Assembly (NCBI GenBank): GCA_023053685.1
Contig: JALIGW010000144.1
Coordinates: 191,977 to 255,976 of the forward strand
DNA length: 64,000 nt
Source: Diadophis punctatus similis
Taxonomy: Eukaryota > Chordata > Lepidosauria > Squamata > Dipsadidae
Direction: 5' to 3'
The position numbers were made by a program, and so were the translations under genes. The notes under the pieces were generated by a model that did not search any database, was not told where the DNA came from, and was given only the letters and a program-made list of their open reading frames with translations. Numbering within the stretch: position 1 is the stretch's first letter; every line of letters begins with the position of its first letter. Below are positions 1 to 64,000 of this stretch, piece after piece.

Positions 1-26
1 CTTTTTTAGATTTTTAGATTTATTAT

Positions 27-430
27 TAGAATTGGAAGGGGCTTTGTAGGTCATCTAGTCCAACCCCCTGCTCAAGCAGGAGTTCCTACACCCTTTGAGA
101 CAGATGGCAGTCCAGTCTCTTCTTCAAGGTCGCAAGTGTTGGGGCTCTCACAACCTCCGCTGGCAAGCTGTTCCACTGGTTGATCGCTCTCACCATCAGA
201 AAGTTTCTCCTCACTTCCAGGTTGAATCTCTCCTTGGTCAGCTTCCATCCGTTATTCCTTGTTTGGCTTTCTGGTGCCATAGAGAACAGCCTGACCCCCT
301 CCTCTCTGTGGCAGCCCCTCAAGTATTGGAACACTGCTATCATGTCACCCCTGGTCCTTCTCTTCGCCAGACTGGCCAAGCTCAGTTCCTGCAACCGCTC
401 TTTGTATGTTTTATTTTCCAGACCCTTTCT
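27..430 (-). mobile_element. CR1 LINE, 3' end of ORF2 plus 3' UTR
   Basis: On the minus strand the segment encodes the C-terminal tail of CR1 reverse transcriptase (RTRGDMIAVFQYLRGC, then NNGWKL, then NQWNSLPAEVV) and ends in the CR1 3' sequence whose plus-strand form is ttggaaggggctttgtagg. It is a 5'-truncated dead copy. The same copy appears to resume at 1041-1150, split by a SINE and a MITE. Confidence 0.9.
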
Positions 431-604
431 TCTTCCATCTTTAAATCAAACTTTAGACTGCCAGGATAAAGCCACCTTCTTGGCCTTGCCGTTGGCCAAA
501 AATAAGTTATTATTGGTACATGTTTCTGGTAGTAGCCGACATACTAGCAGGTGGGCCAGGCTCTGTGTCTCTCCCCATTCACACAGTGTATGGTTATCCA
601 CTAA
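431..604. other. Unassigned spacer
   Basis: No gene, tandem repeat or recognised element is visible between the CR1 fragment and the SINE head. Confidence 0.5.
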
Positions 605-830
605 GAAAGCGGTGCATGGCCTAGAGGTGGAATCTCACAATCAGGAGGCTGTGAGTTCGATCCTAAGTAGCAGCAGATATTTCTGGGCTGCAAATTGTCT
701 GCTGTGAACTCCGTGTAGGCATCAGGAAGGGCATCCGGCCTGTAAATGCTTGAACTCCATTCAGTCACCCCAACTCCATCCCAATGCAAGGGATTACACA
801 GGGGAATGAAAAGATCATTCCAAGTGGCTT
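605..830 (+). mobile_element. tRNA-derived SINE (TGGCCTAGAGG head)
   Basis: A box-A-like TGGCCTAGAGG and a box-B-like GTGAGTTCGATCC stand about 40 bp apart, followed by a body with GGGCATCCGGCCTG. The same family is at 30715-30935 (minus), and its head is also joined to a CR1 tail at 13744-13890. It is a pol III retroposon, not a tRNA gene, because no cloverleaf 3' half follows. Confidence 0.7.
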
Positions 831-881
831 TTAGGGTATCCATCCATTCAGCTAGCGATACTGAAGAGGGAGGTTCCTGAG

Positions 882-1024
882 CAGTGGTGGTATTCAGCCT
901 GTTTTCTCCGGATCGTGCAAACCGGTAGCGGCGACTGCGGGAGGCTCCACCCACCCACCCCGATGTAAGGTGCGAGCGCTCACATTTGGGAACCGGTAGG
1001 GAAGGTAAGTGAATCCCACCTCTG
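882..1024. mobile_element. Short hAT-like MITE, family B
   Basis: Starts CAGTGGTGGTATTCA and ends TGAATCCCACCTCTG, imperfect inverted termini shared with the copies at 15504, 18867, 47155 and 62048. The body holds the family's ACCGGTAG motif. The flanking target duplication is not clean here. Confidence 0.7.
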
Positions 1025-1040
1025 TAAGCCTGAGGCTTTA

Positions 1041-1150
1041 TATGGTGACCAAAATTGGATGCAGTATTCCAGATGTGGCCCTACTAAGGAATTATAAAGC
1101 GGTTCTAATGCTTCATGTGATTTCGATTCTATGAATACTACACGTAATTT
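1041..1150 (-). mobile_element. CR1 LINE fragment, RT C-terminal region
   Basis: The minus strand encodes [20 protein letters not shown], a conserved CR1 stretch that lies upstream of the part seen at 27-430. It is therefore likely the continuation of that copy. Confidence 0.75.
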
Positions 1151-1489
1151 CACAGACATGCACGCGCATATATGCACCCATGTTAGGTTACAGAGAGTTG
1201 GAGGGAGGCGGAACTCACCCGTGTTTTCCTCTCTTTGCTAAGAGTCGGTAATTATCTTTGCATTCCTGGAGGAACCTTACAATAAATACGGCTGTCATTT
1301 TTCATTACTGCACAGCGAACAAAGGCAAGCCAAGAGAACAAAAGAGAACGCACTAACGCTAAGCCATGCATGGCTATGGATGTTGCTGACAATTCGAGAT
1401 CTAAAGGATTTTATTGTGGTTATTTATTTGGAACATAAAAGTCTGGGTAATAGCGTTACAAACTATTTCTGATAAATGCATGGGGAGAT

Positions 1490-1490
<1 letters not shown>
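1151..1490. other. Unassigned, apparently unique sequence
   Basis: No element boundary, long ORF or tandem repeat is visible. Confidence 0.5.

Positions 1491-1542
<52 letters not shown>
1491..1542. repeat. (CA)n microsatellite
   Basis: About 25 CA units with a few interruptions, abutting the TA-type MITE that follows. Confidence 0.95.
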
Positions 1543-1545
1543 ATA

Positions 1546-1895
1546 CAGTAGTCCCCGACTAATGACCACAATTGAGCCCACTATTGATGCTGCTAAAGTG
1601 AAACATTTGTTAAGTGAGTTTTACTCCATTTTACGACCTTTCTTGCCACGGTTGTTAAGAGAATCACTGCTGTTGATAAGTTAGCAACACGGTTGTTAAG
1701 TGAATCTGGGTTTCCCTCCCATTGGCTTTGCTTGTCTGAAGGTCGCAAAAGGGGATCATGTGACACTGCAACCGTCATAAAAACGAGTCAGTTGCCAAGC
1801 CTCTGAATTTTAATCACACTAAATGGTCGTAAATGTGAAAAACGATCATAAGTCATTTTTTAGTGCCATTTTAACTTCGAACGGTCACTAAATGA
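1546..1895. mobile_element. Tigger-like TA-target MITE, truncated
   Basis: Begins AGTAGTCCCCGACT and carries the family body (GAGCCCA, TTGTTAAGTGA, AACACGGTTGTTAAGTGAA, GGGGATCATGTGAC). The family has long inverted termini of type CAGGTAGTCCTCGACTTAC flanked by TA. Pogo/Tigger assignment is by resemblance of termini. The far end is lost to an L2 tail. Confidence 0.75.
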
Positions 1896-1929
1896 GTCCC
1901 TCGGGAGTAGGGCGGCATAGAAGAACCAA

Positions 1930-2000
<71 letters not shown>

Positions 2001-2001
2001 A
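1896..2001 (+). mobile_element. L2 LINE 3' tail with (AAAT)n
   Basis: The 3' terminal motif CTCGGGAGTAGGGCGGCATA is followed by about 18 TAAA units. It matches the 3' end of the long L2 at 61650-61708 and the fragment at 15290-15365, so this is a severely 5'-truncated insertion. Confidence 0.75.
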
Positions 2002-2301
2002 CTGTTGCAATTCGAGAAGATATGTGACATCTTTCATTCCTGAGCTCAGCAATGTTTGAAAACAGAACTGTTTAGGAAAGTATCCGAATTTGAAATCTGT
2101 TTATTCGGCAACTAATTTAGATTACTTTGAATTTATATTATTGTTTTATTGTTGATATAATTTACTGTATATAGCTTTTTGGCTGCCTTTTTAAACTGAC
2201 ATTGAGTAATTCTAATACAGTCTAATTTTACGTGTGCAAGACCACAGCATCCCGGGAAAGTTATCAGTGCATAAATAAATGAGTTAGTAAATAATAAAAT
2301 A
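2002..2301. other. Unassigned AT-rich sequence
   Basis: No coding potential or recognisable element. Confidence 0.5.
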
Positions 2302-2726
2302 GGAATAGCACTTAGACTTTTTTTTAATTCAAAAAGTTTTATTAGTACAAAGTACAAACATTTTTTCACTTTTTCTCCCCCCCTTCCCCCCAACTTCCCA
2401 GAAAAAGCACAGGATATAATCTTCAATAAACATAAACTTAAAATATACTAACAAATTATAAATTCAAAAATTTCTCTATTTTTTAATAGTTTTTTAACTA
2501 TAACTTAGACTTATATACCGCTTTACAGTGCTTTACAGCCCTCTCTAAGCGGTTTACAGAGTCAGCCTATTGCCCCCAACAATCTGGGTCCTCATTTTAC
2601 TGACCTCGGAAGGATGGAAGGCTGAGTCAACCTTGAACCTGGTGAGATTTGAACAGCCAAATTGCAGGCAGCCGGCAGTCAGCAGAAGTAGCCTGGAGTA
2701 CCGCACTCTAACCACTGCGCCACCTG
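2302..2726 (-). mobile_element. tRNA-derived SINE (GGTGGCGCAG head), split by L1
   Basis: Reverse-complement copy of the commonest SINE in the window. The head is at the right end (GCGCCACCTG on the plus strand), the body has CCCCCAACAATCTGGGTCCT and the tail ACTTATATACCGCTTTACAG. The tail is interrupted at 2318-2503 by an L1 3' fragment with ACTTAGACTT repeated on both sides. Confidence 0.85.
2318..2503 (-). mobile_element. L1 LINE 3' end fragment
   Basis: On the minus strand it shows the G-rich polypurine stretch, then ATGTTTGTACTTTGTACTAA and AATAAAACTTTTTGAAT before the A tail. This matches the 3' end of the L1 at 21690-21831. It is flanked by the 10-bp direct repeat ACTTAGACTT. Confidence 0.75.
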
Positions 2727-2903
2727 TAAAATCCTGTCTCCAATGGTCTACAAGATTTCTTTCCATTGTTCAATGATAGTTCCAGAGGACAAATCAAAGG
2801 AAGATGCAGACGATCTTCAGACTGGGAAGTAGCAACAGGCAGGAATATAACAGAGTAAATGCAACCTAATAAACAAATTTAAAAAAAAATAGGTTTGCTG
2901 AGA
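2727..2903. other. Unassigned spacer
   Basis: Short non-coding stretch ending in an A-rich run at 2878-2890. No element recognised. Confidence 0.4.
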
Positions 2904-3055
2904 GATGTCTATGGAAATTCTCAGTCGTCCAGGCTGTGGTTGTTCCAAAGGTGCTTTTTCAAGAACTGAAGAAGCTCCTGGGATGAGAAGTGAAACGTCT
3001 TCAAGAAAAAAACATGAAAGCCCAGTTGCCTTTTGAAAAAGCACCTTTGTGACAC
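2904..3055 (+). mobile_element. Penelope-like element terminal fragment, family 1
   Basis: Bounded by TCTATGGAAATTCTCAGTC and GAAAAAGCACCTTTGTGAC, the conserved edges of a repeat also found at 7024, 12762, 24355, 31905 and 36705. The 24.4-kb copy carries a peptide resembling the N-terminal region of PLE proteins, which is the basis for the PLE call. The fragment includes a hammerhead-like motif. Confidence 0.5.
2963..3002 (+). ncRNA. Hammerhead-ribozyme-like motif, PLE family 1
   Basis: Core block CTGAAGA at 2966-2972, GAAAC at 2992-2996 and cleavage triplet GTC at 2997-2999. Helix I is GAA (2963-2965) with TTC (3000-3002). Helix II is GCTCCT (2974-2979) with AGAAGT (2986-2991), partly decayed. 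Helix III is only the self-complementary ACGT, as expected of hammerheads thought to act as dimers. Confidence 0.45.
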
Positions 3056-3149
3056 TTGTAGAGAGAGAGGAATGCTGTGATCACAGACAGAAAAAAAACA
3101 TCTCAGATGTTAACTGTATCCCGATACTCATACGTCACATATTTCAGTA

Positions 3150-3204
3150 TCTCGTAACTTCGAACAGTCGCTAAACGAATGGACGTAAGTCAAGGACTGC
3201 CTGT
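3150..3204. mobile_element. Tigger-like MITE terminal remnant
   Basis: CGTAACTTCGAACAGTCGCT through GTCAAGGACTGCCTGT is the terminal part of the family seen whole at 10511-10903. Confidence 0.65.
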
Positions 3205-3329
3205 CCATATAGTGGCAGTAACAGAACCATCTTGGGTTTTAATAATCACAAACTAACAGAAAGCATCATCTTCATATTTTGCACTTCTCCTTCCCACTCT
3301 CTATCTCTTGCTATGACTCGCTTGTCATG

Positions 3330-3567
3330 TACCGTGTTTCCCCCAAAATAAGACCGGGTCTTATATTAATTTTTGCTCCAAAAGACACATTAGGCCTTAT
3401 TTTCTAGTTAGGTCTTATTTTCGGGGAAATACGGTAATAAATGCGCCCATCTGGCTGACAATCTTAACTGGGGCTTATTTTTGGGGGTAGGGCTTATATT
3501 ACGAGCATCCTGAAAAATCATGCTAGGGCTCCTTTTCCGGCTAGGTCTTATTTTTGGGGAAAATTAT
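3330..3567. mobile_element. TA-flanked MITE with ACCGTGTTTCCCC termini
   Basis: Starts TACCGTGTTTCCCCC with AATAAGACC and has the inverted end GGGGAAATACGGTA at 3423-3436. A second related segment with GGCTTATTTTTGGGGG follows to about 3567. Repeated phrases of the type TCTTATTTT characterise the family. No ORF. Confidence 0.7.
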
Positions 3568-3570
3568 AAG

Positions 3571-4355
3571 AGCCGAGGTGGCGCAGCGATTAGAGGCAGG
3601 TACTGCAGGCCACTTTAGCTGATACTGATCCGCAGGTCAGCGGTTCAAATCTCACCGGCTCAGGGTTGACTCAGCCTTCCATCCTTCCGAGGTAGGTAAA
3701 ATGAGGACCCAGATTGTTGGGGGGCAATATAAATATACATTGCTTACTGGTGTAAACCGCTTAGAGCAGTGATGGCGAACCTTTTTAGGTTCGCGTGCCA
3801 AAAAGGGGGGGTGCGCGCGCTCGCATGCCCACACCCATTCCCTCCCCCCGCGCATGCGCACAACACCCCCCATGCTGCCCCCTGCACATGCGCACACACA
3901 CACACCCGCACAAAGGCCTTACTGGAGCCTGGGACGACGAAACGGGCAAACCGGAAGTGCGGAAAAATGCACTTCTGGTTTATCAGTTTCGTCGTTTTTT
4001 GCATTCCAGGGCTTCAGGGAGCTTCCCTGAACCCTCCGGAGTGCAAAAAACAGCTCACCGGCAAACCGGAAGTGCGTTTTTTCCGCACTTCCGGTTTGTC
4101 CATTTTGTAGTTTTTTGCATTCGGGGCTTCAGGGAGCTTTCCTGAACCCTCCGGAGTGCAAAAAACAGCTCACCGGCAAACCGGAAGTGCGTTTTTCCGC
4201 ACTTCCGGTTTGCCCGTGGGCAACGCTCGCGTGCCCTCCACTATGGCTCCGCGTGCCACCTGTGGCACGCGTGCCATAGGTTCGCCACCATGGGCTTAGA
4301 GAGTGCTTGCACTGTGAGGCGGTATATAAATCTCACAAAATAAATAAATAAATAA
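3571..4355 (+). mobile_element. tRNA-derived SINE split by a hAT MITE
   Basis: Head AGCCGAGGTGGCGCAGCGAT (box A) and GGTTCAAATCTCACC (box B), then the body with GAGGACCCAGATTGTTGG and tail GGCGGTATATAAAT followed by AAAT repeats. It is interrupted at 3767-4293 by a hAT MITE that duplicated GCTTAGAG. Confidence 0.9.
3767..4293. mobile_element. hAT MITE, family A
   Basis: 527-bp non-coding element with termini CAGTGATGGCGAACC and GGTTCGCCACCATGG, flanked by the exact 8-bp duplication GCTTAGAG (3759-3766 and 4294-4301). The interior is CpG-rich with several copies of AAACCGGAAGTGCG. It has no transposase and would depend on a related autonomous hAT. Confidence 0.9.
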
Positions 4356-4359
4356 ACAT

Positions 4360-5000
4360 AAACATGGTAGTTGTGACCGTTGCAGTATCCAGGGACACAT
4401 GATCGCCATTTGCAGGAGCCAAGTGAGGCCATACAGCAGGGGGAGACCCCTTACCCAGATTACTGCAGAGTCAAAATGTGCTTTGGCTGATTTCTTCCCC
4501 TGGCTTTCACTCTGCGACGTCTCGTCTAGCCCAATGTTCCATTTTTTTTGGCTTGCATTAAATCCCAAGAGCGGCAAAGAATTTGGATTCTGTGCAGAAA
4601 CCCTCTCTGCATTGCAGAGCAAGTCTCTCTCCTGCATGCAGATTGCCAACCGGGCTGACTTTCGCATTCGGAAAGATCCAAGTTCACATTCCGGTGTTTG
4701 GACTGTGGTCGCAAGTCCCTGATGGGGGGGTACAAAATCTTTGGGTATAGGGATGGATGGAAATCTCTTGGCCACAGGACGTGTCCAGATCCTTGAGATT
4801 CCTCGGAGCCGAGGTGTCACAATGTGCCTGCATCTCTGCGATTATTGCAGCAGATCCTGTGGTTCAGGGGCTGGTTCGGGTAGGAAGAATCGGAAAAGGA
4901 GAGCAGAGGAGAAAAAGCAAGGGAGGGAAGGATGGCTTAAGCATTTTCCATCTGTGGAAAGTTCCTCCACTGCAGTGGACAACCTGTTTAGCATGCGGGG
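4360..5000. other. Unassigned sequence, no gene seen
   Basis: The start (GTGACCGTTGCAGTATCC) may be a worn Tigger-like MITE remnant. The rest has only short ORFs in several frames without recognisable motifs. Confidence 0.5.
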
Positions 5001-5788
5001 ATAGAATAGAATAGAATAGAATAGAATAGAATAGAGAGTAGAGAGTAGAGAGTAGAGAGTAGAGAGTAGAGAATAGAGAATAGAGAATAGAGAATAGAGA
5101 ATAGAGAATAAAGAATTAGGAATAGAATAGAATAGAATAGAATAGAATAGAATAGAATAGAATAGAATAGAATAGAATAGAATAGAATAGAATAGAGAGT
5201 AGAGAGTAGAGAATAGAGAATAGAGAATAGAGAATAGAGAATAAAGAATTAGGAATAGAATAGAATAGAATAGAATAGAATAGAATAGAATAGAATAGAA
5301 TAGAATAGAATAGAATAGAATAGAATAGAATAGAGAGTAGAGAGTAGAGAATAGAGAATAGAGAATAAAGAATTAGGAATAGAATAGAATAGAATAGAAT
5401 AGAATAGAATAGAATAGAATAGAATAGAATAGAATAGAGAGTAGAGAGTAGAGAGTAGAGAGTAGAGAATAGAGAATAGAGAATAGAGAATAGAGAATAG
5501 AGAATAAAGAATTAGGAATAGAATAGAATAGAATAGAATAGAATAGAATAGAATAGAATAGAATAGAATAGAATAGAATAGAATAGAATAGAGAGTAGAG
5601 AATAGAGAATAGAGAATAGAGAATAAAGAATTAGGAATAGAATAGAATAGAATAGAATAGAATAGAATAGAATAGAATAGAATAGAATAGAGAGTAGAGA
5701 GTAGAGAATAGAGAATAGAGAATAAAGAATTAGGAATAGAATAGAATAGAATAGAATAGAATAGAATAGAATAGAATAGAGAATAGAG
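5001..5788. repeat. AATAG pentanucleotide array with higher-order structure
   Basis: Runs of GAATA alternate with GAGAGTA and GAGAATA blocks, each cycle ending in the marker AATAAAGAATTAGGAATAG. Markers near 5107, 5241, 5364, 5513, 5622 and 5721 give cycles of roughly 100-150 bp. The array resumes at 6172 after a hAT MITE and ends against the 3' end of a minus-strand CR1. Confidence 0.95.
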
Positions 5789-6171
5789 CCGTGATGGCGA
5801 ACCTATGGCACGGGTGCCACAAGCGGCACACGGAGTCATATTGGTGGGCACGCGAGCTCAGGTCCGGCGTGCATGTGTGCACCAGCCGGCTGATTTTCGG
5901 GCCTTCTGGGCCCACTGGGAGTCGGGAAACAGGCTGTTTCCAGCCTCCAGAGGGGCTGGGGAAGGCCGTTTTCGCCCTCCCCAGGCTCCTAGAAAGGCTC
6001 TGGAGCCTGGGGAGAGCGAAAAATGGGCATGCCATTGCATGCTGGGAGCAGGGGGGTCATGCGTGCATGTGCGGGGGTGAATGGAATTATGAGTGTGGGC
6101 ACGCACACATGTGATCCCCCGCATTCCCCCCCCCTTTTGGCACGCGAACCAAAAAAGGTTCGCCATCACTG
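5789..6171. mobile_element. hAT MITE, family A, inside the AATAG array
   Basis: 383 bp with termini CCGTGATGGCGAACC and GGTTCGCCATCACTG, flanked by the exact 8-bp duplication GAATAGAG (5781-5788 and 6172-6179). The target is array sequence, so the array is older than the insertion. Confidence 0.92.
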
Positions 6172-6590
6172 GAATAGAGAATAAAGAATTAGGAATAGAA
6201 GAGAAGAGAAGAGAAGAGAAGAGAAGAGAATAGAGAATAGAGAATAGAGAATAGAGAATAGAGAATTAAGAATTAAGAATTAAGAATTAAGAATTAGGAA
6301 TAGAATAGAATAGAATAGAATAGAATAGAATAGAATAGAATAGAATAGAATAGAATAGAATAGAATAGAACAGAGAATAAAGAATAGAGAATAGAGAATA
6401 GAGAATAGAGAATAAAGAATAAAGAATTAGGAATAGAATAGAATAGAATAGAGAATAGAGAATAAAGAATAGAATAGAATAGAATAGAACAGAACAGAAC
6501 AGAACAGAGAATAAAGAATAAAGAATAGACTAGAATAGACTAGAATAGACTAGAATAGACTAGACTAGACTAGAATAGAATAGAAGAATG
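6172..6590. repeat. AATAG array, distal part
   Basis: Continuation of the array with extra variants: GAGAA units near 6200, AATTA units near 6270, AACAG units near 6490 and GACTA units near 6530-6580. It abuts the CR1 3' end. Confidence 0.93.
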
Positions 6591-7285
6591 TCCAACCCCC
6601 TGCTCAAGCAGGAGACCCTATATGATTTTTGACAAGTGGCTGTCCAGTTACTCTTCTTGAAAGCCTCCAGTGATGAAGCTCCCACAACTTCCGAAGGCAA
6701 CTTCTGTTCCATTGGTTGATGGTTCTCACTGTCAGAAAGTTCCTCCTTATTTCTAGGTTGAATCTCTCCTTGTTCGGTTTCCATCCATTATTCCTTGTCT
6801 GGCCTTCAGGTGTCTTGGAAAATAGCTTGACCCCCTCCTCTCTGTGGCAGCCCCTCAAATATTGGAAGACTGCTATCATGTCTCCCCTGGTCCTCCTCTT
6901 CACTAGACCAGCCATGCCCAGTTCCTGCAACTGTTCTTCATATACAGTATTTTAGCCTCAAGTCTCCTAATCATCCTGGTTGCTCTTCTCTGCACTCTTT
7001 CTAGAGTCTCCACATCTTTTTTTATAGTGTCTGTGGAGATTCTCAGTCAACCAGGTCATGGTTGTTCCAAAGGTGCTTTTTTCAAGAGGCAACTGGACTT
7101 TCTGGGTTTTCTTTGAAGACGTTTGGCATCTCGTTCAAGAAGCTTCAACGTCTTCAAAGAAAAGTCCAGTTGCCTCTTGAAAAAAGCACCTTTGGGCCTT
7201 TTTTAAAAAATAGTGTGGTGACCAAAATTGGATGCTGTATTCTAGGTGGGGTCTTACTAAGGCTTTATAGGCACAAAGCTGCAGC
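6591..7285 (-). mobile_element. CR1 LINE, RT C-terminus and 3' end
   Basis: The minus strand encodes MQELGMAGLVKRRTRGDMIA and onward to NQWN, followed by the CR1 3' UTR. Its 3' terminus touches the AATAG array. The element is split at about 7024-7198 by a PLE fragment and resumes at 7205 (GGTGACCAAAATTGGATGC). Confidence 0.9.
7024..7198. mobile_element. Penelope-like terminal fragment, family 1, decayed
   Basis: Edges CTGTGGAGATTCTCAGTC and AAAAAAGCACCTTTGG, with TAGTG present on both sides in the CR1 host. Only a palindromic remnant of the ribozyme-like centre survives. Confidence 0.55.
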
Positions 7286-7672
7286 AAAAAAAATCATTCT
7301 GGCAAATATCGGTAGTCCTCATCTTACATCATTTTCGAGAAATACAGGTAGTCCTGAGCCCAACATTTCTGTTACTAAGCGAGACATTTGTTAACCAGTT
7401 TTTGCCCCATTGTGCAAACTTTATTGCTACCGTTAAGTTAATTAAATCTGGCTTCCCCATTTATTTTGCTTGTCAGAAGGTTGCAAGAGGGGATGGCGTT
7501 ACCCCGGGACACTGCAACCTGTTAGGACTAAGTCCAAACAGTTGGGTTGGCAATATATAAACCAACAATGTATGTATGTAGGTTTAACTGTATTGATGTG
7601 ATGTAGCTTTAACTGTATGTTATTTCTGATTGGCTGTTGTGTTGCGAGTTGCCATAAGAGGGAGCTAGAAAT

Positions 7673-8084
7673 CAGGGGCGGGTTGCTCGCTTACCTTGCT
7701 GCCGGAGGTATGCGAGCACATCTCCATGCTTCGGGAGCGCTCGCGCTCGCTACGTGCGCGCCCTCCCTTCCGCGATTTTGCTTCTGTGCATTCGCATGAA
7801 ATCTCGCAAGGGGACGCACGCGCATGAGATTTCAGCGCAATTTTGCTTCCGCGCATGCGTGAAGGCAAAATCTCACCAAAATCTCGCACGCGCGCGTGTC
7901 CCTCGTGAGATTTTGGCGCAATTTTGCTTCCGCGCATGTGCAGAAGCAAAATCGCCTGAAAATCACTGAAAAAAAATGGCAACGTGCTGGTTGGACCGGC
8001 AGAGAGGGCTTCGGAGCGGTTGCAAAATCCGCCGCTCCCTACCGGAGCTCCATACCGGGGAGCTCCGGTGGGAACCCACGTCTG
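7673..8084. mobile_element. hAT-like MITE, family B, in the LTR
   Basis: Starts CAGGGGCGGGTTGC and ends GGGAACCCACGTCTG, flanked by CTAGAAAT and CTAGAGAT (7 of 8 identical). The interior repeats ATTTTGCTTCCGCGCATG in inverted arrangement, giving a fold-back structure. Confidence 0.8.
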
Positions 8085-8100
8085 CTAGAGATCATAGCTT

Positions 8101-8122
8101 ACTCTCTCTCTCTCTCTCTCTC
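8101..8122. repeat. (CT)n microsatellite
   Basis: About eleven CT units just after the MITE. Confidence 0.9.
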
Positions 8123-8287
8123 TGACATTCTTTCTCTGTTGTGTTTATAAGTTGTGATATCTTTGTTACTGTAACTGACAAAGATGAACTGGTAAGAAGA
8201 AGATGTTGTACTTCTAGCTATTGACTGATTTGAACGTGTTTGACCTGGACTGTTTATCGGACTATGCTATTTCCTAAAGTAAAACTG

Positions 8288-8530
<243 letters not shown>

Positions 8531-8812
8531 ACACATTTAATGTATCTGTGTGTGACTGAATTCATACCTACTTCAATACAACGTTTCTATGTGCACATCC
8601 TTGTTACTCAAGGGTTGCTCTGCACATACCTTAACACAACCGTCCTAAATATGAACCAGTTACCAAGCGTCTGAATTTTGATCACCTGACTATGGGAGTG
8701 CTGCAATGGCTTTAAATGTGAAAAACAGGCATAAGTCACTTTTTCCCCCAGCGCCGTTGTAACTTTGAATGGTCACTAAACGAATGGTTGCAAGTCAAGA
8801 ACTACCTGTAGC

Positions 8813-9163
8813 AGAGGAATGGAGCTGAAGAGAGGGCAGATTTTGCCAAGTGGTGCAGAAATGCACAGTGGATTTGTCTGACGAGTACTATTCAGTTAGT
8901 TTACCTTGGTCGAATATTTCTTTCTTATCTCCTCCTTTAATTGATTCTACATCCCTTAATAGCTCAATAGTTTATCACGCTTCCCCCACCCCACTCAGAA
9001 AACCAGCTGGATATTGCGAAGCAATTATGGTGTCATTTTCAGGAATAACAAGTTTCCCTGAGAAATTTCTTGATGAGCTACATTCTTGTGGAGATTAAAC
9101 ACTGAAGCTCGACCTTGTTCCCAAAACAGGCACCAGTTAAAATGGCTTCTCAATGCCGTTTCG
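8813..9163. other. Unassigned, possibly unique sequence
   Basis: Contains an 82-codon ORF without recognisable motifs. No repeat family seen. Confidence 0.5.
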
Positions 9164-9290
9164 ACAGGTAGTCCTTGACTTACAACAGTTCACTTAGTGA
9201 CTGTTCGAAGTTACAACGGCACTGAAAATAATGACTTATGGCCACTTTTCACACTTATGACTATTGCAGCATCCCCAGGGTCACTTGATT

Positions 9291-9606
9291 TAGAATAGAA
9301 TAGAATAGAATGGAATTGAATTGAATTGAATATAATAGAATAATGGAATGGAATGGAATGGAATGGAATGGAATGGAATAGAATAGAATAGAATAGAATA
9401 GAATAGAATAGAATAGAATAGAATAGAATAGAATAGAATAGAATAGAGAATAAAGAATTAGGAATAGAATAGAATAGAATAGAATAGAATAGAATGGAAT
9501 GGAATGGAATGGAATGGAATGGAATGGAATGGAATGGAATAGAATAGAATAGAATAGAATAGAATAGAATAGAATAGAATAGAATAGAATAGAATAGAAT
9601 AGAATA
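9291..9606. repeat. AATAG/AATGG pentanucleotide array
   Basis: GAATA runs alternate with GGAAT blocks, plus one copy of the marker AATAAAGAATTAGGAATAG near 9447, the same as in the 5.0-kb array. It is directly continuous with the 3' end of the CR1 at 9607. Confidence 0.95.
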
Positions 9607-9672
9607 ACAGAGTTGGAAGGGACCTTGGAGGTCTTCTAGTCCAACCCCCTGCTCAGGCAGGAAACCCTATAC
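9607..9672 (-). mobile_element. CR1 LINE 3' terminus
   Basis: CAGAGTTGGAAGGGACCTTG to CCCTATAC is the last ~65 bp of CR1, cut at the hAT insertion point. Nothing of the CR1 upstream side remains on the right, so that side was deleted. Confidence 0.85.
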
Positions 9673-10111
9673 CCGTGATGGCGAACCTATGGCACGCGTG
9701 CCACAGTGGCACGCGGAGCCCTCTCTGCAGACACGCAAGCCATTGACCAGCTCAGCTCCACTGCGCAGGTGCCTCCCACCGGCCATCTGATTTTCGGGTC
9801 AGACATACGCATGCTTTCTCCTCACTTTCTGAGGCTCGGGCCTTCCCAGATCTCTGGAGATTCCACCCCAGCGCTGTTTGGGCACGCAAGGCTTTTCCCC
9901 CCTCCCAGCTCCATTTGGGGAAAGGAGGCTTCCCCCCCCCAGCTCCGTTTGGGGAAAGGAGGGGATGGGAGGCTTTCCCCCCTCCCCCTTCTGTTTTGGG
10001 ATGTGAGGCCCAAACAGGGGGTCACGCGCACATGCGCAGCGCTCGCACGTGCGTGTGCAGGGGGCGGGACGTGTGAGAGGGGCATTGCATTATGGGTGTG
10101 GGCACTCACGG
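9673..10111. mobile_element. hAT MITE, family A, right end lost
   Basis: Starts CCGTGATGGCGAACC after CCCTATAC, the same 8-bp target used at 51725. The interior has GGGCACTC-type motifs near 10100, but the expected GGTTCGCCATCACTG end is missing. Confidence 0.8.
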
Positions 10112-10510
10112 GAGAATTTACATTCCGATGCTTGACAACTGACTCACATTTATGACGGCTGCAGTGTTCAGGAGTCATGTGATCCCCTTTCGAGACCTTC
10201 TGACAAGCAAAGTCAATGGAGAACCCAGATTCACTTAACAACCATATTACTAATTTAACAACTGCAGCGATTCGCTTAACGAGAAAAGTCGTAAAATGGC
10301 AAGAAAAGTCGTAAAATGGGACAAATTCACCTAACAAGTTTTTCACTTAACAACATACATTTTGGGCTCAATTGCTGTCATAAGTTGAGGACTATCTGTA
10401 CATAGAAACCTCTTTTGGACTTTGTGCTTGAAGTAGAAAAAAAATGAAAATTTTGATTTTGGGTTTTGCTGATTAGATAGGTTTGTTGCTATTGAAATGA
10501 CTAACTCACA

Positions 10511-10903
10511 GGTAGTCCTCGACTTACAGCAGTTTCATTTAGTGGCTGTTCGAAGTTATAACGGCACTGAAAAAAGTGACTTAGGACCATTTTTCACACT
10601 TATGACCGTTGCAGCATCCCCAGGGTCACGTGATCAGAATTCAGTCGCTTGACAACTGACTCATACTTATGACGGTTTGCAGTGTCCTGAGAGCATGTGA
10701 TCCCCTTTTGCAACCTTCTGACAGACAAAGTCAGAATGTTTACACAATGTAAATTGTGTTACTAACTTAATAAATGCGGTGATTCACTTAACAACTGTAG
10801 CATGAAAGGTTGTAAAATAGGGCAAACCTCCCTTGACAAATGTCTCACTCAGCAACAGAAATTTTGGGCCTCAATTGTGGTCGTACGTCGAGGACTACCT
10901 GTA
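10511..10903. mobile_element. Tigger-like MITE, nearly full length
   Basis: Starts CAGGTAGTCCTCGACTTACA and ends GTCGAGGACTACCTGTA. Long inverted termini with a non-coding interior; this is the best reference copy of the family in the window. TA follows the right end. Confidence 0.85.
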
Positions 10904-11163
10904 TGTTATCAAGTAAAAGTAAAAACTCGAGGTTTTTATATTATTTCCTTATTCTACTGCACCAAAAGGAGTCAGAAATCAATGCCTTTCTTTTTCTTCT
11001 CCCCGTTACCCAACGCTTTTTCCTCTTCCCCGTTTCCTTCCCTTTTTCTCTATTGTTTTCATTTTTCTTTGCATGTCTGTATTTTATATTTTAATAAACT
11101 AATAAAAATCACTTGGAGAAAAAAAAGGAAACAACTTCTCAAGGATGACGAACGCCCAGACTT
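10904..11163. other. Pyrimidine-rich then A-rich unassigned segment
   Basis: A CT-rich stretch is followed by TTTTAATAAACTAATAAAAA and an A run, resembling a retroposon 3' end, but no family could be named. Confidence 0.4.
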
Positions 11164-11850
11164 GATTAGATTAGATTAGATTAACAGAGTTGGAAGGAGA
11201 CCCTGTAGGTCATCTAGTCCAACCCCCCGCCCAAGCAGGAGACCCTACACTATTTCTGACAGATGGCAATCCAGTCTCTTCTTGAAAGCTTCCAGGGATA
11301 AAGCTCCCACAACTTCCGAAGGCAACTTCTGTTCCATTGGTGGATTGTTCTCACTGTCAGAAAATTTCTCCTTATTTCCAGGTTGAATCTCTCCTTGATC
11401 AGTTTCTGTCACGATGTGAATATTGCCAGTTGAGCATCTCTACTATTTCTAGGTTTACTGTATTTTCTAATCAAGCAGATATGTGATATGTTTTACTGCG
11501 CATGTGTGCATTCCAGGAGTCTCCTCCTTCCTTCTTCTCCTGTGAGCCTCGCCCGAGGCAGACGTGATTTCCTAGCTGAGACAATGTAGCTTAATAACGT
11601 TTATATTCTTTTGTTACTTTTGTACTGAAATAAATATTTTGTTAATTAGAAATGAATCTCGGTTTTATTTTCTAAGTAAGGATGACTTCAAGGAAGCAAG
11701 ATCCTATATCGCCTCGATAGGAATAATTCTTATTCTGTCAGTTTCCATCCATTGTTCCTTGTCTGGCCTTCAGGCCCCATGGAAAATAGCTTCACGCCCT
11801 CCTCTATGTGGCAGCCCCTCAAATATTGTAACTTGGCCTTTGGTTCCTCC
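11164..11850 (-). mobile_element. CR1 LINE 3' end split by a solo LTR
   Basis: Minus-strand CR1 with a short GATTA tail repeat at its 3' edge (11164-11183). The host sequence AGTTTC / GTTTCCATCCATTG is interrupted at 11407-11740 by a solo LTR. The RT C-terminal coding region beyond 11741 is decayed. Confidence 0.85.
11407..11740 (+). mobile_element. Solo LTR, family L (TGTCACGATGTG)
   Basis: 334 bp starting TGTCACGATGTGAATATTG and ending TTCTTATTCTGTCA, with exact 5-bp duplication GTTTC (11402-11406 and 11741-11745). It holds a polyadenylation-like AATAAATATTTT. Family members are at 28555, 41489 and 56431. There is no internal region. The 5-bp TSD fits Gypsy-type or some retroviral integrases; the class is not resolved. 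Confidence 0.85.
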
Positions 11851-12761
11851 CATCCTCACTGCAAAATGGAGTTTCTTCTCTTTTTCGGCTGGAAAAGACC
11901 ACCGCCTCAGTGTCCAATTTGCCATCCAAGGGAATTCAAAACCCTGGAAATTCACAGACACGGCCTGTTGCCGTGTTTTTAGCAATCAGTTCGTTTAAAA
12001 AAAAAATTTTTTTTTACTTCAGCAGCGCAGTTTAATTATTATTGCTCTTGCTCTAGATTGCCAGTTGCAGTTAAAGTGTGAAGTTAGGGAAATAAATACC
12101 CTGTCTTTCAAATCCACAAATGCAGTTGGCTCACTGAGAAACAGATTTTTTTAAAAAAAAAAATATTCTCATTATCGGCCATCGGTTCTGCTAACTCCCT
12201 GTGGTTTAGCTAGAAGTGAGCAACGGCTTGGCCTCCCTTCAAATTAGATTTCGGAGCCCGACAGGGAGGAGCAAAGCAAAGGCAGATAAAAAAATTTGTT
12301 TTAAACTTGCTATATTTGAGATTAAATTGGTGTGGGAAAGCAGTTTGGTGTATTTCTAAAAGTTTCTGTTGTCGTTACATTTGCACAGCACTCAATAACT
12401 ATAGCCAGGTTACTGGCATGCGTCAAATGTGTTCTTCGTTTTAAGAAAATGTAGAAGCATTTGGCACTTGAGGTCCCGATAGGCAATAAACTTTTCAGAG
12501 TTTAGGTCAAACCATTGAGCTAGAGAATTAATTGAAATTGGCAAAAATAATAATAATGGTGCTATGGAATAATGGTGTGTGTTGGGGAAAAAAATGAGAT
12601 ATTTTGCACCTTCCATGCTGTGTCTTCTGTAGGTATGGGCTCACACTTGCACTGGCTCTGCCCAGCTATAAATCAGTAGGAAATTAGAGCAAGAAAAATC
12701 TTGTAATACAGTGGCTCCCAAACCTTTGGGTACTAGGGACCGGTTCTGTGGAGAGAGTCGA
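11851..12761. other. Unassigned, largely unique-looking sequence
   Basis: About 900 bp without a recognised element or coding region. Short ORFs lack motifs. Confidence 0.5.
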
Positions 12762-13170
12762 TAGAGATTCTCAGTCATCCAGGTCATGGTTGTCCCAAAG
12801 GTGCTTTTTCAAGAGGCAACTGGACTTCCTTGTTTTTTCTTTTGAAGACGTTTTGCTTCTTATCCAAGAAGCTTCTTCAGCTCCGACAGGATGGTGGGGA
12901 ATGGAAGGATTTATATTCCTTGCAGGCAGCTGGTCATTTGCATCCTTTTAGAGGGTCCTTGAAGCACTTGGAGGTTTATCTGTGTCCTCAGGGACACCTG
13001 AGTAATGTGAAAGTCCAGTTGCCTCCTGAAAAAGCACCTTTGGGACAACCATGAGTTAGATTTAGATTTATTATTAGAGTTGGAAGGGACCTTGTAGGTC
13101 ATCTAGTCCAACCCCCTGCTCAAGCAGGAGTTCCTACACCCTTGGATGACTGAGAATCTCTACAGACGCT
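12762..13170 (-). mobile_element. Penelope-like terminal fragment, family 1, with CR1 insert
   Basis: Edges TAGAGATTCTCAGTCATCC and AAAAAGCACCTTTGGGACAA. The minus strand holds a ribozyme-like centre with CTGAAGA, but the second block reads CAAAACGTC instead of GAAACGTC, so the core is broken. A CR1 3' end (13049-13141) interrupts the right edge. Confidence 0.55.
13049..13141 (-). mobile_element. CR1 LINE 3' terminus inserted in the PLE fragment
   Basis: TTAGAGTTGGAAGGGACCTT to GCAGGAGTTCCTACACCC, a 90-bp 5'-truncated CR1 end lying between GACAACCATGA and GGATGACTGAG of the PLE repeat. Confidence 0.8.
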
Positions 13171-13743
13171 TATCTATACAATTTGGGATGAACACCCTTT
13201 GAACGTTGTGGGAGTAGGAATGGATTTCCAGAGAAAAATTGCAGACTACAGGAACCAGGAGCGCTACTCTAGGACCCCCGTTTTGTATTAAACCATCATT
13301 TTTTAAAAGCGTAGTTTACTTAATAAGCTGCAGTTGGCTGGATTCGTTCATCACCCCATAAGGAGCAGTTGCTTGCAGAGCGTGAAGGCTAGATTCAGAG
13401 AGCATGATTAATACTAACACAGGAGCTTTTCCACATCCAAGCTAACCACACGTGCGTTTCGTGTGATGGGTAAACTCAGGCTGTATTGCAGACTACCAAA
13501 CCTGCATTTAAAGAGCTGCAGTTAAAACCACACCAGCAGTAGAAAAAAGAGGCCCCATCAATAAACACGGACAAGGAATGCAGGTGTATTGAGCAAGCTC
13601 TCCAAAAACGACAAATCCTCTGATTCCTTTATTAGGAGCACCAGCAGCCCCGGCAAAAAGTTTCTCTCTCACCACAGGCTAACAGGCTTGTCCGACAGGG
13701 AGATGAATAGTTGTTTGCCACATCTATTCATAACATATAACAT
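13171..13743. other. Unassigned sequence
   Basis: No coding region or recognised repeat visible. Confidence 0.5.
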
Positions 13744-13890
13744 ATTAACAGAGTTGGAAGGGACCTTGCAAGGTCATCTAGTCCAACCCCCTGCCCAAGC
13801 AGGAGACCCTACATCTGCCTCTACCTAGGATTGAACTCACAACCTCCTGATTATGAGGCAAGAGCTCCACCTCTAGGCCACAGCAGCAGG
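13744..13890 (-). mobile_element. tRNA-CR1 chimeric SINE, head type TGGCCTAGAGG
   Basis: Read on the minus strand, a tRNA-like head (GTGGCCTAGAGGTGGAGCTC, then GTGAGTTCAATCCTAGG) runs straight into the CR1 3' end (TAGGGTCTCCTGC to CCTTCCAACTCTGTTA). This is the layout of a SINE that uses CR1 reverse transcriptase. Confidence 0.75.
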
Positions 13891-14277
13891 GTGTGTCATG
13901 ACAAGGGTGTGTCATGTCCACCCCTTGCCTTTTATCCCCAGAGCCAGGGTGGGGTTTCACTAGCAACGGTGGCTCTTCCGTCCCAAGGACCGGCCTATAG
14001 ATTTCCACTGCTCTCCTCTCCTCTGCTATCTGCACATACATGCATCAGGCACTGGACCCAGCTGTTCCTCCTCTTCCTCATCAGCCACCTCCAGACCTGG
14101 GGGCTGTTGACTCTCCATCTGAGGGCTTCATGCTGACCCTGACTCCCACGCCGCCGCCTCCTCTGATTCAGCTGCAACAGCAGGGTTGATGTAGGGATGG
14201 GAATAACTGTACTTATTGAATTCATCAATAACTACAGTAGTAGAACAGGGGAGTTTAGTTCAGCCATCATCATAGGA
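13891..14277. other. Unassigned sequence
   Basis: Moderately GC-rich, without recognised elements. Confidence 0.45.
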
Positions 14278-14405
14278 TGGGTAGTCCTTCACTTACAACC
14301 AGTCACTTAATAACATTTTGAAGTTACACGGACCTCCCAAAAGGTACTTATGATCCAATTTGAAGTTCCGATGGCTGTGGTCACATGAACACAATTTATG
14401 ACATT
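14278..14405. mobile_element. Tigger-like MITE fragment
   Basis: GGGTAGTCCTTCACTTACAA and onward matches the start of the family. Truncated. Confidence 0.65.
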
Positions 14406-14969
14406 TGTTTGTTGAAAAGTGCCTTGACTTCTAGAAATAAAAATTAAAATAAGCAAGAAAATGGTAAGAGAACACCTGTCTTGATCTTGATGAATGTGAA
14501 TCACCGGGGCCTGATGGATTTTATGTCCCAAGGTTCTGAAGGAGCTGGCAGATGTTATCTCTGTACCATATCTTTAAAAAAATCCTGCAGCACCAGGGAA
14601 CTGCCAGAGGACTGGAAAGGAGCTGATGTGGTTCCCATCAGCTGCCCAGAGTCCTTGGGGAGTTGGGCGGCATAGAAATGTAAATAAATAAATCTTCAAG
14701 AAATAAAACAAAAACAAAAACCAGATCCAGGGAACTAAGACCAATCAGTTTAACATCAATACCTGGGAAGATATCTGTGAACATCTAGAAATAAATAAAG
14801 TTACAACTAGTAGCCAGCACAGGTTTGTTAAAACAGGTCATACCAAACCAATTTTATTTGATTCTTTGACAAAGTGAGTAAATGAGTAGACCAGCGAAAT
14901 GCCGTGGACATAGTATACTTAGACTTCAGCAAGGCATTCAACAAAGTAGACCACAACCTACTTCTTGGT

Positions 14970-15365
14970 TGTGTTCTCCTCCAGGTCCCGTCGGCCAAGC
15001 AATGCCGGCAGGCGGGCCCTAGGGGGAGAGCCTTCTCTGTGGCCGGCCCCACGCTCTGGAACCAACTTCCCCCAGAGACCCGAACTATCCCCACTCTGCT
15101 GGCCTTCCGAAAAGCCGTTAAGACATGGCTTTTCCTGCAGGCTGGGGGTAGAGCTTAATCCACTCGAGCTCACCCCCAAGTATGTATGGTTGTTGAATGG
15201 TTGTCGATGTTTTTTATATTGTGTTTTTAAATTTTGTATTTGCTTTTAACTAATATTCAATATTTGGTTTATTCTTGTGTTTTTCTCTGTTGTACGCCGC
15301 CCTGAGTCCTTCGGGAGTTGGGCGGCATATAAGAATACCAAAATAAATAAATAATAAATAAATAA
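14970..15365 (+). mobile_element. L2 LINE 3' fragment nested in CR1
   Basis: Encodes the L2 C-terminus (VPSAKQCRQAGPRGRAFSVA then TIPTLLAFRKAVKTWLF), matching the end of the ORF at 61522. It then runs through the 3' UTR motif CGGGAGTTGGGCGGCATATA to an AAAT tail. Confidence 0.88.
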
Positions 15366-15503
15366 ACTAGAAAAATATGGTCTGGAAGCTTCACCACCAG
15401 ATGGATTTCCAACTGGCTGACAAACCATACTCAACGAGTAGTCCTTAATGGTACTACATCCACATGGAGAGAAGTAAGTAGTGGGGTGCCACAGGGTTCC
15501 ATC

Positions 15504-15744
15504 CTGGGGTGAAATTCAGCAGGTTCTGACAGGTTTTGTAGAACTGGTAGCGGAAATTTTGAGTAGTTCGGAGAACTGGCAAGTACCACCTCTGGCTGGC
15601 CCCAGAGTGGGGTGGGAATGGAGATTTTGCAATATCCTTTCCCTGGAATGGGGGTGGGAATGGAGTTTTTAAGTATCCTTCCCCTGCCACCCACCAAGCC
15701 ACGCCCACAGAACCAGTAGGGAAAAATTTTGAATTTCACCCCTG
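15504..15744. mobile_element. hAT-like MITE, family B, nested in CR1
   Basis: Termini CTGGGGTGAAATTCA and TGAATTTCACCCCTG, flanked by GTTCCATC and GTTCCGTC (7 of 8). The interior has GGAAATTTTGAGTAGTTCGG as in the copy at 18867. Confidence 0.85.
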
Positions 15745-16025
15745 GTTCCGTCTTAGGCACAGTATCTTCATAAACGACTTAGATGAGGGAATAGCAGGGG
15801 AACCCATAAATTTGCAGATGACACTAAGCTGGCAGGAATAGCCAACACCCCAGAAGACAAGCTCAAGATCCAAAAAGATCATGACAGACTTGAACAATGG
15901 GCCCTATCCAACAACATGAAATGTAATGTGGAGAAAAGCAAACTTTTGCACCTAGGCAAGAAAAACCAAAGGTACAAGTACAGATTAGGCGAAACGTGGC
16001 TCAAAAACATTAACTGTGAGAGGGA

Positions 16026-16305
16026 CAGAGGTGGGTTCCTCCTGGCTCGGACTGCTTTTATGGAACCGGTAGTAACTTGGCAGCCTGCGTTGCTGGAACC
16101 GGCAACGACCCAGGCCTGCCACGCCCTCGAGCCAGTTCTCTCGGCGGCGCCATAGGCGGCACCATCTTGCTTTTTGCTTATGCTTATGCGCATAAGCTTT
16201 TTTAAAGTACTGCACATGCACGCAACACATGCACGCAACGTACGTGCACCCACGTGGCGCGCCCCTGAGTGAACTGGCAGCGGGAGAAACCAGAACCCAT
16301 CCCTG
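16026..16305. mobile_element. hAT-like MITE, family B, nested in CR1
   Basis: Starts CAGAGGTGGGTTCCTCC and ends CAGAACCCATCCCTG, flanked by GAGAGGGA and GAGAGGCA (7 of 8). Confidence 0.85.
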
Positions 16306-16829
16306 GAGAGGCACCTTGGTGTCATAGTGGACGATCGCTTAAACATGAGTCAGCAGTGTGCGACAGCAGCCAAAAAAGCTAATACAATCCTTGGTTGTAT
16401 AAACAGAGGCATAGAATCAAAATCACATGAAGTATTAGTACCGCTTTACAAAGCCTTATTAAGACTACACCTGGAATACTGCATCTAGTTTTGGTCACCA
16501 CATTATAAAAAAGATGAGGCATTGGAAAAAGAAGAGCAACTAAAATGATTAAAGGCCTGGTGACTATGAACATATGAACAATGGTTGCAGGAATTGAGTA
16601 TGGCTAAGAACTAGGGGGTGACATGATAGCAGTATTCCAGTATTTGAGGGGCTGCCACAAAGAAGAGGGGGTCAATTTATTTTCCAAAGCACCAGAAGGC
16701 AGGACAAGAAACAATGGATGGAAATTAATCAAGGGGAAAAGCAACCTGGAATTAAGAAGAAACTTCCTAATACTGAGAACAATTAACCAGTGGAACAGCT
16801 TGCCTCCAGAAGTTGTAGGGGCTTCACCT

Positions 16830-16985
16830 TAGACAGCTTAGAATAACTTTATTGTCACTTTGAATGTACACTAACCGGCATACATTAAAATTAAATTTCA
16901 TTGCATACAGCTCTCAAAGGGTCACCATCTCCAATATACACTACATAAACATGACAAAATAAATAAATACAAAATTATCCATTAC
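16830..16985 (-). mobile_element. LINE 3' end of another family, nested in CR1
   Basis: The minus strand ends GTACATTCAAAGTGACAATA then AAGTTATTCT, a non-LTR 3' tail type. It interrupts the CR1 phrase GGGGCTTCA/ACTGGAGATATTTAAG. The family was not resolved. Confidence 0.5.
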
Positions 16986-17037
16986 TGGAGATATTTAAGA
17001 AAAGATTGGACAGCCACTTATCTGAAATGGTATAGGG

Positions 17038-17458
17038 CAGTGATGGCGAACCTATGGCACGCGTGCCACAGGTGGCACGTGGAGCCATATCTGCCGGCAC
17101 GTGAGCCGTTGCCCTAGCTCAGATCCAGCACACATGTGTGCGCTGGCCAGCTAATTTTCGGCTCCTGTGGAGGCTCTGGGAGGGCGTTTTCGGCCTCTGG
17201 AGGGCCTCGGGGGTGGGGGGTGGGAGAGGGCGTTTCCGCCCTCCCCAGGCTCTAGGGAAGCCTCTGGAGCCTGGAGAGGGCAAAAAATGGAGATACTGTG
17301 CCCACCCGAAGTCGGGAAAGGGGGGAGCATGGGGGATCATGCGCACATGCATGGGTGGTGGGGCAGCATTGAATTATGGGTGTGGACACTCGAGCGTGTG
17401 CAATAGCGCGCACGCGCAATCTTTCGGCACCCGAGGAAAAAAAGGTTCGCCATTACCT
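17038..17458. mobile_element. hAT MITE, family A, in CR1 3' end
   Basis: Starts CAGTGATGGCGAACC and ends GGTTCGCCATTACCT, flanked by the exact 8-bp duplication GTATAGGG (17030-17037 and 17459-17466). The target is the CR1 3' UTR phrase also used at 9673, 22302 and 51725. Confidence 0.9.
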
Positions 17459-17561
17459 GTATAGGGTCTCCTGCTTGAGTAGGGGGGGTGGACTGGAAGA
17501 CCTCCAAGGTCCCTTCCAGCTCTATTCTGATTGATTGATTAGATTTAGAGATAGATAGACA

Positions 17562-17725
17562 GACAGACATATACATATACATATACATAGACATAGACAT
17601 AGACATAGACATAGACATAGACATAGACATAGACATAGACATAGACATAGACATAGACATAGACATCGACATCGACATCGACATCGACATCGACATAGAC
17701 TGTACATATACATATACATATTGGG
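17562..17725. repeat. (ACATAG)n hexamer array
   Basis: Starts and ends with ACATAT units, has about fifteen ACATAG units and a block of five ACATCG units near 17664-17695. It follows the CR1 3' end after a GATT tail. Confidence 0.95.
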
Positions 17726-17744
17726 GCAGTGTCAAATAGCAAAA

Positions 17745-17875
17745 GCAATAGCGCTTAGACTTATATACCGCTTCACAGTGCTTTACAGCCCTCTCTAAGC
17801 GGTTTACAGAGTCAGCCTCTTGCCCCCAACAATCTGGGTCCTCCTTTTACTGACCTCGGAAGGGCGGAAGGCTGT
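17745..17875 (-). mobile_element. tRNA-derived SINE, head missing
   Basis: Tail-first copy (ACTTATATACCGCTTCACAG, then CCCCCAACAATCTGGGTCCT) ending abruptly after GGAAGGCTG. Confidence 0.85.
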
Positions 17876-18022
17876 ATGTCTATATTTGACACTGCCCCAT
17901 TTTCCATTGCCCACGCCAGCACACAGAGAGAAAGGAACTTATGAGGTCTGTTGTAGGCCATTATGAAAGAACATTCAATTATTGCCATTGCTTTCCACAA
18001 ATTGATCCGTGCAGCTGTTCAT

Positions 18023-18058
<36 letters not shown>

Positions 18059-18470
18059 CTCCTCCCTGGTGGTTAAAAAAAACCGGGGAATGCCGACCAC
18101 ACTGAAAACCAGGGGAAAGAACTGCTGTGTAAGTAGTATTTGTCAGAAAACTGGAGTAATTGCTGCTGTTTGCTCTGATTTATTGAGGTAACAAAGGTTA
18201 ATAACAATGTCACTCAGACTCATTTTCATGTCATTATGCCGTACCAGCCACCAAACAAGCACAGCTGGCAAAAGGGAACGCTCCGCCTTGATCTCAAATG
18301 CAGAGAAAATGCCGGTTTTTCCTCATGCCGCCTTCCCTAATCACCATATTTACGGCGGGGGGGGGGGATATTTTGGCGGGAGGGTTTTGTTTCCCAGTCT
18401 TCTCACTGAGACAAGAGGGAAGAAATTTGCCACCCAGATCTGCCCAAGGTTTTATTTTTATTTATTTAAT
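17876..18470. other. Unassigned, with (CT)n at 18028-18054
   Basis: Mostly unique-looking sequence containing a short CT run and a G run at 18357-18368. No gene seen. Confidence 0.5.
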
Positions 18471-18474
18471 TATT

Positions 18475-18707
18475 TTGTGAGATTTATATACCGCCTCACA
18501 GTGCAAGCACTCTCTAAGCGGTTTACACCAGTAAGCAATGTATATTTATATTGCCCACAACAATCTGGGTCCTCATTTTACCTACCTCGGAATGATGGAA
18601 GGCTGAGTCAACCCTGAGCCGGTGAGATTTGAACCTGCTGACCTGTGGATCAGTCAGCTAAAGTGGCCTGCAGTACTGCCTCTAACCGCTGCACCACCTC
18701 GGCTCTT
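18475..18707 (-). mobile_element. tRNA-derived SINE, nearly complete
   Basis: Reverse copy from GATTTATATACCGCCTCACA to CACCACCTCGGCTC, including the box-B complement GGTGAGATTTGAACC. Confidence 0.9.
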
Positions 18708-18866
18708 ATATGGGCACCAATAGATTTCCTGCTTTTATTTTCCAAATGTGAGTGAGGAGAGGCCTTATTGTTGCAGGTAGTCTCCCACGGATGGCCACAA
18801 TTTGAGCTCAAAATTTATGCTGCTCAGGAAGACATTTGTCCAGTCGGTTTTGCCCCATCTTACGAC

Positions 18867-19153
18867 CAGAGGTGGTATTCAATAGGTTCTGACCGATTCT
18901 GGAGAACCGGCTGCGGAAATTTTGAGTAGTTCGGAGAACCGGTAAATACCACTTCTGACTGGCCCCGCCCCTATCTATTCTCTGCCTCCTGAGTCCCGGC
19001 TGATCGGGAGGAAATGGGGATTTTGCAGTATCCTTCTCCTGCTACACCCACCAAGCCACGCCCACCAAACCATGCCACGCCCACCAAGCTACGCCACGCC
19101 CACCAAGCTACACCCACAGAACCGGTAGTAAAATGTTTTGAATCCCACCACTG
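18867..19153. mobile_element. hAT-like MITE, family B
   Basis: 287 bp, starts CAGAGGTGGTATTCAA and ends TTGAATCCCACCACTG, with exact duplication CTTACGAC (18859-18866 and 19154-19161). The interior has a short run of CCACGCCCACCAAGCTA units. Confidence 0.92.
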
Positions 19154-20008
19154 CTTACGACCTTCCTTGCCACAGTTGTTAAGTGAATCGCTGCCTGTGT
19201 TAAATTAGTAACACGGTTGTTAAGTGAATCTGGCTTCCCCTTTGTCTTTGCTTGTCAGAAGGCCGCAAAAGGGGATCACGTGACCTCCCCGGGATACTGC
19301 AACCATCATAAATATGAACCAGTTGCGGGGACTTCCGGTTTGGAGCGCGCCATCGCGGACGTCCCTTCGTCGGGCGCCTTTCCAATCTTCGTAAAAAGCT
19401 GCCAGAACAGCTGTCTGGCGGCTTTGAAATCTCTTCCCCGGGCAAAGGGGAGAGATGAGAGCTTGACAGGTGGGGTAGAGCCCCCCCAGCGCCCTAGGAG
19501 CCATCTAGTAGGGCGCGAAGGGAGAGCTCCCCATGCAGCCTGTCTCCAGCTCCGAAGATCAGGAAACCTCCGCCTTTGCGGAGCTAGATGTCGCGACCAG
19601 CCGCTGCTTCTAGAATGGGATTTATAATTACTTTTGAACTACAGAAGCAGACAGAGAGAAACAGGCGTGAGATGGGCAAGTAATGAAACCTCTTTTTTCT
19701 TTTTTTTTTCAACTCCTGGGTAAGCTTTCACTTCGGCAAAGAATTAAAGGAAACAAAGTAACAATATGGTGATTGAGAAGTGAAAGTGACTTTCGTTTCC
19801 CCAGAGGCTTTTTTTTCTTCTTTCTTTCTTTCTTATGGAAACTTTTAATTTGGAAAAATGGTTTTTTCTCTCTCTGTCTCCTAACCCTGGATTAAAGCTA
19901 TAATCGAAAGATTTCCAATAATAAAAGACTACCTGGTTTTTAAACTGGAAAGAACTTTAATCAGGCACCTGGCTTTCTTTCTTTTTTGTACTCTTTTGAA
20001 ACACCATA

Positions 20009-21079
20009 ATGGCTTCAAAATCTGGAAAGATTGTTTTGACTAAAAGAAATGACTATTCATCTGGATATATTTCTAAAATGCAACTTAACACTGAGTTAAC
20101 ACCTCCACAGCCTTTGACACCGGAAAATTTATTAAATAATTTAAAGATTATGAAACAGGAACTTACTTTGGAATTTAATCAGAAAATAAGTGAGATAGAC
20201 AAAAAAATGCAGGCTGCTTTGAAGAATATGAATCAACAACTCAGATTTGATGTGTTAGAGGTTTGCAAAGGTTTAGCAACAAATATTGAAGTTTTGGCAG
20301 AACATATTGAAACAAATAAACAAGCTTTGGCAACCTCGGTGAATTACATAGATAAAATTCAAAATGATATTGCAAATTTTGAAAAAGAGGTCTTGATGAC
20401 ACAGTTCAGATCCATTGAAGTTGCTATAAGGGTCAGAGGTTTGAAAGAGGGATTATTTGAAGATTTAAAAGGAAGGATGGTTGATGCATTGGATCAGGTG
20501 TCTGGAATTTCTAAAGTGGAATTGGCTACACAAATCGACAAAATATACAGAATCAATTCATGGTATGCTAAACAAAAGCATTTACCAAGGGACATTGTTA
20601 TATATTTTACCACAAGAGCTTTACGGAATAGAATTATACAAGCAACGTTTAACAATAATCTTATGGTGAATGGTCAGGAACTAAAGATTTGGAAAGAAAT
20701 CCCCTCTAAAATGCTTAAAGCCAGAAAAAGCTACACTTTTTTGATTGATGAATTTAAGAGACTAAATTTACAATATAAATGGGAAGCGCCAGTTGGAGTA
20801 GCAGTGAAATTTTCTGGAAAAAGATACCGGCTTAACACGATAAAAAAAGCTACTGAATTTTACGTCAATGCTTTAAAGGCTGATATATCCAAGATTCCAG
20901 AGGAAGGATGTATGAAAATAAAAGAGGAAGAGGAGGGGAAGCCATCTTTGCTGGATCAAAAGGAAATAGATTCAAAAACCCAAAAGGAGTGCCAGAACCA
21001 GATAGCTGGGGAAAAGGAGATGGAGGTTTGGGATCAGATGGGAGACGAGTCGACAAATTTGAATTTACTGAACTATTAA
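20009..21079 (+). CDS. L1 ORF1 protein (RNA-binding nucleic acid chaperone)
   Basis: 356 codons, uninterrupted. L1 ORF1p is a trimeric RNA-binding chaperone that coats L1 RNA in the cytoplasm. Seen here: a heptad-rich coiled coil at about residues 40-130; the RRM-like domain from about 136, with the signature VAIRVRGLKEG (138-148) and LPRDIVIYFTTRALRNRII (192-210); then the C-terminal domain with KMLKARKSYTFLIDEFKRLN (234-253) and FSGKRYRLNTIKKATEF (268-284). A charged Glu/Lys-rich tail (296-345) extends past the usual end. The start is the first ATG after a long T-rich leader (ACACCATAATGG). It has no host function that I can see. The intact frame suggests a young insertion or one that moves in trans using another L1's ORF2. 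Confidence 0.9.
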   Translation: MASKSGKIVLTKRNDYSSGYISKMQLNTELTPPQPLTPENLLNNLKIMKQELTLEFNQKISEIDKKMQAALKNMNQQLRFDVLEVCKGLATNIEVLAEHIETNKQALATSVNYIDKIQNDIANFEKEVLMTQFRSIEVAIRVRGLKEGLFEDLKGRMVDALDQVSGISKVELATQIDKIYRINSWYAKQKHLPRDIVIYFTTRALRNRIIQATFNNNLMVNGQELKIWKEIPSKMLKARKSYTFLIDEFKRLNLQYKWEAPVGVAVKFSGKRYRLNTIKKATEFYVNALKADISKIPEEGCMKIKEEEEGKPSLLDQKEIDSKTQKECQNQIAGEKEMEVWDQMGDESTNLNLLNY

Positions 21080-21697
21080 AAGATGAACTATCAAGATACA
21101 AAACGATGTGATGTTGAAATATATTGGACAGATAGAGACTAATATGATTGTAATTTTCCTTTTCCCTATTTAATGATTATCTATGCAATATTTAGCTAAG
21201 TTTTATATAACTTTGAGGTTACTTTTAATGTTAATAATATTAGATATATATAGTTTGTTGATTTTTTGTTTAATGAAGTCAGTAAGTTAATTTAGAATAA
21301 TATTATGTTATTAATATCATGATGAAATTTAATATTTAATGATTACTTACGTAACATTTAGTTATCTTTGAGGTTATTTTTAATGTTAATAATATCAGTT
21401 TAAGATTTTTGTATTTTATATCTAGTTATTATTTATATAACATTTATTTTGTATAAGATAGAGGACTGAAGGGAGGAGGTAGGAGATTTGTTTGGTTGTA
21501 TTGTTAAAGAGATTTCTTTTTCTTTCTTTTTTTTCCTCTTTTTTTGTATCTTTACTATTGTATACATATGCGATATATTATTAGTATATAATCTGGAGTT
21601 GAAGTTTTTTTAAAAATAGTGTTCTTTTTTTTTCTTTTTTTTCTTTTTATTAACAATTTAAATTTATTATTATGCCCTGTATTATCTCTGGGAAGTC

Positions 21698-21744
21698 CGG
21701 GGGGGGAGGTGGGGAGGGAAGGGGGTGGGTTGGGTGGGGGGAGA
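21698..21744 (+). other. L1 3' UTR G-rich polypurine tract, possible quadruplex
   Basis: Many runs of three or more G separated by short A/T loops, just before the A-rich end. A G-rich tract at this place is usual for L1 3' UTRs and is also seen in the fragment at 2318-2503. Confidence 0.75.
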
Positions 21745-21866
21745 AAAAAATAAAAATGTTTGTACTTTATATTTAATATTTTGCTACTATCTATGTAATT
21801 TTGTACTAATAAAACTTTTTGAATAAAAAAAATAAATATGAACCAGTTGCCAAGCGTCTGAATTTG

Positions 21867-22060
21867 GTGCATACTACAGGCCACCCAACTAAACAGAAGA
21901 AATAGATGAATTTTTTGCTAGTCAGTTAACTAAGGTTTATAGGAAGCTTACCGCAATAGTAATGGGAGACTTTAACTACCCTGACATCAACTCGGAGACA
22001 AACTTTGCTCCTAAGAGTACCGAGGAAGAGATTGGACAACCATTTGTTTCTCCAATAATC
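21867..22060 (+). mobile_element. CR1 LINE endonuclease-region fragment
   Basis: Encodes EIDEFFASQLTKVYRKL then IVMGDFNYPDINSET, the CR1 APE endonuclease GDFN motif region. No upstream or downstream CR1 continues directly. Confidence 0.8.
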
Positions 22061-22120
22061 AAATCCTTCATTTGATAATCTTGGATGTACATTCCCCCTC
22101 TTTTTTCTCCAGTGCTCCTT

Positions 22121-22216
22121 CCTTCCTTCCTTCCTTCCTTCCTTCCTTCCTTCCTTCCTTCCTTCCTTCCTTCCTCCCTCCCTCCGTCCCTCCCTCCCTC
22201 CCTCCCTCCCTCCCTT
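22121..22216. repeat. (CCTT)n/(CCCT)n microsatellite
   Basis: CTTC tetramers pass into CCCT tetramers just before a CR1 3' segment. Confidence 0.95.
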
Positions 22217-22910
22217 CCTTCATTCGGAAGTTGTGGGAGCTTCATCACTGGAGGCTTTCAAGAAGAGATTGGACTGCCATTTATCTGAAATGGTGTAGGG
22301 CCGTGATGGCGAACCTATGGCATGCGTGCCACAGGTGGCACGCAGAGCCCTCTCTGCAGGCACGCTAGCCGTCGCCCAGCTCAGCTCCACCTCGCATGCG
22401 TGCATGCCTCCCGCTGGCCAGCTGATTTTCGGTATCTGCTGCGCATGCACAGAGGGCGGGGCACATGTGGGAGACTCATCCACATGCGCAGGGGGGTGGG
22501 GTGGGGGGGTCGTGCACGAATGCATGGGGGCAGGGGGAGTGCAGGAGAGGCCCCCCCCACAGCCCATTTTTGCTCCCAGGAGGGTGCAGGGAGGCCTGCT
22601 AGGTCCAAAATGGGATGGGGAGGTCACGCATGTGTGAGGGGCAAGGGGTGGGGGGAGAACAAGGGGTAGGGGAGTGCGGGGGTCACATGCGCATGCACGG
22701 GGGGTCGGGCCCGTGGGGGGAGATGTCACACAGGCATTGCATTATGGGTGCTGGCGTGCAAACGCGCGAACGTGCGCTGTCACTTGCATGCACATGCTTT
22801 TGGCACACGACGAGAAAAAGGTTAGCCATCACTGATGTAGGGTCTCCTGCTTGGGCGGGGGCTTGGACTAGATTACCTACAAGGTCACTTCCAACTCTGT
22901 TAATCTGAAA
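22217..22910 (+). mobile_element. CR1 LINE 3' end split by a hAT MITE
   Basis: GGAAGTTGTGGGAGCTTCAT to GAAATGGTGTAGGG, resuming GTCTCCTGCTTGGGCGGGGG to CCAACTCTGTTAATCTG. It is bracketed by CCTT microsatellites on both sides. Confidence 0.88.
22302..22834. mobile_element. hAT MITE, family A, in CR1 3' end
   Basis: 533 bp, starts CCGTGATGGCGAACC and ends GGTTAGCCATCACTG, flanked by GTGTAGGG and ATGTAGGG (7 of 8). Confidence 0.88.
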
Positions 22911-23014
22911 TTCCTTCCTTCCTTCCTTCCTTCCTTCCTTCCTTCCTTCCTTCCTTCCTTCCTTCCTTCCTTCCTTCCTTCCTTCCTTCCTTCCCTCCCT
23001 CCCTCCCTCCCTCT
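22911..23014. repeat. (CCTT)n microsatellite
   Basis: About 20 CCTT units passing into CCCT, directly at the CR1 3' end. Confidence 0.95.
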
Positions 23015-23370
23015 CTAAACTGCAGATCCATTCATAGACCTCAACCATATGCTACCTACATGATGAATTCATTAGCATGCATTTACATTCTTAAAAAGCC
23101 AATAGATCAAGAGAAAGAGGGGGTCATGGTAGTTCAGCTCAGCTGCTCTTTGATCTACTGCCTGGTGGGCTGCAAGACTGAAGGGGGGTGGGGGGTGGGG
23201 GAGAATGAAAACCACAAGATCCCATTTGACCATTTACAGCTGCTTCTGAAGAAATCCATCTAATTGTCCTCAGCTCCAGCTTGCTCTTCTCCAGCTCAAT
23301 CTGAAGATCATTTTCCCCTTTCTCTTTTTCAAGACCCATCACAACAATGAGGGGACCCTCACCTCATGCA
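23015..23370. other. Unassigned sequence
   Basis: No recognised element or coding region. Confidence 0.45.
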
Positions 23371-24008
23371 TTGAGGACAGGAAAAGAAGCAATGGGTGGA
23401 AACTAAACAAGGAGAGAAAGCAACCTAGAACTTGAATACAGCTCATCTGTCTGGAACCCACACCGCATATCGGACATAAATACATTAGAAAGTGTCCAGA
23501 GATACTTTACAAGGAGAGTCCTCCACTCCTCTACTCGCAACAGAATACCTTACACAACCAGACTTGAAATCCTGGGCTTAGAAAGCTTAGAACTACGTCG
23601 CCTTCGGCACGACCTAAGCATAGCTCATAAAATTTTCTGCTACAATGTCCTTCCTGTCAACGACTACTTCAGCTTCAACCACAACAATACACGAGCACAC
23701 AACAGATACAAACTCAAAGTGAACCGCTCCAAACTTGACTGTAGAAAATACGACTTTAGCAACAGAGTGGTCAATGCCTGGAACTCACTACCTGACTCTG
23801 TGGTTTCGTCACCAAACCCCCAAAACTTTACCCTTAGACTGTCCACTGTTGACCTCACCCGATTCCTAAGAGGTCAGTAAGGGGCGTGCATAAGTGCACC
23901 AGCGTGCCTACCGTCCCTGTCCTAATGTTCCCTCTTATCAGTACCAATCTTATGTATATAAACAATGTTATATCTATGTATATTACCAACACGTACTTGA
24001 CAAAAATA

Positions 24009-24055
<47 letters not shown>

Positions 24056-24256
24056 ACTAAGGAGAAATTTCCTGACAGTTAGAACAATTAACCAGTGGAA
24101 CAGCCTGCCTCCAGAAGTTGTGAATTCTCCAACACTGGAAGTTTTTAAGAAGATGTTGGATAACCATTTGTCTGAAGTGGTGTAGGGTTTCCTGCCTGAG
24201 CAGGGGGTTGGACTAGAAGACCTCCAAGGTCCCTTCCAACTCTGTTATTCTAGTCT
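23371..24256 (+). mobile_element. CR1 LINE 3' end split by another LINE
   Basis: AGGAAAAGAAGCAATGGGTG to CAACCTAGAACTT, resuming CTAAGGAGAAATTTCCTGAC to CCTTCCAACTCTGTTATTCT. The joined parts give the usual CR1 RT tail (NNGWKL-like, then NQWNSLPPEVV). Confidence 0.88.
23437..24053 (+). mobile_element. CR1-clade LINE (L3-like), RT C-terminal fragment
   Basis: Encodes YSSSVWNPHRISDINTLESV then LEILGLESLELRRLRHDLSI then SNRVVNAWNSLPDSVVSSPN, ending with a 3' UTR that finishes TACTTGACAAAAATATAAAT and AAAT repeats. Same family as 43440, 44481 and 45816. The L3-like label is by resemblance only. Confidence 0.75.
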
Positions 24257-24354
24257 ATCACAAGACCCTGACCTAAGGGGACCCTCACTTGATGTGACCT
24301 CACCATCAGAAGACCTACTGACCACACAAAGCCCTTTTAAACAGAAGAACACCG

Positions 24355-24960
24355 ACACTGTCCCAATGGTGCTTTTTTTTCAAGAGGCAACTGGACTTCC
24401 TTGTTTTTCTTTGAAGATGTTTCACTTCTCATCCAAGAAGCTTCTTCAGCTCTGACTGGATGGTGGGGAATGGAAGGATTTATACTCCTTGCAGACAGCT
24501 GGTCATTTGCATCCTTTTAGAGGGTCATTGAGGCCATCTGGAGGTTTATCTGTGTCCTCTGGGTCACCTGAGTAGTGCAAATGGGTGTGGTGCCTTCTTG
24601 GCTGCAGAATGTTTTCTGCCCTGTGTCCCTTCGCCGTTGAAGACAGGTGCAGGCTGTTGGGGATGAGTCTGTGTTGTCTGAATCTCAAACTGAAACACAA
24701 ATGGTTCCTGTACTCTGCAGTTTTTCTGAAAATCCGTTCATACTGCTGCACCATTCAAAGGGTGTTCATCCCAAACTGCATAGCTAAATGTTTATGGAGA
24801 TTCTGGGATGGAGGAAATCCTTCCGTTCCCCACCATCCAGTCAGGGCTGAGGAAGCTTCTTGGATGAGAAGCGAAAGCTCTTCAAAGAAAAACAAAGGAA
24901 GTCCCGTTGCCTCTTTGGGACAACCATGACCTGGATGACTGAGAATCTCCATAGACAACA
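24355..24960 (-). mobile_element. Penelope-like element fragment, family 1, with coding remnant
   Basis: On the minus strand the repeat runs from the TCTATGGAGATTCTCAGTC edge through a ribozyme-like centre into an 83-codon ORF (24503-24754) with YRNHLCFSLRFRQHRLIPNS, which resembles the N-terminal region of PLE reverse-transcriptase proteins. It then passes into a second copy of the terminal repeat. Repeats at both sides fit the pseudo-LTR layout of PLEs. The assignment is from memory of the family and needs a profile search. Confidence 0.5.
24413..24452 (-). ncRNA. Hammerhead-ribozyme-like motif, PLE family 1, cleavage site changed
   Basis: On the minus strand: CTGAAGA (24443-24449), helix II GCTTCT (24436-24441) with AGAAGT (24424-24429), GAAAC (24419-24423), then ATC (24416-24418) in place of GTC. 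Helix I is GAG with TTC. The change fits CpG decay. Confidence 0.4.
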
Positions 24961-25164
24961 CTGACACTGACTCCACTGAAGATGTTATCTAGCCTGGTAA
25001 TGAAATTTTCAGAAACTAACCTACAAGCTTGGAGGACGAACCTTCACCCTCGGAGAATGGTGGACCAACAGAGCTCTAAGCGATGAAGATCGATGTTCCC
25101 TGGCTTCAAAAACTAAAATCTATTACATACAGTTAGTGGGAATGGAAGAACTTGCCACAGCCAG
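24961..25164. other. Unassigned spacer
   Basis: Ends in GAACTTGCCACAGCCAG, part of the degenerate repeat described at 25558. Confidence 0.45.
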
Positions 25165-25557
25165 TGTCAGGGTTCCAAATAGCATCCAAAACTAAATCAG
25201 AGTCCGAGGCAAGGCAATCCTCAAAGTTCCAATTTATTAACAAAGCCATGTTGGCACATCTGTGAGAAACCCGAATCTAAAGATACGAGGGTTTCTCCAC
25301 CTAGTTTAAAGTTCATTCCCTTGTTCCCACAACCCACAAGTTCATCACGTTGACCAGTCGTCTTCTGCCAACGTGTCCGTTACTCCCATCAGCTTCCGGC
25401 CAGGTGCCGAACAAAGGATGACCTTGAAAACCTAGAAGGAATTTGTTATGGCTACATGTCTACATTGCTCATGCTACAGCCCCTCCCAAATTCCCACAGC
25501 AAGAATACATTTTGAAGCAGGCCAGAGCCTCTTATAAAATATGGCTTCGGGCTGACA
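25165..25557 (-). mobile_element. Solo LTR (TGTCAGGGTTCC type)
   Basis: 393 bp, starts TGTCAGGGTTCCAAATAG and ends TTCGGGCTGACA, flanked by GCCAG and GCCAA. The reverse complement of CCAATTTATTAAC gives a polyadenylation-like signal, suggesting minus orientation. No internal region. Confidence 0.65.
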
Positions 25558-25690
25558 GCCAATTCACATGGCCAACTCGCCTTGGCCAACTTGCCACAGC
25601 CAACTCATCACAGCCCATTCTCTATGGGACAACTCGCCACATCCAACTCATCGCGGGACAACTCGCTATGGGACAATTTAACAATTCTAT
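25558..25690. repeat. Degenerate tandem repeat of AACTCGCCACAGCC type
   Basis: Imperfect units of about 14-20 bp (GGCCAACTCGCCTTGGCC, CCACAGCCAACTCATC, GGGACAACTCGC). The inverted counterpart (GTGGTGAGTTGGCTGTGGCG) is at 26255-26300 beyond a microsatellite and a SINE, so this may be one broken fold-back element. Confidence 0.6.
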
Positions 25691-25790
25691 TTAATTATTT
25701 AAAATAAATAAAACATATTTAAAGTTTGCCATTCACATTTCATTCTGTCTCTCCTTTTGCATCCTTTCTTTAATGGGTCTATTCCACCAA

Positions 25791-25965
<175 letters not shown>

Positions 25966-26195
25966 GAGATTTATATACTGCCTCACAGTGCAAGCACTCT
26001 CTAAACGGTTTACACCAGTAAGCAATGTATATTTATATTGCCCCCAACAATCTGGGTCCTCGTTTTACCTACCTCGGAAGGATGGAAGGCTGAGTCAACC
26101 TTGAGCCGGTGAGATTTGAACCGCTGACCTGCGGATCATAGTCAGCTAAAGTGGCCTGCAATACTGCACTCTACCCGCTGCACCACCTCGGCTCA
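25966..26195 (-). mobile_element. tRNA-derived SINE, nearly complete
   Basis: From GAGATTTATATACTGCCTCA to CACCACCTCGGCTC. The microsatellite at 25791 is attached to its 3' tail. Confidence 0.9.
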
Positions 26196-26224
26196 TATTC
26201 TTTGATATTAATGTAACTCTTGTC

Positions 26225-26425
26225 CTGCACCGAGCTGTCCTGTGGCAAGATGGCCGTGGTGAGTTGGCTGTGGCGAGTTGGCTGTGATGAATTGTCATAG
26301 ACCCGCAGTTAGTCTAGTCCAAGTGATGGACATTGCAGTGGACAGAGGAATGGTAGACATCAGCCCTACATTACCTGTGTAACGGATTTGGGAACATCTG
26401 AATTTGCAATATTATTTTAATTTGC
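26225..26425. other. Inverted AGTTGGCTGTGGCG repeat and spacer
   Basis: 26255-26300 is the inverted counterpart of the tandem repeat at 25558. The rest is unassigned. Confidence 0.5.
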
Positions 26426-26497
26426 AGAATGGAAAATAACAGACTTGGAAGAGACCAGGAAGGTCTTCTAGTACAACCCCCTGTTTGAGCAGGAACT

Positions 26498-26836
26498 TGT
26501 TAAGATATTCATGAACTGGGAGAGCCATGTTAACAAGGTTAACCAATGAATAAGCAGAGCAACTAATTCAGCCAATGGGAGCTAACCACTTCTGAGTCTG
26601 TGCAGAGAATCGAAACTGGAACTTAAGCTTAAGGCTGGGTGTGGCTCCAGCCCACTCTGTTCTCTGTCCTCTCTGTGCTGCTCTGCTGAAATGAAGCTAA
26701 CTCCTGCTTGTGTTTACTTGAAAAAATAATCTGCTAATGGTATTGTAAATTCATCTGTTATTATGTTTATAAAGAAGTTTATAAATCCAGCTGAATCAGT
26801 CATCTGTGTGTGCTTCTGGTTTTGATTTTTGCAACA
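26498..26836 (+). mobile_element. Solo LTR with 4-bp TSD
   Basis: 339 bp, starts TGTTAAGATATTCATG and ends TTTTTGCAACA, flanked by AACT (26494-26497 and 26837-26840). A 4-bp duplication is usual for gammaretrovirus-like ERVs and some Gypsy elements. No internal coding region remains. Orientation is tentative. Confidence 0.7.
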
Positions 26837-27131
26837 AACTTTAATAGAACTCTATAGAATTTCAGACAAATCTCTTCTTAAAAACTTCCAGTGTTGGAGC
26901 ATTCACAACCTCTGGAGGCAAACCGTTCCACTGATTAATTGTTCCGACTGACAGGGAATTTCTCCTTAGTTCTAGGTTGATTCTCTTGTTGATTAGTTTC
27001 CATCCATTGCTTCTTATTCTGCCCTCCGGTGCTTGGAGAATAGGTTGCCCCCTTCTTTTTTGTGGCAACCCCTTAGATATTGGAATACTGCTATCATTTC
27101 ACCCCAGTCCCTTCTTTTCATTAAACTAGAC

Positions 27132-27462
27132 CAGGGGTCGGCAACCTTAAACACTCAAAGAGCCACAAAGGGCCTAACAGGAAGCCCCTCATTCAATTCT
27201 GGAGCTGACCGGAAGTTTGGTTCCCCCACCATAGAGTCTCCTCCTAGCACAGTGTCATTTTTCGTCTACCTGTTGTAACCGAAAGCCCTATCAATTGTGG
27301 AGCTGACCGGGAAACCCGCCACTTGCCATAGAGTCTTCTCCTGGCGCGCTGTGCTTTTCCCCTCCCTAACCGGAAGCTCCTCTCAAAACTGGCAAGAGGG
27401 AGCCGCAATAGAAGGATGAAAGAGCCACATGCGGCTCCAGGGCTGCGGGTTGCTGACCCCTG
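27132..27462. mobile_element. hAT MITE with CAGGGGTCGGCAACC termini
   Basis: 331 bp with inverted termini CAGGGGTCGGCAACC and GGTTGCTGACCCCTG, flanked by the exact 8-bp duplication AACTAGAC (27124-27131 and 27463-27470). Subterminal AAAGAGCCACA recurs inverted near the other end. It is a different hAT family from A and B. Confidence 0.93.
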
Positions 27463-27811
27463 AACTAGACATACCCAATTCCTGCAACCGTTCTTTATAT
27501 GTTTTAACCTCCAGTCCCCTAATCATCTTTGTTGCTCTTCTCTGCACTCTTTCTAGAGTCTCAACATCTTTCTTTTTATATCGTGGCGACCAAAACTGGA
27601 TACAATATTCCAAGTGTGGTCTTATCAAGGCATTATAAAGTGATATTAACACTTCACGTGATCTTGATTCTATCCTTCTGCTAATGCAGTGTAGAACAGA
27701 GTAATTGCAGGGGCAAAATTTGGATAGGATTATCCCCAGGGGAGATTAAAAAAACAGGCAAGTTGATGGTCACAACCATGCAATCATAATTTATTCATTT
27801 GTTTATTTATT

Positions 27812-27903
27812 GGTGACATTTATATACCACCTCACAGTGCAAGCACTCTCTAAGCGGTTTACACCGGTAAGCAATGTATATTTATATTTCCCCCAACAAT
27901 CTG
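27812..27903 (-). mobile_element. tRNA-derived SINE tail fragment
   Basis: GACATTTATATACCACCTCA to CAACAATCTGGGTT, then truncated. Confidence 0.85.
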
Positions 27904-28407
27904 GGTTCTACCCTTTTTACAAGCATCACAACATGCACAAAATGGGGCTGGGATCTGACCACATTCTTGCAGCTGCCAATTCAATCCTCTTCCTCCAGAC
28001 AGCCCTGGATTTGGGGAATGGTTCTTCCAATCTAGAAGGCTTGATGGGAGAAACATCTGGATTAAATAGATACAGATGGAGCATGCAGCCTTGTAAACAA
28101 TCCACCAAAGGGACTTTCCCCCCATTAGTACTGTTAACATCAATGTCTTCTGTGTGGCAAAATTAACTCTTTCTTATAGGATGTTTGACAAAAAGGAGAG
28201 ATTCCTAATGAGGTTAGTTAAAGGGGTTGCCCTGTTTCATTAGATTTGCCAAGGAGGAACCATCAAGGAAATTGCTTTTTTAATTACTCTGTTAATTGAT
28301 ATAAAACAAAAAGGACACAGATTAGTTGCATGCAATTAGCAAATTAATTATTGGCAATTACAGACTTAATAATGGAGTAGATCTGGTACTTTGTACCATA
28401 TTCTAGG
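27904..28407. other. Unassigned, with an AT-rich homeobox-like segment
   Basis: 28145-28385 is unique-looking and dense in TTAATTA/CAATTA motifs (for example GCAATTAGCAAATTAATTA). It could be a conserved non-coding element; nothing in the window tests this. Confidence 0.4.
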
Positions 28408-28415
28408 GTCCACAT

Positions 28416-28950
28416 CAGCGATGAAATCTACTTACATTCCCTACCGGTTCGGAAGCACATGTTTTTTCACCTTCTGTGCATGCACAGAAGGGTTTGCGCA
28501 TGCACAACAAAATGGTGACGTCGGGCGGGTGGGCGGAGCCTGACGCTCCCGCCGTGTTAAGGTGAGAATAAATCTCATAGAGACGATTTGGATCTTTACT
28601 TGGAATTCAGACAGTTAGAAATAAAGTCGAGATTAAAAGTCTAATAGAAAATATTTATTTGGGTACAAAAACAATAAATCCTGAATAATTACATTTTGCT
28701 AAGAAAATGTGACCGTCCCGGTCAAGAGCCAAGTCAAAGAGAATAATGGTGGTTTAGGAATGCACACATGCGTACAACTCATATCACGTGTTCTGCTTGT
28801 ATTGGAATGTACCATAATATTAGGATAGGGATGCATCACCCTGCATATACATACAACTGGCAATATTCACACCGTGACATGCCGCTACCACCGGCGGCCG
28901 TCGCTAACAGTATGTCCGAACCGGGACGAACCGGTTGCATTTCACACCTG
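28416..28950. mobile_element. hAT-like MITE, family B-related, carrying a solo LTR
   Basis: Starts CAGCGATGAAATCTAC and ends GCATTTCACACCTG with exact duplication GTCCACAT (28408-28415 and 28951-28958). ACCGGTTCGG near the left and CCGAACCGGGACGAACCGG near the right form the inverted arms. It is split by a family-L LTR. Confidence 0.9.
28555..28879 (-). mobile_element. Solo LTR, family L
   Basis: Reverse orientation copy of the LTR at 56431, from TGTTAAGGTGAGAATAAATC to CAATATTCACACCGTGACA. It is flanked by CGCCG and TGCCG (4 of 5). Confidence 0.8.
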
Positions 28951-28958
28951 GTCCACAT

Positions 28959-29192
28959 TCCTCATATGAGCTCTGAGTCCTTATCGGATTGAGCGGCCTA
29001 TAAATAAAATAAATAATAATAAATAATAATAATAATTTGTGAGTTGTATCCTGCGTAGGTGTACGCATTCATAGGGGAAAAAACCCTGATCATGATTTTT
29101 GGTAAAGCAATTGAAACAGGTGAACATTATTCACCTTCTGACATAAAAACTATCCTTCAACATTCTTTTTACTGAACTCCTTTCTCAAAAAT
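28959..29192. other. Unassigned, with an L2-like tail near 28985
   Basis: TGAGCGGCCTATAAATAAAA with AATAAT repeats resembles a LINE or SINE tail. The rest is unassigned. Confidence 0.45.
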
Positions 29193-29575
29193 ACAGATAG
29201 TCCTCAACTTAATGACTACAATTGAGCCCAAAATTTCTGTTGCTAAATGAGACATTTGTTAATTGAATTTTGCCCTATTATGCAAGCTTTCTTGCCACAG
29301 TTGTTAAGTGAATGACTGCAGTTGTTAAGTGAATCTGGCTTCCCCATTGACTTTGTTTGTCAGAAGGTCTCAAAAGGGAATCACATAACTTCAGGACACT
29401 GCAACGGTCACAAATATGAGTCAGTTGCCGAATATCCAAATTTTGGTCACATGACCATGGGGATGCTGCAACGGTCCTAAGTGTGGAAAACGGTCATAAA
29501 TCACTTTTTTTCATTGTCATTGTAACTTTGAATGGTCACTAAATGAACTGCTGTAAGTCGAGGACTATCATGTAG
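29193..29575. mobile_element. Tigger-like MITE, nearly full length
   Basis: Starts CAGATAGTCCTCAACTTAA and ends AAGTCGAGGACTATCA, flanked by TA on the left. The interior order is inverted relative to 10511. Confidence 0.85.
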
Positions 29576-30450
29576 GCTTTTCATACTGTTTATGATGTTT
29601 ACCATCTACCTCCCTCTAACCACCTTGAAGCTAAGAAACATTGATTTGTGCCGCATCCAAAATTTGGGTTTTGTATTGCCTGCATTTTAATTTCACAGCA
29701 TATTAAAAAAACAAAATGGAATTTTAGCAGCATGGATTTAATTTACTGTAGCCTATAATTTTGCTCGGAGATTTATACCATATTGACCGTACTTCTTGAT
29801 ATTCATTTTTAGTATAGAGTTGAATAGTGATTTTTGCTGTTAAAGTGATAGAATACACTGTTATTTACAACTGACTATGTTTTACTGGAAAATTATAATA
29901 TCCGTGACAGTTCTAAATACCTTGTTCATTCATTTGTATTTTTCCTTTCATTTTCTTATCTTCTTTTCATGTTGGTTTATATATCTTATGTTTTTCTTTA
30001 AAAAAATACCCCCACAAAAATAAAAGCCCAGATTTCATCATCAAACAATATTTAAGCCCCTAATCATTTTTTGTTGCTCATTTTATCCAGTTCTTCATTT
30101 TCCTTTTGAGGTATATTATTCAGAACTCTTAATGACACCATCAAAATTCTCCAGATGTTCTTGCTTAGATGACACAGAACTAATGAAGGAGAGACAACTA
30201 CAAAACCACAATAAAACACTAAAGTCTCTTTATAATAAAAAAACAAATAGAGAATTCGATGAATTACTATTTTGCTTATCCCCCCTTATCTTCCCATCCT
30301 GCTATTTCCTATACAGGTTAAAAAGTGCATTTTGAGTTCACACATCACACCAAGATATAATGTGATTGGACTGTATTTTGCACTTGTGCAAAATAAATAT
30401 ATTTTGTATGTTCAATCATCGTCATCGTCGTCATCATCATCATTTATGAT
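29576..30450. other. Unassigned AT-rich sequence
   Basis: About 870 bp with no recognised repeat except a (TCATCG/TCATCA)n stretch at 30417-30450. Short ORFs lack motifs. Confidence 0.5.
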
Positions 30451-30457
30451 GATGACA

Positions 30458-30708
30458 GAGCCGAGGTGGTGCAGCGGTTAGAGGCAGGTACTGCAGGTCA
30501 CTTTAGCTGACACTGATCCTCAGGTCAGTGGTTCAAATCTCACCGGCTCAAGGTTGACTCAGCCTTCCATCCTTCCGAGATAGGTAAAATGAGGACCCAG
30601 ATTGTTGGGGGCAATATAAATATACATTGCTTATTGGTGTAAACCGCTTAGAGAGTGCTTGCACTGTGAGGCGGTATATAAATGTCACAAAATAAAATAA
30701 ATAAATAA
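30458..30708 (+). mobile_element. tRNA-derived SINE, complete
   Basis: Starts GAGCCGAGGTGGTGCAGCGG, has GGTTCAAATCTCACCGGCTC and ends GGCGGTATATAAATG with an AAAT tail. Confidence 0.93.
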
Positions 30709-30714
30709 ATGTAA

Positions 30715-30935
30715 CAACCTCATAATTCCTTGCGGGGTGGAGTCTGGGCAACTGAATGGAGCTAGCAGAGTGTTTACTGGCCGGATGCCCTTCCTGTCGC
30801 CAATGTGGAGATTTGTGCAGCAGATATATTCTCATTGTGCCCAGAGAGAGAAATATCTGCCTCTACCTAGGATTGATCTCACAACCTCCTGATTGTGAGG
30901 CGAGAGCTCCACCTCTAGGCCACCACAGCACTCCA
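30715..30935 (-). mobile_element. tRNA-derived SINE (TGGCCTAGAGG head)
   Basis: Reverse copy: head complement CCACCTCTAGGCCACC near 30910 and GGATTGATCTCACAACC. The body carries GGCCGGATGCCCTTCCTGTC, a phrase typical of tails shared with RTE-type LINEs. Confidence 0.75.
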
Positions 30936-31395
30936 TATTATGTATGTTCAATGCACGGCAATAATCCACAGTTTGTTGTCGAATCCAACTGAGACTTAGC
31001 ATGAGGAGGGACCTACAGTTTGTTCATTGTTTCTTGACTTATCTATGGCTTTTGTGATCTTCCTAAGCATCTAACCAATCCACAGAATTGCAAAAAGAAT
31101 AATAAATCTCAAATTGGCCAAACTGTGATAACCTTGCTTTTGGCAAGAGATTGGCTTCATGCATCACATTAATCATAGTTTGCTCAATCACGATTGACTG
31201 AGTAAGTCACATTTTGGGCTCATATAACATCCTTATTATGGATTTCATTTGAGTTTTGTTTAATATTATCTGGGTGCAAATGGATCCATCATGTTTTGTA
31301 ATCCATACTTGCCCTGAAGGTCTTGGAAAAGACATTCAAATGTTATGAAGTGTCTATCCTTACAAAGATCAGAATTTGCCATTGTATTCAGAATT
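30936..31395. other. Unassigned sequence
   Basis: No recognised repeat or coding region. Confidence 0.5.
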
Positions 31396-31870
31396 AAAGA
31401 ATAACTGAGTTGGAAGGGACCTTAGAGGCCTTCTAGTCCAACCCTCTCCTCAGGCAGGAAACCATATACCATTCAGGTATAGGGTTGTCTAGTCTCTTCT
31501 TAAAAGCTTCCAGTGATGGAGCACCCACAACTTCTGGAGGGAAGCTATTCCATTGGTTAATTGTCCTCACTGTTAGGAAGTTTCTCCTTAGTTCCAGGTT
31601 GCTTCTCTCCTTGATTAGTTTCCATCTATTGCTTCTTGTCCTGCCTTCAGGTGCTTGGGAAAATAAGTTTACTCCCTCTTCTTTGTGGCAGCCCCTCATA
31701 TATTGGAAAACTGCTATCATGTCACACAAGTCCTTCTTTTCACTAAACTAGACAAACCCAATTCCTGCAACCATTGTTCATATGTTTTAGTCTCCAGTCC
31801 CCTAATCATCTTTGTTGCTCTTTTTTGCATTCTTTCTAGAGTCTTCACATCTATTTTATAATATTCCATG
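31396..31870 (-). mobile_element. CR1 LINE 3' end
   Basis: The minus strand encodes CDMIAVFQYMRGCHKEEGVN to NQWNSFPPEVV, with a 3' UTR ending at TAACTGAGTTGGAAGGGACC. 5'-truncated. Confidence 0.9.
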
Positions 31871-31904
31871 TGAAACTCTATAGAAGGACTTTGAACAAGC
31901 ATGA

Positions 31905-32105
31905 TAGGAAGACCCAAAGGTGTTTTTTTCAAGAGGCAACTGGACTTCCTTGTTTTTCTTTGAAGACATTTCACTTCTCATCTAACAAGCTCTTCTTGGA
32001 TGAGAAGCGAAACGCCTTCAAAGAAAAACCAGAAAGTCCAGTTGCCTCTTGAAAAAGCACCTTTGGGACCACCATGACCTGGATGATGTGATGATCTCCA
32101 TAGAC
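31905..32105. mobile_element. Penelope-like terminal fragment, family 1
   Basis: Two head-to-head half repeats: CAAGAGGCAACTGGACTTCC at the left and its complement GGAAAGTCCAGTTGCCTCTTG-like text at the right. The ribozyme-like centre reads GAAACGCC instead of GAAACGTC, so the cleavage triplet is lost. Confidence 0.5.
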
Positions 32106-32337
32106 ATGATAGGTATTCAAAGTATTCAAAATTCAAAGTATTGATGCTTTGAATTTTGGTGTTGGAGAAGACTCCTGAGAATATGGTGGATAGCCAAGAA
32201 AACAAACCAATGAGATCATCAAATTGACCCAGAGATTTCACTCAAGGCACACATGCCGAGACTCAAATTATCCTATGTTGTACATATTATGTGAAGACTA
32301 AGCTTTCTGGAGAAGGCTCTAATGCTGAGAAAGGTAT
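32106..32337. other. Unassigned spacer
   Basis: Short unique-looking sequence before the fold-back MITE. Confidence 0.45.
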
Positions 32338-32946
32338 TACCGTATTTTTCGGTGTATAAGACACTCCACCAAAGTGGATGGAAATGTCTGTGCATCTTAT
32401 ACAGTGAATGTTGCCGAAGCCCTGCCCACCCGCCATTCCCCATCCTTCGGCCTCTCCCTCCCAGCAAATTGCCTCATTGCAGCAAACAGCAAACAGACTG
32501 GTCAGCTTCAGCACAGCCTGATTTAGCACGAGCAGCTGATTGGTGGTTGGATTTGCCTCCAAGAATACCACCTATCAGCTGTTCCGGGCTGTGAGGATCA
32601 CCACAGCCCATCACCACCATCGATGCCCATTGCCGCTGCCGCCTATCGCCGCCTCCGTGCAACCCGTTTTCAGCTTTCGCATGTCCTGTTTTTGGCCTCT
32701 GTGCACCCCATTTTCGCCCTCCGCATGCCCCATTTTTGGCACGTTCCAGGCAGTGGGGATCGCTGCTGTCGCCTGTCCCCGCCACCTGGAATGGGCCAAA
32801 AATGGGACATGCGGAGGCCGAAAATGGGGTGCACGTAGGGTGCCCAGATACCTTTGATCCAAAATCAGGACAGTTTTTTAAAAAATAGCACTTCTCAAGA
32901 TAACGTTTATTACTCCAACAAAGCCAATAAAACATCACATTCACAC

Positions 32947-34779
32947 TTATTTACTATTAGATGATATCTTATTCAGCAAATTTTTGTTGCCCAAAATCTT
33001 TTTATACATTTTGCCACACGATGAAGAAGAATGATTTATTTTAATTTGAAGCAAGCATTTTACGGTTTTAACATCCAATCGATTTCGATCGTCTGTCCAC
33101 TGCTTCTTGCACAGGGAAAATACTCTTTCCACAGCCACATTTGACGTAGGAATTGAAAAAATTATGCTAACTAGAATTTTCAGATCAAAGAATTTGTTGC
33201 TTCGAAACAAAGTGGACCATTTTTTATCAATCGGCAAATTATTAAATTCGTCTGAAGATGCTTCTAGCAATGAGTTCAACTCGCTAGTTTCATCAAACAA
33301 TGAATCTTTCATGGCAATATCTGGCAATAAATATTCAGCTGACTTTTGAACTTCATCATATTTAATACTAGCTTTTAACATCAGCCAATCAGTTGAGCAA
33401 GGATAATTGTCCAAGCTGAACCACTTATCAATATAATTAATAGCTGTTGTATAAAAGTCAATGAACTCGCCTTTAAGTTGATTGGCCAAATCCTGATCAT
33501 CTAAACCTAGTAGCTTAGAAGCTGTAATGGCACCAAAAAAGTTTTGCTGAAGTCGTTTTTGCATCTTTTGTTGAAAAGTAGTCATGGCATCTATCATTTC
33601 TGGTAGAAGTAGATCTTTCTTTTCCAGGGTCAATATAGTCTGCTGGAATAATTGTAAGACGCTTTGAAGAAACAAGAAATAAATTTCGCTTGAATCGTTG
33701 CTAAATAAATTTTCCAAAACTTTTGGAACATCGGCAGAGGATAAGGCAAGAGATTTTAATGCTGCCCATAGTTGCAAAATGCGTTCAGTAAGTGGTAGCA
33801 TGCTCAGCCACCTAGTATGTGAATGTGTTGGGAAAGTCGCATATTCAATTTCAACGAATTCACAAAATTCCTTGAACTTCTCATGCCACAGAGTAGACCC
33901 ATTGAAATAGGTCAAAATTTTGAATAACAGCATTTCTACATCCAGTGATAATCTTTCACATGCTTTTTTTGCCGCACTGTGGCATATATGCGCCAGGCAA
34001 CCAACAGCAATTAATTTAGAATTCAAGGTTTTTAGTTTGGCGAAAACGTTATTCTGCCCTTGTTGACTAGCACCGCCGAAATTCACATTAGCATTATCTG
34101 CACTGAAGGCTACTAATTTTGCCGGATCAAGATTGTTATTTTGCAAACAACTTTTTAAATATCGGAATATAATGTCAGATGTTTCACCCGGTAAATTAGC
34201 AAAATCTAACAGTTTTACAGCCAAACCATCCACTGGAAAATATCGAATAATAATCGGAAATTTTTTTATTTCTTTATGGTTGGAAGCATCTGTAGCAATA
34301 GAATAATAGCCATCTCCTAATTCGTTGAGTAGTTCTTTTACTGAATTTGGTGCTAAGACGTTGCAAATTATAGCCTGTGACTTTGTGTAGGATGACAAAA
34401 ACTTTTTGGCTATTTCAGAATCTGGAAAGATTGCTGTCAAAAGTTTGTTAGTACATTCATTACTTCTGAATGAAAGCGAAAGAACGGCTGTGTGATATGC
34501 TAGAACTGCTTCTGCAACTGATGTCTTCTTAGATACCGGTGCATTTTTACTGACAAAAAACTGTCCTATTTCAGCAGTTGACTTCTTGGATTTTGAATTT
34601 TTATCGTGAAGTTTTGTACCACAATGTTTAGAAATGGCTGGGGCGCCTGTACTTCCAATATCAATATCCGATGAACAATATGAACAGAATGCGAAAGTGT
34701 CTCCTTTTCTACTCTTTTTAATGCCATCAAAATCTTTAGAATATTCTTCTCGGTAAAGATTTTTCTTTTTCGTAGCCAT
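32947..34779 (-). CDS. hAT family transposase, intact
   Basis: 610 codons without interruption. A hAT transposase binds its own terminal repeats in the nucleus and cuts and pastes the element, leaving 8-bp duplications. Seen: a BED/TTF-like zinc finger near the N-terminus (C32-x2-C35-x16-H52-x5-H58); the first catalytic Asp in YYSIATDASNH (D164); the second in LVAFSADNANVNFG (D228); the family CxxH motif GCLAHICHSA (C261, H264); an insertion-domain TRWLS motif (322-326) with E332 downstream as a candidate acidic residue; and the C-terminal hATC dimerisation domain with IPTSNVAVERVFS (543-555) and WTDDRNRLD (561-569). The length is normal for the family. The start is the first ATG after an AT-rich leader, and basic residues (KKK) follow it, as in many DNA-binding transposases. 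The lack of any stop among so many decayed neighbours suggests recent arrival or continuing selection. Confidence 0.93.
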   Translation of the reverse strand: MATKKKNLYREEYSKDFDGIKKSRKGDTFAFCSYCSSDIDIGSTGAPAISKHCGTKLHDKNSKSKKSTAEIGQFFVSKNAPVSKKTSVAEAVLAYHTAVLSLSFRSNECTNKLLTAIFPDSEIAKKFLSSYTKSQAIICNVLAPNSVKELLNELGDGYYSIATDASNHKEIKKFPIIIRYFPVDGLAVKLLDFANLPGETSDIIFRYLKSCLQNNNLDPAKLVAFSADNANVNFGGASQQGQNNVFAKLKTLNSKLIAVGCLAHICHSAAKKACERLSLDVEMLLFKILTYFNGSTLWHEKFKEFCEFVEIEYATFPTHSHTRWLSMLPLTERILQLWAALKSLALSSADVPKVLENLFSNDSSEIYFLFLQSVLQLFQQTILTLEKKDLLLPEMIDAMTTFQQKMQKRLQQNFFGAITASKLLGLDDQDLANQLKGEFIDFYTTAINYIDKWFSLDNYPCSTDWLMLKASIKYDEVQKSAEYLLPDIAMKDSLFDETSELNSLLEASSDEFNNLPIDKKWSTLFRSNKFFDLKILVSIIFSIPTSNVAVERVFSLCKKQWTDDRNRLDVKTVKCLLQIKINHSSSSCGKMYKKILGNKNLLNKISSNSK

Positions 34780-34825
34780 ATTATAGTAATAAAGTACCGT
34801 ATTTACGGTACTTTATATATCGTAA

Positions 34826-34926
34826 TATAACACGCACCTAGATTTTAGAGGTTTTCAAGCCCAGTATAACACGCACCTAGATTTTAGTATAACACGCACC
34901 TAGATTTTAGAGGTTTTCAAGCCCAG
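34826..34926 (-). promoter_or_regulatory. Direct repeats upstream of the transposase start
   Basis: A 39-bp unit (TATAACACGCACCTAGATTT then TAGAGGTTTTCAAGCCCAG) occurs at 34826-34864 and 34888-34926, with a 23-bp partial copy at 34865-34887. They sit 47-147 bp before the ATG, next to the palindrome TACCGTATTTACGGTA at 34795-34810. A regulatory or transposase-binding role is inference; a nested MITE remnant is the alternative. Confidence 0.4.
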
Positions 34927-35354
34927 CTGCCGCCTCTTCCGCAGCCCTTCGCTTGTTTTAACGGGGAGGTCGGCCCAGGCACGTGCACGTGCACGGGGGC
35001 TTACTTGGGGGGAAATACGCTTTTGGCCCGGATTCGCTTTGGCGGACCCTTCGCCCCCTTTCTTCCCCCCCCCCCCCCAAGCTGGCTTTGCAGGCTCCTC
35101 GGGGGCGAAAGGAAATAAAATAAAACCACAATTTTATTACACGACCGACTTTAAACTAAGAAAACATTTACAGTATTTTAAATAATTTATCACAACCCTG
35201 AAAGAAAGCATTAAAATATTACACACTAAAAATGCACACGGAATCCTCCGTAACAATACATAAGAGAATCTGCCTGAAAATGAAGCGATTGAACTGAAAC
35301 ACAAGTAGTGCAAACACACTTTCATTTAACGTTCATCTTGATTATCCTAAAATT

Positions 35355-35483
35355 TTACAAAAGTTCAGGACAAATCAGGACGGGAACTCGAATTTCAGGA
35401 CAAAATCAGGACATTTTCAGAATCAGGACAAGCTTCTAAAAATCAGGACAATCCTGATAAAATCAGGACGTCTGGGCACCCTA
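35355..35483 (-). repeat. Subterminal ATCAGGACA cluster of the hAT element
   Basis: AATCAGGAC-type words recur at least six times between 35363 and the right terminus, and one is at the left end (AAAATCAGGACAG near 32862). Clustered subterminal words are where hAT transposases usually bind. Confidence 0.7.
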
Positions 35484-35816
35484 GCACGGTGCACGGAGGC
35501 AGCGATAGGCGGCAGCGGCGATGGGCAGTGGCAATCCCCGCAGTCTGGAACAGCTGATAGGCGGTATTCCGGGAGGCAGATCCAACTGCCAATCAGCTGC
35601 TCATGCTAAATCAGGCTGTGTTGAAGCTGACCAGTCTGTTTGCTGTTTGTTGCCTGCGTCAAGGAGGCAAACTGCTGGGAGGCAGAGGTAGATTTCCCCC
35701 CCTTGTTTTCCTCCCCAATAGCTAGGTGCGTCTTATAGTCCAAAAAATGCGGTATTTTAGACTTAGGTCTTCCCATGCTATGTGCCATATCAGGCAGAAA
35801 GGGATGATAGTGAGAT

Positions 35817-35889
<73 letters not shown>

Positions 35890-36092
35890 CAGACAGACAG
35901 ACAGATGGACGGACAGACAGACAGACAGACAGATAACAGACAGATGGAAGGATAGACAGACAGACAGATAACAGACAGACGGAGGGACAGACAGACAGAC
36001 AGATAGATAACAGACAGACAGATGGACAGACAGACAGGCAGATGGACGGACAGACAGACAGACAGACAGATAGATAGATAGATAACAGACAG

Positions 36093-36156
<64 letters not shown>

Positions 36157-36213
36157 CAGACAGACAGACGGACAGACGGACAGACGGACAGACGGACAGA
36201 CGGACAGATAGAC
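35817..36213. repeat. GATA/GACA compound array (Bkm-like)
   Basis: About 17 GATA units, then alternating GACA, GGAC and GATA blocks over nearly 400 bp. The GATA/GACA combination is the signature of the banded krait minor satellite known from snake sex chromosomes. Confidence 0.93.
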
Positions 36214-36704
36214 TCTTTCTCACTGTCTTTATCTTCCCAGCCTTCCATTTTAAAGCAAAGGCAGTTTTCTGCAGGCAAGGAAAACCAGGTTCCTCCCTAT
36301 TGCCCCGAGAATGTGCTCAGAGCAAAGCATGCTGGGTAAACCTCCCCTGACACCAATCAGTAAGCAAAATCATTAGCCAAGCCAAGGAGTCAAAAAGGAT
36401 GAGAAAGGCCTGCCTTTGATGCGCCGCACTTGTGATCACAGCTACATGCCATAACAACCTACTTGGGCCTCGTAAGGCTGGTGCAGCTGTTCCTTCATCC
36501 CACGCAGGCATCCAAAGGGAAAAGAGGCACTTTGGCTTGCCTACTGCTGCAGCATCAACCCTCTGATTTATGGGCCCTATTTCCATTCATTCATTTGCTT
36601 AAATGAAAGGTCACAACCACACACACACACACTCACCAACAACCCCACTGCATTCCAAATAGTATGCTGGCCTATTTATCTGCACAGTGTGGATATTATT
36701 ATAT
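36214..36704. other. Unassigned sequence
   Basis: Short (CA)n at 36619-36632. An 89-codon ORF on the minus strand has no motif. Confidence 0.5.
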
Positions 36705-37034
36705 GTCTCTCTATATGTCTCAGTCATCCAGGTCATGGTTGTCTCAAAGGTGCTTTTTCAAAAGGCAACTGGACTTTCGTTATTTTTGCCTGGAGACTTC
36801 TTGCTTCTCATCCAAGAAGCTTTTTCAGTTCCTTTTCAGTTCAGCTTCTTCTTCAGAACTGAAGAAGCTTCTTGGATGAGAAGAGAAACGTCTTCAAGTA
36901 AAAACAAAGAAAGTCCAGTGCCTTTTGAAAAAGCACCTTTGGGTATATGTCTATGGAAATTCTCAAGTCATCCAGGTCATCGTTGTCCCAAAGGTGCTTT
37001 TTCAAGAGGCAACTGCACTTTCTTTGGTTTTGCT
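36705..37034 (+). mobile_element. Penelope-like terminal repeats, family 1, two copies head to tail
   Basis: TCAGTCATCCAGGTCATGG begins a unit at 36720 and again at 36966. The first unit ends AAAAGCACCTTTGGG. Its centre holds an inverted pair of ribozyme-like halves, and the plus-strand half has an intact core. Confidence 0.55.
36856..36895 (+). ncRNA. Hammerhead-ribozyme-like motif, intact core, PLE family 1
   Basis: CTGAAGA (36859-36865), GAAAC (36885-36889), GTC (36890-36892). Helix I GAA (36856-36858) pairs TTC (36893-36895). Helix II GCTTCT (36867-36872) pairs AGAAGA (36879-36884) over a TGGATG loop, with one mismatch at the base. Helix III is the self-complementary ACGT. Confidence 0.5.
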
Positions 37035-37530
37035 TGAGACCAATGCAAAGAATGAGTTAAGCAGCTCTGCTTTCTCTCTACTGCCTTTTACTTCCTTGCC
37101 ATCTTCTCTCTTTAGTCTACCAACTGTTTCCTTGACTTTTTTCATGTTATTTATGTTGAAAGAAACTTTTTTTTATTGTCTTTGACTTTTGTTCCAAGTC
37201 ACTATTCATTCTGAGCTTTTGCTTTCCTGACTTCATCTTTGCAGATTTGGGCTATCTGCTGATATTCTGCCTTAGGTGTCCCTCTTTCCATTTTTTGTAC
37301 TTACCCTTTTCGTCTTATCAGAGAGATCTTTGTACAACCTTGCTGGTTTCTTCTTGGATTTCTTGTTTTTCTTTTTCAATGGTATTGTGCTGGACTGGGC
37401 TTTTATGATCATATTTTTCAGTGTTTCTCATGCTTCTTGAGTTGTTTTCCCCTTTAGCATTTTTTGAATTCTTCTTAGGCTTAGAGTTTGTTAAAATCAG
37501 CTCTTTTAAAGTTTAAGACACTGGTTGGAT
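37035..37530 (-). mobile_element. CR1-like LINE fragment between endonuclease and RT
   Basis: The minus strand encodes KAEYQQIAQICKDEVRKAKA then QNE, a conserved linker of CR1 ORF2. The rest is frame-broken. Confidence 0.6.
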
Positions 37531-38203
37531 TATATTCTATTGCATGTGTTTTTATATAGTAAGTATGTATAAAACTTATTTTATCCTTGTTTTTCTAATA
37601 TTGGTGTATTATATTTTTTGTTTCATTTTTAGGCTATTGGACTTTTAACTATAAACTTCCAAGAGTAACTCTGAGAGTGAGCTTTATATATTTGACAAGC
37701 AAACAAATAAAAATAAATCATGATTCCCCCTGTCTTTCTTCATTTGTCACCGATTTAAATTTACCACTCATTAGCACTGTGGAGAAATTTTTTAATAAAG
37801 AGAAACTTTCTTTATTGAAAAAGCAATGGCTGTCAAATCTCTCCTGCAGAGGCTGATGTCAATACTGAGGTTCATTTGATATTTATTAGCATTTGCACAG
37901 AGGTCATACGTGGTTATTGTGTCACAATTTAATTGGCTACGGTAACCTTGTGCCCATCTATGATATTGCTATAGTAATAAACATAAAAGATTCTTCTCAT
38001 ATAAATGTCTTAAGCGTGCACAGCATGGAAGATGGATGAGCAGAGATGTACTTGGGACTGAATTCTACTTAGCTATATGGACTCCATTTTGTCTCTAAAG
38101 CAGGAAGTTGGTTACTGTGAGGTAGAAGATTAGAATACCTCTATAGCTGTCCAAAAGTTGCTAATATCAAAGCAAATGGAAAGATAATTTGGAATCTAAG
38201 TAG
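37531..38203. other. Unassigned AT-rich sequence
   Basis: 37625-37720 ends in a LINE-like tail (TTTGACAAGCAAACAAATAA). 37780-38010 looks unique and could be conserved non-coding sequence. Confidence 0.45.
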
Positions 38204-39067
38204 AACGGGTAATCTTTGAGTTATGACCATTTGTTCAGTGACCGTTCAAAACTACAATGGCGCTGAAAGTAGGGTTCTTTGTATCCAAAGTTTGGATTGT
38301 GATGAGAATTGTGGCTGCTTGCAAAATGACACCCACAGCCTCTGGTGGATCAGCCGTTTCACCTCCCCAAAGATAATCTTCAGAAAAGGTAAGGGGATCA
38401 AGATGTGATGGGGGGAGAGGAAGCACAGGGGGATGAAGCCTGGGGGTGGAGGGAAGCACCCCGGGTCTTAAGATATTTAAATTTACTAGCTGGATAAGTG
38501 GGGTTGTGCAGTGAGCCAGAACACACAGTTGTGGTTGATTACTACCAGAATGCTGGCTCTTGCATGAGGCAATCTGCACTGTGATTGGTTGCTATGGATG
38601 TGGAGGGGGAGTTTCCCTTTTTCCCCGCCTTTTTTCTTCTGTGTCCTCTGTGATTTACCTCATGATGTTCCTGCTGTGCTGATTTACCTGACGATGCTCC
38701 TGTTTGCCTGACTATCTTGTTTGCTGTGCATATTGTTGTAAATATATATTTAATTATATAAAACTAGAAGTTTGTGGCAGCGTCTCTGACTCCATTTGGA
38801 CACCCACTGCGCAATTCCCTGACACTGGAGCAGGCCTTGTGTGAGCTGTAGTGAGGGCCTGCAGCCTCCCAGTGCCTCCCCTACTTTCTGAGGCACCCTG
38901 TGTGCCGCTTAATGACCTGTGCAGTCACTTAATGACCGCAATAGGGAGAGCAGGGATTGTGGTGGTTAAGCAAGGTGATCATGTGGTCACCTCGCTTATT
39001 GGCCACCACAACCTATGATCCTAATGGGCAGGTTCCATTATGGTCGTAAGTCGACTACTACCTGTAA
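38204..39067. mobile_element. TA-type MITE with an LTR-like insert
   Basis: Left end GGGTAATCTTTGAGTTATG and right end GTCGTAAGTCGACTACTACC resemble the Tigger-like termini. Between about 38400 and 38822 lies an LTR-like stretch with a CCAAT-box complement (GATTGGTTGC) and the end CAATTCCCTGACA, but no matching TSD was found. Confidence 0.5.
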
Positions 39068-39360
39068 CTGCAAATAGAATAAATTGTTGGTTTCTTAGAA
39101 GTGTAGGAATGAATGAAGCTGGCTTGGGAATCTATAAATCGTGGTTGACCATGTGCTCAAACAAGCAGATGTAGGAGAAGGGCAGGCAGAGCTGGGGGTA
39201 GAGTTAAATGTGTCATTAGTGTAGAGTCCTTACATTGCTGCAAATGATCCAGGTTCAACCTCCCCTGAATTTCACTGACCCTTATTTAGCGCCAATTTAG
39301 TGCTCATCATAGATTCTTGTGTATAGACTTCAATGAATCTTCTGTACTGCAACTTAATGT
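39068..39360. other. Unassigned spacer
   Basis: No recognised element. Confidence 0.4.
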
Positions 39361-39676
39361 ATCCTTTGCCACAAAGAAGAGGGAGTCAAACTATTTTCCA
39401 AAGCACCTGAAGGCAGGACAAGAAGCAATGGGTGGAAACTAATCAAGGAGAGAAGCAACTTAGAACTAAGGAGAAATTTCCTGACAGTTAGAACAATTAA
39501 TCCGTGGAACAGCCTGCCTCCAGGAGTTGTGAATGCTCCAAACACTGGAAGTTTTTAAGAAGATGTTGGATAACCATTTGTCTGAAGTGGTGTAGGGTTT
39601 CCTGCCTAAGCAGGGGGTTGGACTAGAAGACCTCCAAGGTCCCTTCCAACTCTGTTATTCTATTCTATTCTATTTG
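39361..39676 (+). mobile_element. CR1 LINE 3' end with short ATTCT tail
   Basis: GCCACAAAGAAGAGGGAGTC to CCTTCCAACTCTG, then TTATTCTATTCTATTCTATT. The tail is a short, unexpanded form of the ATTCT arrays elsewhere. Confidence 0.9.
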
Positions 39677-39835
39677 CACCTGAGGAAAAAAACCTTTGTG
39701 TTTTTAAGTCTACTACACTAGGAACATGGGGAAGCTTTGTAGGACTCCCCCAAATCTTTGAGAGGGGTTGTATAGAGCTCTGGAGCTACCAGCTATGCAC
39801 CCTTAATTGCTGATAATGATTGATTGGATCTGCAC

Positions 39836-40250
39836 CAGTGGTGGGATTCAGCCGGTTCGGGTCGGTTCAGGTGAACCGGTTGTAAAAATTCTGGCTGGTC
39901 CCGCCCAGTCACTCCTCATCTTGCCCGCTCACCTGGCATAGCTGCTGCTGCTCTCTGTCTGGCTCCCTCGCTTGTCTCGACTACACGGTCTCTGCGGGCC
40001 AGCTAGCTTGCTCGCCTTCACCCCGGCCTCCCACATGGCCCAGATCCCTGCCGAGCCTTCCTTCGCCATTCTCCCACGTGGCCCAGCTACCTGCCTATCT
40101 GGTGAGCCTTGCTTCGTCTCTTTGCCAGGGCAAACAGCCTGTTACAGGGCCTTCCTAGGGCTCCGCTGGCCTGTTACAGGCTGAAATGGAGGGTCCCTGG
40201 CCCCGATCTGCCCATCCGGGCCTTGTCCGGGCCTTCCTAGGGCTCCCCCC
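39836..40250. mobile_element. hAT-like MITE, family B, right end not found
   Basis: Starts CAGTGGTGGGATTCAGCC with ACCGGTTGTAAAAATTCTGG. The GC-rich interior runs to about 40250, where the expected closing repeat is absent. Confidence 0.6.
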
Positions 40251-40743
40251 CCTGTGTGTACATACACACAATCACTTACAGAAGGTTCTTAGATCAAGCG
40301 AACAATGTGGCAGATCTTATTTTCCATCTTAGAAGTGCAGCTGTTCATCAAGATGGAGTAAACTTGGCTAAAGAGACAAAGACCACATTTCCTAGAAGAA
40401 CATAGTAGTAACGTCTAACTGACTTCCGTCCTTGAAGCTCTCATTTTTGTAATCTCCATCAAAGAAAAATCCAGCAGTTCATTTTGACATATGCTGCATT
40501 TGGGGGGTTGGGGTGGAGTGCAATATTTTGTGCAAAAATGCCACTAGGAAAAAAAAATCTAAAATTGGAAGGCAGCACTAGATCGCTTGACCTACTTAGA
40601 GGGTGAAGGCCCTGATGAGATGGGGGGGGGGGGAAGCTGAAAAATAAAGGCGATAGCTGGGCCAATATTTAAAGAGAAACAAAGTAAAGTCTTATTTCTT
40701 TCTCATTTGTGCTCTCAATTCAGAGATTCTTGGCTCTAAAACA
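40251..40743. other. Unassigned sequence
   Basis: No recognised element or coding region. Confidence 0.45.
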
Positions 40744-41131
40744 CAGGTAGATCTCTACTTACAATCATAATTGAGCCCAAAATTTCTGTTGCTAAGTGAG
40801 ACCATTGTTAAGTGAGTTTTCTCCCATTTTACATCCTTTCTTGCTACAGTTAAGTGAATCACTGCAGTTATTAAGTTAGTAACACGGTTGTTAAGTGAAT
40901 CTGGCTTCCCCGTTGACTTTGCCTATCAGAAAGTCACATGACCCCGGGTCACTGCAACTGTCATAAATATGAGTCACTTGCCAAGCACCAGAAATCTGAT
41001 CACGTGACCATGAAGATGCTGCAATGGTTGTACGTGTGAAAATCAGTCATAAGTCACATTTTTCAGTGCCGTTGTAACATCGATTGGTTACTGAATAAAG
41101 TGTTGTGAGTCAAGGACTATCTGTAGTCTTT
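40744..41131. mobile_element. Tigger-like MITE, nearly full length
   Basis: Starts CAGGTAGATCTCTACTTAC and ends GTCAAGGACTATCTGTA. The interior is in the same order as 29193. Confidence 0.85.
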
Positions 41132-41488
41132 AAATATTTGGTGATCCTTCCTTGTTCCCCACTTGGCCTCATCAATGTGATGCTCTGGTTGAGATGTTTT
41201 GCATTTGTAGACAATAATTTTTTAAAAAAACCTCTGCCTGCTTCCTTTCATATCAAAGGTTCCTTAATAGAAAGCTAGAATTAAATCAAAACGCTAAGCT
41301 CTTAATTGAAACAAATGAACACCAACTAGCAGTCAGGACACATGATGAAAATTAGTTAATTGTCGCACACATGGACAGACTTCACCATAGTTTTAACTGA
41401 GAAACTGAGCATCCGAGAGCAGGCTGAGTCCAAAAAATGCTAGAGAATTCCTGGCAGCCTGGCAGTCAGACAAATCAGCCATCAACAG
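41132..41488. other. Unassigned sequence
   Basis: No recognised element. Confidence 0.4.
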
Positions 41489-41825
41489 TGACGGATAGGA
41501 CATTATTCCTATCAAAGAGGTGATATAGGATCTTGCTTCCTCGAAGTCATTCTTATTTAGAAAATAAAATCGAGATTCAATTCTAATTAACAAAATATTT
41601 ATTTCAGTACAAAAGTAACAAAAGAATATAAACGTTATTAAGCTACATTGTCTCAGCTAAGAAATCACGTCTGCCTCGGGCGAAGCTCACAGGAGAAGAA
41701 GGAAGGAGGAGACTCCTGGAATGCACACATGTGCAGTAATACATGTCACATGTCTGCTTGATTAGAAAATACAGTAAACCTAGAAATAGTAGAGATGCTC
41801 AACTGGCAATATTCACATCGTGACA
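41489..41825 (-). mobile_element. Solo LTR, family L
   Basis: 337 bp, reverse orientation, from TGACGGATAGGACATTATTC to CAATATTCACATCGTGACA, with exact 5-bp duplication AACAG (41484-41488 and 41826-41830). Closely similar throughout to the copy at 11407. Confidence 0.88.
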
Positions 41826-42384
41826 AACAGGCACATAGAGATAAACAACATCTACGTACCATTCAAAAGAAACAATCACAAAGCTATAAAGGAGGGGAAA
41901 AAGACCTCTGCCAGCAATCAACTCCCAGATAAGCAGAGAGTAAAACCAAGATTAATACTAGACCAACAATCAAACAGTAAACAATACCCCAAACAAACAA
42001 CTACCAACTCAAACAAAAAATCCAACGATAAACCAGCTTAATCAAGGAACCACCAAGAATATTCCCACCAAAATGGACAGCTAATCAAGGATAATTTATG
42101 GTTCAAAGCATTGGCTATCCCTGGAAGTAGATCATGTGATTAACCAAGAGAGGATGCTTCAAAGAGAATATCTGTAGCTCAGGGTTGAACTGTGGGGTCC
42201 CTGGTGCTCTCTAAACTTAGTTGTTGCTTTGTAGACATTTTATTATTCAACTAGGTAACATCATCGGTGCACCATTAGTCAGACAAACAAGCTATGAGTA
42301 AACAACAGCCAAATCAAGGAATCACCAAGAATAAACCCAGACAGGATAAGCTACTAAACAGAGAGGAAACCCCACTCCCTTTTA

Positions 42385-42424
42385 GCACTGATGATGTTAC
42401 CTAGTTGGGTCATGAAACATCTGC
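42385..42424 (+). ncRNA. Hammerhead-ribozyme-like motif, PLE family 2
   Basis: CTGATGA (42388-42394), GAAAC (42414-42418), then ATC (42419-42421) where GTC is expected. Helix I GCA (42385-42387) pairs TGC (42422-42424). Helix II GTTACC (42396-42401) pairs GGTCAT (42408-42413) with one mismatch, loop TAGTTG. Confidence 0.45.
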
Positions 42425-42505
42425 AAGGAAGCAACCACGTTCAGAGAGCACCAAGCGGCCCACCCTCCTCCTCCTCCTCCTCCTCCTCAACTCCACTCCC
42501 TTCTA

Positions 42506-42545
42506 GCACTGAAGATGTTACTTAGTTGGGCAATAAAATGTCTGC
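42506..42545 (+). ncRNA. Hammerhead-ribozyme-like motif, PLE family 2, decayed
   Basis: CTGAAGA (42509-42515), helix I GCA with TGC, helix II GTTACT with GGCAAT, cleavage triplet GTC (42540-42542). The GAAAC block reads AAAAT, so the core is broken. Confidence 0.35.
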
Positions 42546-42595
42546 AAAAAAACCCACCAAGCTCAGACCCCACAATTTAAATAATTTTGAAGCAT

Positions 42596-42899
42596 GGCGG
42601 TCAATTTAGGTCTGATTGGATTGTGTTCCTTCCAATTGTTGGAATCATCCACATAGCTGCCTTATGATGTGAGCCAGAATTGGGTAAGAGAAGAAGACAG
42701 AGAGGTTTTGCATTTACTGACCTGGCCTATATATGCAATAACATTTAAATGCTTGAAATAGGAGGTGGCATACTCCTATTACTTGATAATATTGTATTAT
42801 ACAATTGATGCATTTATGGGTAGTCGAGTTACGATCACAATGGTCCTTCTCCTTCCTTTAACCACCTCTAGGTATGTTCAGAATTATCTGACACTAGCA
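42596..42899. other. Unassigned sequence
   Basis: No recognised element. Confidence 0.4.
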
Positions 42900-43345
42900 T
42901 TCAGAATAGCAGAGTTTGAGGTCTTCTAGTCCAACCCCCTGCTCAAACAGGAGACCGTACACCATTGTGCACAAATGACTGTCCAATGTCTTCTTGAAAA
43001 AACCTCCAGTTATGCAGCCCCCATGATTTCTGGAGGCAAGTCATTCCACTGAATAATTGTTCTCATTATCAGGAAATTTCTCCTTAATTCTACGTTGCTT
43101 CTCTGCTTGATTGGTTTCCATCCATTGTTTCTTCTCTTGGCTTCTGGTGCTTTGGAAAATAGATGGTCCCCCGCTCTTCTTTGTGGCAGCCCCTGAAATA
43201 TTGGAAGATGTTGCCATGTTATCCCTAGTCCTTCACTTCATTAGACCAGGCATACCCAATTCCTGCAAACATTCATTGTATGCTTTAGCCTCCGGTCCCC
43301 TAATCATCTTTGTTGCTCTTCTCTTCACTCTCTCTAGAGTCGTTT
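42900..43345 (-). mobile_element. CR1 LINE 3' end
   Basis: Reverse CR1 copy from GTCTTCTAGTCCAACCCCCT to CACTCTCTCTAGAGTC, without the terminal GAAGGGACC block. Confidence 0.85.
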
Positions 43346-43439
43346 GCTTGTAAAACCAGAAGCTTGCAGCACTTGAAAACCAGCTCATCCCTAACTCCAT
43401 CTCTCTGACTTTTTCATCCTCCCCTTCTGGGGATGGGCC

Positions 43440-44175
43440 TGATAAATGTGATAAAAGTGCCAGAGCCCACTGTAACAACATTGCCAAAAAGGCACTAAGA
43501 GTTGTTAATCTAATCTTGCGTAGCTTCTTCTCTGGCAATATTACGCTGTTAACCAGAGCATACAAAACATTTGCTAGACCAATTCTGGAATACAGCTCAC
43601 CTGTCTGGAACCCTCACTGCATATCGGACATCAATACAATCGAGAGAGTCCAAAAATATTTCACAAGAAGAGTCCTCCACTCCTCCGTTCGCAACAAAAT
43701 ACCTTATTCCACCAGACTTGAAATATTGGGATTAGACAATTTAGAACTACGTCGCCTTCAATCTGACCTAAATGTAGTTCATAAAATCATATACCAAAAT
43801 GTCTTTCCTGTCAATGACTACTTCAGCTTCAACCGCAACAATACACGAGCACGCAATAGATACAAACTTAATGTAAACCGCTCCAAACTCGACTGCAGAA
43901 AATACGACTTCAGCAACAGAGTGATCAATGCCTGGAATGCACTACCTGACTCTGTGGTTTCTTCCCCAAACCCCCAACACTTTAACCTTAGACTGTCTAC
44001 CGTCGACCTCACCCCATTTCTAAGAGGTCTGTAAGGGGCATGCATAAGCGCACCACTGTGCCTACCGTCCCTGTCCTACTGTCCTATTGTCCTCATTTAT
44101 CTGTACTTCTTTGCTTATGTTATGTTTATACAAAACACCTCCTATCTTGTACATGTTTGACAAACAAACAAACAA
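43440..44175 (+). mobile_element. CR1-clade LINE (L3-like) 3' end
   Basis: Open frame of 172 codons (43516-44034) with ARPILEYSSPVWNPHCISDI, INTIERVQKYFTRRVLHSS, EILGLDNLELRRLQSDLNVV and FSNRVINAWNALPDSVVSS: the RT C-terminal region. The 3' UTR ends GTACATGTTTGACAAACAAA. Nearly identical to 45816-46566. Confidence 0.8.
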
Positions 44176-44480
44176 ACAAATGGAATTCTGGATAGGCTGA
44201 TAAATCCTCTCCGATTTTCTGCTTCTGCTGCACGGATTGTCTGAACAGACCTCTTGGCCTCCTGGGGAGCATCTCTGGCTGAGCACAAAACAGTCCCCTG
44301 GAGCGGTATAGGGGATCTTCAGCCTGTCAGCAGTGGGCATTTGATAGAGAGGAGAGGAGAGAAGAGGAGAGCAATGAGGGGAAACCCCCCCCCTCAATTA
44401 TTGACCAAAGGAATGGTCCAGTGCATTTGGACCCAAATGAAACCTTCTCGTTTTGAAGATTCAGAAGTTATGGATACCTA
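44176..44480. other. Unassigned sequence
   Basis: No recognised element. Confidence 0.4.
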
Positions 44481-44845
44481 GCTTTGTATATCCAAACTTG
44501 ACTGTAGAAAATACGACTTTAGCAACAGAGTGGTTAATGCCTTTGTATATCCAAACTCGACTGCAGAAAATATGACTTCAGCAACAGAGTGATCAATGCC
44601 TGGAACTCACTACCTGACTCTGTGGTTTCGTCACCGAACCCCCAAAACTTTACCCTTAGACTGTCCACTGTTGACCTCACCCGATTCCTAAGAGGTCAGT
44701 ATGGGGCGTGCATAAGCGCACCACTGTGCATACCGCCCCTGTCCTAATGTTCCCTTTTATTAGTACCCATCTTATGTATATAAACAATGTTATATCTATG
44801 TATATCACCAATACGTACTTGACAAAAACAAATAAATAAAATAAA
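44481..44845 (+). mobile_element. L3-like LINE 3' end with internal duplication
   Basis: The segment CTTTGTATATCCAAACTTGA to GTGGTTAATGC is repeated once with small changes about 60 bp later. Then NAWNSLPDSVVSSP and the 3' UTR follow to GACAAAAACAAATAAATAAA. Confidence 0.75.
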
Positions 44846-45164
44846 TAAAATATCCATCTTTTCAAGCGGGGTGGTGCCTATTTTGAAGATCTCTCTTCCT
44901 GAGCCCTTAGCTTTTGGGGGATTAGAAATGTTAACTGACAACCACGACCTGGAGCAGCTGCTTCCCTATATCTTTAATTAGAATGGCCCCATGGTTTTTC
45001 CCCCCTAAAGCAGATAACTAATAAATGCAAGCGAGTGTCAGCCCTACAAGATGGCACACGGCCTCTTGTTTTGTCCTCTCTCTCCTTTCTTTATTTTCCC
45101 CTTCTCTAAATCTTTGATTAAGCCCAGCACTAAATCTACAAACGCAAGGGATGGGGAGGAGAGA
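44846..45164. other. Unassigned, possibly conserved non-coding
   Basis: 44935-45050 has a unique appearance with TATCTTTAATTAGAATGG. See the matching note at 45282. Confidence 0.4.
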
Positions 45165-45280
<116 letters not shown>

Positions 45281-45281
45281 A

Positions 45282-45481
45282 TGCTATTTAGGCCTTGCCA
45301 GTTCCCGGCATTATATATGCAAATGTGGCTGTTCTTTTGGCTCCCGAGAACAGCGGGCGTTGAATGAGGCAGCGGCGGCGAGCGACACGACATCATTCAT
45401 TTCCATCATTAAAACAAAAGCAGGATAAATCGGTAGCTAATTTGTAAAATATGCTTATCATATCGGCTGGTTGGGTTCTTT
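45282..45481. other. Unique-looking segment, candidate conserved non-coding element
   Basis: Contains the octamer-like TATGCAAATGTGG, CGGTAGCTAATTTGTAA and TGCTTATCATATCGG. Lies between two GA arrays; no ORF. Confidence 0.35.
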
Positions 45482-45488
45482 AAAAAAA

Positions 45489-45546
<58 letters not shown>
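45482..45546. repeat. A run plus (GA)n microsatellite
   Basis: About 17 A residues then about 24 GA units. Confidence 0.95.
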
Positions 45547-45547
<1 letters not shown>

Positions 45548-45673
45548 CACCAGCTCAAGGATTGGAAGAGGGGAGGGGAGAGAGATGGGGAGGGGAAGAA
45601 CAGGTTCGGTTGGAATGAAATGGTTTTCTTGTTGGCTTTCAATTGTCCTTCTTCTGCCTTCTTTATTGTTCGG

Positions 45674-45772
45674 TTATTGTTATTGTTCAGTTGCTACGTC
45701 AGTGTCTGACTCTTTGTGACCCCATGGACCATAGCATGCCAGCCCCCCCCCCCCATCTTCCCGGAGTTTGAA
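45674..45772 (+). mobile_element. BovB/RTE LINE-like fragment
   Basis: GTCTGACTCTTTGTGACCCC then ATGGACCATAGCATGCCAG closely resembles the BovB 3' region known from squamates and ruminants. Confidence 0.6.
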
Positions 45773-45779
45773 CATAGAA

Positions 45780-45815
45780 CATTAGAGTTGGAAGGGACCT
45801 TGAAGGTCTCACTCT
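45780..45815 (-). mobile_element. CR1 LINE 3' terminus, 35 bp
   Basis: ATTAGAGTTGGAAGGGACCT then TGAAGGTCT, directly joined to the LINE that follows. Confidence 0.65.
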
Positions 45816-46566
45816 GTCAAGGACCTCGGAGTACTCATATCTAATGACCTAAGTGCCAGAGCCCACTGTAACAACATTGCCAAAAAGGCACTAAGAGTTA
45901 TTAATCTAATCTTGCGTAGCTTCTTCTCTGGCAATATTACACTGCTAACCAGAGCATACAAAACATTTGCTAGACCAATTCTTGAATACAGCTCACCAGT
46001 CTGGAACCTGCACTGCATATGGGACATCAATACAATCGAGAGAGTCCAGAAATATTTCACAAGAAGAGTCCTCCACTCCTCTGCTCGCAATAGAATGCCT
46101 TATTCCACCAGACTTGAAATATTGGGATTAGACAATTTAGAACTACGTCGCCTTCGATCTGATTTAAATGTAGTTCATAAAATCATATACCGAAATGTCC
46201 TTCCTGTCAATTATTACTTCAGCTTCAACCGCAACAATACACGAGCACGCAATAGATACAAACTCAATGTAAACCGCTCCAAACTTGACTGCAGAAAATA
46301 CGACTTCAGCAACAGAGTGATCAATGCCTGGAATGCACTACCTGACTCTGTGGTTTCTTCCCCAAACCCCCAAAACTTTAACCTTAGACTGTCTACAGTC
46401 GACCTCACCCCATTCCTAAGAGGTCTGTAAGAGTTAGCATAAGCGCACCACTGTGCCTACCATCCCTGTCTTACTGTCCTATTGTCCTCATTTATCTGTA
46501 CTTCTTTACTTATGCTATGTTTATACCAATACCTCCTATCTTGTACATGTTTGACAAACAAACAAA
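45816..46566 (+). mobile_element. CR1-clade LINE (L3-like) 3' end
   Basis: Starts in VKDLGVLISNDLSARAHCNN and continues in an open frame of 172 codons (45912-46430) nearly identical to 43516-44034. It ends ACATGTTTGACAAACAAACA. The high similarity suggests recent copies or a duplication. Confidence 0.82.
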
Positions 46567-46574
46567 TTTAAAAA

Positions 46575-47035
46575 AAAACCTACTCGAGCAGGAGACCTCC
46601 ATACCATTTCAGATAAATGGGTGTCCAGTCTCTTTGTGAAAGTGTCCAGTGATGGAGCATCCACAACTTCTGAAGGAAAGCCATTCCACTGGTTGATTGC
46701 TCTCACCATTAGGAAATTTCTCCTTGGTTCTAGGTTGCTTCTCTCCTTGGTTAGTTTCCATCCATTGTTTCTCGTCTTTCCTTCTGGTTCTTTGGAGAAT
46801 AGTTTGGCCCCCTTATCTTTGTAGGAGCCCCTCAAATATTGGAAGACCACTACGATGTCTCCCCTAGTCCTTCTTTTTATTAGACTAGACATACCCAATT
46901 CCTGTAACCGTTCTTCATATGTTTTACCACCCTAATCATTCTTGTTGCTCTTCTCTGTATTATTTCCAGAATCTCAACGTCTTTTTTTTATATTGGGGTG
47001 ACCAGAACTGGATGGAGAATTCCAAGTGTTTGCTC
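46575..47035 (-). mobile_element. CR1 LINE 3' end
   Basis: The minus strand encodes MGMSSLIKRRTRGDIVVVFQ to NQWNGFPSEVV. The CR1 3' terminus is missing where it meets the L3-like tail. Confidence 0.88.
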
Positions 47036-47154
47036 AAATTCATGTTCATTGCATCAGTGACACTATCTAATTTAATTTAATTTAATTTAATTTATTAACT
47101 ATCTAACTATCTCATATTCTGCTGTCTCCCTTCTCCTTTTGCCTTCCCTCATTC
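47036..47154. other. Spacer with (TTTAA)n
   Basis: Short TTTAA repeat near 47070-47095, otherwise unassigned. Confidence 0.45.
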
Positions 47155-47486
47155 CAGGGGTGGGTTCCTCCTGGTTCGGACCGGATCGCCCAAACTGGTA
47201 GCGACCTGCTGGTGACATCACTGTCAGTGCCGTTCCGTGCGCGCCACCATCTTTTTTTTTTTGATTTTGTGCGAATTTTTCCCCTTCCGTGGCTTGAAAA
47301 AGGGCTCTCGGGTGAATTCTGACTTTATTTCTTTGCCCGAAGCACAGCTGATGAGCTCCTCAGCTGTGTTTCGGGCTCATTCCTGCTTCTGAGCATGCGC
47401 GGAAGCCAAGTTGCGTGAGGGGATGCGCACGGGCGCAAAACGTCACAATGTGAACTGGTGGCGAAGGTAAGTGGAACCCACCCCTG
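47155..47486. mobile_element. hAT-like MITE, family B
   Basis: 332 bp with termini CAGGGGTGGGTTCC and GGAACCCACCCCTG, exact duplication CCTCATTC (47147-47154 and 47487-47494). Confidence 0.93.
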
Positions 47487-47716
47487 CCTCATTCCCTACA
47501 CCAGGGTCTTCTTCAAGGACTCCTCTCTTCTCATTCGGTGGCCAAAACGTTTGAGTTTCAGCTTCAGGATCTGTCATTCCAAAAGACAATCAGGGTTGAT
47601 TTCCTGGAAATCATTTTCTCTGCGATTTGGATTCAAGTCCCAATTGGATGGGCACATGCCTGTGGTTGTAGGACCTCTCAATTGGCACATCAAGTCATGT
47701 GGGCAGCTAGGGTTAG

Positions 47717-47998
47717 CAGAAGTGGGTTCCTCCCGGTTCGCACTGGTTCCATAGAACTGGTAGCAAACTGCTGGTGATGTCACAGTGACATCACAGAACC
47801 GGTTCTGTCGGTGCCAGTCCGTGGACGCCGCCATCTTTTTTGGGAATTTTTTTGGGGGGGATTTTTTTTATTTTTGGGCATTGCGCATGTGCGCATGCAC
47901 GCAAAGCATGCACGACTATGTGGCGCAGCCACATGGCACGGCGGCGTGGTGCGGGAGGAACCAAACAGGCAGCAAGGTAAGTTAGAACCCACCCCTTG
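47717..47998. mobile_element. hAT-like MITE, family B
   Basis: Termini CAGAAGTGGGTTCCTCC and AGAACCCACCCCTTG. The interior includes AGTGACATCACAGAACCGG. No clean TSD. Confidence 0.8.
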
Positions 47999-48054
47999 GT
48001 GTACCTTGGTGGATCTTAAAAAGAACCTCAAACATGCTAAACATTAAAAGATAA

Positions 48055-48185
48055 TATTTGTAGCTCAGGGTTGAACTGGTGCTCTGTGAACTTGGTGGTT
48101 TTCCTACAGACATTTCATTACTCAACCAGGTAACTTCATCAGGGCTAAAAGAGAGTGTGGTTTGCAGATAGGAGGAGGAGGAGGA
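48055..48185 (-). mobile_element. Penelope-like terminal fragment, family 2
   Basis: TTTGTAGCTCAGGGTTGAAC edge and GGTGCTCTGTGAACTTGG, with the ribozyme-like centre on the minus strand. Confidence 0.5.
48106..48145 (-). ncRNA. Hammerhead-ribozyme-like motif, PLE family 2
   Basis: On the minus strand: CTGATGA (48136-48142), helix II GTTACC (48129-48134) with AGTAAT (48117-48122), GAAAT (48112-48116), GTC (48109-48111). The GAAAT/GTC pair keeps helix III as a U-G wobble. Helix I has decayed. Confidence 0.4.
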
Positions 48186-48262
48186 GGATGACAGAATAAC
48201 AGAGTTGGAAGGGACCTTGTAGGTCATCTAGTCCAACCCTCCACCCAAGCAGGAGAACCTAC
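48186..48262 (-). mobile_element. CR1 LINE 3' terminus
   Basis: AATAACAGAGTTGGAAGGGA to GCAGGAGAACCTACA, 5'-truncated, flowing into a pyrimidine tract. Confidence 0.85.
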
Positions 48263-48997
48263 ATCTTCCTCTTCCTCCTTCTCTCCCCCTTCTCCCTCTT
48301 CTACTTCTCGTTCTCCTTCTCCTCCACCTCCTCTTCTTCCTTCTCCTTCTCCTCCTCCTCCTTTCTCCTCCTCTTCCTTTCTTCCACTATTCCTCTTCTC
48401 CCTCTTTCCCTTCTCTTCCTCCTCATCTCCCTCTTCCTCCCCTCCTCCTCCTCTTCTTTCTTCTCTCCCTCATCTCCTTCTTCCTCTTATCCTTCTCCTT
48501 CTCCTCCTCCTCCTCCTCCTCTTCCTTTCTCCTTTTCCTCCTCTCTTCCTCTTCTCCCTCCTTCCCTTCTCTTCCTCCTCCTCTCTTTCTTCCCCTCCTC
48601 CTCCTCTTCCTCCTCCTCTCTTCCTTCTTCTCTCCCTCTTCCCCTTCCCCCTCTTCTACTTCATGTTCTCCTTCTCCTTCTCCTCCACCTCCTCCGCATC
48701 TTCCTTTCTCCTTCTCCTCCTCTTCCTCTTCTCCTGCTTTCCCTTCTCGTCCTCCTCCTCTCTCTCTTCCCCCTCCTCCTCCTCTTCTCCTTTTCCTTCT
48801 GCTCCTCCTCTTCTTCTTCCTCCTCTCCCTCTCCCTCTTCTCCTTCTTCTCCTCATTCTCCTTCTCTTCTCCTCCTTCTCTTTCCTCCTTCTCCTCCTTC
48901 TCTTTCCCCCTCCTTCTCTCCTCTTTCACCTTCTTCTCTTCCCTCTCCCTCCCCATTCTTTTTCCTCTTCTTCCTCCTCCTCCTCCTCCTCATTCTG
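48263..48997. repeat. CT-rich pyrimidine tract (TCC/TTC)
   Basis: About 735 bp that is almost purely pyrimidine on the plus strand, built from CTTCTCCTCCT-like words without a fixed period. The long Glu/Arg/Lys-only reading frames on the minus strand are artefacts. Confidence 0.95.
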
Positions 48998-49405
48998 ATC
49001 TCTCATATTAAGAGATTAATTTTTAAACCATTCTTTCCATGAATATTTCATTGCAACTGCTAATGGTGATGCTTTAGATTGGTTTGGGTTGATTCAAATT
49101 GCCAGTTTGGTGGCATATAAATGCAATAAATAGATCCCCTTCTCTAGCATTGCCCTCCAATATATCTGAAAATCAAAGAGCAGCCAACAATAAGAAAGAA
49201 AACTTTTGCACGCTCCAAAATGTAACCCAGGGCAGGGAAAGAACAAAATGGAGAATTATACAATATTTCCTTCTCACATGGTGATCTGAATTCTGAGGAT
49301 GAGGAAGGGAGATACTAGCAAAGTCCAAGAGAAAATTCATTCTGAGTTCTGTTTGGATTTGATGGTCATCCGTCAAATTTTCCTTTTATACTATTTTTAC
49401 ACACA
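48998..49405. other. Unassigned sequence
   Basis: No recognised element or coding region. Confidence 0.45.
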
Positions 49406-49409
49406 CATT

Positions 49410-49552
49410 TGCCTGATTGATTACATGCCATCCAGTCGGTGTCGACTCTTAGCCAACCACAGGGATGAATTTTCTGCAGGACAATTTATCTCCTTCAGGT
49501 CTTCTCATGACGATGCTTCCATCGCTGCTGTAATTGTGTCCATCCAACACAC
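49410..49552. mobile_element. BovB/RTE LINE-like fragment
   Basis: GCCATCCAGTCGGTGTCGAC then CTTCAGGTCTTCTCATGACG matches the RTE/BovB-related 3' phrase common in squamates. Ends in (CA)n. Confidence 0.5.
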
Positions 49553-49564
49553 TCACACACACAC

Positions 49565-49790
49565 AATAGCAATAGCACTTAGATTTATATACTGCTTCAC
49601 AGTGCTTTACAGCCCTCTCTAAGCGGTTCAGAATCAGCATCTTGCCCCCATCAATCTAGGTCCTCATTTTACCGACCTCGGAAGGATGGAAGGCTGAGTC
49701 GACCCTCAGCTGGTCAGGATTGAACTCCTGGCATTGGGCAGAGTCAAGCCTGCAATACTGCATTCTACCCACTGCGCCACCACAACTCCT
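49565..49790 (-). mobile_element. tRNA-derived SINE, complete but diverged
   Basis: From AGCAATAGCACTTAGATTTA to CACTGCGCCACCACAACTCC. Confidence 0.88.
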
Positions 49791-49835
49791 ACAAATGCAA
49801 ATGTCTCCACAAACACACACATAGACCTATTCTCT

Positions 49836-50248
49836 ACAGATAATCCTCATCGTATGACCACAATGGAGCCCAAAATTTCTATTGCTAAGCAAAACCATTG
49901 TTAAGTGAGTTCTGACCCTTTTACGACCTTTCTTGCCACAGTTGTTAAGTGAATCACGGCAGTTGTTAAGCGAATTGTGTGGTTGTTGAGTGAATCTGGT
50001 TTCTCCCATTGACTTTGCTTGTCAGGAGCCAGGTGGGGAGGTCACAAATGGTGATCACATGACCCCAGGACAGTTCAACCGTCATAAATACATGCCAGTT
50101 GTCAACCAGCCAAATTTTGATCATGTGACCCTGGGGACACTGCAACAGTCGTAAGTGTGAAAAATAGTCATAAGTCACTTTTCTCAGTGCCGTTGTAACT
50201 TCAAACAGTCACTAAATGAATTGTTGCACATCAAAATCTAGCTGTACT
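49836..50248. mobile_element. Tigger-like MITE, diverged
   Basis: Starts ACAGATAATCCTCATCGTAT; the interior order is as in 29193; the right terminus is worn (ATCAAAATCTAGCTGTA). Confidence 0.78.
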
Positions 50249-50309
50249 TAGTTCTTAGTTCTTCACTGGCCAACCAGGTTTGCTGTTCTCATGGCATTTT
50301 GTGGGGTGG

Positions 50310-51155
<846 letters not shown>

Positions 51156-51655
51156 CCCTTCTTTCTTTTGAGATGCCAACGTACCATACAAACCCGCAAG
51201 GTAGACAAAGGAGCAGGCACGGATGGACGGTCGGCCCTCCTGTTCTGCAAAGCGTCCTTGGTTGATTTGCCAGATCTTCAGCCGTTCAGCTGTTAAAGGA
51301 CAGCGCCTCTGGCAGTGCAGATTCTCCACGCGTTGAGCTGCGGGATCACCAGATGGAGCTGATTGTGGTTATTGAAGTAGGGTATGGATCCTCAGATGCT
51401 TGCTTTTCCCGGCATATGCAAATCGGTGGCAGGCATCTGTTTTGCCTTTGTTTTCTTGCAGGGAGGAAGGGAGGCCTCTAAAAAAAAAAAAAAAGAAACA
51501 GTCGTAAATTCAAACAAGTACCCTGTGGATAAGTTGCCCCATGGATGACACCAGGGATTCCCCCATTTGATGGGGCCTCTCTGATGAACAACCAGGCTGG
51601 AAAAGACAGGACTTTTGAAAAGAGCAAAGGAGCCAATGTCTTCCATATTTCAACC
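51156..51655. other. Unassigned sequence
   Basis: No recognised element; an A run lies at 51480-51496. Confidence 0.45.
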
Positions 51656-52330
51656 AGAATAGAGCTGGAAGGGACCTTGGAGGTCTTCTAGTCCAGCCCC
51701 CTGGTCAAGCAAGAGACCCTATACCAGTGATGGTGAACCTTTTAGGCACAGAGTGCCAAACCAGATGACCAGCTGGCTGAGCTGGACTGACGGCATGCAT
51801 GCCCACAGAGTGCCATAGGTTCACCATCATGGCCCTATACCATTTCAGACAAATGGTTGTCCAATCTCTTCTTTAAAAAAACTCCAGTTATGGATCACCA
51901 ACAACTTCCGAAGGCAAGCCATTCCACTGATTAATGTTTCTCACGTTTCGGAAGTTTCTCCTTAATTCCAGGTTGCTTCTCTCCTTGATTAGTTTCCATC
52001 CATTGTTTCTTGTCTTGCCCTTAGGTGACTTGGAAAATAAATTGAATCCCTCCTCTTTGTGGCAGCCCCTCAAATACTGGAATACTGCTATCATGTCCCC
52101 CCTAGTCCTTCTTCTCTCTAGACTAGCCAAACCCAAATCCTGCAACCGTTCTTCCTATGTTTTTGTCTCCAGGCCTTTAATCATCTTAGCTGCTCTTCTT
52201 TGCACTTTTTCCAAAGTCTCAACATCGTTTTTGTAATGTGGTGACCAAAACTGGATGCAGTATTCCAGGCATGGTCTTACTAAGGCTCTAGAAAGCGGTA
52301 CTAATACTTCCCCTGTTTGCAATCGATCCA
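51656..52330 (-). mobile_element. CR1 LINE 3' half split by a hAT MITE
   Basis: The minus strand encodes LERRRTRGDMIAVFQYLRGC and, upstream, [20 protein letters not shown]. The 3' UTR is interrupted at 51725-51832. Confidence 0.9.
51725..51832. mobile_element. hAT MITE, family A, 108-bp derivative
   Basis: Starts CAGTGATGGTGAACC and ends GGTTCACCATCATGG, exact 8-bp duplication CCCTATAC (51717-51724 and 51833-51840). One of the shortest copies in the window. Confidence 0.93.
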
Positions 52331-52790
52331 TTTTCTTAAATTTACTCATTTACTGGAGAAACGATGATCGGCTCTGCTGCAGTACCATGCCAGAAATTGG
52401 GAAGAAAAGAATGATGCAGAATGAACTTCGAAGAATGATTTTGCAGAAAATGCTGGAAGGAAATTGAAAATCAGGACCATCTTTGTGCAAGGAAGGAGGG
52501 GACTTGCAACCCTTAAAATTTCTCACATAGATCAAAGGCCTGGGAGAAAATTGTGCCTGTCCCTTCCAGCCCGGACTTCATACAAGCCAATTCTCAAATC
52601 GGACAGCTAAGAAGTCAACATTGTACACTAAAGAACTGAGGTGCCTGTGTGAAATGTCCTTTCGCCCATCCCTGTTCAAAAGCCTTCCTTCATAAGCATC
52701 TGATAACCCAAGCACTGCAAAGATATCAAAGAGCAGGATTAAGATTGGGTGCAAAGCTCTCTGGGTTTAGGGTATGCATGTCAAAACTAC
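52331..52790. other. Unassigned sequence
   Basis: No recognised element or coding region. Confidence 0.45.
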
Positions 52791-52798
52791 GCCGTCAT

Positions 52799-53304
52799 CA
52801 GTGGTGAGTTCCTACCAGTGCGGTCCACTCTATAGCACCAGTAGCGGCCTGCTGGTGATGTCACAGTACCGGTGCGGTCGGTTGCTGGTGCCTGGGTGCC
52901 GCCATTTTTTTAAAAAAAAAATTCTTCTGCGCATGCCCAGAAGTCGAGTTTCCGGCACTGCGCATGCGCTGCCTTCCTACCCCACAGTGAGTCCAAGCAG
53001 GGGAGGATGGCTGAGGGAGCTCGTGAGACGCTGAAAGAATGGGCGGCAGGAGCTATCTCCATTCCCCTCCCTTCAGCAGTCCGAGAAGCCACGAACGCAC
53101 GGTGATGATCCTAGGCATTTTTGCACGTTTGAGGCTTCTCGAGCTGCTGAGGGGAGGGGGAATGGGCGGCAGGACCTATCTCAGTTCCCCTCCCTTCAGC
53201 AGTCCGAGAAGCCACGCCTACCTGGTCACATGGCTGGCAAGTCACACCCACAAAATAAGCCACGCCCACAGAGTGGTAGTAAAAAAATTAGGAACCCGCC
53301 CCTG
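52799..53304. mobile_element. hAT-like MITE, family B, 506 bp
   Basis: Starts CAGTGGTGAGTTCCTACC and ends GGAACCCGCCCCTG, exact duplication GCCGTCAT (52791-52798 and 53305-53312). It contains a direct repeat of CCCCTCCCTTCAGCAGTCCG (near 53066 and 53188). Confidence 0.93.
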
Positions 53305-53312
53305 GCCGTCAT

Positions 53313-53466
53313 GATGCGATGGAATTTTCTTGGTAAATTTGAGGACCTGGCAATTGGAGAAAAACCTTGAGAACATTTTCAAGGATCAGAGCTTAGTATG
53401 AAAGGGGGCAAGCATCTCACTCCCTGGAACTTCATCAATTTAGAAACAGAACTCATCAGAATAACG
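53313..53466. other. Unassigned spacer
   Basis: No recognised element. Confidence 0.4.
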
Positions 53467-54175
53467 TAACAGAATAACAAAGATTTGGAAGGGACCTTGG
53501 AGGTCTCCCAGTGCAACCCCCTACTCAAACAGGAAGTCGTATACCATTTCAGACAAATGGTTGTCCAATCTCTTCTTTAAAACCTCCAGTGATGGAGCAG
53601 CGACAACTTCTGGACAGTAGTGGGTTCTAAAACCCGTTGCCACTGGTTCATGCACAGAAGTGTCCCAGGCAGGTGGGCGGAGTCTCCCACTGCCACCGCT
53701 ACCACTTCGCAGAACTGGGCCGAAGCGGGAGCAACCCACTGCTGCTTCTGGAGGCAAATCCTTCCACTGATTGTTTGTTCTCACTGTCGGGAAAGTTCTC
53801 CTTAGTTCTAGGTTGCTTCTCTCCTTAACTAATTTCCATCCGTTGCTTCTTGTCCTGCTTTCGGGTGCTTTGGAGAATAGGTTGACCCCCTCTTCTTTGG
53901 GGCAGCCCCTTAGATATTATAACACTGCTATCGTGTGACCCCTAGTCCTTCTTTGCATGAAACTGGACATACCCAGTTCCTGCAACCGTTCTTCCTATGT
54001 TTTAGCCTCCAGTCCCTTTAATCATCTTTGTTGCTCTTTTAGAGTCTCAGCATCTGTTTTTATATAATATGGAGACCAAAACTGGATCCAAGTGTGGTCT
54101 TACCAAGGCATTCTAATGTGATATTAATACTTCACATGATCTTGAGTCTATCCCTCTATTAATGCAGCCTAGAAC
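53467..54175 (-). mobile_element. CR1 LINE 3' half split by a MITE
   Basis: AACAAAGATTTGGAAGGGAC to GACAACTTCTGGA, resuming CTTCTGGAGGCAAATCCTTC and running to TGCAGCCTAGAACTGTGCTG. Confidence 0.88.
53615..53744. mobile_element. hAT-like MITE, family B, 130 bp
   Basis: Starts CAGTAGTGGGTTCTAA and ends GAGCAACCCACTGCTG, exact duplication CTTCTGGA (53607-53614 and 53745-53752). Confidence 0.92.
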
Positions 54176-54198
54176 TGTGCTGATAAAAGAAGATCAAT

Positions 54199-54325
54199 GT
54201 TTGTTTGTTTGTTTGTTTGTTTGTTTGTTTGTTTGTTTGTTCGTTCGTTCGTTCGTTCGTTCGTTCATTCATTCATGCATTCATTCATTCATTCATTCAT
54301 TCATTCATTCATTCATTCATTCATT
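54199..54325. repeat. (TTTG)n-(TTCG)n-(TTCA)n compound microsatellite
   Basis: Eleven TTTG units, six TTCG units, then about 16 TTCA units. The steps differ by single-base changes spread in blocks. Confidence 0.96.
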
Positions 54326-54414
54326 GTTTACACCCACCCATCTCACCTAAGTGACTCTGGGCAATTTACAACATCATGATAAAACCATATAAATACATGA
54401 ATACCGACAGAAGA

Positions 54415-54720
54415 GAATAGTTATAGTTGAACTGTGGGGTCCTTGGTGCTCTCTGAGCTTGGTGGTTTTCTTGCAGACATTTCATTACCAAACTAGGTAG
54501 CGTGATCAGTGCTCTGGTGGGTAGGGCATGCTGTCATAGGCATTCATGCAGAAAGAATAGATGTTCCTTGGTGGAAATGCACCTACATGCAAATTTCTCT
54601 CATTTGTGTGCTTTCTAAAGCATTTGACACCCTAATGTGGTACGGATATAGGAGAATAATTGTAGCTCAGGGTTGAACTGTGGGTGCTTTCTGAGATTGC
54701 TGGCTTTCTTGTAGATATTA
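54415..54720 (-). mobile_element. Penelope-like terminal fragments, family 2, two copies
   Basis: GGTGCTCTCTGAGCTTGGTG and GACATTTCATTACC (minus ribozyme-like centre) near 54450-54520. A second truncated unit lies at 54655-54715. The first block reads CTGATCA, so the core is broken. Confidence 0.5.
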
Positions 54721-54974
54721 ATCTTAACTATTTACTATTAATCTTCTCATGGTTCCTATCACCCATCTCCTCCCACTTATGACTGTAACTTTGTTGTTTT
54801 TATCCTTACAATTTATATTGACTGGTTCCTAATATGATTTCATTGCTTATTTGTACCCAGACTATCATTAAGTGTTGTACCTTAGGATTCTTGACGAACG
54901 TATCTTTTCTTTTATGTACACTGAGAGCATATGCACCAAAGACAAATTCCTTGTGTGTCCAATCACACTTGGCC
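54721..54974 (+). mobile_element. LINE 3' UTR ending CCAATAAAG
   Basis: TTAATCTTCTCATGGTTCCT to TGTCCAATCACACTTGGCCA then ATAAAGAATTCT, a non-LTR 3' end whose last bases lead straight into the ATTCT array. Confidence 0.6.
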
Positions 54975-55305
54975 AATAAAGAATTCTATTCTATTCTATT
55001 CTATTCTATTCTATTCTATTCTATTCTATTCTATTCTATTCTATTCTATTCTATTCTATTCTATTCTCTACTTCTTATTCTATTCTATTCTATTCTATTC
55101 TATTCTATTCTATTCTACTCTACTCTACTCTACTCTACTCTACTCTACTCTACTCTACTCTACTCTACTCTACTCTACTCTACTCTACTCTACTCTACTC
55201 TACTCTACTCTATTCTATTCTATTCTATTCTATTCTATTCTATTCTATTCTATTCCAATCCATTCCAATCCATTCCATTCCATTCCATTCCATTCCATTC
55301 CATTC
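54975..55305. repeat. (ATTCT)n array with ACTCT and CATTC blocks
   Basis: Blocks of TATTC, then about 22 CTCTA units, then TATTC, then CCAAT/CCATT units. On the other strand this is the same AATAG class as the 5.0-kb array. Confidence 0.96.
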
Positions 55306-55324
55306 TAGATGTTTTCTTATAAAC

Positions 55325-55412
55325 TAGTGCTCTAATGAGCTCTGATGTTGTTGCACAGTTGGGTAATGAAACGTCTGCAAGAAAACTGCCAATCTCAGAG
55401 AGCACCAAGGAG
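55325..55412 (+). mobile_element. Penelope-like terminal fragment, family 2
   Basis: Contains GGGTAATGAAACGTCTGCAA and CAGAGAGCACCAAGGAGG. The GAAACGTC block (55368-55375) is intact, but the first block reads CTGATGT and helix II is disturbed. Confidence 0.5.
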
Positions 55413-55539
55413 GCTGCAAATACATGAGTAAAAGTATAGATTAAAAATAAAATTAAGAACAGATTAAAACGTATATGTTAAAGATAAAAATCAGGTTAAA
55501 AATGTGACGGTTAACAAGGCAGTAGGAGTGTCCTCAGGT
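55413..55539. other. Unassigned A-rich spacer
   Basis: AT-rich with TTAAAAATAAAATTAAG-like text. Confidence 0.4.
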
Positions 55540-55740
55540 AACTGGTCATCCCCAGGGCTGCATCATACTCTTAGACTCCCATGTTAACTGGCAAAGCTGG
55601 GTCTTAATGGCCTTCCAGAAAGCCATGAGAGTGGGGGCTCGCCTCACCTATGGGGGTAAGACGTTCCATAGGGTGGGGGCCGCAGTTGAGAAGGCCCTCC
55701 TCCTAGATCCCACCAATTGAAACTCCTTGATATTCTACAG
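55540..55740 (-). mobile_element. L2 LINE C-terminal fragment
   Basis: The minus strand encodes RRRAFSTAAPTLWNVLPP and RRAPTLMAFWKAIKTQL, parallel to RGRAFSVGAPSLWNHLPPEI in the L2 at 61.4 kb. Confidence 0.75.
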
Positions 55741-55793
55741 TGGATGGGAGAACTATATAGGTAGTCCTTGACTTATAACAATACAATAACAGA

Positions 55794-55925
55794 GTTGGAA
55801 GGGACCTTGGAGGTCATCTAGTCCAACCCCCTGCTCATGCAGGAGACCTATACTAGGGATTTGAACCACCGAACTACCGACCTTTCTGATCGACAAGCTC
55901 AGTGTCTTAGCCACTGAGCCACCTA
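55794..55925 (-). mobile_element. tRNA-CR1 chimeric SINE, head type TGGCTCAGTGGC
   Basis: On the minus strand: CTAGGTGGCTCAGTGGCTAA (box A), TCGGTGGTTCAAATCCC (box B), then directly TAGGTCTCCTGCATGAGCAG to CCAACTCTGTTATTG, the CR1 3' end. The head differs from that at 13744, showing two independent fusions. Confidence 0.82.
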
Positions 55926-56215
55926 GTCAGGCTAGGTGACTACAGTTTATGACTGCATAAACTACAGCTTATGACTACAGTTGAGCCCAAAATTTCCATT
56001 GCTAAGCAAGACAGCTGTTAAGTGAGTTTTTCCCCATTTTACGACCTTTTTTTGCCACAGTTGTTAAGTGAATCACTGCAGCTGTTAAGCTAGGAACACG
56101 GTTGTTAAGTGAATCTGGTTTCCCTCATTGACTTTGCTTGTCAGAAGGTCACAAAAGGTGATCACGTGCACTGCAACCATCATAAATATGAGTCAGTTGC
56201 CAAGTATCTGATGTC

Positions 56216-57070
56216 TTATCTCTCCTGTCTTATACCTATCTGCTCAGCCTGTCCTGTCCGGTTTTGGTTTATGCTGTCCTGTTCTGTCCTGTCTTGTTTT
56301 GTCCTATCCCATCCTGTCCCATCCTTCCCCATCACTTCCTGTTGTGTCTTGTCCTATCCTGTACTGTCCTACCCCATCCTGACCTGTCCCGTCTTCTTCT
56401 GTCTTGTCCTGTCCTGTCCTGTCCCGTCCTTGTCACGGTGTGAATATTGTCAGTTGTATGTCTATGCATCCCTATCTAATATTATGGTACATTCCAATAC
56501 AAGCAGAACACGTGATATGAGTTGTATGCATGTGTGCATTCCTAAGCCACCATTAATTTCCTTTCTGCCTTGTCTGTCGACCTGAACAGTCGTGTTTCTT
56601 AGCAAAGATGTAATTATTCAGGATTTATTGTTTTTGTACTGAAATAAATATTTTCTATTAGACTTTTAATCTCGGCTTTATTTCTGACTGTCTGAATTCC
56701 AAGTAAAGATCCAAATCGCCTCTATGAGATTTTATTCTCATCCCAACAGTCCTGTTCTGTCCTGTCCCATCCTATCCTGTAACATCCTTTGCTGTCCTGT
56801 CCTATCCCATTCTGTCCCATCCTTCCCCATCACTTCCTGTTGTGTCTTGTCCTGTCCTGTCCTGTCCTGTCCTGTCCTATCCTATCCTATCCTATCCTAT
56901 CCTATCCTATCCTATCCTATCCTATCCTATCCTATCCTATCCTATCCTATCCTACCCCATCCTGACCTGTCCCGTCTTGTTCTGTCTTGTCCTGTCCTGT
57001 CCCGTCCTGTCCCATCCTATCCTGTAACATCTTTTGCTGTCCTGTCCTATCCCATCCTGTCCTATCCTGT
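56216..57070. repeat. (CTGTC/CTATC)n pentanucleotide array
   Basis: Variable TCCTG/TCCTA units with a clean block of about 16 TCCTA units at 56876-56955. Interrupted by a solo LTR (56431-56748). Confidence 0.94.
56431..56748 (+). mobile_element. Solo LTR, family L, inside the CTGTC array
   Basis: 318 bp, starts TGTCACGGTGTGAATATTG and ends TTCTCATCCCAACA, duplication GTCCT (56426-56430 and 56749-56753), which is itself an array unit. AATAAATATTTTC serves as polyadenylation-like signal. Confidence 0.85.
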
Positions 57071-57222
57071 CCTGTCAGTTGCAAAGCATCTGATTTTGAT
57101 CATGTGACTACAGGGATGCGGCAATGGTCATAAGTGTGGAAAAACAGCCATAAGTCTCTTTTTTCAGTGTCATAACTTCATGACACTGAATGAATGTTTG
57201 TAAGTCAAGGACTACCTGCACT

Positions 57223-57835
57223 CTATTATTACTGCTTTCTCAGATATTTTTAGCGTAAGCTGCCAGAGTCACTTTGGAGCTGACTGGCCTCTAATATTTG
57301 TAAAAACAAATAAAGCAAATACAACCAAGTGACCAATTCCTGAACCTCCTTCTCCAAAGTTTTGGATGGTTTGTCCTATGCTGAAGTTTTCTTCTTCAAC
57401 TGCTTTTTATTCAGCCGGCGTTCTTCAGGAATTCTGGACAGCCAGTTCTGAAAGTGAGCCCTTGATGTGATAATAATCAATGCGGCTGACAGTGTGATTC
57501 CTTAGGTTTGAGAAACACATTTCAAAGCCACAGGGGATGAGATCTACTCAGAATATTTGACCAGTCTCATCTTCATTTTTTTAAAAAAAATCTTTCCCTC
57601 CCCTCTTTCCCTTTCCTTCCCCACAAGAATAAAGGTGAAAGCGGCACAACTTTTTCTAGCCCTGCCACTTCTCCTCGGGGGCTCAAGCTGTTCTCCCAAA
57701 GCTGTTGCGTAGGTATTTCTTAGGCTGCGTGCAAAGCCACATTTGGACTAAGCCAGCTGTCAAATAACCTCTGCAAACAGCAGGCTGTTCTTCAGAGTTT
57801 AACATCAGATAGATGGAGACAGACAGATGGAATAG
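57223..57835. other. Unassigned sequence
   Basis: About 600 bp with no recognised element or coding region. Confidence 0.45.
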
Positions 57836-57908
57836 GGTAAAAGAGGACAGGATGGAACAGGACAGGGTGGGGTTGGGTGAGGTGGGGTGGGATGGGATGG
57901 GATGGGAT
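57836..57908. repeat. GGGAT/GGGGT degenerate pentamer
   Basis: Units such as AACAGGACAG, GGGTGAGGTG and GGGATGGGAT abut the head of the SINE. Confidence 0.85.
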
Positions 57909-58135
57909 GGTGCAGTGGTTAAAAGCAGCACTGCAGCCTTCAGCTGATTGCTAGTTCAGCAGTTCAGCTGTTCAAATCTCACCAGGCTCAAAGTTGATTC
58001 AGCCTTCCATCCTTCCGAGGTGGGTAAAATGAGGACCCAGATTGTTGGGGGCAATATGCTGAACTCTGTAAACCGCTTAGAGAGGGCTGTAAAGCACTAT
58101 GAAGCGGTATATAAGTCTAAGTGCTATTGCTATTG
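57905..58135 (+). mobile_element. tRNA-derived SINE, complete
   Basis: GATGGTGCAGTGGTTAAAAG (box A), GTTCAAATCTCACCAGG (box B), GAGGACCCAGATTGTTGG, tail GCGGTATATAAGTCTAAGTG with GCTATT repeats. Confidence 0.92.
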
Positions 58136-58162
58136 CTATGGGAAGGGAAGGACAGGACAGGA

Positions 58163-58263
58163 CAGGAGTGATGTCAAGTTGGCCACGCCCACTCAGTCAC
58201 ATGACTCCACCACCAAGCCATGCCCACAGAACCGGTAGGGGAAAAAATTGAATCCCACCACTG
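58163..58263. mobile_element. hAT-like MITE, family B, right part
   Basis: GGCCACGCCCACTCAGTCAC to TTGAATCCCACCACTG; the left terminus is missing. Confidence 0.7.
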
Positions 58264-58605
58264 GTTGGAAGGGACCTTGGAGGTCTTCTAGTCCAGCCCC
58301 AGCTCAGGCAGGAAATCCTATACCATTTCAGACAAATGGTTGTCCAATCTCTTCTTAAAAACTTCCAGTGTTGGAGCATTCACAACTTCTGGAGGCAAGC
58401 TGTTCCACTGATTAATTGTTCTAACTGTCAGGAAATTTCTCCTTAGTTCTAAGTTGCTTCTCTCCTTGATTAGTTTCCACCCATTGCTTCTTGTTCTACC
58501 CTCAGGTGTTTTGGAGAATAGCTTGACTCCCTCTTCTTTGTGGCAATCCCCGAGATATCGGAACACTGCTATCATGTCTCCCCCAGTTCTTCCTTTCATT
58601 AAGGA
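58264..58605 (-). mobile_element. CR1 LINE 3' end
   Basis: The minus strand encodes MKGRTGGDMIAVFRYLGDCH to NQWNSLPPEVV and ends in GTTGGAAGGGACCTTGG. Confidence 0.9.
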
Positions 58606-59000
58606 GAAAGGTGCTTTCAACAACAAAAAAATAGACGATTCATGCACATTCCAAAAAAAACCAGGCATGAATATAAAATATCATGATCAATTTGCTTTAT
58701 ACCTTTTATAATCTACTGCGAGAAAAAGAGATGAAAACATTATTTGGCTTTCCAGCAGCTTGAGCTGACCTTCTTTTCTGCCAATAGTATCCTGGGTGTT
58801 GACTTGCTCCTATGAGTCTAAAGCAATCAATTTGCTAAGGTTAGAGGGGAAGATGGAACTTCTTGCCGCATAGGGTTCAATTCGTGAAATCCAGTAAGTT
58901 TTAACAAAAGATCCTCAGCCTGATGAAATGCAAGCAGCGGGCAAGCTAAAGAGAACTGTCTTCATAAGGCTGTTACCATGTACATTGCTGAAGTGGCAAG
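58606..59000. other. Unassigned sequence
   Basis: No recognised element or coding region. Confidence 0.45.
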
Positions 59001-59122
59001 GCAAGGAATGGAAATGAAGGAGAAATAAAAGAAAGACGGGGAGGAAATTGAAAAGAATGAAAAAAGGCAAGGCAAAGCAATCGAGAAGAAGGGAAGGGAA
59101 GGAAATGAAAGGAAATAGAGTA
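59001..59122. repeat. Purine-rich tract
   Basis: GGAAA/GAAGG-like words directly at the 5' truncation point of the L2 element. Confidence 0.8.
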
Positions 59123-59124
59123 GA

Positions 59125-59940
59125 ATGGGGGACTTTAATTTGCCATCGCCCGGTGAAACCTCGGAGGCAGTCCAGGAGTTCATGGCTTCCATGACAACCA
59201 TGAACCTGACCCAAGTAGTTCAGGGTCCGACTCATGAGGGAGGTCACACGCTTGACCTTGTGTTTCTCTCGGGGCAGTGGAGAGATGATCTGAGGCTGAG
59301 GGGTTTAGTCACAACACCCTTGTCGTGGTCAGATCATTTCCTTCTGAGGTTGGATTTCATGGCACCACTCCTCCACCGCAAGGAGGCGGGGCCGAATAAG
59401 TGGTTCCGCCCCAGGCGCCTAATGGAATCTGAAGGATTTCAGAAGGAACTTGGGGAAATACCTGACTCCCTGGTACACGATTCATCTGAGGCTCTAGTGG
59501 CTGCTTGGAACCAGGCGGCAACGGGGGCCTTAGATCGGATTGCGCCTTTGCGGCCTCTCCGTGGCAGCGGATCCCGGAGGGCCCCTTGGTTTACTGAGGA
59601 GCTCCGGGAGATGAAGCGCCTAAAGAGACGCCTAGAGCGACGATGGAGGGCCAGTAAAGCTGAGTCTGACCGGACACTTTTAAGAACTTACATTAAGTCT
59701 TACTTAGTGGCGATAAGGGCGGCAAAATGCACGTATTTTTCCGCTCTTATTGCGTCCGCCGACTCCCGCCCAGCCGCCCTGTTTAGGGTGACTCGCTCCC
59801 TCCTAGCCAAGGAGGGAGCTGAAGATCCCTTGCAGGGCAGAGCTGAGGAATTCTCTCAGTTTCTGGCGGATAAAGTCGTTCAGATTCGGACAGACCTGGA
59901 CTCCATTTGGACAGGGCAAGATGACAGGGGTGAGTCTTAG
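59125..59940 (+). pseudogene. L2 ORF2, APE endonuclease C-terminal half
   Basis: 271 codons from the conserved MGDFNLPSPGET, through THEGGHTLDLVF and the catalytic-site SDH (residues 69-71, WSDHFLLRLDF), into the linker RAPWFTEELREMKRLKRRLE. The endonuclease N-terminus is missing. The frame ends at a TAG about 20 bp after the next ORF opens, so one frameshift near 59930 separates it from the RT. Confidence 0.85.
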
Positions 59941-61522
59941 TCCTGTTATATGGGACGAGTTTGAACCTGTCACTCCTGAGGATGTGGACAAGGCCATAGG
60001 AGCGATGAGCGCCTCCACCTGTTTATTGGACCCGTGCCCCTCCTGGCTGGTCTCTGCCAGCAGGGAGGTGACACGCGGCTGGCTCCAGGCGGTTGTGATC
60101 GCTTCTTTGAGAGAGGGATCCATCCCACAGCCTTTAAAAGCTGCGGTGGTGAGGCCCCTCCTCAAGAAGCCTTCCCTGGACCCAGCGGATTTAAAGAACT
60201 TCCGTCCAGTCTCCAACTTACCCTTCTTGGGTAAAGTTGTCGAGAAGGTGGTGTCGCTCCAACTCCTGCGGCTATTGGAGGATACTGATTATCTGGATCC
60301 CTTTCAATCGGGCTTCAGGCGCGGCTACAGTACGGAGACTGCTTTGGTCGCGCTGATGGATGATCTCTGGCGAGCCCGGGACGGGGGTTATTCCTCCATC
60401 CTGGTGCTACTTGACCTCTCAGCGGCTTTCGATACCATTGACCATGGTATCCTTCTGCGTCGTCTTGGGGAGATGGGAGTGGGAGGCACTGTTTTACGGT
60501 GGTTCTCCTCCTATCTCTCTGACAGGACGCAGTCGGTGTTGACAGGAGGACAGAGGTCGGCCCCTAGGCCCCTGGTTTGCGGGGTGCCACAGGGCTCGGT
60601 CCTCTCTCCCATCCTGTTTAACATTTACATGAAACCGCTGGGTGAGATCATCCGACGGCATGGGGTGAGGTATCAGCAGTATGCTGACGATACCCAGTTG
60701 TACATCTCCACCCCGTGTCAGTTCAGTGAAGCAGTTGATGTAATGTGCCGCTGCCTGGACGATGTGAGGGTCTGGATGGGAGTGAACAGACTCAGGCTCA
60801 ACCCAGACAAGACTGAGTGGCTCTGGATATTGCCTCCCAAGGACTATGTCGACTGTCCCTCCTTGGTTCTCGGGGGAGAAAAATTGAATCCCTCAGAACA
60901 GGTTCGCAATTTGGGTGTCCTCCTAGATCCACAGCTAAAATTGGATCAACATCTTTCAGCTGTGGCTAGGGGGACCTTTGCACAAATCCGTCTTGTGCAC
61001 CAATTGCGACCTTACTTGGAGAGGGAGGCCTTGCTCACAGTCACTCATGCCCTTGTCACCTCACGGCTAGACTACTGTAACGCGCTCTACATGGGGCTAC
61101 CCTCGAAGAGCATTCGGAGACTCCAGCTGGTACAGAATGCAGCTGTGCGTGCAGTAGTGGGTGTACCGAGATACACCCATGTAACACCTATCCTTCGCCA
61201 GCTGCATTGGCTACCAGTTAGCCTCCGGGTGCAATTTAAGGTGTTGGTCGTTACCTTTAAAGCCCTACATGGCTCAGGGCCAGGTTACCTGCGGGACCGC
61301 ATCCTACCACATACCTCCCTAAGACCGGTTAGGTCCCACAGAGAGGGCCTCCTCCGGGTCCCGTCGGCCAAACAATGTCGATTGGCGGGGCCGCGGGGGA
61401 GGGCCTTCTCTGTGGGAGCCCCGTCCCTCTGGAACCATCTTCCACCAGAGATCCGAACTATCCCCACCTTACTGGCCTTCCGTAAAGCCCTAAAAACATG
61501 GCTCTTCCGGCAGATGGGGTGA
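59921..61522 (+). pseudogene. L2 ORF2, reverse transcriptase and C-terminus
   Basis: 533 codons without a stop. RT copies the element RNA at a nicked chromosomal site. Motifs in order: NFRPVSNLPFLGKVVEKVV (93-111); FQSGFRRGYSTETALV (128-143); the first catalytic Asp in LLDLSAAFDTIDHG (D165); GVPQGSVLSPILFN (221-234); the YADD box in YQQYADDTQLYIS (YADD at 254-257); RLRLNPDKTEWL (290-301); and the C-terminal LWNHLPPEIRTIPTLLAFRK (503-522). All catalytic residues look intact. Because the element lacks its 5' end and carries a frameshift it cannot make a full protein, so it is filed as a pseudogene. Confidence 0.88.
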
Positions 61523-61708
61523 ATAGGATAAGCAAATTCCCCCTGAATGTTGTGTTTTATAATGTCTTCTTTTTAATTATTTTTTAATTTAAATTTATGA
61601 TTACTGTTTTAAATTGTACGCTTCTTACTTATGCTGTACGCCGCCCTGAGTCCCATGGGATTGGGCGGCTTATAAGAGCGTTTAAATAAATAAATAAATA
61701 AATAAATG

Positions 61709-61995
61709 AAAAGAAAGAAAAGAAAGAAAGGAGAGGAGAGGAGAGGAGAGGAGAGGAGAGGAGAGGAGAGGAGAGGAGAGGAAAGGAAAGGAAAGGAAAG
61801 GAAAGAAGGAAAGGAAAGGAAAGGAAAGGAAAGAAGGAAAGAAAGGAGAGGTGAGGAGAGGAGAGGAGAGGAAAGGAAAGGAAAGGAAAGAAGGAAAGGA
61901 AAGGAAAGGAAAGAAGGAAAAGAAAGAAGGAAAGGAAAGGAAAGGAAAGGAAAGGAAAGGAAAGGAAAGGAAAGGAAAGGGAAAAAAGAAAGGAT
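61709..61995. repeat. (GGAGA)n/(GGAAA)n purine array
   Basis: GAGAG/GAGGA units pass into GAAAG/GGAAA units with AAGGA interruptions. Continuous with the A-rich L2 tail. Confidence 0.95.
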
Positions 61996-62047
61996 TAATG
62001 GAGAAGGATGGAAGGGATCAATTATAAAGGAAATGGCAGGAGTAAGG

Positions 62048-62371
62048 CAGAGGTGGGTTCCTGCCGGTGCGGTTAATAGCTGTTGTTCGGCGCAGAGCCG
62101 AAGACGCTGCTGCCGTTTGCGGCGCGGGGGCTTTCCCTGGGCGCTGCCGCCGCCCGCATGGACGCCGCCATTTGCGTTATTTTGCCCTCTGCGCATGCGC
62201 AAAGCGTTCTGCATGCGCAGAGGGCAAAAGAACGCAATTGGCGGCGTCCATGTGGGCGGGGAAAGTGCCCGGGGAAAGCTCCCGCGCCGCGAACGGCAGC
62301 AGCGTCTTCGGCTCTGCGCCGAACAACAGCTATTAACCGCACCGGCAAAAACAGGCAGGAACCCACCTCTG
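62048..62371. mobile_element. hAT-like MITE, family B, near-perfect hairpin
   Basis: 324 bp, starts CAGAGGTGGGTTCCTGCC and ends GGCAGGAACCCACCTCTG, exact duplication GAGTAAGG (62040-62047 and 62372-62379). Both arms are almost exact inverted copies (GCTGTTGTTCGGCGCAGAGC with its complement near 62312), meeting at TGCGCATGCGC near 62194. The minus and plus ORFs here mirror each other and are not genes. Confidence 0.95.
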
Positions 62372-62379
62372 GAGTAAGG

Positions 62380-62589
62380 TAAATGAAATGGAAACACCTC
62401 CAGTTTTTCTCTAAATGTTACTGTCAATTGTTGACCTCCTTCTAGGTAAACTATCACAAGATGAAACTTGAAAAGGTAATGGGTTGTGAGAATAACCTTG
62501 GGAGATGGGAGGAAGAAACACAGCCTAAACAATGATACCATCAATGAAATCTGAGTCCCAAGGAGAAGGATGGAGTAAGAATCTCATAA
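62380..62589. other. Unassigned spacer
   Basis: No recognised element. Confidence 0.4.
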
Positions 62590-63018
62590 GGGATCCTCTT
62601 CAAAGCACCTGAGGGCAGGACAAGAAGCAATGAATGGAAACCAATCAAGGAGAGATGCAACCTAGAAATAAGGAGAAATTTCCTGACAGTTAGAACAATT
62701 AATCAGCGGGATTGTTTGCCTTCAGAAGTTGTGGGTCTGTGATGGCGAGCCAATGGCACACGTGCCAGAGGTGGCATGCAGAGCCCTCTCTGTGAGCATG
62801 CGTGCCGTCACCCCAGGTCAGCCAGCTTGTTGTTGGGTTTCCGAGGCGCGCATGCACGCCTAGGCACGTGCACCTTCCGGTTTCGGCACTCTGTGCATCA
62901 CTGTTGTGGGTGCTCCAACACTGGAGGTTTTTAAGAAGAAATTGCACAACCATTTGTCTGGAATGGTACTAGAGAGTTTCCTGCTTGAGGGAATTGGACT
63001 AGAAGACCTCCAAGGGGA
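62590..63018 (+). mobile_element. CR1 LINE 3' end split by a hAT MITE
   Basis: CAAAGCACCTGAGGGCAGGA to CAGAAGTTGTGGGT, resuming GCTCCAACACTGGAGGTTTT to GGACTAGAAGACCTCCAAGG. The last 20 bp of CR1 are replaced by a different repeat. Confidence 0.88.
62737..62903. mobile_element. hAT MITE, family A, 167 bp
   Basis: Starts CTGTGATGGCGAGCC and ends TCTGTGCATCACTG, exact duplication TTGTGGGT (62729-62736 and 62904-62911). Confidence 0.92.
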
Positions 63019-63300
63019 ATTCTGGGAGTTGCAGTCCACACATCTTCAAGCTGCCAAGGTTGGGAAACACTATTTTAGATGCTGCATTTTGGCTTTGCAG
63101 CCTCAAAATGAAATTTATGGCAGGGCCATGTAGGAAAGGAGCTCATCCCTCGAAAGAGTTTTGATCTCTTCAGCTTGTTTCCTCGGCAATAGTTCCCCGG
63201 CATCTCCATGGCACAACTTCTCCATGGCTGCTTGGGGAATTCTGGGAGTTGAAGTCCACACATCTGCAAGCTGCCGAGGTTGAGAGAAACAGTGATCTAA
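63019..63300. repeat. Two direct copies of a 60-bp squamate repeat
   Basis: GAATTCTGGGAGTTGCAGTC to GGTTGGGAAACACTA at 63019-63074 and GAATTCTGGGAGTTGAAGTC to GAGAGAAACAGTG at 63237-63293. The 160 bp between them is unassigned. Confidence 0.7.
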
Positions 63301-63357
63301 AGCCAAAGGGAAGACAACAGCTAGCAGATGCTGCTTTTTTAAAAAAAATAGTGACAA

Positions 63358-63823
63358 TACCATATTTTTCGGAGTATAAGACGCACCTTAGTTTTTGGGG
63401 AGGGAAATAGGGGAAAAAATCTGCCTACCAGGTATTCATCTGGCTAGCGTCCTTAGTCTGGTCAGCTTCAGCACATTATTTTATCCCCTGGTTAGGACTT
63501 AAAAAAAGAGTAACAATGAAAGAGCCTGCAAGCCAGTAAGAGCTGGGAAGATCGTTAGCACCTGGTTAGGGCTGGAAAAAAACTTCTTTGGAGCAAGTAG
63601 AGCAATAAAAAAAACCCTGCAAAGACTTAGGGCTGGAAAAACATTCTTCGGAGAGAGTAACAATGAAAAAGCCTGCAAGGTAAGAGTTGGGAAGATCGTT
63701 AGCACCTAGTTAGGGCTGGGAAAAAGCTTCAAAAAAGCTACATTCAGAGTATAAGACACACCCAAATTTTCAGCCACTTTTAGGGAGGAAAAAGGTGCGT
63801 CTTATACTCCAAAAAATACGGTA
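63358..63823. mobile_element. TA-flanked MITE with TACCATATTTTTCGG termini
   Basis: Starts TACCATATTTTTCGGAGTAT and ends CTCCAAAAAATACGGTA; inverted arms of about 30 bp. The interior has three partial copies of AGCCTGCAAGGTAAGAG type units. Same family as the arms at 32338 and 35754. Confidence 0.85.
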
Positions 63824-64000
63824 ATTCTCCAAATATCCTTCTAGATGTCATCATCCACATTGCAATGCCTGGTGTTGGAACTCTTTTGTGCGTGCATTTT
63901 TCCCTCTTCTCCTTAACACTTCCTGCTTCCAACTCTTCCCTTGATTTTCTTTCGGCATCTGCCAGCTGGCACCTCTTCAGCCCAACTGCTTTTGGCAGCT
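63824..64000. other. Unassigned window end
   Basis: No recognised element or coding region. Confidence 0.4.

Follow-up and report, generated by a model that had tools for sequence, protein, structure and literature searches.

Two families of minimal hammerhead motifs, most likely marking the ends of Penelope-like retrotransposons, in a 64-kb genomic window

The 64-kb window, by which is meant the whole stretch of DNA analysed, carries 16 copies of a 40-nt motif, nine assigned to family 1 (a count that includes three rearranged or fused copies at 31962, 31980 and 7115) and seven to family 2, made up of the six sites listed in a first-pass annotation plus ten more. The motif runs in the order helix I (3 bp as modelled), CTGANGA, one extra base, helix II (6 bp), a loop of 6, GAAA, C or T, and GTC or ATC, and thus presents the CUGANGA...GAAA core of a hammerhead ribozyme, UH before the cut and helices I and II, with helix III represented only by a palindromic ACGT. 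The copies are located as follows:

42385..42424, plus strand: family 2 hammerhead, the reference site; CTGATGA, extra T, helix II GTTACC/GGTCAT (one T.C mismatch), GAAAC, ATC; predicted cut after 42421
42506..42545, plus strand: family 2 hammerhead, 121 bp from 42385 on the same strand as a two-unit direct array; G12 changed to A
42231..42270, minus strand: family 2 hammerhead, head-to-head with 42385
48106..48145, minus strand: family 2 hammerhead
54473..54512, minus strand: family 2 hammerhead, long-tailed, forming the left arm of 54414-55412
55339..55378, plus strand: family 2 hammerhead, short-tailed, forming the right arm of 54414-55412
24973..25012, plus strand: divergent family 2-like hammerhead with a broken helix I and a perfect helix II (GTTATC/GGTAAT); directly behind the flanking repeat of the 24361-24958 insert
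2963..3002, plus strand: family 1 hammerhead
12844..12883, minus strand: family 1 hammerhead
24413..24452, minus strand: family 1 hammerhead; helices I and II complete, ATC at the cut site
24844..24883, plus strand: family 1 hammerhead with long tail
31962..32019, unstranded: head-to-head fusion of two family 1 hammerheads, both 5'-truncated
36792..36831, minus strand: family 1 hammerhead
36856..36895, plus strand: family 1 hammerhead; ACGT helix III palindrome kept
7115..7154, minus strand: family 1 hammerhead remnant, 5' part rearranged

All six of the sites first annotated (2963, 24413, 36856, 42385, 42506 and 48106) bear the motif at these positions and on these strands, each with CTGANGA intact and the extra base behind it. 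The remaining details of that description were partly corrected: GAAAC, claimed for both families, is present at four of the six sites but replaced by AAAAT at 42506 and GAAAT at 48106; the helix III palindrome ACGT survives at two (2963 and 36856), the other four reading ACAT or ATGT, the pattern expected from CpG decay; and of the helices, said to have kept their pairing, helix I is perfect at five of the six sites and helix II at only one (24413). The motif itself is real, and the first reading of it was essentially right.

A loose form of the core pattern matched six times in the window against 1.16 expected, four of the matches lying at the listed sites, one at the divergent 24973 copy and one elsewhere (38356). 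When 13 window copies were aligned, leaving out the rearranged or fused 31962, 31980 and 7115, standard pairs occupied 87.2% of the helix cells as opposed to 74.1 ± 2.4% after shuffling (a level reached by none of 500 shuffles), and sliding the partner lowered the paired fraction to 31.9–59.8%. The two family consensuses differ at 14 of 40 positions, N7 and the extra base among them; the 12 core positions are the same in both, and all nine helix pairs are kept though nine of the 18 helix positions have changed, four pairs on both sides and one on one side. The covariation originally claimed between the families is thereby borne out, such complete retention being matched in only 58 of 200,000 random replacements at random places, and in 3318 of 200,000 random letterings when the changed places were held fixed. 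Because the two families look related by descent, this covariation is a single between-family contrast, not many. Within the window pairing did not exceed that of shuffles for either family taken alone, and the 13 double-changed cells recorded among sampled family 2 genome loci (2.6 expected) derive from a structure-fitted alignment, possibly with some family 1 copies in it, and were not relied upon.

In a cross-family test, a covariance model built from six family 1 copies, with or without its pairs, was searched on the window. With pairs included, four of the seven family 2 copies were recovered at E < 0.1 and three were not found, the strongest being 42506 (23.0 bits, E 2.8e-5) and 48106 (18.8 bits, E 8e-4), and the weaker 42385 (14.8 bits, E 0.02) and 54473 (13.3 bits, E 0.07). 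Since unrelated short matches at 59840 (E 0.064) and 63153 (E 0.067) scored like 54473, only three of the seven stand above chance level. Without pairs, the same alignment found only 48106 (10.5 bits, E 0.033) and 42506 (3.3 bits, E 6.3), that is, one of seven at E < 0.1 and two of seven at E < 10, structure thus contributing some 8 bits to the former and some 20 bits to the latter. These figures bear on the possibility that the resemblance arose by chance, or through an old repeat dividing into two, RNA structure playing no part. Relationship by descent, as suggested by the recovery of 48106 by sequence alone, and the greater frequency of full pairing once the changed places are fixed would both accommodate such an origin, but the rarity of full pairing after replacement at random places, the loss of pairing on sliding the partner and the bits that structure adds across the families all speak against it, and it is regarded as highly improbable. 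Conservation of the same minimal core and extra-base place in two families with rewritten stems offers comparative support for the hammerheads of Penelope-like elements (PLEs) having been selected, now or formerly, as RNA structures. Rfam models, which may or may not be sensitive to minimal PLE hammerheads, detected no hammerhead in the window at gathering threshold or at E up to 10; motif pattern scans of viral_contigs and genome_contigs gave zero matches each, and six motif strings sought among sequences printed in papers were without a match.

The extra base, present in both families as first annotated, is less unusual than was then supposed, since the available part of a study on chrysanthemum chlorotic mottle viroid describes an extra A10 between A9 and 10.1 of the plus hammerhead, at which A10U cleaves 3–4 times faster and A10C and A10G are damaging (PMC3705267). 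Among the genome loci examined, this base was A in all 48 family 1 copies, whereas the 113 family 2 copies had T (103), C (7), A (2) or G (1). The families accordingly resemble the viroid in placing a base between A9 and G10.1, family 1 having the A of the viroid and family 2 the U of its faster variant; they differ from it, as far as that text goes, in being minimal motifs in transposon ends, whereas the viroid ribozyme has loop I/II interactions. In family 2, the same base forms part of a further feature, interpreted with the help of PAc, a Poseidon element of Anolis carolinensis:

42394..42396, plus strand: ATG overlapping the core (A9, extra T, G10.1), likely start codon of a PLE open reading frame, from the sequence and the available part of the PAc description (PMC11167929)

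As this ATG spans A9, the extra T and G10.1, the extra U is the U of the likely start codon. The core-overlapping ATG is kept in 88 of the 113 family 2 genome copies; family 1, with A as its extra base, has no ATG at the core.

A search of the genome (1.78 Gb) with the family 1 end returned 43 matches, 41 of them at 96–100% identity and nearly full length. Two of the loci, L035 and L061, share 579 bp at 89% extending upstream of the family 1 end, and at L061 this shared upstream stretch is an open frame with a GIY-YIG-like segment, the frame being present in L061, L063 and L064. Against PF01541 (Pfam) the segment scored 17.2 bits (E 0.0063), under the 22.6 cut-off, and 41 homologous proteins in a large protein database included four tagged PF01541, one tagged PF26215 and two with fish names. 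With the endonuclease-like segment as query, 150 scored matches were obtained among 5084 candidates in the genome, and a family 1 hammerhead lay downstream on the same strand at 17 of the 20 loci fetched, 159–168 nt from the endonuclease match at 14 and 363–556 nt from it at three, the last three having none; without L064, the query's own locus, found through its hammerhead, the counts become 16 of 19 and 13 of 19. Family 1 hammerheads therefore belong to the repeat behind this frame. Judged by its homologues, the form of the inserts and known features of PLE proteins, the frame likely belongs to a Penelope-like element, and the minimal PLE-type hammerhead to which the first-pass annotation had pointed is the best reading of the motif. 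To take the frame for a PLE endonuclease, and not simply for some GIY-YIG protein, is in part our assumption.

No PLE reverse transcriptase frame was recognised by eye upstream at L063, apparently a truncated copy. A genome search with the PF01541 profile returned L031 and L032 only, and no PLE, L031 being presumably an SLX1-like host gene; the 150 matches of the later peptide search indicate that the profile had missed PLE copies. PDB searches with the endonuclease frame and with the 35-aa family 2 N-terminus gave no match. At L072 (1971-2010 and 3125-3164, plus strand; seen again as L080), two endonuclease plus hammerhead units were found in tandem 1154 bp apart, an arrangement that reads as a partial-tandem PLE.

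Many of the window copies occur as head-to-head pairs, eight in all (six family 1, two family 2), each judged by eye to combine one longer and one shorter tail. Flanking direct repeats of 7–13 bp were found at five of the eight inserts (nominal p 0.017–0.06 each against random flanks), and none at the other three:

2905..3054, unstranded: head-to-head insert, tail long on the left arm and short on the right; without a significant flanking repeat
7026..7198, unstranded: head-to-head insert, long/short tails; 7-bp flanking repeat
12751..13051, unstranded: head-to-head insert, long tail and intermediate-length tail; flanking repeat not found
24361..24958, unstranded: head-to-head insert, short/long tails; flanking repeat of 13 bp, one position mismatched
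31913..32107, unstranded: head-to-head insert, short/long tails; 9-bp flanking repeat
36704..36945, unstranded: head-to-head insert, long/short tails; 9-bp flanking repeat, made ambiguous by an abutting third arm (36950-37037)
42161..42456, unstranded: family 2 head-to-head insert, long/short tails; flanking repeat not found; next come a CTC tract and the second direct unit
54414..55412, unstranded: family 2 arms in head-to-head orientation, separated by about 820 bp, with simple repeats and another family 2 fragment between them; long/short tails; flanking repeat of 12 bp, one position mismatched

Across 29 family 1 genome loci, 16 neighbouring pairs lay within 700 bp of each other, 13 head-to-head and three direct, with mixed tails in nine of the 13 head-to-head neighbours and not in the other four. 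One of the window inserts also carries a promoter-like element:

12907..12919, minus strand: TATA-like box, reading GGAATATAAATCC on that strand and lying 24-36 bp before the family 1 hammerhead at 12844..12883

By its spacing this box would be predicted to place the transcript start near the 5' edge of the ribozyme. Several Rfam miRNA families matched 31914-32066 and 36789-36898 below their cut-offs; both places are family 1 head-to-head palindromes, and the miRNA assignment was rejected.

The same head-to-head arrangement is described, in the available part of the relevant paper, for Penelope of the rotifer Adineta vaga and, according to that paper, of flies and fish (PMC3846280). The rotifer element resembles the present inserts in having a pLTR with the first codons, paired inverted pLTRs of which one may bear a tail, head-to-head palindromes, a TATA box and short flanking duplications; unlike here, the word 'hammerhead' is absent from the portion of its text available (PMC3846280). 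The rotifer paper, within that portion, prefers self-priming as the origin of the palindromes (PMC3846280), and PAc protein, according to the sections available, cuts and extends both target strands in vitro (PMC11167929). By analogy, a protein that cuts and extends two strands would be expected to yield the head-to-head form.

The likeness of family 2 to PAc was judged from the published description of the latter (PMC11167929, in the sections available, as throughout this paragraph), not from sequence alignment. The PAc hammerhead lies at the pLTR/ORF junction, and in family 2 the ATG similarly overlaps the core at the start of stem II, with C3 and G8 before it, the predicted cut falling 25 nt after the ATG compared with 26 bp in PAc (PMC11167929). 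PAc possesses an AC-rich stem loop and an optional 30-40 bp tail; correspondingly, family 2 has an AC-rich stretch able to fold as AGCTCAG...CTGAGCT (in a family 2 composite) and two 3' ends about 38 nt apart (PMC11167929). By hand count, family 2 ends at about +62 to +64 (42385, 55339) and about +101 (the 42231 copy; others have internal deletions), initiation in PAc occurring 111-118 bp into the ORF; in addition, family 2 copies are found in short direct arrays that have CTC tracts, where the PAc main text reports tandem and partial-tandem elements (PMC11167929). On the strength of this PAc-like anatomy and of its likeness to family 1, family 2 is itself likely to be a PLE end, and the two families are likely to be two coexisting PLE lineages; the divergent copy at 24973-25012 may, from its sequence, represent a third PLE family. 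At L013, upstream of 1724 (plus strand), the hammerhead of a family 2 end is preceded at about 28-36 nt by a TATATATAA box and, further upstream, by another hammerhead in inverted orientation.

Both families are thus very probably minimal hammerhead motifs, most likely the ends of Penelope-like retrotransposons, and their RNA is predicted to cut itself following GTC or ATC, with two motifs probably acting together. They are most likely new copies of an already known kind of ribozyme. Following published PLE work, the element protein would cut and extend both target strands and reverse transcription would start inside the element's own RNA at one of two sites about 30-40 nt apart, the expected outcome being 5'-truncated inverted copies ending in hammerhead plus tail. 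Because the loop of helix III is missing, two molecules, or two copies per RNA, would be needed, and helix III is predicted to form when the ACGT of one motif pairs with that of another, the two motifs lying on separate RNAs or in different units of a single array, whereupon cleavage would trim or separate tandem transcripts; the element protein may be required for folding. PLE hammerheads were reportedly treated by Cervera and de la Pena in 2014, and in work of 2017 by Lünse small PLE hammerhead variants are said to cleave as dimers. A need for two motifs would agree with the literature on PLE hammerheads and dimers as represented in the available part of a review (PMC7761336), and the core, the missing helix III and the location in the PLE pseudo-LTR all liken the present motifs to the small PLE hammerheads, within the available parts of two sources (PMC7761336, PMC6155905).

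In the genome, the core is intact in 34 of 48 family 1 copies (these being the best matches to a query with intact core) and in 75 of 113 family 2 copies, and the ACGT palindrome is present in 22 and 44 respectively. Core plus all nine pairs are kept in 28 of the 48 family 1 copies, 15 of which also have ACGT, and in 14 of the 113 family 2 copies, one of which also has ACGT. Helix II pair 3 is unpaired in 68 of 102 distinct family 2 rows from the sampled loci, mostly through C there (66% of the 113 copies); the query carried this C, and the family 2 sample is therefore biased for the unpaired state. Most of the window and family 2 copies are decaying remains.

The copies were also examined for signs that the ribozyme now acts. 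Conservation was no higher in the core than in loop II (0.945 versus 0.951 in family 2; 0.953 versus 0.979 in family 1), and the lowest-energy two-strand folds predicted (-23.0 and -28.4) lay below the drawn dimer (-11.1 and -11.3). Among the 5' ends of genomic copies there was no peak at the post-cleavage base (1 of 74 matches in family 1, 0 of 137 in family 2); instead, the starts gather around the point where the motif begins, family 1 having 11 of its 74 between -4 and +7 and family 2 having 18 of its 137 between -5 and +3, a distribution that fits either a transcript start after a TATA box or palindrome junctions. In the available account of PAc, its RNA was cleaved in vitro only with its protein and core mutants abolished cleavage, while hammerhead mutants left insertion in vitro unaffected and no RNA ends were found at the cut site (PMC11167929); the lack of a 5'-end peak here agrees with that last result. 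It could be argued from these observations that the stretch is kept as a binding or priming site for the element protein and as a coding start, its likeness to a hammerhead having no present catalytic role, as normal insertion by the PAc mutants, the want of ends at the cut and a core conserved no better than the loop would all suggest. Retention of 12 core positions and nine pairs between families differing at 14 of 40 positions, the occurrence of the same core in family 1 with no ATG at that place, and cleavage of PAc RNA in the presence of protein by the natural core and not by its mutants tell against this, and it is considered quite unlikely.

Family 2 is further distinguished by its organisation into arrays. 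The genome query was from a copy inside a direct pair, carrying C at helix II pair 3, and 40 of 1491 candidates were scored; the covariance model found 125 family 2 motifs, and string matching found 113 in 26 loci, of which 100 lie in 25 direct arrays of 2-7 hammerheads. The window pair 42385 plus 42506 has this form. Spacings (n = 75) have a median of 148 bp and a range of 97-329 bp. Behind 61 of 75 internal units, as against four of 25 last units, lies a CTC or pyrimidine tract, and a long tail was present on none of the 75 internal units, six of the 25 last units and seven of 13 single copies. Units resemble each other with a mean score of 0.859 within arrays versus 0.822 between them, and 42 of 100 units had their nearest neighbour within their own array, with ties counted in favour of it. 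No title dealing with such direct arrays was found in a literature search of titles and abstract starts.

Direct tandem units, each with a hammerhead, are one feature of metazoan retrozymes, and they are found in the family 2 arrays. According to the available part of the relevant paper, animal retrozymes are short tandem repeats with canonical type I hammerheads, and minimal hammerheads in tandem are mentioned for axolotl PLEs (PMC7229834). Family 2 resembles the metazoan non-LTR retrozymes of that account in its short direct arrays with a type I-like hammerhead per unit, and differs from them in its minimal motifs, the likely start codon within the core and the microsatellite spacers (PMC7229834). 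It may therefore be asked whether family 2 is, on its sequence organisation, a non-autonomous retrozyme-like element, the units of which would be cut to RNAs of about 100-330 nt, perhaps circles, and copied by the PLE enzyme, in place of simple PLE ends. The prevalence of direct arrays, the restriction of long tails to last units and single copies, and the published precedent of short tandem type I repeats lend this some weight; to be set against it are the mixed origin signal from unit likeness, the canonical hammerheads of published retrozymes, the choice of a query from a direct pair with 40 of 1491 candidates scored, and the CTC tracts, through which plain DNA-level duplication would be an equally simple origin of the arrays. 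It is retained as a real, if minority, possibility.

More specifically, family 2 might be a non-autonomous, PLE-born retrozyme of 2-7 direct units, in which neighbouring minimal hammerheads that overlap the start codon would act as pairs in cis and RNAs of about 150 nt, likely circles, would be copied back as arrays by the PLE enzyme; this is advanced tentatively and is thought somewhat unlikely. Transcription through such an array would put several hammerheads on the same RNA, as a ribozyme active only as a dimer requires. If direct arrays were processed by their own hammerheads, they would constitute a natural cis-dimer system and supply the dimer-only hammerhead with a natural substrate in cis; they might also bridge PLEs and retrozymes, between which a connection is already proposed in the available part of a review (PMC7761336). 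The family 2 direct arrays are the part worth following.

Among the other features of the window, an uninterrupted 620-aa frame at 32947-34812 (minus strand) has a hAT C-terminal dimerisation domain (PF05699, E 3.3e-9) and may, by its sequence, encode an intact-looking hAT transposase or a domesticated derivative. A 359-aa open frame at 20000-21079 (plus strand), the Pfam matches of which were weak and below cut-off, may be a LINE ORF1, as we presume, and several other frames we take to resemble the 3' ends of CR1-like LINEs. A 571-aa frame at 59807-61522 (plus strand) with a reverse transcriptase domain (PF00078, E 6.7e-38) is probably a LINE.
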